A stretch of 36,248 bases of DNA, taken from Oscillospiraceae bacterium (GTDB taxonomy: Bacteria; Bacillota; Clostridia; Oscillospirales; Acutalibacteraceae). The position numbers and the translations under genes were made by a program. Location of the stretch: positions 1 through 36,248 of the forward strand of contig SVPO01000008.1 of assembly GCA_015065795.1 (NCBI GenBank), written 5' to 3'. Shown here piece after piece: positions 1 through 36,248 of this stretch (the first letter of the stretch is position 1; every line of letters starts with the position of its first letter). The notes under the pieces are model-generated. The model did not search any database and had not been told where the DNA came from. It saw nothing but the letters and a program-made list of their open reading frames with translations.

Positions 1-704
1 CCGAAGAAACCGGCAGGAGCATTGCCCTCGCCTGCGGGAGCGTCACTGAAATCGCCGTACTGCTCGCGGTCGTCGTAGGCAGAACGTCTGCGATCGTCAA
101 AGCTGCTTTCGTCGTATTCACGGCGCGGCGGACGATCATAATCGTCGCGGTCATATGCGCTGCGGCGAGGTTCGTCGTAGCTGCGCTCGGGAACACGGTC
201 ATAATCGGAGGCGCGATCGGATGCTGCGGGAGCGGCTGCCTTGTGAGCCTTTTCCAGCTTATCCGCCTCACGGCAGGGTGCGCACAGAGGCTGCACCATA
301 TCGTTATAGAAAGCCCGCTTGGTTGCGGGCGCGCCGCATTTGACGCATACGTTGGGCGTGCGGAATCCGCAGGAGCGGAAGTTCACAGCAACAAAATCCA
401 GCAGATCGGACATATCCGCACTGCTCAGACGGCCGTCGGCATCATCGAAAAAGACAGCAAGGTAGTTTTCAACATCGCCGACCTGTGCGTTGCGCAGTGC
501 ACCGCTCTGATTGCACAGCATATCCTCAAGACGGTCAAAGGCTTCATCCTTGCCGGAGAGCATAAAGACGAAAAGACGACCGCCGTCTTCTTCCGCGGCG
601 GAAAAACCGATGTTTTCATATACGCCGTATACAGTGTCGCCGGAAACACGGAATTTGTTTTCCTGCTGCCAATTACGAAGTCCGGAACTAAGCATCTGTT
701 TCAT
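1..704 (-). CDS. Hypothetical protein with CxxC...CxxC zinc-ribbon-like segment and Arg/Asp/Tyr-rich tail (partial, runs off left edge)
   Basis: Frame from ATG at 704 (preceded by AAAGGTGG) translates MKQMLSSGLRNWQQENKFRVSGDTVYGVYENIGFSAAEEDGGRLFVFMLSG...CVKCGAPATKRAFYNDMVQPLCAPC... with no stop to position 1; missing from ORF track because it has no stop in the window. Confidence 0.75.
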   Translation of the reverse strand, partial: MKQMLSSGLRNWQQENKFRVSGDTVYGVYENIGFSAAEEDGGRLFVFMLSGKDEAFDRLEDMLCNQSGALRNAQVGDVENYLAVFFDDADGRLSSADMSDLLDFVAVNFRSCGFRTPNVCVKCGAPATKRAFYNDMVQPLCAPCREADKLEKAHKAAAPAASDRASDYDRVPERSYDEPRRSAYDRDDYDRPPRREYDESSFDDRRRSAYDDREQYGDFSDAPAGEGNAPAGFF

Positions 705-894
705 GCCACCTTTAATTGATTTGCTTATGCTGACCGGCACAAACCGATACAACATCACTGTATATTTTACAGTATTCACGGCAAAAGGTCAATAACTATC
801 TATGCGAACGATCGGCGGTTTCTGCCCTTTATGTTGTATATAAAGAAAATCCCGAAGGCCGCTGAGGACCTTCGGGATCGATAGGGTGCGATTA

Positions 895-2382
<1,488 letters not shown>

Positions 2383-2450
2383 TTATCCTCCTTCAAATAT
2401 GTCGCTTTTCCTCTGTTGCTGACGTTTTTCTCACTGAATATTAGTTAATA

Positions 2451-2480
2451 ATTATAGCAGAGTGCGGACAGGCTTGTCAA
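2451..2480 (-). promoter_or_regulatory. Sigma70-type promoter for guaB: TTGACA-N18-TATAAT
   Basis: Reverse complement TTGACA (2480-2475), 18 nt, TATAAT (2456-2451), about 70 nt upstream of guaB start. Confidence 0.75.
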
Positions 2481-2778
2481 CATAGAATTGCAAGGCAGTA
2501 TGACCAATCTTTTGCCTTATTGAATCGCGGCGATTATGGTAAAATGCACGTTTTGGACAGCATAATGAAGAATTTCAATTTCACCTTGCAATACTTTCCT
2601 TTTCTTACGAGAGCATCTTCTTCACGGAGTCTTGTGATTCCCTTCTCAAAGGAGGAAGGAAGGAAGGAATGGCAGTCTGTGCGAGAATACCTATGAAAGG
2701 CCCGAAGATAATGCTGAAAACCGCATTTCGTGCAGAACACAAGTACATAATTGCAGTGAAAATTGATATAGAGTGTGC

Positions 2779-2816
2779 GTTCCGTCGGTACCGCGGTAGA
2801 CAGATGCCGACGGAAC
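2779..2816 (-). terminator. Inverted repeat downstream of methyltransferase (possible terminator)
   Basis: GTTCCGTCGG (2779-2788) / CCGACGGAAC (2807-2816), 10 bp perfect. Confidence 0.45.
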
Positions 2817-2862
2817 GGCTCAGATAATCATCAATTGACGGTTTCCCTCAGAATCGATACCG

Positions 2863-3621
2863 TCAGGGCTTTTTCGCAACCAGCATGAAGCGGTGCGCCC
2901 GGCCTTCCACACAGCCGTCGGCTTCTAGTCTGCGCTGTGCTTCCAGCAGATGATCAAGGCAGCTGTCCACGGAGAATCCGGAAAACTCCCACGGAATCAC
3001 CCGCGCAAACCACACCAGCGCTCCGATGTCAAAGAAACGGATGGGAGTGAAGCACTCCTGCTCCTCAATGATTTCGAAGCCTGCGTTTTGGAAGGCGTTG
3101 ACAGCCTTGCTCAGATACTGATCCGGGAAAGCGATTTTACGCTCGCCCATCAGCAGATCCACAAGCTCGCGGTCGTTTTCAGCTCCCACCTGCTGAGTGA
3201 TGAACAGACCGCCGCTTTTCAGCAGCCGATACATATCCGCAGGGTTGAAATCGCCGTGGCGGTTGATGATGATGTCAAAGGATCCATCGTCGTAGGGCAG
3301 ACGCTCGCTGCCGTCGCCCTCGCGGAAATCAATACCAAGGGGAAGCAGCGTTTCGGCGCACAGCTCCACGTTGGGAGAGTAGGCTTCAGTGGCGGCGGTG
3401 TTTGCGTGGGGGTGTCCCAGACCGAGCAGAAACTCTCCGCCGCCTGTGTCCACATCCAGCAGCTTCATTTCAGGCTTCAGGTGGCGCAGGACTATCTCAC
3501 GGTAATCCCACGACAGATCGAATTCGCTGAAGCGTCCGTGAATGTGTGAGAAATCCCAGCCGTGGATGTGGGCTATATCTTCTTCGGCTTTCCATGCCGA
3601 TATCAGTTGGTTTCGGTTCAT
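2863..3621 (-). CDS. Class I SAM-dependent methyltransferase
   Basis: 252 aa; LLDVDTGGGEFLLGLG motif I, DGSFDIIINRHGDF, MYRLLKSGGLFITQQVG. Confidence 0.85.
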   Translation of the reverse strand: MNRNQLISAWKAEEDIAHIHGWDFSHIHGRFSEFDLSWDYREIVLRHLKPEMKLLDVDTGGGEFLLGLGHPHANTAATEAYSPNVELCAETLLPLGIDFREGDGSERLPYDDGSFDIIINRHGDFNPADMYRLLKSGGLFITQQVGAENDRELVDLLMGERKIAFPDQYLSKAVNAFQNAGFEIIEEQECFTPIRFFDIGALVWFARVIPWEFSGFSVDSCLDHLLEAQRRLEADGCVEGRAHRFMLVAKKP

Positions 3622-3791
3622 AATAACTACTCCTTTTGATGTTTTTTGAATATCGAAAGGGTGCAGTCAACCGACAGCGATGCGTTATGTATCCCGATGC
3701 AATCCGCTGCCGGATTTATGGCTGCACCGGGAAGATATCTCGAACAGATCTCACTCTTGGAGTTCACCTCATTACACAAATAATCGTATTG

Positions 3792-4760
3792 CTATCGACG
3801 ATCTTCGCTTGCCGCAAGGATGTCCAGCAGCAGGGCGATGTTCTCGTCGGAATACTCTATCTCGGAGGAATACATCCGCGCGATCTCGCAGGCGGATTCT
3901 CCTGTTGCGGTGCAGATGGCGTCTATCATGCGCGTGCTCAGCACCGCGAAAGCGATCCTCTGACGCAGCATGCCGTCATACAGACTTTCGGAAAGATGGC
4001 GGAAAACAAAATATACCAGCAGCTGTTCCTGTACCGTTTCCGACAGACAGCTGCCCATTTCTACGCACGCGGACAGCCGGTTCAGCATACCGTCCCACGC
4101 CGGGTCAAGGCGTTCCAGCGAGCGGTATATTTCCGCCCAGCCTGCAGGGCTTTTTGAGGGCAGCGCTGCACCGTGACGGCTCAGCACAGCCTCGATACGG
4201 TCGTCAACGCTCATGCTCCGCGCCTGCAGCGTGCGGAAGATATCCTCACGCATGGCAAAAAAGCCTTCCTCGTTTTCCGAGAATTCTCCGCTCCCGTCGT
4301 CCTCAAGGGTGACAAGCGTTACGGGTCGGCTCTGACCGAGTATCAGTTCGGCGGCGGCTTCGCAGCACAGCCCCAGACCGATTTCCGTGCGGCTGTCAAA
4401 GAAACTGCGGAAACGAGGATGGTCGGCGCATATGCCGCACAGCGCATCCTCGCCCAGGTTGGTTATTATCCTGCAAAGGTTGCGCTCGTCCAGAAATGGG
4501 CAGCGCTCGTTCTGCCCCAGTCGGAAATGGGGCGTCTCGCCGTCCTCGATATTCGCGGCAAGCTCTCTGCCGAAGTCACCCTCTACGGTTTCGTAAAATG
4601 CACGGGTGTCCTCGTCAATGTCGATCTCCCAGCCGATACAGCAGCTGTGGCGGCATCGGTCGGCGATGCATCGGAACTGCGGATAATAATCGGGAGCGAC
4701 CAGTTTCATGGCAATCAGACCTTTCCGGATAATGCGATCGGCGAATCGTCGGATAAGCAA
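3792..4760 (-). CDS. FliB-like (flagellin lysine-N-methylase family) Cys-cluster protein; true start possibly MKLVAPDYYPQ at about 4710
   Basis: KLVAPDYYPQFRCIADRCRHSCCIGWEIDID...CPFLDERNLCRIITNLGEDALCGICADHPRFR Cys pattern typical of FliB/YkgJ-like proteins. Confidence 0.75.
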   Translation of the reverse strand: MLIRRFADRIIRKGLIAMKLVAPDYYPQFRCIADRCRHSCCIGWEIDIDEDTRAFYETVEGDFGRELAANIEDGETPHFRLGQNERCPFLDERNLCRIITNLGEDALCGICADHPRFRSFFDSRTEIGLGLCCEAAAELILGQSRPVTLVTLEDDGSGEFSENEEGFFAMREDIFRTLQARSMSVDDRIEAVLSRHGAALPSKSPAGWAEIYRSLERLDPAWDGMLNRLSACVEMGSCLSETVQEQLLVYFVFRHLSESLYDGMLRQRIAFAVLSTRMIDAICTATGESACEIARMYSSEIEYSDENIALLLDILAASEDRR

Positions 4761-4803
4761 TTATACCACAACTCTGCGGAAAAATAAACTGTTGTATTCA
4801 ATC

Positions 4804-4848
4804 AAAAAAGCACCCGAAGATTCCCGACGGGATAATTCAGGTGCTTTT
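4804..4848. terminator. Bidirectional intrinsic terminator
   Basis: AAAAAAGCACC...GGTGCTTTT inverted repeat between two minus-strand genes. Confidence 0.6.
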
Positions 4849-4851
4849 GAC

Positions 4852-5616
4852 TCACAGGGGCTTTTTTGCCCGTACCAGAAGGAAATCGGGCTTGTGGATC
4901 AGATCGCGGTGTTCGGGGTGCTTTGCCATCATTTCCGAGTCGGGCACCGGCTCTATCATCTGTTCGATCACAAAGCCGGCATCCACAAGAGTGTTGACGA
5001 TGGACGAAAACGTGCGGTGATACTTCACCACTCCGTCCACAAACCATTCGGACTGCCGTTTGCCGTCTGTGCTGTAATCTGCCAGATGGGCATAAAGCTT
5101 ATTGCCCTGCTCGTCCCTGGTCCATCTGCTGCCTCCGGAAAAACAGGTGTTCACGGGGTTTTCCTGAGAGAACACAAAGAAGCCGCCCGGTTTCAGCAGG
5201 GAGAAAATATCCTTCGCCAGACCGCGGAAATCCTCCACATAATGAACCGCAAGGGAGCTTGTGACAACGTCAAAGGACCCGTTCAGCTCGCCGATGCTTT
5301 CCATGGGCATATTCAGATAGGTTATCTTCGGGTGGCTGTTCTCTGCCTGTGCAGCTGCCAGCATCTTTTTGGAAATATCAACGCCAACAACTTGCTCCGC
5401 ACCCATACGGATGAATTCGGCGCAGTGGTCGCCGCATCCGCAGCCGAGGTCAAGAACCGCACAGCCGCGCAGCTCCGGCAGCAGAGAAAGCAGTGCAGGT
5501 GTTTCAAAAAGATCGTTGGCGTTGTTCTTGTTGGCTCTGATGGCACGATAGCCGGCAAAGAAGGTTTCGTTGTCATATATGTTCTGGTGTGACATACGGG
5601 TACTCCTTAATAGCAA
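4852..5616 (-). CDS. Class I SAM-dependent methyltransferase
   Basis: 254 aa; AVLDLGCGCGDHCAEFIRMGAEQVVGVDIS motif I; SFDVVTSSLAVHYVEDF. Confidence 0.9.
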   Translation of the reverse strand: MLLRSTRMSHQNIYDNETFFAGYRAIRANKNNANDLFETPALLSLLPELRGCAVLDLGCGCGDHCAEFIRMGAEQVVGVDISKKMLAAAQAENSHPKITYLNMPMESIGELNGSFDVVTSSLAVHYVEDFRGLAKDIFSLLKPGGFFVFSQENPVNTCFSGGSRWTRDEQGNKLYAHLADYSTDGKRQSEWFVDGVVKYHRTFSSIVNTLVDAGFVIEQMIEPVPDSEMMAKHPEHRDLIHKPDFLLVRAKKPL

Positions 5617-5668
5617 CGCTTAACTGCCAAGTGCTGATTCGTTAAGCGACTGAACCATGTTGATAATA

Positions 5669-6313
5669 TTATGAATGAATATTAAAAGCAGACCATATTT
5701 TAGAAAACCATGAGCGCTTTTCTATGCCTGCCATTTTTCGTACTGCTTGACCGTTCTTATAACCACGGGATTCAGATTCTCGTATCATTTCTTCAGCTTT
5801 TTGAGGATTACCCAATCTTGCAACAGCAACAGCATAATTTGCATTAGCTACCCAATAATCAAAATCAGCCTTATCAATTAACGACAGACCTTGCTCATAG
5901 CATTTTGCTGCCTCAATATAATTTTGCCGCAAGAGATGTATGGTTCCCATATTAGTATATGCCGTTCCTTCATAAGGGTTTAATTCAAGTGTTCTTTTGT
6001 AACACTCCATTGCCTTGTTTGGTAGATTCAGACATCTATAACATCTACCTAATTTGACTATTATACTGGGGTTTTCTTCGTCATTTTCAAGCGCTTTAAT
6101 CAATATATCTAATTCTTGCGCATATTTTCCTTCTTCATGCAATCTCTTGGATTCTTCAATAATGGATACAATTTCAGTATCTGTCAATTTCTTTTTTGCC
6201 ACACTATTATCTGCAGACAACCAGTATCTACTGCCACAATAGGTGCACTGAAATATGTTTCCAATTTCCTCTATTTCATTTGCTCCACAAGCTTCACAGG
6301 TTAATCGTATCAC
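5669..6313 (-). CDS. N-terminal zinc ribbon + TPR-repeat protein
   Basis: CEACG...CTYCGSRYWL then TPR units (CYKRTLELNPYEGTAYTNMGTIHLLRQNYIEAAKCYEQGLSL). Confidence 0.85.
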   Translation of the reverse strand: MIRLTCEACGANEIEEIGNIFQCTYCGSRYWLSADNSVAKKKLTDTEIVSIIEESKRLHEEGKYAQELDILIKALENDEENPSIIVKLGRCYRCLNLPNKAMECYKRTLELNPYEGTAYTNMGTIHLLRQNYIEAAKCYEQGLSLIDKADFDYWVANANYAVAVARLGNPQKAEEMIRESESRGYKNGQAVRKMAGIEKRSWFSKIWSAFNIHS

Positions 6314-6409
6314 AACAAATTCACTCCTATTCGGGTAACTGTAATATGGTCTATGAAGAACGATATTTTAATCTTTTCTTATAATATTGCAAATCAATAA
6401 TAATAGCAA

Positions 6410-6455
6410 GAAAAAACCTACCCTTGCTGACATCACTGCATCAAATAAGGGTAGG
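6410..6455 (-). terminator. Intrinsic terminator of tRNA-Leu
   Basis: Minus strand CCTACCCTT...AAGGGTAGG followed by TTTTTT. Confidence 0.75.
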
Positions 6456-6460
6456 TATTC

Positions 6461-6547
6461 TGGTGCCGGTGACCGGGATCGAACCGGTACGCTGTTGCCA
6501 GCACGGGATTTTAAGTCCCGGGCGTCTGCCAGTTCCGCCACACCGGC
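6461..6547 (-). tRNA. tRNA-Leu (anticodon UAA), CCA encoded
   Basis: GCCGGTGTGGCGGAACTGGCAGACGCCCGGGACTTAAAATCCCGTGCTGGCAACAGCGTACCGGTTCGATCCCGGTCACCGGCACCA; class II variable arm, GGTTCGATCCC T-arm. Confidence 0.95.
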
Positions 6548-6626
6548 GTGTGACTGCCTGCCATTATAACACAACACGGTCGGAAAAGCAATCATCACTT
6601 TCCCGGCCGTGCGGTATTTTATGGAA

Positions 6627-7880
6627 TCAATCGTGGTCACGCATATAGATATCCCAGCGTGAGTTGCCGTCCGCGGCCATGAAATAATAGTCGCGCACTT
6701 CGGTGCCGTCAGCGCTGCTGTCCGCTTCCACATCGAGATAATAAACGATGCCGTTCAGGGACATACGGTTCCAGTAGTGACGCACCTCGCGCTCGAATTC
6801 GGTGTCACGGTTGAGGATAAAGCTGCCGCTGATGACGTCGCAGCGATAGCCTGCAGCCTCGATCAGTGCCGCCATGACCGCGGCGTAATGCTGACTGGTG
6901 CCGCCGCTGTGGTCAAAGTAGTCCTTCAGCAGCGAAAGCTGATCCTCGCCGGACAGTTCATATTCCTGATAGGTGGAATGACTGCCAACGTAATTGTACA
7001 GAGCCTTCAGCTTGGCAAAGTCGGACATATCGTCCTTGATGACGCTGTTGATGATCTCGATGAGCTTTGCGTTGATGTCCACATCCTCGGTGTACATGGG
7101 TGTACCGGCGGTGTTGCCGATGGTGTCGGGAAATTTGTATGTGATGTGCACGCCTTCGCTGTTGGTGTCGAGACGGGAAGCCTCATCGAACAGCTGCGCA
7201 ACCTCGTCGTAGTCAACACTTTCTGCTTCGGTGATGGTGAACTCATCGTACCGGCGCTCGTCCATGAATACTTCCTCCATGGGATCAAGCACACCGGCGC
7301 GAAGATCGCGGATATAGCCGATGCCGAAAATTACCAGAACCACCACAGCAGCAACACCAACCAGAATCAGCGCCGCCGATTTGGCGATGTCCAGCGCGGA
7401 CATATACCTCATGTCGGACATGGTCTGGTCGGCGAGAACGGAGAATACGGTGGACTTGCCGGGAATGGGTATCAAACGCCACGGGTCGATGTCCGAGGTC
7501 TTGGTGATGCGCTCCCAGATGTCCTCCTTGAGGGATTCGCTGATGGTGGAGGACATGGTGTAGGTGCTGCCGTCCTCAACCAGCACAAGTATGCGCGAAC
7601 GCAGCAAGCCCCTGAATGCCTTGTCCACACACTCCTGCTGCCACTTGTCCAGTGTCTCGGCGGTGCGCAGCTCGGCGATGTGGTCGAACATATAGATGTA
7701 CGCGTCGCGCATGATGATCTCCGCATCCTTGCGGTTCCTGCAGCACTCGAAGCAATAATAGTAGATCACATGGCAGGTGCGGTTGTACAGCTGCAGGAAA
7801 TTCTCACGCTTGCCGTCGCGGCTCTTGGTGCTCTTTCCTTTGGTAAAGGTTCGCCGCTGCAGTTCTTTCTTTTTTGACAT
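6627..7880 (-). CDS. Membrane protein with extracytoplasmic transglutaminase-like domain
   Basis: 417 aa; one TM (SAALILVGVAAVVVLVIFGIGYI), KLKALYNYVGSHSTYQEY...GGTSQHYAAVMAALIEAAGYRCDVISG...RHYWNRMSLNGIVYYLDVEAD resembles a transglutaminase core. Confidence 0.75.
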   Translation of the reverse strand: MSKKKELQRRTFTKGKSTKSRDGKRENFLQLYNRTCHVIYYYCFECCRNRKDAEIIMRDAYIYMFDHIAELRTAETLDKWQQECVDKAFRGLLRSRILVLVEDGSTYTMSSTISESLKEDIWERITKTSDIDPWRLIPIPGKSTVFSVLADQTMSDMRYMSALDIAKSAALILVGVAAVVVLVIFGIGYIRDLRAGVLDPMEEVFMDERRYDEFTITEAESVDYDEVAQLFDEASRLDTNSEGVHITYKFPDTIGNTAGTPMYTEDVDINAKLIEIINSVIKDDMSDFAKLKALYNYVGSHSTYQEYELSGEDQLSLLKDYFDHSGGTSQHYAAVMAALIEAAGYRCDVISGSFILNRDTEFEREVRHYWNRMSLNGIVYYLDVEADSSADGTEVRDYYFMAADGNSRWDIYMRDHD

Positions 7881-7920
7881 TCCGGTATCTCACCGCCTTT
7901 CGCTTGTGGTGGGGTCAAAG

Positions 7921-7960
7921 TGTACGTCTGTCCGCATGAGCGCACACGGACAGACGTACA
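7921..7960 (-). terminator. 14-bp perfect inverted repeat downstream of purL (possible terminator)
   Basis: TGTACGTCTGTCCG (7921-7934) / CGGACAGACGTACA (7947-7960); weak U-tract. Confidence 0.5.
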
Positions 7961-7972
7961 TATATTTATTGT

Positions 7973-10900
7973 TTACAGCTTGAAGTAGTTTACGCCGGAC
8001 TCGAACAGCTGCTGATCCTTGCTGCCGGGTACGTTCTTGATGATGTTGCTGCCCTTACGCTCGGAGTGTCCCATCTTGCCCAGAACACGGCCATCGGGAG
8101 AGGTGATGCCCTCCACAGCCCATGCAGAGCCGTTGGGATTCCACAGCACGTCGGCGCTGGGGTTGCCTGCCTCGTCACAGTACTGGAAGGCGATCTGACC
8201 GTTGGCGGCCAGCTGACGCAGGGTCTCCTCGTCGGCAACAAAGCGTCCCTCACCGTGGGATACGGGGATGGAGAACACATCGCCTGCCTCGCAGCCGGCA
8301 AGCCAGGGAGACTTGACGGAGGCGACACGGGTGTAGACCATACGGGAGACGTGGCGGCCCAGGGTGTTGAAGGTCAGAGTGGGATCGTTGCGGCCGATGT
8401 CCTGAATGGCGCCGCCGGGCAGCAGACCCAGCTTGATGAGAGCCTGGAAGCCGTTGCAGATACCCAGCATCAGACCGTCGCGCTGCTCCAGCATACGGGC
8501 GACGGCGTCGGCGATCAGAGGATTGCGGAAGGTGGTGGCAATGAACTTGCCGGAGCCGTCGGGCTCGTCACCGCCGGAGAAGCCGCCGGGGATCATGATC
8601 ATCTGGCTGCGGTCGATTATCTCAGCCATCCTGCGGATGGTCTCCTCGATGTCGGAAGGAGTGAGGTTGCGAACGATGAGCAGCTCAACGTTGGCGCCTG
8701 CCAGCTCAAAGGCACGGGCGGAGTCGTTTTCGCAGTTGGTGCCGGGGAAGGCAGGGATGAAAACGGTGGGCTTGCTCTCACGGGTGATGATGGAGGGAGA
8801 AGCGGCACGCTCGGTGTACAGCTCAACCTCGCCCGCAGTGCCGTCACGGTCGGGACGGTTGGGGAATACGGGCTCGAGGGTGGACATCCATGCCTTCTCG
8901 AGGTTTTCCAGAGCCATGGCCTGACCGAACAGGGTGATCTCCTCCTCGGGCATGGTCAGACCCAGACGGCTGCACTCGATGCCGTCCAGAACGCTCTTGT
9001 CGCCGGCAAGCTCAAGGATCAGGCAGCCGGTCTGGGGAGCGTACAGCATGGAGGGCTCAGCCATATCGTCAAAGCTGAAGCCGATGCGGTTGCCGAAGCA
9101 CATCTTGCTCACGGCGGCGGCGATACCGCCCTCGCCCACGACGGACGCGGAGCGGACGGCACCGGAACGCACGGCGTTGAACACCTTGGCGTAAACGGTC
9201 TTGAGAGCTTCGTAGTCAGGCATCATGCTGCCGTCGGTGGGGACGGGAACAAACACGACCTGAGAGCCGACCTCCTTGAAGGCGGCGGAAACAGTGCGCT
9301 CGGCGCTGGTCATGGCAAGAGCGAAGCTGACCAGAGTGGGAGGCACGTCGATATCGTTGAAGGAGCCGGACATGGAGTCCTTGCCGCCGATGGAGGGAAC
9401 GCCCAGCCCGATCTGTGCGCTCAGTGCGCCCAGCAGAGCGGCTGCAGGCTTGCCCCAGCGGGAGGGCTTGGTACCCAGTCTCTCAAAGTATTCCTGGAAG
9501 GTCAGACGGGCACACAGGGGATCGGCACCCACAGCGGACAGCTTGGACATGGACTCAACAACAGCCCATGCAGCGCCGTGGAAGGGACTGCGGCTCATGT
9601 GCGCAGGGTTGCCGCCGTAGCTCATGGCGGTGGCGCAGTCGGTCTCGCGCGCGCCGGTGGGAAGCTTTGCGACCATAGCCTGCTCGGGAGAGAGCTGATA
9701 CCTGCCGCCGAAGGGCATGAGCACGCTGGCAGCGCCGATGGAGCCGTCAAATCGCTCCACCAGACCCTTCTGGCAGCATACGTTCAGACGGGCAAGGTTG
9801 GCGGCAAAGCCGTCGGCAAAGGACATGGAGCCCAGATGCTCGGGAGCGGTCATGCGGTAGTCCTGAGTGTTCTTGGGAGCCTTGATCTTGACGTTGGTGT
9901 GCTGGCGCACGCCGTTGGTGTCAAGGAATTCACGGGAGATGTTGACGATGACCTGATCGCGCCACTTCATGCGCAGACGGGGATTCTCGGTGATCCACGC
10001 AACGGCGTATGCCTCGAGGTTTTCCTCGGCAGCGGCGGCGATGAAGGTGTCAACGTCCTCGGGAGCCAGCACGACAGCCATGCGCTCCTGAGATTCGGAG
10101 ATGGCAAGCTCGGTGCCGTCCAGACCGTCGTACTTCTTTCGAACGTCATCCAGACGGACGCTCACGCCGGCAGCCAGCTCGCCGATGGCGACGCACACGC
10201 CGCCTGCGCCGAAGTCGTTGCAGCGCTTGATGAGACGGGAGACCTCGGGCTTGAAGAACAGACGCTGGATCTTGCGTTCGGTGGGGGGATTACCCTTCTG
10301 AACCTCGGCACCGCAGGTGTCAAGGGACTTGTCGTCGTGAGCCTTGGAGGAGCCGGTGGCGCCGCCGCAGCCGTCACGGCCGGTGCGTCCGCCCAGCAGA
10401 ACGACGATGTCGCCGGGTGCGGGCTGCTTGCGCACTACGTTGCTCTTGGGAGAAGCGCCCACAACGGCACCGATCTCCATGCGCTTGGCAACATAGCCGT
10501 CATGGTACATCTCGGCGACCTGTCCGGTGGCAAGACCGATCTGGTTGCCGTAGGAAGAATAACCGGCAGCGGCGCTGGTGGTGATCTTGCGCTGGGGCAG
10601 CTTGCCCTTCATGGTCTGGTCAACGCTCAGACGGGGATCGCCTGCGCCGGTGACGCGCATTGCCTGATAGACATAGGCGCGGCCGGACAGCGGATCGCGG
10701 ATGGCGCCGCCCAGACAGGTGGCAGCACCGCCGAAGGGCTCGATCTCGGTGGGATGGTTGTGGGTCTCGTTCTTGAACTGGACCAGCCATGTCTCGGTCT
10801 GACCGTCAACAACGACGGGAACCTCGATGGAGCAGGCATTGATCTCCTCGCTGATGTCAAGGTCGTTGACAAGACCGCGGGAGCGAAGCAGCTTGGCGCC

Positions 10901-11740
10901 GATGGTGCCCATGTCCATGAGGGTGACCGGCTTTTTCTGATCCAGACCCAGCTCGCTGCGGGCGGCGAGGTACTGAGCAAGAGCATCCTCGACAGCAGCG
11001 TTCACAGGATCCTTTTCTATCTCGATGGTATCGATCTGGGTGAGGAAGGTGGTGTGGCGGCAGTGGTCGCTCCAGTAGGTGTCGATAACGCGCAGCTCGG
11101 TGACGGTGGGGTTGCGCATCTCGGTGTCGCGGAAATACTCGCGGCAGAAGCACAGATCCTCAAAGGACATGGCAAAACCCATGCCGTCGTAATACTCGCG
11201 CAGACGATCCTCGCTCCAGCGGTTGAAGCCGCGGATGACCGCCACGTCGTCGGGTACGGGATATTCGGTGGACAGGGTCTCGGGCTTGTCCATGGAAGCC
11301 TGACGGGATTCCACCGGGTTGATCATGTAGGCGCGGATGCGCTCCAGCTGCTCGTCGGAGATGCCTCCGGAGAGGATGTACACTCTGGCGGAGCGGACCT
11401 CGGGACGCTCGCCGCAGGTCAGCAGCTGCACGCACTGGGCAGCGGAGTCGGCGCGCTGATCGAACTGTCCTGGCAGATACTCCACCGCGAAAGCGCGATC
11501 GCCGTCGTTCATGGTAAACTCCTCGTCATACACCTCGTCGGCGTTGGGCTCGGAGAAGATTGTGATCTTAGCCCGCTGGAAGTCCTCGTCCGAAAGACCG
11601 GAAACATCATAGCGGTTGAGCAGACGCAGAGCGGTCAGCTCCTTGACGCCGAGATTCTCGCGAAGGTCGGCAAGCACACTGCCGGCTTCGATGTCAAAGC
11701 CGGGTCTCTTTTCGACAAAAATCCGTTTGACCAGTGCCAT
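7973..11740 (-). CDS. purL: Phosphoribosylformylglycinamidine synthase, large single-chain (PurL+PurQ-type) form
   Basis: 1255 aa; DTYWSDHCRHTTF, FKNETHNHPTEIEPFGGAATCLGGAIRDPLSGRAY, C-terminal glutaminase FPGTNCENDSARAFELAGA...GICNGFQALIKLGLLPGG. Confidence 0.97.
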   Translation of the reverse strand: MALVKRIFVEKRPGFDIEAGSVLADLRENLGVKELTALRLLNRYDVSGLSDEDFQRAKITIFSEPNADEVYDEEFTMNDGDRAFAVEYLPGQFDQRADSAAQCVQLLTCGERPEVRSARVYILSGGISDEQLERIRAYMINPVESRQASMDKPETLSTEYPVPDDVAVIRGFNRWSEDRLREYYDGMGFAMSFEDLCFCREYFRDTEMRNPTVTELRVIDTYWSDHCRHTTFLTQIDTIEIEKDPVNAAVEDALAQYLAARSELGLDQKKPVTLMDMGTIGAKLLRSRGLVNDLDISEEINACSIEVPVVVDGQTETWLVQFKNETHNHPTEIEPFGGAATCLGGAIRDPLSGRAYVYQAMRVTGAGDPRLSVDQTMKGKLPQRKITTSAAAGYSSYGNQIGLATGQVAEMYHDGYVAKRMEIGAVVGASPKSNVVRKQPAPGDIVVLLGGRTGRDGCGGATGSSKAHDDKSLDTCGAEVQKGNPPTERKIQRLFFKPEVSRLIKRCNDFGAGGVCVAIGELAAGVSVRLDDVRKKYDGLDGTELAISESQERMAVVLAPEDVDTFIAAAAEENLEAYAVAWITENPRLRMKWRDQVIVNISREFLDTNGVRQHTNVKIKAPKNTQDYRMTAPEHLGSMSFADGFAANLARLNVCCQKGLVERFDGSIGAASVLMPFGGRYQLSPEQAMVAKLPTGARETDCATAMSYGGNPAHMSRSPFHGAAWAVVESMSKLSAVGADPLCARLTFQEYFERLGTKPSRWGKPAAALLGALSAQIGLGVPSIGGKDSMSGSFNDIDVPPTLVSFALAMTSAERTVSAAFKEVGSQVVFVPVPTDGSMMPDYEALKTVYAKVFNAVRSGAVRSASVVGEGGIAAAVSKMCFGNRIGFSFDDMAEPSMLYAPQTGCLILELAGDKSVLDGIECSRLGLTMPEEEITLFGQAMALENLEKAWMSTLEPVFPNRPDRDGTAGEVELYTERAASPSIITRESKPTVFIPAFPGTNCENDSARAFELAGANVELLIVRNLTPSDIEETIRRMAEIIDRSQMIMIPGGFSGGDEPDGSGKFIATTFRNPLIADAVARMLEQRDGLMLGICNGFQALIKLGLLPGGAIQDIGRNDPTLTFNTLGRHVSRMVYTRVASVKSPWLAGCEAGDVFSIPVSHGEGRFVADEETLRQLAANGQIAFQYCDEAGNPSADVLWNPNGSAWAVEGITSPDGRVLGKMGHSERKGSNIIKNVPGSKDQQLFESGVNYFKL

Positions 11741-11937
11741 ATCCCTATTCTCCTGTTGTATATATTTTGGCTCGCGTCCGCACTCTGACGGACGCTCCGA
11801 TACACAATAATATTATCATTTTGCAAAGGGAAAAGAAAGAGCGAGGGCGAAAAAAAAGAAGATTTTATGATTCATATATTATGCGCAAGATATAGCGGAC
11901 TTACTTTGGGCATATTGTCGGCACGCAACTCAGATGC

Positions 11938-11966
11938 TTTACATCGCGGCGCGGATGTGCTATAAT
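11938..11966 (+). promoter_or_regulatory. Promoter TTTACA-N17-TATAAT
   Basis: TTTACA 11938-11943, TATAAT 11961-11966, upstream of small lipoprotein. Confidence 0.75.
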
Positions 11967-11998
11967 CTGTGCGAATCATATCAGAGGAGGGGATACCT

Positions 11999-12151
11999 GT
12001 GAAGAAAATCGCTCTCATCGCCGCCCTGCTGGCTGTGTTTGCTATGCTGGGTCTTGCCGGCTGCAAGGACGAAACCATGCTGGACAACTACACCAGCGAC
12101 ACCTACGAGCTGGGAGAGGAAGATCCCATCACATGGGACGACATCTTCTGA
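11999..12151 (+). CDS. Small lipoprotein (about 50 aa), GTG start
   Basis: AGGAGGGG RBS; VKKIALIAALLAVFAMLGLAGCKDETMLDNYTSDTYELGEEDPITWDDIF with LAGC lipobox. Confidence 0.75.
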   Translation: MKKIALIAALLAVFAMLGLAGCKDETMLDNYTSDTYELGEEDPITWDDIF

Positions 12152-12270
12152 TACTGTTATCAAATCCTGAAGCAAAGCGGATGCCTGCGGCGGCGTCCGC
12201 TTTTTTGCGTCAATGACATTTTCCGCGCTGCCGGCATAGTATGATACCAAAAGCCAACGGAGGTTCAGCC

Positions 12271-12819
12271 ATGCCGATAATCTATCTCAGTCCGTCCACT
12301 CAGGAATACAATCAGTACGTCATCGGCGGCAGCGAGGAGTATTACATGAATCTCGTCGCCGACGCCATGATACCCTACCTCGATGCCAGCGGCATCCGCT
12401 ATGTGCGCAACACACCGCAGATGACCGCCGGGTCGTCCATCGTCGCCAGCAATGCCGGCAATTACGATGCCCACATCGCTCTCCATTCCAACGCCGCGCC
12501 GGAGAGGCTTTCCGGTCAGCTTCAGGGTCCCGATGTGTATTACTATCCCACCAGCACACGGGGACGGCAGCTTGCCGACATCATCGCCGGAAACCTCATG
12601 GCGATCTATCCGGACCCGTCGCTGGTGGATGTTCGTTCCACCACCAGTCTGGGGGAGGTCAGCCGCACCCGCGCGCCTGCGGTGCTCATCGAATTTGCCT
12701 ACCACGACAATACCGACGACGCGCTGTGGATCGCGGACAACATAAACGAGCTGGCGCGCAATGTGGTGCTTTCGCTGACGCAGTATTTCGGGATACCCTT
12801 TGTTGAGCCGGCAATGTGA
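12271..12819 (+). CDS. N-acetylmuramoyl-L-alanine amidase (Amidase_3-like), no signal peptide evident
   Basis: MPIIYLSPSTQEYN...NYDAHIALHSNAAPERLSG...GPDVYYYPTSTRGRQLADIIAGNL...APAVLIEFAYHDNTDDALWI. Confidence 0.85.
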   Translation: MPIIYLSPSTQEYNQYVIGGSEEYYMNLVADAMIPYLDASGIRYVRNTPQMTAGSSIVASNAGNYDAHIALHSNAAPERLSGQLQGPDVYYYPTSTRGRQLADIIAGNLMAIYPDPSLVDVRSTTSLGEVSRTRAPAVLIEFAYHDNTDDALWIADNINELARNVVLSLTQYFGIPFVEPAM

Positions 12820-12857
12820 CAATGCTGTAAATATTTTGTTATTTTTGTCTGCAATCG

Positions 12858-12886
12858 TTGAATTGAAACCGACACTCTGATAGAAT
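12858..12886 (+). promoter_or_regulatory. Promoter TTGAAT-N17-TAGAAT upstream of CWB2/amidase gene
   Basis: TTGAAT 12858-12863, TAGAAT 12881-12886. Confidence 0.6.
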
Positions 12887-12890
12887 AAAA

Positions 12891-12927
12891 GGCGATCGGC
12901 GCGATGATGCCCGGTCGTCTTTTTTTC
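12891..12927 (+). terminator. Hairpin plus T8 tract (terminator of upstream amidase or leader attenuator)
   Basis: GGCGATCGG (12891-12899) / CCGGTCGTC (12911-12919) with two G-U pairs, then TTTTTTTT. Confidence 0.6.
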
Positions 12928-12949
12928 TATACATAAAAGGAGTCGGAAT

Positions 12950-15334
12950 ATGAAGCTTACCAGAATAACCGCCCTGTGCGTCAGCCTGATCATGCTGACA
13001 GCCCTGTTTGCCATGATTCCGTCGGTCACCGCCGAGGCTATGACCGAGCAGATAGTCACCGTCGGCTCGACCCCTGCTCCGGTTCGCTCCGGTGCTTCCG
13101 TGTCGGACGCGCAGATCGCTTCCGCGTCATCCAACAACACCTTTCGGCTGCTGGAAACCCGTACAGGCGCGGACGGCAGAGAGTGGTACAAGGTGCGGTA
13201 CTCCGCCTCGCTGGAGGGCTGGATAAGCTCGGTGTACGCGACGGCAGGCACGGCGTACTCCACGGATGTCGATCCGTACACCCAATACCTCGAAAGAATG
13301 GTAGTGGTGACCGACAACGAGTTCGTCCTGCGCGCCCAGCCGGGAACGACCAAGCCGGAGGTTGCGAGGGTCAGCAGGAACGACCGCATGGTGGTGCTTG
13401 ACCACGACACCGACGCAGGCGGCATCACCTGGTACGAGGTCAGATACGGCAGCGTTCAGGGCTGGATAAGACGCACCGCCGTTTCCATGACCAACATCTG
13501 CTCCGCGCCTGCGTCCATCGACGGCAGAAAGGGCGATATCCCGGTCATATTCCTGTCTCCCTCCAGACAGCCTGCAAACCCCTACGCCGCAGGCAATACC
13601 AACGAATGTGAGCAGATGACCCGTGTGGCTGTGGAGCTGCAGAAGATCCTTGAATCCCGATACGAATGTAAGGTCATTCTCTCCGATTACGAAACGCCCA
13701 TCGGCAAATACGGCAGACCGCTCAAAGCTGCTCAGCTGGGCGCGGATGTCTATGTAGCCATTCACTCCAACGCAGGCGGCAGCGCAGGCAGCGGCTACGG
13801 TCCTCAGGGATACTACTATCCCTCCGGACAGAGCCGTCAGATGGCGGAGAATCTTGTCAACAGGATAGCCGCCATCACCCCCTTCAGCGACAATGCCAAG
13901 AACGTAATCAACGGCATGAACTATCTCGGCGGTGTGGGCTACGGAGAGGTTCGTGATCCGGGTGGATACGGAATGGTTTCCATCCTCCTCGAAGTGGAAT
14001 TCCATGACCACGCCGATTCTGCCATGTGGATCATCAACAACACCGAACCCCTTGCAGCCGCCATCGCCGACGGTCTGCACGATACCTTCCATTTCATGCC
14101 CAGAGGCAGCGCTCCCACAACACAGCCCACAACGACGACGGCAACGACCACCACGACCACCACGACCACCACATCCACCAAAGGTCCGTTCGTCACCAGC
14201 AACACTCTGTGGCGTCCCTCCAGAACCACCACGACCACCACGTCGGCGTTCCCCACGCTGACCACCACATCGCCCACTACCGCAACAACGGTACCCACCA
14301 CTACATCGACTACATCGACAACCTCGACCACCTCGACCACCTCGACCACCTCGACCACAGCGACAACTTCAACCGTTCCCACCACCGCACCCACCGCGCC
14401 GCCGCAGCAGCCCACGGGCATCGTCCGCGCAGGCGGAAGCAGCCGTATCGAGACAGCTGCAGAGATCAGTGCTCTGGGCTGGAATTCTGCGGAAACGGTG
14501 ATAATCGCCAGCGGAAGCAGCTACCCCGACGCTCTCGCCGGTGTTCCTCTTTCCGCGGCAGCCGACGCACCTATCCTGCTGACCTCCGACCGCAGCGGAG
14601 CCGAGGCTGCTCTGCTTGCCGAGATCGAGCGGCTGGGAGCGCGTAAGGCATACATTCTGGGCGGCACCGCCGCGGTGTCCGCCGAGACCGAAGGCAGCCT
14701 GAAGACCGCGGGTCTTGAGTGCACCCGTCTTGCCGGCTCCGACCGCTATGCCACAGGCATCGCGGTGGCAGAGGAACTGGCTGCCCTCACCGAACAGGCT
14801 TTCGATACCATCTATTTTGCCAGTGCGCAGAACTTCCCCGACGCCCTTGCCATCAGTCCCGTGGCGGCAATGGGCGGCGACCCGATCCTTTACATAAGCC
14901 CGGAGGGCGGCATAAGCAAATCCGTTGCCGATTACGTTTCCTCCACAGGCTGCCGCAGTGCGGTGGTGCTGGGCGGAACGTCGGCGGTGTCCGAATTGAG
15001 TGCTCAGACCGTTGCCGACCTTGGACTGACCGTTGAGCGCATCAGCGGCAGGGATCGTTACGCCACCTCTGTCGCCATCGCAAAGCGTTTTGCGGACAGC
15101 TTTGCGGAGAACGGAGCCGCTCTTGCCACGGGCAGAGCCTTCCCCGACGCCCTTGCAGGCGGTGCTCATGCGGCTAAGATGCGCGTGCCCGTTCTGCTTA
15201 CGGGAGAGCAGGCTTCGGACAGCCTGCTTGAATACGCCGCTTCACGATCGGAGGGTGCCGTTTACGTCTACGGAGGCACCGCCGCCGTCAGCGACGATAT
15301 CGCGCAGGCGGTCAGCGCAGCGGTGAACGGCTGA
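12950..15334 (+). CDS. Secreted cell-wall hydrolase: signal peptide, two SH3-like repeats, Amidase_3-like domain, Thr-rich linker, three cell-wall-binding type 2 (CWB2) repeats
   Basis: 794 aa; signal peptide; two REWYKVRYSASLEGWISS / ITWYEVRYGSVQGWIRR units; VYVAIHSNAGGS...LLEVEFHDHADSAMWI; TTTTTTTSTSTT linker; three VIIASGSSYPDALAGVPLSAAADAPILLT-type repeats. Confidence 0.92.
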   Translation: MKLTRITALCVSLIMLTALFAMIPSVTAEAMTEQIVTVGSTPAPVRSGASVSDAQIASASSNNTFRLLETRTGADGREWYKVRYSASLEGWISSVYATAGTAYSTDVDPYTQYLERMVVVTDNEFVLRAQPGTTKPEVARVSRNDRMVVLDHDTDAGGITWYEVRYGSVQGWIRRTAVSMTNICSAPASIDGRKGDIPVIFLSPSRQPANPYAAGNTNECEQMTRVAVELQKILESRYECKVILSDYETPIGKYGRPLKAAQLGADVYVAIHSNAGGSAGSGYGPQGYYYPSGQSRQMAENLVNRIAAITPFSDNAKNVINGMNYLGGVGYGEVRDPGGYGMVSILLEVEFHDHADSAMWIINNTEPLAAAIADGLHDTFHFMPRGSAPTTQPTTTTATTTTTTTTTTSTKGPFVTSNTLWRPSRTTTTTTSAFPTLTTTSPTTATTVPTTTSTTSTTSTTSTTSTTSTTATTSTVPTTAPTAPPQQPTGIVRAGGSSRIETAAEISALGWNSAETVIIASGSSYPDALAGVPLSAAADAPILLTSDRSGAEAALLAEIERLGARKAYILGGTAAVSAETEGSLKTAGLECTRLAGSDRYATGIAVAEELAALTEQAFDTIYFASAQNFPDALAISPVAAMGGDPILYISPEGGISKSVADYVSSTGCRSAVVLGGTSAVSELSAQTVADLGLTVERISGRDRYATSVAIAKRFADSFAENGAALATGRAFPDALAGGAHAAKMRVPVLLTGEQASDSLLEYAASRSEGAVYVYGGTAAVSDDIAQAVSAAVNG
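14322..14358 (+). repeat. 9-bp tandem repeat (ACCTCGACC-type) in Thr/Ser linker
   Basis: acctcgaccacctcgaccacctcgaccacctcgaccac, about four perfect units. Confidence 0.85.
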
Positions 15335-15355
15335 CCGAAGACATGATGTATCTTC

Positions 15356-15394
15356 AGGGCAATACCGCCTGTGCAGTGCGGTATTGCCCTTTTG
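15356..15394. terminator. Intrinsic terminator
   Basis: AGGGCAATACCGC (15356-15368) / GCGGTATTGCCCT (15378-15390) + TTTT; 13 bp perfect stem. Confidence 0.85.
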
Positions 15395-15453
15395 CGTACA
15401 GATGTGCTATAATCACCCCGTAACCTGAATATCAGGCAGAGGAGGTACATAAT

Positions 15454-16017
15454 ATGAAGAAGAACATACTTCTCCGCTGGGCAGCTGCGATGCTCGCGCT
15501 GATCGCTGTGTTTGCGCTTTTCGCAGGCTGCGGCGATGATGCGGAGGAATCGAAAACCGACGCCGAGATCATGGAGCAGCAGGGCGTTCCCGATATCTTC
15601 ATCGAGGAAAGTCAGCAGCTGACCGATCAGGATACTCCCCCTGCGCTCGTTCTGGAAACAGCACAGGGCGAAACGGTGTCGGCGACCAATGCCACCCTGG
15701 GCGGCTACGCGTGGGAGTGGATGGACAGCAGCGGAAAGATCCGCTTCAACGAGGAGGAAGCTCCCTGCGCCGCTGAGATGAAGGATATTACGGTCATCAG
15801 CCGCGCATCCTGCGATGGAAAGGTCGCGCTGCGCATCAACGGCGGCACGCTCCGCTCCGTTCAGATCTGGGATGAAGGCGCTCCCATGGAGGAGGGCGAA
15901 AAGATCACCGTCGAGAATGAGACCATCGTGTTCCCGGCTCAGGGCGAATACCGCTACGAGGTCGTGGTGGAATACGCCGGCGGACGGGTCTATTACGCCT
16001 TTAAGCTCAGTGAATAA
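15454..16017 (+). CDS. Putative lipoprotein, unknown function
   Basis: MKKNILLRWAAAMLALIAVFALFAGCGDD lipobox; 187 aa; GGAGG RBS. Confidence 0.8.
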   Translation: MKKNILLRWAAAMLALIAVFALFAGCGDDAEESKTDAEIMEQQGVPDIFIEESQQLTDQDTPPALVLETAQGETVSATNATLGGYAWEWMDSSGKIRFNEEEAPCAAEMKDITVISRASCDGKVALRINGGTLRSVQIWDEGAPMEEGEKITVENETIVFPAQGEYRYEVVVEYAGGRVYYAFKLSE

Positions 16018-16053
16018 CGCTTCCGCCCTTGAGCGGATATGGAGGTAATTGAT

Positions 16054-16554
16054 ATGTTCAGAAAAATCGATCCCTGCGAGCTTGCGATCAAGCCCTTTGA
16101 TGCCATCGGACGCGACTGGATGCTCATCACAGCCGCCGACGGCGAAAAGACCAACGCCATGACCGCCAGCTGGGGAGGTATCGGCATCCTCTGGGGCGAG
16201 CCGGTGGCGACCTGCTACATCCGTCCCCAGAGATACACAAGAGAGCTTGTGGACAACGGCGAGTATTTCTCCCTCTGCTTCTTCGGACAGGAGCAGCGCG
16301 CCGCCATGGGACTGTGCGGAAAGCTCAGCGGCAGAGATACCGACAAGGTGGCTCAGACCGGTCTGACCGTTGTGGGCGACAAGGCAGCGCCTTATTTCGC
16401 CGAAGCCGAGCTGGTGCTCATCTGCCGCAAGATGTACCGTCAGGAGATGCAGCCGGAGTGCTTCGTCGACCCCGAGATCGCAAAGCATTATCCCGACAAT
16501 GATTACCATATCACCTATATAGCAAAGGTGGAGGAGTGTCTGATCAGAGAATGA
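16054..16554 (+). CDS. Flavin reductase family protein (FMN-binding split barrel)
   Basis: MFRKIDPCELAIKPFDAIGRDWMLITAADGEKTNAMTASWGGIGILWGEPVATCYIRPQRYT; GGAGG RBS upstream. Confidence 0.85.
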   Translation: MFRKIDPCELAIKPFDAIGRDWMLITAADGEKTNAMTASWGGIGILWGEPVATCYIRPQRYTRELVDNGEYFSLCFFGQEQRAAMGLCGKLSGRDTDKVAQTGLTVVGDKAAPYFAEAELVLICRKMYRQEMQPECFVDPEIAKHYPDNDYHITYIAKVEECLIRE

Positions 16555-16575
16555 CCGGTACCTCACGGAATAATG

Positions 16576-16610
16576 ACCGCGGCGGCGTTGTGCTGCCGCG
16601 GTTTTGCTTT
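16576..16610 (+). terminator. Intrinsic terminator
   Basis: ACCGCGGC / GCCGCGGT stem then TTTTGCTTTATT. Confidence 0.65.
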
Positions 16611-16620
16611 ATTCCGAAGG

Positions 16621-17052
16621 TTACGGGAATACTATCTCCCGACGGCTGGTGTGCTCCTCCAGCCATGTGCTCACTGCCAGCACGGGCAGACTGAGCACGA
16701 ACCAGAATCCGCAGTACAGCGGACATATCTGCCCCAGAATATTCAGCGGGGCAGAGGAATAGTCCCACACGTTCCAGCCAAGCAGACGGTTGACCACGCA
16801 GCCCACGGCGAACTCGGTCAGAGTGATGACCGCGCAGCCTGCGCCGCAGCGTGCCGCCGTTCCCCGGGAGGACATTCTGCGGTTGCACAGGTGTATCAGC
16901 AGGGTGCACAGCCCGCCGGTCACGCTCATTGTCCAGTGGGTGCGTCCGCGCCATACCAGCTCCACCACGGGGTATACCGAAGCCCCCAGCGAAAACATGA
17001 CCAGCCCGTTGCGTGTTATCAGCTGTCTGCGCGAAAGATGACCGTAATCCAT
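16621..17052 (-). CDS. Small multi-TM membrane protein, putative ABC-transporter type IV-like family
   Basis: MDYGHLSRRQLITRNGLVMFSLGASVYPVVELVWRGRTHWTMSVTGGLCTLLIHLCNR...LLGWNVWDYSSAPLNILGQICPLYCGFWFVLSLPV. Confidence 0.7.
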   Translation of the reverse strand: MDYGHLSRRQLITRNGLVMFSLGASVYPVVELVWRGRTHWTMSVTGGLCTLLIHLCNRRMSSRGTAARCGAGCAVITLTEFAVGCVVNRLLGWNVWDYSSAPLNILGQICPLYCGFWFVLSLPVLAVSTWLEEHTSRREIVFP

Positions 17053-17271
17053 GATGTTTCTCCTTTGCCTGCGGTTTTGATTCAATTGTTGCCGCAAGGG
17101 AACGGATTATGCGTTCAGAATACGGATGTCATCACAGAATGCTTATGCTCATCTGGTTGACAACTGCCGCCGCCAAAGCTATAATAGCAATATATAAAAT
17201 AGGATAGGTGTGGATGTGCGCAGGCGTGCAGTTTTGCCGCATCCATGCAGATATCATGAGAATCATGGAGA

Positions 17272-18266
17272 ATGAATATGAATGTGAAAGTGTCGAAGGT
17301 TGCCATGACCTTCATGCTCATCTGTCTGGTGATCCTCAACATAGCGGTTCTTGGTATAACCGGGCCGTCCGGTGACGCGGACGCTCAGGGAGCTGACGCG
17401 ACTCAGTCCTCTGAGTTTACGACCCTGCCGTCGATGACTACCACCGAATCTGCTGCCACCGAACCCACCACCACGACCACTACCACCGAATACCGCGAGA
17501 AGGTCGTGCTGGAGCACCCTTATTATTTGAGGTGGACAAAAAGGCGCAGGTGATAACGGTGTTTACCACCAACGAGGAGGGCAAGTACGAAAAGCTTGTC
17601 CGCCAGATGATCTGTTCCACAGGCGAGAACCGCAAAAAGTTCCCTGATGGTCTGTACAAGCTCAAGGACAGAAAGTTCAAGTGGAGAAATATGCTGAGCC
17701 ACAGCGAACCCATGTGGGCGCAGTACGCCTGCACCATCACCGGCGACTTCATGTTCCACTCCGTTCCCTACAGGGAACAAGGTAACAAAAGCTCTCTTTA
17801 TGAGTGGCGTTACAAGGAGCTTGGTACCGAATGTACCGGCGGCTGCATCCGTCTGACTGTCGAGGGAGCCAAGTGGATATACGACAACTGTCCTCCGGGT
17901 ACGCCCGTACGCATACTCACCGGTGATACATACGATAAGGATCTGATCGAATCCCTGCGTCCGCCTGCACCAAAGAACGGCTGGGATCCCACAGACCCCG
18001 ATCCCGATAATCCGAACTATCAGCCCCTCATCACCACGCCCGACCCCCAGCCCGATCCGTACGCTCCGCTGTACGACTACGACTGGGAGTGGGCTCCCGA
18101 GGTTCCCAAGGTGACCCGTACCACCGCTCCGACGGAGACGACTGCAGCTCCGGAGGAAAATACCACTGCGGCGCCTGCGGAGACCACAGCCGCTCCGGCT
18201 GAAACCACTGCGGCTCCCACTGCCGCTCCCACCGCCGCTCCGGCTGATCCGCCGGCAGAGGGCTGA
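17272..18266 (+). pseudogene. L,D-transpeptidase (YkuD-type), apparently frameshifted near 17528: N-terminal ORF 17272-17553 + C-terminal ORF 17532-18266
   Basis: ORF1 has TM + Thr-rich linker and ends ...EHPYYL|RWTKRRR*; frame -1 continues EVDKKAQVITVFTTNEEGKYEKLVRQMICSTGE...FHSVPYREQ...GTECTGGCIRLTVEGAKWIYDNCPPGTPVRI; paralogue at 20259-21548 is continuous (SPYYIVVYAGKSQSVAIYTKDAGGKYSVLSRCFTCSTG). Confidence 0.8.
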
Positions 18267-18298
18267 TAAAACAGCTACTGAGTGTTCAGGAGGTAAAT

Positions 18299-19324
18299 AT
18301 GAACGTACAATTTCCCGGACTGGGCATAGAAATGGAGATCGACCGCGTGGCGATTTCCATCGGCGGCTTCAGCATCTACTGGTACGCCGTCATCATCATG
18401 AGCGGTCTGCTGCTTGCCGTGTGGTATGCCTTCAGACGCGCCGAGTTTTTCGGCATCAAAAAAGATCCCATGTTCGACGTGGTGCTCATCGGTTTTGTGT
18501 GCTCCATAATCTGCGCGAGGATCTACTATGTCGTGTTCTCCGACCGCAGCTACAACAGCTTCTGGGAGATCATCAATCTGCGTGACGGCGGCATCGCCAT
18601 CTACGGCGCGGTCATCGGAGCTTTCGTTTCCGGTGCCCTTGCCAGCAAATGGAGAAAGATCCGCGTCATGGCAATGTTCGATGTGGCTGCCATCGCCTTC
18701 CTCATCGGACAGGGCATCGGCCGCTGGGGCAACTTCATGAATCAGGAAGCCTTCGGCTGCGCCACCGACCTGCCCTGGGGAATGCTCAGCGAAAACACCA
18801 TGAAGGTCGTTCCCGACAGCCCCGTGCATCCCTGCTTCCTTTATGAATCCCTGTGGTGCTTTGCCGGTCTGGCGATGCTCCATTTCCTCAGCAAGAAGTG
18901 CTATAAGTTCTACGGTCAGTATTTCCTGCTCTACCTGCTGTGGTACGGCCTTGGCAGAGTGTGGATCGAAGGTCTGCGCACCGACAGCCTGTGGCTGGTG
19001 CCCGACGTCATCCGTGTATCCCAGCTGGTGGCGCTGCTCTCGCTGGCGACCGTTCCGCTGCTGGTGCTGGGCTTCAGGGGCAAGCTGTTCACTCAGCGCC
19101 TGACTGACGAAAACGGCAACGCCATCAACGCCATGCTGGTGGATGCTTCCGACGAAAAGCAGACCGACGGCAAAAAGCCCGGCGCAGGTGTCCTTGCCGC
19201 TGCTTCCGCCGCGCTGACATCCGTCATGGCCAAGCTCAAGGGAGACAAAAAAGCTGATCCCGGTGAGGAGGAGACCTCCGAAGCCGCAGAAAATAACGAA
19301 AACGAAAGCAATCAGGAGGATTGA
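18299..19324 (+). CDS. lgt: Prolipoprotein diacylglyceryl transferase with about 80-aa charged C-terminal extension
   Basis: [56 protein letters not shown] signature, [10 protein letters not shown]. Confidence 0.95.
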
Positions 19325-19325
19325 C

Positions 19326-20186
19326 ATGAGCCCCATCATCATAGACGGTAAAAAGATTTCTGCTGACGTGCGCGCACAGGTTGCCGCCGAAACCGCCAAG
19401 CTCAAGGAGCAGGGTATCGTACCCGGCCTTGCGGTCATCATCGTTGGCGACGACCCCGCGTCCCGTGTGTACGTCAACAATAAGAAAAAAGCCTGCGCCG
19501 ACGTGGGCTTCTATTCCGAGGAGCACGCCCTGCCTGCCGAGACCACTCAGGAGGAACTGGTGGCTCTCGTTCAGCAGCTCAACCAGCGCAAGGACATCAA
19601 CGGCATCCTCTGCCAGCTGCCCCTGCCCAAGGGTCTGGATGACAAGGCGGTCATCAACGCCATCGCTCCCGAAAAGGACGTTGACGCCTTCCATCCCTCC
19701 AACGTGGGACGCATCATGCTGGGTGAATACAGCTTCCTGCCCTGCACTCCCGCAGGTGTGATGGAGCTGCTCCACGCCGCTGATGTTGAGATATCCGGCA
19801 AGGAATGTGTCGTCATCGGCCGCAGCAACATCGTGGGCAAGCCCATGGGTATGCTGCTGCTCCACGAGAACGGTACCGTCACCATCTGCCACAGCCGCAC
19901 AAAGAATCTGGCTGAGGTCACCCGCAGAGCCGACGTGCTGGTCGCCGCTGTGGGCAAGGCAAAGTTCGTCACTGCCGATATGGTCAAGCCGGGTGCCGCC
20001 GTCATCGACGTTGGCATGAACCGTGACGAGAACGGCAAGCTGTGCGGCGACGTTGACTACGACGCGGTGGCTCCCATCTGCTCCGCCATCACTCCCGTAC
20101 CCGGCGGCGTCGGACCCATGACCATCGCCATGCTCATGCGCAACACCCTCACCGCTGCCCGTATGCAGAACGGTCTGGATAACTGA
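19326..20186 (+). CDS. folD: Bifunctional methylenetetrahydrofolate dehydrogenase / cyclohydrolase
   Basis: [19 protein letters not shown]...[18 protein letters not shown]...[15 protein letters not shown]...[19 protein letters not shown]. Confidence 0.96.
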
Positions 20187-20258
20187 CAGATAAGCTGACA
20201 CACGCCGCTGTGACGCAAGTTGCAGCGGCTTACGCATTGGATTTTACAGGAGGAACGA

Positions 20259-21548
20259 ATGGCATCACAGTCAGGAAAAAGCCGAAGCGGCACAGGCAGA
20301 TCCGCGTCAAACAGCGGTAAAGCCGCAGGAAAGAAAAACACCGCCCGAACAACGTCCGCAAAAAGCGGCAGCAGGGCAGGCTCATCAACGCGCAGCTCCA
20401 CAGCATCAAGGTCGTCCTCAGGGGCGCGCGCCTCGTCATCAAAGAGAAAGACGGAACAGAAGAATCGATCGCCTCTGCGCGCCGGCGGCACCGCGCTGCT
20501 TGTGCTCGCCGCGATCATCGCGCTGCTCTTTGCGGTGGGTGTAAATCGAGGAAAGATCGACGTCATGTCGGAAGATCCCATGTCCCAGTTTGCCGATTTC
20601 CTGCTGGAGGATTTCGGTGACGACGGAGTAGAACAGCAGTCCGATGACGAAGATCCGGATGAGGAAGAACAGGTGATCACACCCGAAACTTCAGCATCAA
20701 AGACCACATCGTCTGCCGCTGCCGAAACCACATCGACAAAGAAAACGACCACAACAACCACTGCCGCGTCAACGACAGGGGAATCCACGACCACTACCGC
20801 CGCCACAGCAAAATCCACCACAACGACCGCAGCAAAGACTACCGCGGCGAAAACCACGACGACCACCGCAAAACCGACCACAACAACACAGACCACAACG
20901 AAGAAACCAACCACAACAACCACGACCACAACCGCCAAGGTTACCGAAGCTACCGATTTCGCGGTCGTTACCACTGCCGCAACGCAGACGACCGCCACAA
21001 AGCCCACCTATGCCAACGCCGAATATGTGGTGGATCCCAACTACGAATCCCCGTATTACATCGTGGTTTATGCCGGCAAGAGCCAGTCAGTGGCGATTTA
21101 CACCAAGGATGCCGGCGGCAAATACAGCGTGCTCAGCCGCTGCTTCACCTGCTCCACGGGCGCTCCCGAAACACCCACCCGAACCGGACAGTACAAGATC
21201 CGCGCCAAGTATCGCTGGCGCTGGCTGCAGGGCAATGTCTACGGTCAGTATTCCAGCTCCATTTCCAGCTCGTACCTTTTCCATTCCGTACCGTATCTGA
21301 AGGAAAGCGAAAGCACGCTGGATATGAATGAATACGACAAGCTGGGAACTCAGGCGTCCCACGGCTGCATCCGCCTGTGCGTAAGGGATACCAAGTGGAT
21401 ATACGACAACTGCCCCATCGGTACGCAGGTCAACATCGTCAACGAATCCGGTCCATCGGGAGCCGGTGTGCCGTCCCTTGACTACGGCGCGAAGTACAAA
21501 GGCTGGGATCCCTCCGATCCCCATTCGGACAACCCGTACAATAACTGA
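20259..21548 (+). CDS. L,D-transpeptidase (YkuD-type), membrane-anchored, long Thr/Lys-rich linker
   Basis: Ser/Lys-rich cytoplasmic N-terminus, TM (ALLVLAAIIALLFAVGV), Thr-rich linker, FHSVPY...LGTQASHGCIRLCVRDTKWIYDNCPIGTQV. Confidence 0.9.
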   Translation: MASQSGKSRSGTGRSASNSGKAAGKKNTARTTSAKSGSRAGSSTRSSTASRSSSGARASSSKRKTEQKNRSPLRAGGTALLVLAAIIALLFAVGVNRGKIDVMSEDPMSQFADFLLEDFGDDGVEQQSDDEDPDEEEQVITPETSASKTTSSAAAETTSTKKTTTTTTAASTTGESTTTTAATAKSTTTTAAKTTAAKTTTTTAKPTTTTQTTTKKPTTTTTTTTAKVTEATDFAVVTTAATQTTATKPTYANAEYVVDPNYESPYYIVVYAGKSQSVAIYTKDAGGKYSVLSRCFTCSTGAPETPTRTGQYKIRAKYRWRWLQGNVYGQYSSSISSSYLFHSVPYLKESESTLDMNEYDKLGTQASHGCIRLCVRDTKWIYDNCPIGTQVNIVNESGPSGAGVPSLDYGAKYKGWDPSDPHSDNPYNN

Positions 21549-21609
21549 TGCTCGTCCCGTCGATTTAGTGACAAATAGGTTACATTTATCGAATTTCGGC
21601 AAATATATA

Positions 21610-21638
21610 TTGACATAGCCTCGGTCGCGTGATAGAAT
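21610..21638 (+). promoter_or_regulatory. Promoter TTGACA-N17-TAGAAT
   Basis: TTGACA 21610-21615, TAGAAT 21633-21638. Confidence 0.75.
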
Positions 21639-21770
21639 GAGTCCGCCGTGATGAGAGTGGGGGAGTAGTGCTGCTTCAGCGCAGCTTCCGCTTGCGGCAG
21701 ATCGATGAAAACAAGCTTCCGGAGCGGTGCTTCGGAATGATTTTCTGCTCCGATTTTCTGGAGGTGCAAT

Positions 21771-22109
21771 GTGACTTCGGTTATCATTTCTGCGGTGCTG
21801 CTCCGATTGAGCAGTATTGCGGGCGCGGCGGTCAATCTCGTCGGCCATTTTCCCCGGAACAATGCCTTTGAGCTGAGCGATGACGGCGAATACCTCTACA
21901 GCAGAGGCGAGCGTTACGATTTCGTCGGCTTCAGCGAGGACGGACATTATGTCTCCGATTCGGGTGAAACCGTATCGGCAGGCGGTCGTCTGGGCTATGT
22001 CATCGGTGACAACGGCTGCAGCGTCCGGCGCATGGCTTCCCGTGAGGGAACTTACGTTATGCTCAGCGGTGCGTCCGACTGCGCAGAGATATATCGCCTG
22101 TGCGAGTAA
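21771..22109 (+). CDS. Hypothetical small protein with hydrophobic N-terminus, GTG start
   Basis: GGAGG RBS 5 nt upstream; 112 aa; intrinsic terminator follows. Confidence 0.65.
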   Translation: MTSVIISAVLLRLSSIAGAAVNLVGHFPRNNAFELSDDGEYLYSRGERYDFVGFSEDGHYVSDSGETVSAGGRLGYVIGDNGCSVRRMASREGTYVMLSGASDCAEIYRLCE

Positions 22110-22131
22110 TATCAAATTCAGCATCTGTTAC

Positions 22132-22170
22132 CCCCGGTCAGCACCGTCTGACCGGGGATTTTCCTTTTTT
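22132..22170 (+). terminator. Intrinsic terminator
   Basis: CCCCGGTCAG / CTGACCGGGG 10 bp stem then ATTTTCCTTTTTT. Confidence 0.8.
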
Positions 22171-22268
22171 CTCACAAAAACTGAAAAAATGCCTGCCTTG
22201 TTCATATTGCGTTATGAAATCCGGTGGTGTATAATTGACAGGACTAACTATTCGGAGGTAAAAACATT

Positions 22269-23255
22269 ATGAAAAAAATACTCAGAACCGTCGCCGCTAT
22301 GCTGGCGGTCATCATGCTTGTTTCCTGCTGCGCCATGAGCGCCTTCGCCGAGGCTTCCTCAGATGAATGGACCGAGGCCGACACCGAGGAACTGATGGAT
22401 TATCTCGAGCAGACCGGCAACGATGAGCTGCTCCAGTCCTATATAGATATGCTTTCCGGCACCGATGTCTCCGGCGCGGATGTTTCCGGTTCTGATGCCG
22501 CGGCTCCTGTGGACAACCGCAAGCTCAGAGATCACACCCTCACCGAAAAGACCTTCGAGGAGTTCGGCTTCTCTGTCAAGGTTCCGGATTTCGCCAGCTA
22601 TGCTGACATCTATTCCGACGTTGACACCATGTCCAGGGTTCTGGGCACCACTGCCAATCCCGATGCCCTGTTCAATGCTGGCTACAGCGCTGACTTTTCC
22701 AACTACATTATCTATGCCATGTCGGGCAGCAGCAACGACATGATGGCTTTCGACATGATGGCTGTCAACTATACCGAGAGTGACTGGTCCCGCTACATCG
22801 GCAACTACTCCGACCTTTCCGCCGAGGAGCAGGAGAAGCTGGCTGCTTCCACCGACCTCATCGGCATGGGCACCAAGGCTTCCTTCCGCGAGATCAACGG
22901 CACTCCCGTTCTGGTTCAGGAGTATTTCGATCAGATGTACAACTCCATGGCTTACGTTGTTCAGGCGATCGTTGACGGCGGCATGTATGAAATGTTCATT
23001 CAGGTTGCCGATCCCGGTGATGACGATCTTGCCGTTGCCGAGGAGATCATCGAAAGCGTTAAGTTCTCCGGTGTCAATCCTCAGCGCTACGGCGTTGCCA
23101 GCACCTGCACCACCACCTGGCTCTTCGTTCTGGTGGCTGTCCTGTTCGTCATCGTTGCTCTGCTGGCATTCTTCCTGATCCGTTTCTCTGCCTTTGCCAA
23201 GGCTTCCGGCAGCGAATTCAACATCATCGGCTTCAACTTCCCCAAGAAGAACTGA
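22269..23255 (+). CDS. Secreted/membrane protein of unknown function (signal peptide, C-terminal TM)
   Basis: MKKILRTVAAMLAVIMLVSCCAMSAFAEA signal peptide; C-terminal TWLFVLVAVLFVIVALLAFFLIRF; 328 aa. Confidence 0.8.
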   Translation: MKKILRTVAAMLAVIMLVSCCAMSAFAEASSDEWTEADTEELMDYLEQTGNDELLQSYIDMLSGTDVSGADVSGSDAAAPVDNRKLRDHTLTEKTFEEFGFSVKVPDFASYADIYSDVDTMSRVLGTTANPDALFNAGYSADFSNYIIYAMSGSSNDMMAFDMMAVNYTESDWSRYIGNYSDLSAEEQEKLAASTDLIGMGTKASFREINGTPVLVQEYFDQMYNSMAYVVQAIVDGGMYEMFIQVADPGDDDLAVAEEIIESVKFSGVNPQRYGVASTCTTTWLFVLVAVLFVIVALLAFFLIRFSAFAKASGSEFNIIGFNFPKKN

Positions 23256-23291
23256 CGATAAGAGCCTGATCAGATCAAAGAATAATCACGG

Positions 23292-24821
23292 GTGAATGAT
23301 ATGAATGAATATACCTTTTCCGGCGTCGCAGAGGCGCTGGAGGTCTTTGATGATATGCGCGAAAAGGCGGTGGCGATCGGTCACGCCATGGGTGTCATCT
23401 ACCTTGACAGCGTGACCTGCGCTCCTGCCAACACCGCGGCGTTCCGTGCCCGTACGCTGGGCACCATGTCCGGCATCGAGTACGACATCACCACCGATCC
23501 CCGTGCCAAGGCGGCTATTGCGTGGCTGGTGGAGCATCAGGAGGAGCTGGACGAGCAGCGCCGCCGCGAGGTCACCGAATACGACCGCGCCAACCGCTTC
23601 ATCTCCAGCATCCCCAAGGATGAGTACGCCGCCTACAGCGAGCTTATCGCCAACGCCGAGGCAGTGTGGCACAAGGCAAAGCAGGAAAACGACTTTGCTT
23701 CCTTCGCACCCTATCTTGAGCAGATTTTTGACTGCAACCGCCGCTTTGCCGGCTACTACTGCCCGGAAAAGCCGGCCTACGACGTGCTTCTCGACCGCTA
23801 TGAGCGTGGGCTGACCATGGAAAAGGCGGATGGCTTCTTTGCCAGCCTGCGCGCCGAGATCGTTCCGCTGCTGTCCAAGGTCATGGCTGCCCCCCAGGTG
23901 GACGACAGCTTCCTCGACGCCAACTATCCCGTGGACAAGCAGCGCGAGCTGTCCGACTACCTCATGGAGGTCATGGGCATTGACCGCTCCCATTGCGGGA
24001 TCGCCGAGAGCGAGCATCCCTTCACCATTAACTTCGGCAGCGACGATGTGCGCATCACCACCCACTACCACGAGGACAACGTGGCGAGCTCCATGTACTC
24101 GGTCATCCACGAGGGCGGCCACGCTCTCTACGAGCTGGGCGTGGGCAAGGAATACGAGCGCACATTCCTCTCCGGCGGCGTGTCCATGGGTATCCACGAG
24201 AGCCAGTCGAGGCTCTTTGAGAATCTCATCGGCAGAAGCGAGGAGTTCATCGCGCTGATCTACCCCAAGCTGCAGGAGCTGTTCCCCGAGCAGCTCAAGG
24301 GCGTGGATGCATACGCTTTCTACAAGGCGGTCAACAAGGTCGAGCCTTCCCTTATCCGCACCGAGGCGGACGAGCTGACCTACGCCCTCCACGTTCTCGT
24401 GCGCTACGAGCTGGAAAAGGCTCTCATCGCAGGTGAGCTTGCGGTAAAGGATCTGCCTGCCGCGTGGAACGCCAAGTACAAGGAATACCTCGGCGTGGAT
24501 GTTCCCGACGACACCCACGGCGTGCTGCAGGACTCCCACTGGAGCGGCGGCTCGGTGGGCTATTTCCCCAGCTACGCGCTGGGTTCTGCCTACGGCGCAC
24601 AGATGATAGCCAGCCTGCGAGAGGATGTGGACGTGTCCGCTGCCATCTCCGGCGGCGATCTCAGCCCCATCGTGAACTGGCTGGGCGAGCGCATTTACCG
24701 CCACGGCTGCAGATACGATCCTGCGTGGCTTATCGAAAACTGCTGCGGTACGGATTTCGACCCGTCCTTCTTCGTGAGCTATCTCACCGGGAAGTTCAGC
24801 GCCATTTACGATATCAGATAA
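23292..24821 (+). CDS. M32-family metallocarboxypeptidase (Taq carboxypeptidase-like)
   Basis: VIHEGGHALYELG (HExxH), GVSMGIHESQSRLFENLIGRS, EADELTYALHVLVRYELE. Confidence 0.93.
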   Translation: MNDMNEYTFSGVAEALEVFDDMREKAVAIGHAMGVIYLDSVTCAPANTAAFRARTLGTMSGIEYDITTDPRAKAAIAWLVEHQEELDEQRRREVTEYDRANRFISSIPKDEYAAYSELIANAEAVWHKAKQENDFASFAPYLEQIFDCNRRFAGYYCPEKPAYDVLLDRYERGLTMEKADGFFASLRAEIVPLLSKVMAAPQVDDSFLDANYPVDKQRELSDYLMEVMGIDRSHCGIAESEHPFTINFGSDDVRITTHYHEDNVASSMYSVIHEGGHALYELGVGKEYERTFLSGGVSMGIHESQSRLFENLIGRSEEFIALIYPKLQELFPEQLKGVDAYAFYKAVNKVEPSLIRTEADELTYALHVLVRYELEKALIAGELAVKDLPAAWNAKYKEYLGVDVPDDTHGVLQDSHWSGGSVGYFPSYALGSAYGAQMIASLREDVDVSAAISGGDLSPIVNWLGERIYRHGCRYDPAWLIENCCGTDFDPSFFVSYLTGKFSAIYDIR

Positions 24822-24826
24822 TCAGA

Positions 24827-24860
24827 ACAGACCCGGAGGGCGCTTGCCTTTCGGGTCTGT
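24827..24860 (+). terminator. Hairpin between M32 peptidase and GNAT genes
   Basis: ACAGACCCG / CGGGTCTGT 9 bp; no strong U-tract. Confidence 0.45.
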
Positions 24861-24881
24861 GGTCATTAACAGGAGTGTACG

Positions 24882-25661
24882 ATGAATTTTACCAACAAAG
24901 ACATACTGCGCGTCGCCATGACACAGTCGGCTGTGGATACGGGATGTGCTCCTGAGGATTTCCTGCGCAGCGATAACGTGGTGGTGCTCTCCAGACCGCA
25001 TCCCGATGCGCGGAAGTACCTGAAGCTGCCCCATTCCTGCGACCTTGCGTCCTACGGCAGCAACGTCGTAGCCGCCGTTTCGCCTGAGACAAAGGACATC
25101 GTCGCGGACTACATCGGCAGATTCTCCGTTGCCCACTGCTTCGAAACGCCCAACCTGCACGTTCTGGAAGATGCGCTGCGTCCTCTCGGACTGCGGATAT
25201 GCTTCATGGCTGAGTATTTTCTGCCCGACGTGAACGCCCTGACGCCCCTTGCCTGTCCGTACGAGATGAAGATCCTCGGCAGGGAGGATTTTGCCGACCT
25301 GTACACCGAACAGTGGAGCAATGCCCTGTGCGCCCACCGCGCCGAGCTGGATGTGCTGGGCGTGGGTGCCTGCGACGGCGACCGCCTCGTGGGGCTTGCC
25401 GCCTGCTCCGCCGACTGCGATACCATGTGGCAGATAGGCATCGATGTCCTGCCGGAGTATCGCCGCAGAGGCATCGCCGCCGCCCTGACATCGCAACTCG
25501 CACTTGAGATTCTGGAACGGGGAAAAGTACCCTTCTACTGCGCCGCGTGGTCCAATATCCCTTCGGTGCGCAACGCCATCCGCAGCGGGTTCCGCCCTGC
25601 TTGGGTGCAGATGACCGCAAAAAGCGCGGAATTTGTGGACGGCATGAACAACGGGCAATGA
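24882..25661 (+). CDS. GNAT family N-acetyltransferase
   Basis: 259 aa; C-terminal LVGLAACSADCDTMWQIGIDVLPEYRRRGIAAALTSQLALEILERGKVPFYCAAWSNIPSVRNAIRSGFRPAW. Confidence 0.88.
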   Translation: MNFTNKDILRVAMTQSAVDTGCAPEDFLRSDNVVVLSRPHPDARKYLKLPHSCDLASYGSNVVAAVSPETKDIVADYIGRFSVAHCFETPNLHVLEDALRPLGLRICFMAEYFLPDVNALTPLACPYEMKILGREDFADLYTEQWSNALCAHRAELDVLGVGACDGDRLVGLAACSADCDTMWQIGIDVLPEYRRRGIAAALTSQLALEILERGKVPFYCAAWSNIPSVRNAIRSGFRPAWVQMTAKSAEFVDGMNNGQ

Positions 25662-25785
25662 TATATCAGTTGACAAATCATACACTGGTGATATAATAAT
25701 TATTATCAATATTTCATAAAAATGCGCCGATTCAGGCACAACTAATCGGAATATTGACGGATAATTATACTGAGAGGATATTACA

Positions 25786-27231
25786 ATGAAAACCAAATCC
25801 AAACCAATGGGCGGTTTCCGTTTCTGGACGCTGGTCTGGGGACTGGGACTTGCCGGTCAGCTCTGCTGGAACATCGAAAACCAGTGGTTCAACACCTTTA
25901 TCTACGCAAAGATCGCCAAGGATCCCACCATTATCTCGTGGATGATGGCTGTGTCAGCCGCGGCGACCACCATCTCAACCTTCCTGTTCGGCACCATTTC
26001 CGACCGCGTGGGCAAGCGTAAATACGTCATCTCGCTGGGCTATATCATGTGGGGTATCTTCACTATCCTGTTCGGCATGACCGAGTTCATCGCAGACGGC
26101 ACACTCGGCAGCGGACCGCAGATGATGATGGTAGCGGCGGTTGCCGTCGTTGCCGCCGATGCCATAATGAGCTTCTTCGGCTCAATGGGCAACGACAGCG
26201 GCTACAACGCCTGGGCGAACGACAACATGACCGTCAGAAACCGAGGTCAGATCGGCGCGGCGATGGCTGTCCAGCCGGTCATTGGCACCATCGTGGGCAC
26301 TGTCGCAGGCGGTATGCTCATCGGCGCGGACGAAAACTATATGCGCCTGTTCCTGGTCATGGGTGCGGCGGTCATCGCTCTGGGCGTGTTCTCGCTGTTC
26401 TTCCTCAAGGATTCTCCCAATCTCAGGGCAAACAGGGACGGCTCCTTCTGGAAGCAGTTCTTCAGCATCTTCAATTTCAGAAAGTATTTTGCCATGAAGG
26501 AGCTTGTGTGGGTCAACCTCACCCTTGCATTTTACTTCATCGCCTTCAATATGTGCTTCTCCCACATCGGCAACTACATGATCTACTACCTCGGCTTCGG
26601 CGCCGACCTCATGGGCATCATCGAGGGCGTGTCGCTCATCGTCGCCATGCTGGTGGTCATTCCTGCCACATCCCTCATCAACCGCAACAAATCGCCGCTG
26701 CTGTGCGTGCTTTCGGTGCTGCTCAGTTTTGCCGGCGTGATGGTTCTCGGTCTGTTTGTCCGTCCGGAAAACGTCGATCCCACCGCCATCTTCAACCCAG
26801 TGCTCATGGCAGGCATTTTTCTCATCGGCGTGGGATATATGCTCATGCTCCAGACCCTCACCGTCTGGTCCAAGCGGCTCTATCCCGAGGGCGCTCGCGG
26901 TCAGTTCGAGGGCATCCGCATCCTGTTCTATGTGCTCATCCCCATGGTGGTGGCTCCCCTTATCTCCAACCCCGTCATCAAGCGCAGCGGCGAGTTTGTG
27001 GACGAAAACGGCTTTACCCAGTATCTGCCCACTCACACGCTGTTCCTCGTGACCTCGATATTTGTGCTGCTGACTCTGCTGCCGCTGATCTTTGCCTCGG
27101 TGCATCACAACCGCCGCATCAGAGCCGCAGTTGCTGCCGCAGAGGAAATCGTCGAGCCTATTGCGGAACCCGGCACCGAACCCGTACAGGAAGCTGCAGG
27201 TGAGATTCAGACCGAAGAAGCGACAGAATAA
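25786..27231 (+). CDS. MFS transporter, possibly GPH (glycoside-pentoside-hexuronide) type
   Basis: 481 aa, multi-TM; IWNTF-like start, FGTISDRVGKRKYVISLGYIMWGIFTILFG, GQIGAAMAVQPVIGTIVGTVAGG. Confidence 0.85.
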   Translation: MKTKSKPMGGFRFWTLVWGLGLAGQLCWNIENQWFNTFIYAKIAKDPTIISWMMAVSAAATTISTFLFGTISDRVGKRKYVISLGYIMWGIFTILFGMTEFIADGTLGSGPQMMMVAAVAVVAADAIMSFFGSMGNDSGYNAWANDNMTVRNRGQIGAAMAVQPVIGTIVGTVAGGMLIGADENYMRLFLVMGAAVIALGVFSLFFLKDSPNLRANRDGSFWKQFFSIFNFRKYFAMKELVWVNLTLAFYFIAFNMCFSHIGNYMIYYLGFGADLMGIIEGVSLIVAMLVVIPATSLINRNKSPLLCVLSVLLSFAGVMVLGLFVRPENVDPTAIFNPVLMAGIFLIGVGYMLMLQTLTVWSKRLYPEGARGQFEGIRILFYVLIPMVVAPLISNPVIKRSGEFVDENGFTQYLPTHTLFLVTSIFVLLTLLPLIFASVHHNRRIRAAVAAAEEIVEPIAEPGTEPVQEAAGEIQTEEATE

Positions 27232-27264
27232 CTCCGAAAGAATTCCTGACAACCTGACGCAAAA

Positions 27265-27301
27265 CCGCCTGCGGAACCCGATTCGGGGCATCCGCAGGCG
27301 G
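27265..27301. terminator. Convergent terminator hairpin
   Basis: CCGCCTGCGG / CCGCAGGCGG 10 bp perfect, between convergent genes. Confidence 0.6.
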
Positions 27302-27312
27302 TTATTGTTATG

Positions 27313-27762
27313 TTATTCGCTCAGCAGCAGAGCCAGCGCAGGCTCGTACTTCTTTCTGTAATACTCAAGCTTTTCTTCAGATGGCAGCAGGTCATCGCTT
27401 CCGGCAAACCGGCTCTGATCCATGTTGTGACGCAGGTCGGCAAGCTTGACCGCCTTTGCGATGGGATTTTCCTTGATTGCCGCGACATAATCAAGATAGG
27501 GAACGCCCTCCCCGTGGGTGAGCAGTCCGATGGCTTCCAGAACCTCCTCGGGGAATCCTTCGGCGCGCAGGTCGTCAATGGTGACGTAGGTGTCCTCCAC
27601 AACGTCGTGCAGCAGCGCGGCGATGGTGGTGTACTCGTCGGTCATCTGCTCGGCAAGGTGCACAGGATGCAGGATGTAGGGGATACCGGAAGTATCCAGA
27701 GCTCCCTGATGCGCGCGGTAGGCGATTCGGATGGCTTTGTTGGTCAGTGCGGTGTAAATCAT
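27313..27762 (-). CDS. HD-domain phosphohydrolase (SpoT/MESH1-like)
   Basis: AYRAHQGALDTSGIPYILHPVHLAEQM...IAALLHDVVEDT...KLADLRHNM. Confidence 0.9.
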   Translation of the reverse strand: MIYTALTNKAIRIAYRAHQGALDTSGIPYILHPVHLAEQMTDEYTTIAALLHDVVEDTYVTIDDLRAEGFPEEVLEAIGLLTHGEGVPYLDYVAAIKENPIAKAVKLADLRHNMDQSRFAGSDDLLPSEEKLEYYRKKYEPALALLLSE

Positions 27763-27826
27763 ATATCATCCCTCCTTGTACTGATTATACATCCCTTCGG
27801 CGATATCATCAATCCATGTAATACAC

Positions 27827-27859
27827 AAAAAGCCTGCCGACGCAGATGCGCCGACAGGC
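27827..27859 (-). terminator. Intrinsic terminator, minus-strand
   Basis: Minus RNA GCCUGUCGGCGC-AUCU-GCGUCGGCAGGC + UUUUUG; 12 bp with two G-U pairs that become A-C mismatches on the plus strand. Confidence 0.8.
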
Positions 27860-27907
27860 AGTTTTTCGGTTGTTAACGCTTATGCCTGGCATACAGCGTT
27901 TGTGATT

Positions 27908-28084
27908 ATCTCATTGGACTCACCTTTACATCAGGATTTACGGTCAATGACCGTTGTCCGCTCACTTGCAGGGCAAGTGGGAGTTGTTATCTCATTGGAC
28001 TCACCTTTATCAAAGATTTTCGGCTCTGAGCCGTTGTCCGTTCACTCACTGATGAGTGGGAGAAATCATTTCATTGGACTCACC
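27908..28084 (-). repeat. Tandem structured modules bounded by 17-nt box GGTGAGTCCAATGAGAT (three copies, ~80-nt period)
   Basis: Boxes at 27908-27924, 27989-28005, 28068-28084; intervening two-hairpin modules with compensatory changes; fourth diverged copy at 28488-28504. Confidence 0.85.
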
Positions 28085-28777
28085 TTTTCAATTTTTTCTA
28101 TGGGAAATATTCAATTGAAATTGTCAGTCACTGTATCTCGTGTGCCTCAGTTTCCGCGGATGATCTTCGGGTGTGTGCGTACCCAATATCTGCGGTTCTG
28201 ATACCGGCGGTCATGCGGCTTTTACGGATGCTGTACCCGTGCTCCGCAGCCTTCCGATATTCTCAGTTCCGCACATCTACGCGCATCACCGGTCGGATGT
28301 TCATCCGTTCCGCTTGAATCCGAAGCATCTCATAACAACAACAGTTGAGTGTGGCGTCTGCTGCCGAACCGGTAGTCCGCACTGTTGCGCGGGCGTCGGC
28401 GCTTTTCAGCCTCAAAATTGGATGATCGTCAATTCAAGATCATTGCGGTGCGGAAACTGAGACCCTTGAAATGTGACTCCTCTGCATATCTCATTGGCCT
28501 CACCCCGTTTTCTTTTTGTATTCACCGTGGATCCGGTATGTGCCGGTCGTTCGGTCTGCTGTTAATCTCCGCTGTAAGCGGTAAACAGTGTTTGCGGAAA
28601 AACCGCGTACATTTGATCCGTTGCCTGGAATAATATAAATCGAAAGAAGAAATATATATCCTCACAGACCGTTCTTCCGAACCCGAACCTGCGGTGGCTG
28701 CAAATTCTTTCCGCCTTCGTTCCGGCATCTTTTCTGCCGGAGGGAAAGGATTTGTGACATCTCCTTGTGTCACCTAT

Positions 28778-28806
28778 ATAATAGCAGATGATGTGTGAAT
28801 TGTCAA
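28778..28806 (-). promoter_or_regulatory. Sigma70-type promoter of the ncRNA locus
   Basis: Minus strand TTGACA (28806-28801), N17, TATTAT (28783-28778). Confidence 0.75.
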
Positions 28807-28864
28807 TATAAATAATCAACTTCCTGCAGAAAAATTAAAATAAATGCCCAACGAAAAATAGTGG

Positions 28865-28893
28865 TTGACTTGCGGCTCAATAACGGTTAAAAT
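28865..28893 (+). promoter_or_regulatory. Promoter TTGACT-N17-TAAAAT for DUF1292 gene
   Basis: TTGACT 28865-28870, TAAAAT 28888-28893. Confidence 0.65.
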
Positions 28894-28912
28894 CGTTAGT
28901 GGCAGATAAATA

Positions 28913-29239
28913 ATGACGTATAACGGAGGTAATGATATAATGGCTGATAAGGAATACAGTGCCGATATAATCACCCTGATCGACGATGACAACGTGCAGC
29001 ACGAGTTCGAGCTGCTGGATGCCATCGAGACCGACGACGGACGCTATGTTGCCCTGCTGCCCTATCTGGGCGACGATGCCGAGGGCGCGGCTGACGGCAG
29101 CGAGTATTACATCCTGCAGGTCGTTGAGGTCGAGGGCGGCGAAGAAGAGCTGACCGAGATCGAGGACGAAGAAATGCTGGATACCCTTGCGGAGATCTTT
29201 GAGACCCGCTTCTCCGAAATCTACGGCGAAGAAGACTGA
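28913..29239 (+). CDS. DUF1292 family protein (YrzB-like); start may be MADKEYS at about 28940
   Basis: DIITLIDDDNVQHEFELLDAIETDDGRYVALLPYL...YYILQVVEVEGGEEELTEIEDEEMLDTLAEIFETRF; GGAGG RBS before MADKEYS. Confidence 0.9.
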   Translation: MTYNGGNDIMADKEYSADIITLIDDDNVQHEFELLDAIETDDGRYVALLPYLGDDAEGAADGSEYYILQVVEVEGGEEELTEIEDEEMLDTLAEIFETRFSEIYGEED

Positions 29240-29290
29240 TTTCCTTGATTTTCCGGTAATATTTCCGCCGCGTGGTGATATAATATTACT

Positions 29291-29563
29291 GACGGACGCT
29301 TGTCCGTGAACATCTGCTTTACCCCTGCCCAGTGCGTGGACTGTGCTTATATAACCCTACAATTAATTAAACGGGAGTTGGTCTCCGGCGACGGATTGCA
29401 GACCTCCCGGCACAGTCCTGAGCTGTGTTGGACGAAGGGAGCGCGAAAGCGTTGGGCTGACACCCACCTGCTATCGAGTAGCAGGTTATTTTAAGCGCAA
29501 TACGGCTGGGCGGGATCATACTAAAACCGAAGCACCCCGGAGAGATTCGGGGTGCTTTTTGTA
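29291..29563 (+). ncRNA. Structured noncoding RNA, probable 6S (SsrS)-like RNA; core about 29324-29514
   Basis: TGATATAAT extended -10 at 29276-29284; closing stem CCTGCCCAG (29324-29332)/CTGGGCGGG (29506-29514); GGACTGTGC (29338-29346)/GCACAGTCC (29410-29418); ACCTGCTA/TAGCAGGT hairpin (29466-29486) after GACACCC; terminator 29531-29560. Confidence 0.6.
29531..29560 (+). terminator. Intrinsic terminator of ncRNA
   Basis: AGCACCCCG / CGGGGTGCT + TTTTT. Confidence 0.9.
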
Positions 29564-29577
29564 CGATATGCGAATAT

Positions 29578-29775
29578 TCACCACAAAAGAGATTCGTTTT
29601 TTGAATAATTGATTGGTGGAATGAATGTTGTTATATTTTGTGTTGTGCTTACCCTTACATTCCTGCCACAATCTTGCAGATTTCGAGTTGCTCTAGTAAT
29701 GGCCGTATCATCTGTTAATGGCCCTAATATGTTGTATTCCTTGCTGTCATCGTCATAAAGGACAATATAAAACAC
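29578..29775 (-). CDS. Small hypothetical protein, 65 aa, GTG start
   Basis: Immediately downstream of the zinc-ribbon ORF (3-nt gap), suggesting an operon. Confidence 0.5.
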   Translation of the reverse strand: MFYIVLYDDDSKEYNILGPLTDDTAITRATRNLQDCGRNVRVSTTQNITTFIPPINYSKNESLLW

Positions 29776-29778
29776 AAC

Positions 29779-30015
29779 TTAGCCCCTTCCAACGATTGTT
29801 TCAAAAGACTTTCTGCATTTCCTGCAAATAAATCCTCCCACAGATTTTTTATATGTATGTGGAGGGCACGAACAGTTTATGATTGTTGAGTCGGAAAAAC
29901 CACATGCGGGGCATTTGGAGGAAACCAAAATTTGATTGCCATCATCTTTTTTGATTATACCATTTTCAACCCATGCAGCAGACATTTTAAAACCACCCTT
30001 CAAATCATCGTTCAC
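29779..30015 (-). CDS. Small zinc-ribbon protein (start probably MSAAWVENG at about 29985)
   Basis: KCPACGFSD...FICRKCRKSFETIVG: CxxC pairs; GGGTGG RBS. Confidence 0.65.
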   Translation of the reverse strand: MNDDLKGGFKMSAAWVENGIIKKDDGNQILVSSKCPACGFSDSTIINCSCPPHTYKKSVGGFICRKCRKSFETIVGRG

Positions 30016-30495
30016 TGTGTTTTGTTAAATGTTACATATATTCTTTGATATACGCAAAATAATTATAAACATTGATTTCAATTCTGTCAACACAAATCTT
30101 GTGAAAGAAATTGATTGTTAGCTTTACATAACTCGTGAGGTGCTTGAACGAGATAAAAATTTGATCTGCCCACACATGTTTAGAGATACGTACCAGGGGA
30201 GATTGTGCGACTATCGCCAAGTACCTATTGCACACGAACTCAAGATAGCAAAAGTATTTTCCAGCGGTATACGCAATGAGTGGTCGATGGGTATCGGTGA
30301 TAGGTCTGTGCAAACTATACACATGTAATTGGTGGTGACCTTGTCCGAAGCAATTCTTGCTGATAAAAGGACGTTTGTGAAACCATCCTTTTACGTGCCT
30401 GCTTTCTGCACTCATTTCCGCATTTTTCCGCCCGTAATTTCCCTTCGCACGGGAAAGCTAACCGCAGAATCACTATTTGTGCGGAGGGACGGGAT

Positions 30496-30864
30496 ATGCA
30501 CAGTGAAAGAAAGCAAGGACGGCTGCTGCCAGCAATTGGCGGTCTTGCCGCAGGGCTGATAAACGGTTTGCTGGGCTCGGGCGGCGGAATGATCGCCGTG
30601 CCCGTGCTGGAACGCAGCGGAGTGAAAGCCAACCGCGCCCACGCCACCTCGGTGGCGATCATGCTGCCCCTGTCGGCGGTCAGCGCGGTGTTCTATCTGT
30701 GGGGCGGAGACGTTTCCCTCTCCGACGCGCTGCCCTATATTCCCGGCGGCATCGCAGGCGCGCTGCTGGGAGTGCTTCTGCTGCGAAGGGTCAGACCGAA
30801 GCTGCTGCGGCGCGCTTTCGGCGCGGTGGCAGTGTATTCAGGGATAAGGATACTGCTTAAATGA
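30496..30864 (+). CDS. Half-size TauE/SafE-family membrane transporter, subunit 1
   Basis: GGLAAGLINGLLGSGGGMIAVPVLERSGVKANRAHATSVAIMLPLSAVSAVFYLWGG. Confidence 0.85.
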   Translation: MHSERKQGRLLPAIGGLAAGLINGLLGSGGGMIAVPVLERSGVKANRAHATSVAIMLPLSAVSAVFYLWGGDVSLSDALPYIPGGIAGALLGVLLLRRVRPKLLRRAFGAVAVYSGIRILLK

Positions 30865-31226
30865 GCGGCTGGCTGATATCTACCGCCGCAGGCTTTCTTG
30901 CAGGTGCAGCGGGTGCCATGGGTCTGGGCGGCGGCAGCATACTGCTGCTTTATCTTACCCTCATCGCAGGCGTCAGTCAGATCGCCGCGCAGGGCATAAA
31001 CCTGATGTTCTTTCTGCCCTGCGCCCTTGCGTCGGTGCTGTTTTCGATAAAGTCGGGACTGATTGCGAAACGCGAGGCGCTGCTGGGTATCGCGGCAGGC
31101 GTTCCCGGCGCGATAGCCGGATGTCTGCTGGCAGGCTGGCTGGGGGGAGGACTGCGCACCCTGTTCGGCGTGTATATGCTCGTACTCGGACTGCGCGAGC
31201 TGCTGCGCCGCCCGGCGGAAGAATAA
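30861..31226 (+). CDS. Half-size TauE/SafE-family membrane transporter, subunit 2
   Basis: AAGFLAGAAGAMGLGGGSILLLYLTLIAGVSQIAAQGINLMFFLPCALASVLF; ATGA overlap with preceding ORF. Confidence 0.85.
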   Translation: MSGWLISTAAGFLAGAAGAMGLGGGSILLLYLTLIAGVSQIAAQGINLMFFLPCALASVLFSIKSGLIAKREALLGIAAGVPGAIAGCLLAGWLGGGLRTLFGVYMLVLGLRELLRRPAEE

Positions 31227-31296
31227 AGCGACGGCGAATAATCGCGGTTGCCCCCGAATAAAGATATCACAGCAAGATACACAAGGGGGAGAGCAT

Positions 31297-31596
31297 ATGA
31301 ACTGCCGCATTGCCGACCTGCGCAACAAGGATGTCATCTGCATCGGTGACGGGAGCTGCCTCGGGTGCGTGGGGGATGTGGAGATAGACACCTGCACCGC
31401 CCGTCTGGTGGCGATCATCGTCTACGGCAGACCCAAGTGCTTCGGGCTCATGGGCTACGAGGACGACTGCGTCATCTGCTGGGAGGATATCAAGCTCATC
31501 GGGGAGGACACCATCCTCGTGGACTGCTGCCGCCGCAGACCGTCACGGGCGCGCCGCAGCTTTGTGGATTCCCTGCTGGGCAGATGCTGTGACTGA
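31297..31596 (+). CDS. YlmC/YmxH-family PRC-barrel sporulation-type protein, Cys-rich
   Basis: CRIADLRNKDVICIGDGSCLGCVGDVEIDTCTARLVAIIVYGRPKCFGLMGYEDDCVICWEDIKLIGEDTILVD. Confidence 0.85.
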   Translation: MNCRIADLRNKDVICIGDGSCLGCVGDVEIDTCTARLVAIIVYGRPKCFGLMGYEDDCVICWEDIKLIGEDTILVDCCRRRPSRARRSFVDSLLGRCCD

Positions 31597-31605
31597 AAGC
31601 GCAAA

Positions 31606-31642
31606 AAGGGCAGCCATGGCGGATCCACGGCTGCCCTTTATC
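31606..31642. terminator. Convergent bidirectional terminator
   Basis: AAAAAGGGCAGCC...GGCTGCCCTTTAT. Confidence 0.7.
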
Positions 31643-31651
31643 TGCTCATAC

Positions 31652-32161
31652 TCAAATCAAACCACACATTGCGTATATTTCTTCAATGCATGGAGATTTA
31701 TATTGAATATACTTATCCATGTCATCCGGATACAGCTTCGCTGCGGTTTCTTTCACAAAGCCGTACTTCTCCGCGGCTTCGGGATTGCTTCTGAGGAAAT
31801 CCCTGAATGTAATGTGACGGTGCAGTTCCTCGGAAGCCTGAGGACAGACATACAGATGGTGCTTCATCAGATGCGGCTTATCTGAGTATTTGAAAGCTTC
31901 CCGATGTTTGATTCCAAGGTCACCCTCATGTCTGTAGCCGATGGATTCCAATCTGCTGACAATCTTGTGAAAGACCGTATAATCTTCGATGATAACATCG
32001 ATATCAATGATGGGTTTTGCGGACAGCCCGGGAACCGATGTGCTTCCGACGTGTTCGATGCCGATGATCAGATCGCCGGCTGCCTTTTCGATCTCCTGTC
32101 TGATAGCTTCAAAAGCTGATACCCATGCTTCGTCATAAGGAAGAACCACAACGCTTTTCAT
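31652..32161 (-). CDS. GrpB family protein (nucleotidyltransferase-fold)
   Basis: VVVLPYDEAWVSAFEAIRQEIEKAAGDLIIGIEHVGSTSVPGLSAKPIIDIDVII...HHLYVCPQASEELHRHITFRDFLRSNPEAAEKY. Confidence 0.93.
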   Translation of the reverse strand: MKSVVVLPYDEAWVSAFEAIRQEIEKAAGDLIIGIEHVGSTSVPGLSAKPIIDIDVIIEDYTVFHKIVSRLESIGYRHEGDLGIKHREAFKYSDKPHLMKHHLYVCPQASEELHRHITFRDFLRSNPEAAEKYGFVKETAAKLYPDDMDKYIQYKSPCIEEIYAMCGLI

Positions 32162-32238
32162 CCTCTGTGTTTACCTCCGGAATCCGTTATGATAATATTC
32201 TTGCGGATACATTCTGTCAACGCGTCGCTTTCACAGGC

Positions 32239-32688
32239 TTATTCAAAGTCTGCAAGAACGCCCTCCAGCACCTCCACGGCATCGGCTATGATCCGCGGAC
32301 ACAGAGTGCGAAAGAGATTCTGTTCCCTGATCTGCACCATATCCTCAGGCTTTGACAGATCATAATCCAGCAGGTCGCGGCAGACGATCGACCCTCTGAC
32401 TGCCTTGAAGCGGCGGATAAACTCGTCGGTAACGGCGTAAGCGCGAGCCTTGCCTTCGTGATCCTCGGAGAGGCACTGACCGTACTTCAGCCCCAGAACC
32501 ATCAGCGCACCCGATATGGCACCGCACACCTCTCCGCTTCTGGCACCGCTGCCAAGCGAAGTGCCGAGCTTAAGCGTCAGATGCTCGTCCAGTCCGAAAT
32601 CAGCCGCGAAGGCGGTCAGCACGGCCTGTGAGCAGTTGAAGTTGCTCCCGAATAATTCCAATGCGCGTTCAGCCTTTGTCATAATCAT
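32239..32688 (-). CDS. C_GCAxxG_C_C family (redox-type) protein
   Basis: NCSQAVLTAFAADFGLDEHLTLKLGTSLGSGARSGEVCGAISGALMVLGLKYG...CRDLL...CPRIIADAVEVLE. Confidence 0.87.
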   Translation of the reverse strand: MIMTKAERALELFGSNFNCSQAVLTAFAADFGLDEHLTLKLGTSLGSGARSGEVCGAISGALMVLGLKYGQCLSEDHEGKARAYAVTDEFIRRFKAVRGSIVCRDLLDYDLSKPEDMVQIREQNLFRTLCPRIIADAVEVLEGVLADFE

Positions 32689-32975
32689 TCACCTGCACCT
32701 TTCGTTTTCAGATAGTCAAGATAAGCCTGCGCTTTTTTCAGTCCCTCGTCGGAAATGGAATAATACATCCACTTGCCCTCCTTGCGGCCGGAAACGATAC
32801 CGCTGTCGCAGAGGATCTTCATGTGGTGGGAAAGGGTCGGCTGCGTGATGTTCATGCCCTCCAGCAGCCTGCAGGCGCATTTTTCCCCGTCCATCAGAAT
32901 GTGCAGGATTCTTATGCGGTTTTCGTCGCAGAATGCCTTGAAGATGTCGGAGACAGCCTTTGCGTCGGAATACAT
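32685..32975 (-). CDS. ArsR-family transcriptional regulator
   Basis: MYSDAKAVSDIFKAFCDENRIRILHILMDGEKCACRLLEGMNITQPTLSHHMKILCDSGIVSGRKEGKWMYYSIS; ATGA overlap with downstream C_GCAxxG gene. Confidence 0.92.
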   Translation of the reverse strand: MYSDAKAVSDIFKAFCDENRIRILHILMDGEKCACRLLEGMNITQPTLSHHMKILCDSGIVSGRKEGKWMYYSISDEGLKKAQAYLDYLKTKGAGE

Positions 32976-32988
32976 ACGATCACCTCGC

Positions 32989-33036
32989 ATCGATAATTGT
33001 CGATATGATAATACTGCACAGATAGGTATTTGTCAA
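32989..33036 (-). promoter_or_regulatory. Promoter + operator of ArsR operon
   Basis: Minus TTGACA (33036-33031)-N17-TATTAT (33013-33008) followed by near-palindrome ATCGACAATTATCGAT (33004-32989). Confidence 0.75.
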
Positions 33037-33124
33037 TATGTTTTCGCGAAAAATTCAGCCGTGCGCGGTCAATGCACCTGCGCACGGCTGTTTGCGTATT
33101 TTCTGATTTCCTGGATTTTTCCGA

Positions 33125-33607
33125 TTACTCGGCTTCCTCCTGCTCCAGCTGTGCTCTCTTTTTCTTGTAGGATGCGGCAAAGATGCTCAGTGCGGCAAGG
33201 CAAATGCCGGAAGTGAATACAAATCCGAAAGAAGCGGCGATGAGCGAACCGATGACCTCGCGCTGGGGCAGGTATATCATCAGGAAGCTGAGGGCGGCAA
33301 CCACCACACCGGCAAGCAGACTGAGGAGAAGATTGGTCTTGAAATTGGGCTTGAGCTTGCGGTCCCACACGTTGTCCCTGCGGCAGCGAACCATCATGTA
33401 TACGCACATAACCATAAACACCACCCATTCGGGAAGCATGGCAGGAACCTTGTCCAGAAGACCGGTGGGCTCCAGCACCATCTGTGCCATTATCACGATC
33501 ATCAGCAGCCAGAATGTCATCCAGAAGCCCTTGCTCTCGCTCTTGAGCAGCGCCTGCTCCTGACGTTCGTCCAGATTATTCTTTGTGGTCTTAGTGGATT
33601 TCTTCAT
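33125..33607 (-). CDS. Four-TM-like membrane protein, DUF6773/DUF3796-like
   Basis: MKKSTKTTKNNLDERQEQALLKSESKGFWMTFWLLMIVIMAQMVLEP...; overlaps XRE regulator; GGGAGG RBS. Confidence 0.7.
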   Translation of the reverse strand: MKKSTKTTKNNLDERQEQALLKSESKGFWMTFWLLMIVIMAQMVLEPTGLLDKVPAMLPEWVVFMVMCVYMMVRCRRDNVWDRKLKPNFKTNLLLSLLAGVVVAALSFLMIYLPQREVIGSLIAASFGFVFTSGICLAALSIFAASYKKKRAQLEQEEAE

Positions 33608-33809
33608 CTTCATCTTCCTCCCAGAATAAATCGTCCAATTTCTTATTGAGCGCACGGCAGATAGCCCTGCACAGCTTGATGGAGGGGTTGTATTCCCCTT
33701 TTTCGATGGCGTTGATGGTCTGCCGCGAAACCCCCACCATGTCGGCAAGCGCCTTCTGCGTCAGATCCTTCTCCGCACGGGCGACTTTGATCGCCAGATT
33801 TTTTGCCAT
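33591..33809 (-). CDS. XRE-family HTH regulator
   Basis: AIKVARAEKDLTQKALADMVGVSRQTINAIEKGEYNPSIKLCRAICRALNKKLDDLFW. Confidence 0.95.
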   Translation of the reverse strand: MAKNLAIKVARAEKDLTQKALADMVGVSRQTINAIEKGEYNPSIKLCRAICRALNKKLDDLFWEEDEDEEIH

Positions 33810-33839
33810 ATGATCACCTCACGACTGCATAGTAACACA

Positions 33840-33868
33840 CACTTGATTAAAAGTCAAGTGGACTTGAC
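33840..33868 (-). promoter_or_regulatory. Operator-like overlapping inverted repeats at XRE promoter
   Basis: CACTTGA-ttaaaag-TCAAGTG and GTCAAGT-gg-ACTTGAC; minus TTGACT-N17-TACTAT promoter overlaps. Confidence 0.65.
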
Positions 33869-33990
33869 AAAAATTATTATAAAAATTACTCCGAGTCGTG
33901 TTTCTGTGACTTGGAGTGTGGAGCGAAAACGGCATGACAAAGCCGCGGAGCAGGTCTGAATGACCACACTCCGCGGCGGAAAAATCATTG

Positions 33991-34254
33991 TCAGTGTTCG
34001 GGGGATTCTCTGAACACAAGCAGCTTGTATGCGTCTATCTCGAGTGCGGCTGCTATATTGAACAGCGTTTCCAGAGAAATGGCTCTGACAATGTTAGGTG
34101 CCTCTATTGCACTCAGATGTGCTCTGCTTATGCCGACTTTCTCAGCAAGTTCCTCTTGTGTCAGATTTGCGTGCTTTCGGTAATATGCTATATTGTAGCC
34201 AACCTCGATAAACTTATCAACGTTATCGAAAGAAACGGATCTGCCTCTGGACAT
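33991..34254 (-). CDS. XRE-family HTH regulator
   Basis: GYNIAYYRKHANLTQEELAEKVGISRAHLSAIEAPNIVRAISLETLFNIAAALEIDAYKLL. Confidence 0.92.
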   Translation of the reverse strand: MSRGRSVSFDNVDKFIEVGYNIAYYRKHANLTQEELAEKVGISRAHLSAIEAPNIVRAISLETLFNIAAALEIDAYKLLVFRESPEH

Positions 34255-34310
34255 CAGAACTCACCTCAAAAACATTGTAACCAAATACGCGTGTTTTCAA
34301 AGGGAATAAC

Positions 34311-34328
34311 AAATAGCTATAGCTATTT
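34311..34328. promoter_or_regulatory. 18-bp perfect palindrome between divergent XRE and SLOG genes (candidate operator)
   Basis: AAATAGCTATAGCTATTT. Confidence 0.55.
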
Positions 34329-34380
34329 AACAGATAACAATATATAATTGTTACATAACAATTGCTTAATGGTGATACTC

Positions 34381-34875
34381 ATGACAGAGGAAGAAAAGAG
34401 ACGCCATCGATGCGTCGTTGCAGGGCACAGACCCGAGCGCCTAAAAATAGAAGAACAGCGAGTAAGAGAGTTTCTCGAAAGGGAAATCAAGGCGGCATAC
34501 AACAGCGGCATGAATGTGTTCATCTGCGGTATGGCGCGCGGCGTGGATCAATGGGCGGCAGATATCGTTCTGAAGATGAAGAAAAACCATCCGGACATCA
34601 GGCTGATATGCGCCCTTCCCTACAGCGGCTTTGAGCAGATGTGGAGCGAAAAAGATAAAAGAAAAGGTGAAGAAATCATCGCGCAGGCAGACCTGATCCG
34701 GGTTATCTGCGGCGGCTACGAGCGTTCATGCTTTCAGCGCAGAAACCGGTGGATGGTTGAGCGCGCGTCACGGCTGATTGCTGTGTGGAACGGTCAGCCA
34801 AGCGGCACCGCGGATACGATAAAGCGCGCCTGCGAAACAGGCATGGAAGTGATTATTTATATATACAACAAATGA
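34381..34875 (+). CDS. SLOG / DUF1273 (YpsA-like) family protein; start could be 34369 or 34348
   Basis: RCVVAGHRPERL...AYNSGMNVFICGMARGVDQWAADIVLKMKKNHPDIRLICALPYSGFEQMWSEKDKRKGEEIIAQADLIRVI. Confidence 0.88.
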   Translation: MTEEEKRRHRCVVAGHRPERLKIEEQRVREFLEREIKAAYNSGMNVFICGMARGVDQWAADIVLKMKKNHPDIRLICALPYSGFEQMWSEKDKRKGEEIIAQADLIRVICGGYERSCFQRRNRWMVERASRLIAVWNGQPSGTADTIKRACETGMEVIIYIYNK

Positions 34876-34912
34876 TAGGTGAAACAAAGCCCATTCTTTG
34901 GCAAATTAACGC

Positions 34913-34941
34913 TTGCCAAGCCATATTCCCTGTGATATAAT
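34913..34941 (+). promoter_or_regulatory. rpsB promoter TTGCCA-N17-TATAAT
   Basis: TTGCCA 34913-34918, TATAAT 34936-34941. Confidence 0.8.
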
Positions 34942-35064
34942 ACTAAAGCCAATTCACACGCCGTGCGTGTGTTTCCGGGGTCGGGAAAGTATCCCGCCGG
35001 AAATACCGGCTCGCTGTCTGTCAGCGCGCGGCGGAGGATAATAACCAAATGGAGGATTTTAGAA

Positions 35065-35823
35065 ATGGCAGTAGTATCCATGAAGCAGCTTCTCGAAGCC
35101 GGCGTACATTTCGGTCATCAGACCAGACGCTGGAACCCCAAGATGGCAGAGTACATCTTTGCTGAGCGCAACGGCATCTACATCATCGACCTGCAGAAGA
35201 CCGTCCGCAAGCTGGAGGAGGCTTACAACTTCGTTAAGTCCGTCTCCGAGCAGGGCAAGGCTGTTCTGTTTGTCGGCACCAAGAAGCAGGCTCAGGAGTC
35301 CATCAAGGAAGAAGCTCTCCGCGCCGGTGCTTACTTCGTAAACGCTCGCTGGCTGGGCGGCATGCTCACCAACTTCACCACCATCCGCAGAAGAATCGAG
35401 CGTCTGAACCAGATCAACAAGATGTCCACCGACGGCACCTTCGATCTGCTCCCCAAGAAGGAAGTCATCAAGCTCAACCTCGAGGTTGAAAAGCTCCAGA
35501 AGTTCCTCGGCGGTATCGCCGAAATGAAGAAGCTCCCCGGTGCTCTCTTCATCGTTGACCCCAGAAAGGAAAAGATCGCTGTTGCCGAAGCCAAGAAGCT
35601 CGGTATCCCCGTTGTCGCCATCGTCGACACCAACTGCGATCCCGATGATATTGATTACGTCATCCCCGGCAACGACGACGCCATCCGTGCCGTCAAGCTC
35701 ATCTCCGCCACCATGGCAAACGCCATCCTGGAAGGCCGTCAGGGCGACGACTCCGCCGCTGCCGACGAGGCTGCCGTCAAGGAGAACGAGACCGAGGATC
35801 TGTCTGCTCCTACCGCTGAGTAA
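35065..35823 (+). CDS. rpsB: 30S ribosomal protein S2
   Basis: [46 protein letters not shown]...[50 protein letters not shown]. Confidence 0.98.
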
Positions 35824-35862
35824 TTTTTCTTTAATTAACGAATACACAGGAGGATTAATATA

Positions 35863-36248
35863 ATGGCATTCACTGCACAAGATGTAAAGACCCTGCGTGA
35901 GAGAACCAACTGCGGCATGATGGATTGCAAGAAGGCTCTTGCCGATGCCGACGGTGATATGGAAAGAGCAATAGAGATTCTTCGCGAGAAGGGTCTTGCC
36001 AAGCAGGCCAAGAAGGCCGGCAGAATCGCCGCCGAGGGTCTGGTTCAGGCTTATGTTGACGAAGCCAACAACTGCGGCGTTGTTATCGAAGTTAACGCCG
36101 AGACCGACTTCGTTGCCAAGAACGCTGATTTCGTCAAGTTCGTTGACGATTGCGCCAAGACTGTTGCCGAGAAGGCTCCCGCCGATGTCGCCGCTCTGTC
36201 CGAGTGCATCATCAGCGGCGGCGACCAGACTGTCGCTGCTACCCTGAC
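35863..36248 (+). CDS. tsf: Elongation factor Ts (partial, runs off right edge)
   Basis: [65 protein letters not shown]...[15 protein letters not shown]. Confidence 0.97.

What the first reader, a model, noticed from the sequence alone, without database searches (positions are those of the whole stretch)
27827..28806. Candidate new ~0.95 kb structured noncoding RNA with its own promoter and terminator
Seen directly: the interval between the HD hydrolase (starts 27762, minus) and DUF1292 (28913, plus) has no convincing ORF. On the minus strand it begins with TTGACA-N17-TATTAT (28806-28778) and ends with a 12-bp hairpin plus U-tract (27859-27827). In between are many hairpins, e.g. GTGACA/TGTCAC (28773-28754), CCGGCA/TGCCGG (about 28740-28722), CGGAT/ATCCG, TTTCAATT/AATTGAAA. 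Several stems pair fully only as minus-strand RNA because they use G-U pairs that become A-C on the plus strand: the terminator, CCGGUAUC/GAUAUUGG (28207-28183) and ACGGGU/AUCCGU (28240-28224). That is independent evidence for strand and for RNA-level constraint. Inference: a large ornate ncRNA class comparable in size to OLE, ROOL or GOLLD. I do not recognise the conserved boxes from any named family.
Basis: partly seen in the sequence, partly recalled or inferred. Interest (0 to 1): 0.88.

Follow-up and report, generated by a model that had tools for sequence, protein, structure and literature searches.

The report
Structured RNA gene with ultrashort ORFs
Next to the 6S RNA gene of many gut Clostridia lies an undescribed RNA gene, with its own promoter and terminator, that looks both folded and dotted with repeated ribosome-binding sites opening reading frames of only 2 to about 20 codons, so it may be a new kind of ribosome-engaged regulatory RNA.

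Summary
The interval is a stand-alone minus-strand transcription unit: promoter 28806-28778 (11/12 consensus), terminator 27859-27827, no Rfam match. It belongs to an undescribed RNA-gene family. A box, GGTGAGTCCRATG, occurs three times in the window (28084, 28005, 27924) plus a variant (28504). In 301 same-family genomes it gives 97 hits against 6 for the reversed control. About 60 distinct intergenic elements share a promoter and boxes; in the 32 delimited ones a terminator follows. Many lie divergent from DUF1292, with 6S RNA beyond it.

RNA structure is supported: four compensatory pairs between two tandem modules inside the window, lower consensus energy than column shuffles in most related groups, and a ~0.7 kb covarying fold in one sister family.

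"Noncoding" is not established. Each box is a Shine-Dalgarno plus start codon, and the frame usually stops after 1-2 further codons (MK*, MR*, MY*) or after a ~20-codon first ORF (window: MRYAEESHFKGLSFRTAMILN*). I read it as a fast-evolving structured RNA that loads ribosomes on minimal ORFs. Its target is unknown. It is not OLE, ROOL or GOLLD. Structural cores differ between sister families, so only the box architecture is shared.

The parts
28778..28806 (-). promoter TTGACA-N17-TATTAT (TG before -10); start of transcription inferred near 28771
   Evidence: near-consensus promoters (11-12 of 12 matches) upstream of the boxes in most homologous elements
28754..28773 (-). 5' hairpin GTGACA/TGTCAC
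   Evidence: sequence and centroid fold
28492..28504 (-). box 1, variant GGTGAGGCCAATG (Shine-Dalgarno plus start codon)
   Evidence: same variant in same-genus L153
28429..28494 (-). ORF1, 21 codons, MRYAEESHFKGLSFRTAMILN*; counterpart of the short first ORF of homologues (L002 MYSEELHIIGFHTCVSCS*, L154 MYCSDEIQIIGFCTCRSTSR*, L153 MNYCEDTQIECFVPALCRRF*)
   Evidence: pN/pS 0.47 pooled over homologous first ORFs, window not included
28009..28087 (-). tandem module A: box, mini-ORF and two hairpins (28058-28043, 28033-28021)
   Evidence: 4 compensatory pairs against module B, 0 broken of 11
28072..28084 (-). box 2 GGTGAGTCCAATG
28066..28074 (-). mini-ORF ATG AAA TGA (MK*)
27928..28008 (-). tandem module B: box, mini-ORF and two hairpins (27979-27963, 27954-27940)
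27993..28005 (-). box 3 GGTGAGTCCAATG
27987..27995 (-). mini-ORF ATG AGA TAA (MR*)
27912..27924 (-). box 4 GGTGAGTCCAATG
27906..27914 (-). mini-ORF ATG AGA TAA (MR*)
27827..27859 (-). intrinsic terminator, 12-bp stem and T-tract
   Evidence: terminators end all 32 delimited homologues
28913..29239 (+). divergent neighbour DUF1292 (PF06949), syntenic marker, not part of the RNA
   Evidence: found in 46 of 121 loci checked
29319..29520 (+). 6S RNA (RF00013), syntenic marker, not part of the RNA
   Evidence: also in 24 of 40 homologous loci scanned

Best explanation
The interval is one stand-alone transcription unit (about 28771 to 27827, minus) of an undescribed, fast-evolving RNA-gene family of Oscillospirales, often divergent from DUF1292 with 6S RNA beyond it. 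Its anatomy is a strong promoter, a translated first ORF of about 11-25 codons, then repeated near-identical initiation boxes (AAAGGTGAGTCCRATG) that open minimal ORFs of 2-4 codons, hairpins between the boxes, and a terminator. Most likely mechanism (inferred): ribosomes initiate at the boxes, add one or a few residues and terminate at once, so the folded transcript stays ribosome-occupied and protected. That engagement, rather than the tiny peptides, carries the regulatory effect, either through RNA refolding or by drawing on initiating ribosomes. Shown here: the unit, the family, the synteny, the box-and-stop pattern and RNA-level pairing. Inferred: translation, protection, and any effect on other genes.
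For: Family: 97 box hits in 301 family genomes against 6 for the reversed control; promoters in most elements and terminators in all 32 delimited ones. Synteny: DUF1292 in 46/121 loci, 6S in 24/40. Of DUF1292 loci fetched without using the box, all 7 from the window's family (the window included) and 2 of 3 from family f8 carry the element. Translation-like signals: in loci found without constraint downstream of ATG, a stop falls within three codons of ATG in 29/55 boxes in frame 0, against 9 and 10 in the other frames; for box ATGs outside the exact search pattern 23/56 against 13 and 9, p 0.003. The triplet before AGTCC is GTG 106, TTG 4, ATG 3, CTG 2; codon 3 uses all four proline codons; codon 4 outside the search pattern is ATG 17, AAG 12, AAA 10 against AAC 1. 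ORF1 pN/pS 0.47; Ser written TCA or AGT in QF-x-SAV peptides. Structure: in-window modules with 4 compensatory pairs, 0 broken; consensus energy below column shuffles in most groups. Literature: a strong Shine-Dalgarno with a mini-ORF protects mRNA from RNase E, and a two-codon minigene acts in cis (PMC8708949).
Against: No expression or ribosome-profiling data. Some boxes carry AAG/AAA where the start codon should be; there the only NTG start sits 0-1 nt after the Shine-Dalgarno, which is too close. Between close homologues, substitutions in the longer short ORFs are not concentrated at third codon positions, so peptide-level selection is weak. The box also starts ordinary genes (13 of 93 hits open an ORF of 60 codons or more), so it may be a generic initiation region. 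The in-window covariation rests on only two tandem copies. The frame-0 excess includes related sequences.
Confidence: 0.45

Rival explanations
1. A purely noncoding large structured RNA. GGUGAGUCC(R)AUG is an RNA or protein recognition motif and its resemblance to start codons and stops is incidental.
For: In family f14 a ~0.7 kb alignment folds with 131 pairs, 97% of cells paired, 35 pairs compensatory against 7-14 in slid controls, and there the box itself is paired with GGGC..CACC near the 5' end. Some boxes lack a start codon. In first ORFs a GGRCU motif complementary to the box falls in different reading frames (sequences).
Against: In-frame stop excess, NTG variation at the start position and codon-like variation at codons 3-4; pN/pS 0.47 for first ORFs; several members show no excess structure; the f14 core is absent from the window and the other family elements searched.
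Confidence: 0.27
2. A polycistronic micropeptide mRNA: the products that matter are the peptides (acidic first ORF, cationic ~10-mers such as MILRKAYIYIKK), for example signalling, membrane-active or toxin-like peptides.
For: First ORF recurs with acidic residues near codons 4-6; QF-x-SAV and M-V-[TS]-E peptides recur across relatives.
Against: Two- and three-codon ORFs carry no usable peptide; longer peptides drift freely; RNA-level pairing is conserved in several groups.
Confidence: 0.1
3. A decoy for the 16S rRNA 3' end: the boxes, including those with AAG or CCA instead of ATG, pair with UUGGAUCACCUCCUUUCU and hold 30S subunits without productive initiation.
For: Box duplex with the assumed 16S tail runs beyond the anti-Shine-Dalgarno with one bulged base, -15.9 to -21.1 kcal/mol.
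Against: A single ordinary strong Shine-Dalgarno sequence gave -17.3 in the same calculation, so the boxes are not exceptional; the genome's own 16S tail was not read.
Confidence: 0.1
4. A cis leader or attenuator of the downstream HD-domain gene (27762-27313).
For: Same strand, ORF1 plus a terminator just upstream of the gene.
Against: A second promoter-like site lies between terminator and gene (27812-27784); the downstream gene differs between homologues judged from their sequences (e.g. a lipoprotein-like gene in L002, argininosuccinate synthase-like in L170).
Confidence: 0.05
5. Unselected intergenic sequence; boxes and hairpins are chance.
For: The same-genus copies are not alignable outside the boxes.
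Against: 97 against 6 control hits, conserved promoter, terminator and synteny, compensatory changes.
Confidence: 0.02

Closest known systems
Dual-function RNAs (S. aureus RNAIII with delta-hemolysin, SgrS/SgrT, SR1; V. cholerae VcdRP, PMC8672173)
   Same: Independent transcription unit, structured RNA, one short ORF, little sequence conservation (RNAIII features from general knowledge).
   Different: Here several nearly identical initiation boxes open minimal ORFs; no base-pairing target known; no sequence relation.
Two-codon minigenes (phage lambda bar; LEE1/LEE4 leaders; axe-txe mg2, PMC8708949)
   Same: Strong Shine-Dalgarno, ATG, one or a few codons, stop; last sense codons here include AAA and AGA.
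   Different: Known cases act in cis in the leader of a gene; here they come in arrays in a self-terminated transcript with no dedicated downstream gene.
Large ornate RNAs OLE, ROOL, GOLLD (Rfam)
   Same: Large, structured, own gene; the f14 relatives have an extended covarying fold.
   Different: No Rfam match to the window or to 40 homologous loci; size varies about 160 to over 900 nt; translation-like boxes; synteny with DUF1292/6S.
6S RNA (RF00013)
   Same: Syntenic neighbour, likewise a stand-alone RNA gene.
   Different: Not homologous: cmscan finds 6S as a separate element on the other strand.

Membership tests
OLE / ROOL / GOLLD or any Rfam family | covariance-model match at gathering score | tested here: not met
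   window; 40 homologous loci; f14 element; best RsmY 23 bits, cut-off 57
Structured RNA gene | compensatory base changes in homologues | tested here: met
   in-window tandem modules 4 pairs; f14 relatives 35 pairs against 7-14 slid controls; column-shuffle energies. For the full-length window fold it could not be tested: no alignable homologue.
Structured RNA gene | own promoter and terminator | tested here: met
Dual-function RNA | translated short ORF in a regulatory RNA | tested here: inconclusive
   initiation box and frame statistics, pN/pS 0.47; no ribosome data
Dual-function RNA | base pairing with target mRNAs in trans | not tested
   no target search was run
Minigene (two-codon ORF) | Shine-Dalgarno, start, one sense codon, stop | tested here: met
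   27995-27987, 27914-27906, 28074-28066 and many homologues
Minigene (two-codon ORF) | cis effect on a downstream cistron or peptidyl-tRNA drop-off | not testable with these tools
   needs experiments
Same structural class as the f14 RNA | match to a model of the f14 core | tested here: not met
   model R1 hits L217 (160 bits) but not the window or other family elements; f14 core sequence motifs absent

The most novel reading that the evidence does not exclude
A new type of translational regulator: a structured RNA that captures several ribosomes on arrays of Met-X-stop ORFs, tuning global initiation or ribosome availability, possibly as a translational counterpart of the adjacent 6S RNA that tunes RNA polymerase.
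Probability: 0.15. Interest if true: 0.92.

Novelty: new variant of a known kind. Interest (0 to 1): 0.72.

Why it matters
A stand-alone RNA gene recurring across gut Oscillospirales and next to 6S RNA has, as far as I found, not been described. If its mini-ORF arrays are translated, it would be the first case I know of in which minimal ORFs are the organising principle of a structured RNA rather than an upstream accessory of one gene. It would also show why conservation-based ncRNA searches miss such genes: the sequence turns over within a genus while box architecture and synteny persist.

Tried and rejected
Rfam at gathering and relaxed thresholds found nothing in the window. BLAST of the element found only itself and short pieces in relatives, and nothing in phages. 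Non-Clostridia hits of the 17-mer (Enterobacter, Polynucleobacter and others) were set aside as chance: those I checked mostly lie inside long ORFs. Peptide-only reading: rejected as main explanation because substitutions are not concentrated at third positions and two-codon ORFs cannot be messages. Attenuator of the HD gene: downstream genes vary. f14 and the window's family as one structural class: rejected for the core. Extended pairing with the 16S tail: kept as a rival only, since an ordinary strong Shine-Dalgarno scores alike. A 37-element fold z-score run timed out and was repeated with fewer shuffles. Three literature searches for sORF arrays or gut Clostridia RNAs gave nothing relevant.

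Full report
OBSERVATION. The minus strand between the HD-domain gene (27762-27313, PF13328) and DUF1292 (28913-29239, PF06949) carries TTGACA-N17-TATTAT at 28806-28778 and a 12-bp terminator at 27859-27827. Rfam finds only 6S RNA (29319-29520, plus) and a tRNA in the window, and nothing credible in the interval even with relaxed thresholds (best E 0.63). The minus strand folds better than shuffles (z -5.1) and better than the plus strand (z -3.7). The G-U stems cited read correctly.

A FAMILY. An exact scan of 85,488 species genomes with the 17-base box gave 90 loci. About 30 of them are Clostridia intergenic regions of the same make-up; the non-Clostridia hits I checked mostly lie inside long ORFs. 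In 301 genomes of the window's family the shorter box GGTGAGTCCRATG occurs 97 times against 6 for the reversed control, in 78 genomes. About 60 distinct elements with a promoter within range were defined, most with near-consensus promoters. The 32 that could be delimited all end in an intrinsic terminator. Their size is about 160 to 950 nt.

SYNTENY. DUF1292 is next to the element in 46 of 121 loci checked. 6S RNA lies within about 2 kb in 24 of 40 loci scanned. Starting from DUF1292 alone, without using the box, all 7 loci from the window's family (the window itself included) and 2 of 3 from family f8 have the element in divergent orientation. Two of them (L226, L227) carry a box variant (CCCATG) that the pattern search could not have found. 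Most other families lack it at that place. Elsewhere the element has other neighbours, for example an iron-containing alcohol dehydrogenase-like gene in f14 (judged from sequence). The downstream gene varies, which argues against a cis attenuator.

THE BOXES LOOK LIKE INITIATION SITES. The box is a Shine-Dalgarno sequence (AAAGGTGA or GAAAGGGGTGA) five bases before ATG. Downstream of it the frame is usually closed at once: MK*, MR*, MY*, MYR*, MV*, MT*, MF*. In boxes found by a pattern that ends at ATG, a stop lies within three codons in 29 of 55 cases in frame, against 9 and 10 in the other frames. For box ATGs not matching the search pattern the numbers are 23 of 56 against 13 and 9 (Fisher p 0.003). 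Among all AGTCC words on the sense strand (130, against 18 antisense) the preceding triplet is GTG 106, TTG 4, ATG 3, CTG 2; the next codon is any of the four proline codons; and the fourth, where not fixed by the search, is ATG 17, AAG 12, AAA 10 but AAC only once. Related boxes read NTG-AGT-CCN-AAR-TAY (MSPKYKFFVKPFL*, MIPKYSFLRNAI*) and GTG-ANN-CCN-CCN-GAR (VRPPET*, VIPPETLA*). The first ORF of many elements is about 11-25 codons with acidic residues near the start: window MRYAEESHFKGLSFRTAMILN*; same genus L002 MYSEELHIIGFHTCVSCS*, L154 MYCSDEIQIIGFCTCRSTSR*, L153 MNYCEDTQIECFVPALCRRF*. Pooled pN/pS in first ORFs of homologues is 0.47. Other short ORFs keep their frame but not a third-position bias, so translation may matter more than the peptide.

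RNA STRUCTURE. Inside the window the modules 28087-28009 and 28008-27928 are tandem copies. Their two hairpins differ at four base pairs, each compensated on both sides, none broken of 11, and none of this survives sliding the partner by 1-3 columns. This is the only covariation available for the window, because its genus mates are not alignable. In other groups the consensus folding energy is lower than in column shuffles (for example f14 -154.6 against -83.4, L224/L225 -113.4 against -51.2), though group f8b is not clearly different. In family f14 an alignment of 20 homologues folds over about 0.7 kb with 131 pairs, 97.3% of cells paired, 35 pairs with compensatory change against 7-14 for slid versions. 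A covariance model of the f14 core does not recognise the window or the other family elements and its sequence motifs are absent there. Several window-family members show no excess structure. So a large ornate fold is not a property shared by the whole family; promoter, boxes, first ORF and terminator are.

MECHANISM. My best reading is a structured, ribosome-engaged RNA: repeated strong initiation sites on minimal ORFs keep it occupied, protect it and perhaps control its folding. Shown: the unit, family, synteny, box-plus-stop pattern, and RNA-level pairing. Inferred: translation, protection, any trans effect. Literature on single minigenes gives the nearest precedent: a strong Shine-Dalgarno with a mini-ORF protects an mRNA from RNase E, and a two-codon minigene raises txe expression in cis (PMC8708949). 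The weak points are the boxes with AAG or AAA in place of ATG, and the absence of any expression data.

COMPARISON AND NOVELTY. It works like a dual-function RNA but with minigene arrays, and meets no Rfam definition. I rate it a new variant of a known kind (structured RNA gene with short ORFs), with a less likely but exciting possibility of a new kind of translational regulator paired in synteny with 6S RNA.

Noticed in passing
29319-29520 (+): 6S RNA gene directly downstream of DUF1292; the order element / DUF1292 / 6S recurs in many homologous loci although the element itself turns over fast.
   Followed up: yes
L253-L275 (family f14): A ~0.7-1 kb covarying RNA sharing the box, with an invariant stretch GCCGATGGGCATACTGATGAGTAT in all 20 aligned sequences; apparently an undescribed large RNA family in its own right.
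   Followed up: partly
L170, L136, L021, L161: Compact members whose first ORF carries a PP motif (MKDTPPESNLK*, MKDAPPKNYFK*, MKNETPPAHFIK*, MIRLEDTPPDGKAQIN*), a possible polyproline ribosome-pausing site; PP also recurs in the later boxes (VRPPET*).
   Followed up: no
L177, L112, L119, L024, and ORF1 of the window: A GGRCU(C) motif 25-45 nt after the first box could pair with GAGUCC of the box (window GAGGCC with GGUCUC) and mask the initiation site; it falls in different frames of ORF1.
   Followed up: partly
L167, L156: Two copies of the box unit in tandem or within 3 kb; in L156 the box ORF overlaps the start of a secreted-protein-like gene.
   Followed up: no
30496-31226 (+): TauE/SafE transporter halves encoded as two adjacent ORFs matching the C- and then the N-terminal part of the profile.
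   Followed up: no

Follow-up and report, generated by a model that had tools for sequence, protein, structure and literature searches.

Tandem extended Shine-Dalgarno boxes and start-stop micro-ORFs on a probable standalone structured RNA beside the 6S RNA gene in Clostridia

Introduction

6S RNA is an RNA polymerase decoy and provides a precedent for an RNA that occupies a central machine of the cell. OLE, ROOL, GOLLD and raiA are large bacterial RNAs, structured and standalone, and we know of no boxes combining a Shine-Dalgarno (SD) site with a micro-ORF in any of them. In the protein-titrating RNAs CsrB and RsmZ, a short element is repeated between hairpins. The stabilizing SD (STAB-SD) of cry3A binds the 3′ end of 16S rRNA, initiates no translation and blocks RNase J1 (PMC4113751); this and other STAB-SDs are SD-like, need not lead to translation, and are single sites in an mRNA 5′ UTR. 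The bar minigene of phage lambda consists of an SD, an AUG, one codon and a stop, and, according to papers listed in PMC8012679, bar and further minigenes act as translation inhibitors in E. coli. In S. aureus, extended SD pairing with the 16S tail close to the start determines which start is used and can direct initiation at non-AUG codons (PMC13009471).

We analyzed a 36,248-nt stretch of DNA from an Oscillospiraceae bacterium (assembly GCA_015065795.1, contig SVPO01000008.1), referred to as the window. Computation revealed a standalone locus with boxes complementary to 16S rRNA, in-frame stops, variable micro-ORF codons, RNA structure and recurrence across the order. Compared with a STAB-SD, the sites on the window RNA recur, carry start codons and in-frame stops, and lie on a standalone transcript. 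Lambda bar is one specific minigene, whereas here arrays with variable codons occurred on a structured RNA across the order, and the S. aureus sites start real genes, whereas these ORFs end after one or two codons and one base of the pairing is bulged. The RNA had no Rfam match to OLE, ROOL, GOLLD or raiA, and it differs from 6S RNA, its neighbor, in sequence and strand, being predicted to pair with the 16S tail rather than with RNA polymerase. On balance we favor a standalone structured RNA, probably acting by engagement of ribosomes at extended SD boxes, with stops after one or two codons.

Results and Discussion

Locus and transcript

A transcript of about 945 nt (27825 to 28771, minus strand; ends approximate) was inferred from a promoter and a terminator. 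The sigma-70-type promoter (28778 to 28806, minus strand), TTGACA-17-TATTAT with TG before the −10 element, reached 11 of 12 matches in a consensus scan, and TTGACA/TATAAT-type promoters occupied the equivalent position in many relatives. The intrinsic terminator (27832 to 27859, minus strand) has a stem of 12 pairs, nine of them G-C, followed by TTTTTGTGT, and terminators end the RNA in relatives as well. The 711-nt region from 28545 to 27835 was predicted to fold clearly more stably than its shuffles (z −4.4). Divergent from the RNA are a DUF1292 gene (28913 to 29239, plus strand; Pfam PF06949, E 3.6e-15) and the 6S RNA gene used as synteny anchor (29319 to 29520, plus strand; Rfam RF00013, 59.7 bits). 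The same divergent arrangement was seen in relatives, 6S adjacency being usual in the window's family.

Boxes were first found by pattern in congeners, where DUF1292 and 6S RNA flanked the locus in every case, and 60 loci were then retrieved by 6S position alone. In relatives, a sigma-70 promoter precedes a first box that carries an ORF; between none and about five start-stop boxes come next, each micro-ORF box often trailed by a hairpin, and a terminator closes the unit; one locus (L018) had six boxes. Scoring the 17 nt that precede the start triplet with a matrix gave 72 sense and no antisense sites at a score of at least 10 in loci found mostly by 6S synteny. This strict matrix detected a box in 22 of the 60 synteny loci, some first boxes being more diverged and detected only under looser rules.

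Directly after the terminator, at 27313 to 27762 (minus strand), lies a gene for a 149-aa HD_4/RelA-SpoT-like protein, a neighborhood that was not conserved, the downstream genes in two congeners being unrelated to it. A leader or tandem riboswitch of this HD_4 gene was rejected because a strong terminator intervenes and downstream genes differ in relatives. A type III toxin-antitoxin RNA (ToxI), which would have tandem repeats directly 5′ of a ToxN-type toxin gene, was also rejected, as the downstream gene is HD_4/SpoT-like, PADLOC gave no match, and the downstream genes of two congeners are unrelated. Covariance models of Rfam 15, judged by their gathering thresholds, gave no match over the window RNA or the RNAs of relatives, its matches being limited to neighboring 6S, SAM, T-box and tRNAs, and no description of such an RNA was found in a literature search lying largely outside subscription journals.

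Ribosome-binding boxes

The sequence-only reading of the window had placed three copies of a 17-nt box on the minus strand, at 27924-27908, 28005-27989 and 28084-28068, spaced 81 and 79 nt apart. All three were confirmed, and a fourth, overlooked in that reading, was found at 28504-28488 on the same strand. The latter is the first box, the variant GGTGAGGCCAATGAGAT with one change, at a conserved position; it is followed by GGTGAGTCCAATGAAAT at 28068 to 28084 and by two copies of GGTGAGTCCAATGAGAT at 27989 to 28005 and 27908 to 27924, all identified by sequence and pattern match. Four matches to GGTGAGTCCAATGARAT (up to three mismatches) occurred in the window vs 0.20 expected, and none of 100 shuffles gave four. 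A longer box pattern (up to two mismatches), searched in the whole assembly, which is about 80% complete, was confined to this locus.

As RNA, the box reads AAAGGTGAG-TCCA-ATG-ARA-TRA, that is, an SD and a spacer before a start codon, which a single Lys or Arg codon separates from a stop. Its GGTGA-G-TCC part is complementary to the 16S rRNA 3′ tail (GGAUCACCUCCUUU) over 9 bp with one bulge: AGGTGA forms 6 bp, one base is bulged, and TCC adds 3 bp. The tail was taken from relatives, whose 16S rRNA ends in GGCTGGATCACCTCCTTTCT, rRNA not having been found in the window assembly. The predicted duplex was −15.7 kcal/mol for the first box, −14.3 for the second and −12.9 for each of the last two, a complementarity to the 16S 3′ end of the kind by which STAB-SDs are recognized. 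The median over 88 boxes was −14.4 kcal/mol, vs −9.8 for the best starts of 47 long ORFs in the window and −4.4 for random positions. From these energies, the otherwise puzzling conserved spacer is predicted to belong to an extended anti-SD helix. The bulge is itself conserved (GGTGA-N-TCC instead of GGTGATCC), which maximal 16S pairing does not explain. A GUG start at −9 within the box was rejected, as many boxes are without GTG and the SD spacing would be wrong. The earlier suggestion that the box belongs to a ligand- or protein-binding unit was unsupported, the box being a strong extended ribosome-binding site with a start and a stop.

Conservation of the spacer TCC beyond a minimal SD would also be expected of a CsrB-like sponge for an RNA-binding protein or small RNA recognizing GGTGAGTCCAAUG, with the micro-ORFs incidental. 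The box is locus-specific in the window genome, its modules are repeated as in protein-titrating RNAs, and an HD-domain mRNA in genus g215/g46 (family f13) carries a similar box. We nevertheless consider a sponge improbable. HD genes in the window's family were without the box, in-frame stops are not predicted by such a sponge, and the repeated GGA in hairpin loops typical of CsrA/RsmA titration, as in CsrB and RsmZ, was absent from the window RNA (loops TCAG, CCT, CAG and ATT), whose repeated element is a translation start region. A search of the assembly for an antisense partner of the box found none; no long complementary partner occurred elsewhere in it, with one other site at up to one mismatch.

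Micro-ORFs and in-frame stops

In the window, the first box opens a 21-codon ORF, MRYAEESHFKGLSFRTAMILN and stop (28429 to 28494, minus strand), with equivalents in relatives, where first-box ORFs had 10 to 31 codons and often began M-x-[S/C/T]-E. The other boxes open, on the same strand, ATG AAA TGA (MK and stop, 28066 to 28074) and two copies of ATG AGA TAA (MR and stop, 27987 to 27995 and 27906 to 27914), which were assigned from sequence and frame statistics. Of 61 non-redundant start-codon boxes, 42 had an in-frame stop within two codons, whereas the two alternative frames gave 7 and 11 (p = 4e-13), and 13 of 19 AAG/AAA boxes had such a stop, compared with 6/38 for the other frames. Because some loci had been retrieved with a pattern containing ATGARATAA, the count was repeated on loci found by 6S synteny only: in-frame stops were present in 15 of 26 start-codon boxes vs 4 and 6 (p = 0.0016) and in 10 of 16 AAG/AAA boxes vs 3 and 1 (p = 6e-4). 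The distance from start to in-frame stop was bimodal in start-codon boxes, at 0 to 2 codons in 42 and 15 to 32 codons in 16.

The start triplet was ATG in 59 of the 88 non-redundant boxes, AAG in 13, AAA in six and GTG in two, and boxes with AAG, AAA, CCT, CCG or GCA at this position retained the strong upstream part, suggesting that selection may not act on initiation as such. This retention of the SD part in non-start boxes is what a STAB-SD-like stabilizer would show, in which 30S subunits on the boxes would chiefly shut out 5′-3′ RNase J and so prolong the life of a structured regulatory RNA, stops would prevent wasteful translation, and function would reside in other structured parts. Members with a single 5′-end box and a long structured body, and the cry3A precedent introduced above, speak for this possibility, which we hold to be unlikely but the strongest of the competing accounts. 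Internal and 3′-proximal boxes would shield downstream fragments only, and AAG boxes keep an in-frame stop that pure 30S parking would not need. Under the preferred reading of ribosome engagement, start-less boxes that keep the SD part and AAG boxes that keep the stop frame may be sites where docking is weak or silent. Loci L052 and L059 carry AAG/AAA box arrays in which a short CGGTA.GACCG-type hairpin comes after every box; the start codon has apparently been lost there, while the box and, for the most part, the in-frame stop have been kept.

The micro-ORFs held 26 different codon contents plus one direct start-stop, used all three stop codons, and included AAA, AGA, TAC, AAC, CAA, GCA, TTC-ACG and TAC-AAG between start and stop, indicating that they are not one inherited string. 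A micro-ORF of the form [ATG/AAG]-TAC-AAG-[TAA/TAG] recurred in two families, f1 and f19 (L018, L072, L078 and L194). The lambda bar layout of SD, AUG, one or two codons and stop was present three times in the window and in the 42 boxes counted above, and the commonest forms were ATG-AGA-TAA and ATG-AAA-TAA. Such start-stop minigenes could inhibit growth or translation under stress, with dipeptidyl-tRNA drop-off sequestering tRNA; the minigenes inhibitory in E. coli in papers listed in PMC8012679 lend this some plausibility. Since the micro-ORF codon was not conserved across relatives, no particular tRNA appears to be targeted, and we give the idea little credence.

A conserved peptide as the selected product was rejected as well, the first-box ORF of genus g215 having a pN/pS of 0.78, which indicates little peptide constraint. 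From this low constraint and the free choice of micro-ORF codon, ribosome engagement, and not the peptide, seems to be what is selected.

Repeat modules and RNA structure

Two hairpins per module, in the same order and with pairing kept, had been proposed, and the comparison bore this out. Hairpin 1 is CACTCA-TCAG-TGAGTG in module A (28043 to 28058) and CACTTGC-CCT-GCAAGTG in module B (27963 to 27979); hairpin 2 is CGGCT-CAG-AGCCG in module A (28021 to 28033) and ACGGTC-ATT-GACCGT in module B (27940 to 27954), all on the minus strand. Read pair by pair (hairpin 1 arms CACTCA/TGAGTG vs CACTTGC/GCAAGTG, hairpin 2 arms CGGCT/AGCCG vs CGGTC/GACCG), the eight stem differences formed four compensatory double changes, and no pair was broken. 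A further predicted hairpin, AACGCT...AGCGTT (27875 to 27900, minus strand), lies 3′ of the last micro-ORF. The linker CGGACAACGG was indeed invariant between modules (28040-28031 in A, 27960-27951 in B, minus strand). Both modules were predicted to fold alike, with a GUCC-GGAC closing helix, hairpin 1 and hairpin 2, at unexceptional energies (z −0.57 and −1.68).

Pairing of the linker's GGAC with GUCC of the box, also proposed earlier, thus stood for both window modules, but it was not general: among relatives, GGAC lay within 100 nt of the box in 12 of 88 boxes, about the chance level. The proposal that the repeats are kept for RNA structure, beyond recent duplication, was supported. A hairpin 3′ of the micro-ORF recurred in relatives with different sequences. 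There, sequence downstream of the micro-ORF was more structured than sequence upstream (mean z −1.13 vs −0.29, p = 0.0007). Each of three sampled congeners had one micro-ORF box, the triple tandem modules being particular to the window species, which suggests that the triple array arose in the window lineage.

The pairing options of the box raise the question of a translation-controlled switch in each module, in which a ribosome on the micro-ORF would alternate with pairing of the box to the GGAC linker or to hairpin 1, the module thereby sensing the status of ribosomes or of initiation; this is the earlier ligand idea in another form. The box can pair with GGAC and, over 7 bp, with the 5′ arm of hairpin 1 in both window modules, and by inspection the first box of g215 can pair over 9 bp with GGACTCGCC inside its own ORF. 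Across 88 boxes, the best box-to-downstream pairing was 6.3 bp vs 6.1 expected; with no enrichment, a general box-antibox hairpin was rejected, and we regard the switch as quite doubtful.

Distribution in other families

Similarly organized RNAs occurred in at least three other families, f13, f15 and f19. In f13, the box opens MVSEIEQQFRTARLAGAH and stop (genus g174) or MV[TS]EE...FAGLAA.L and stop (g215) at the 5′ end of a promoter-to-terminator RNA; in f19, AAGAAAGGGTGAGTCCA-ATG-TAC-AAG-TAA lies just downstream of a promoter; and in f15, the box opens MVQSESSQIGGLRPAI and stop. What these RNAs have in common with the window RNA is the box, the 5′ ORF and a layout running from promoter to terminator. 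The g215 RNA had a covariation-aware folding energy of −353, compared with −235 for column shuffles (z −16), and 58 of 183 pairs were compensated. This large, strongly covarying RNA (L141-L161), whose 5′ end bears a box and an ORF of 17 codons and which is without an Rfam match, spans about 350 nt on the 5′ side and 700 nt on the 3′ side of CCGATGGGCATACTGATGAGTATGG, a motif nearly invariant in g215 RNAs and common to g174 RNAs.

Among 85,488 species genomes scanned for exact matches, 17 stretches were found, 16 of them in Clostridia-type genomes; the exact pattern had no match in viral contigs, and a phage origin was rejected. At other places in the order, some box-like sites stand in front of ordinary leader ORFs or genes, and in families f19 and f23 (L195-L197) they open leader ORFs of 6 to 24 codons upstream of other genes. 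In f13, HD-domain (HDIG) mRNAs (L138, L139 and L152; L127 and L128) start with the box and the first codons (MGSEIEQ...) of the g174 short ORF. An HD-mRNA mimic was rejected, given the box-free HD genes of the window's family and the absence of a homologue from the window genome.

Proposed mechanism and significance

In the mechanism that we propose, each box, as an extended SD, would engage nearly all of the 16S 3′ tail by pairing and would set an AUG, sometimes an AAG, at a productive distance. Ribosomes are inferred from these sequence features to bind the boxes and, at ATG boxes, to initiate and stop within one or two codons; at the first box, the stop would come after about 10 to 31 codons. 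30S subunits or ribosomes may thus be repeatedly captured and released along the RNA, with no conserved peptide made.

The purpose of such engagement is the most speculative part of our account, the candidates being a ribosome decoy or sponge, a stable RNA protected by ribosomes, and translation-coupled folding. At this most speculative level, we give similar weight to a reservoir or decoy of ribosomes or 30S subunits beside 6S RNA and to bound ribosomes that protect a long-lived RNA. Array size varied, and some members had a single box, so a sponge made of many boxes cannot account for every member. It is a tentative idea, less probable than engagement itself, that an order-wide class of structured RNAs, located beside 6S RNA in one family, holds ribosomes or 30S subunits on tandem extended-SD start-stop micro-ORFs as a translational counterpart of 6S RNA.

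In the modest version, in which ribosomes serve as RNA stabilizers, these RNAs would offer a clean natural system for tests of ribosome parking, of initiation at AAG and of extended SD pairing. If the fuller account is true, two-codon ORFs repeated on a standalone RNA would make the act of translation, and not its product, the function, and a ribosome decoy beside the polymerase decoy 6S RNA would be a new control of protein synthesis in abundant gut Clostridia.
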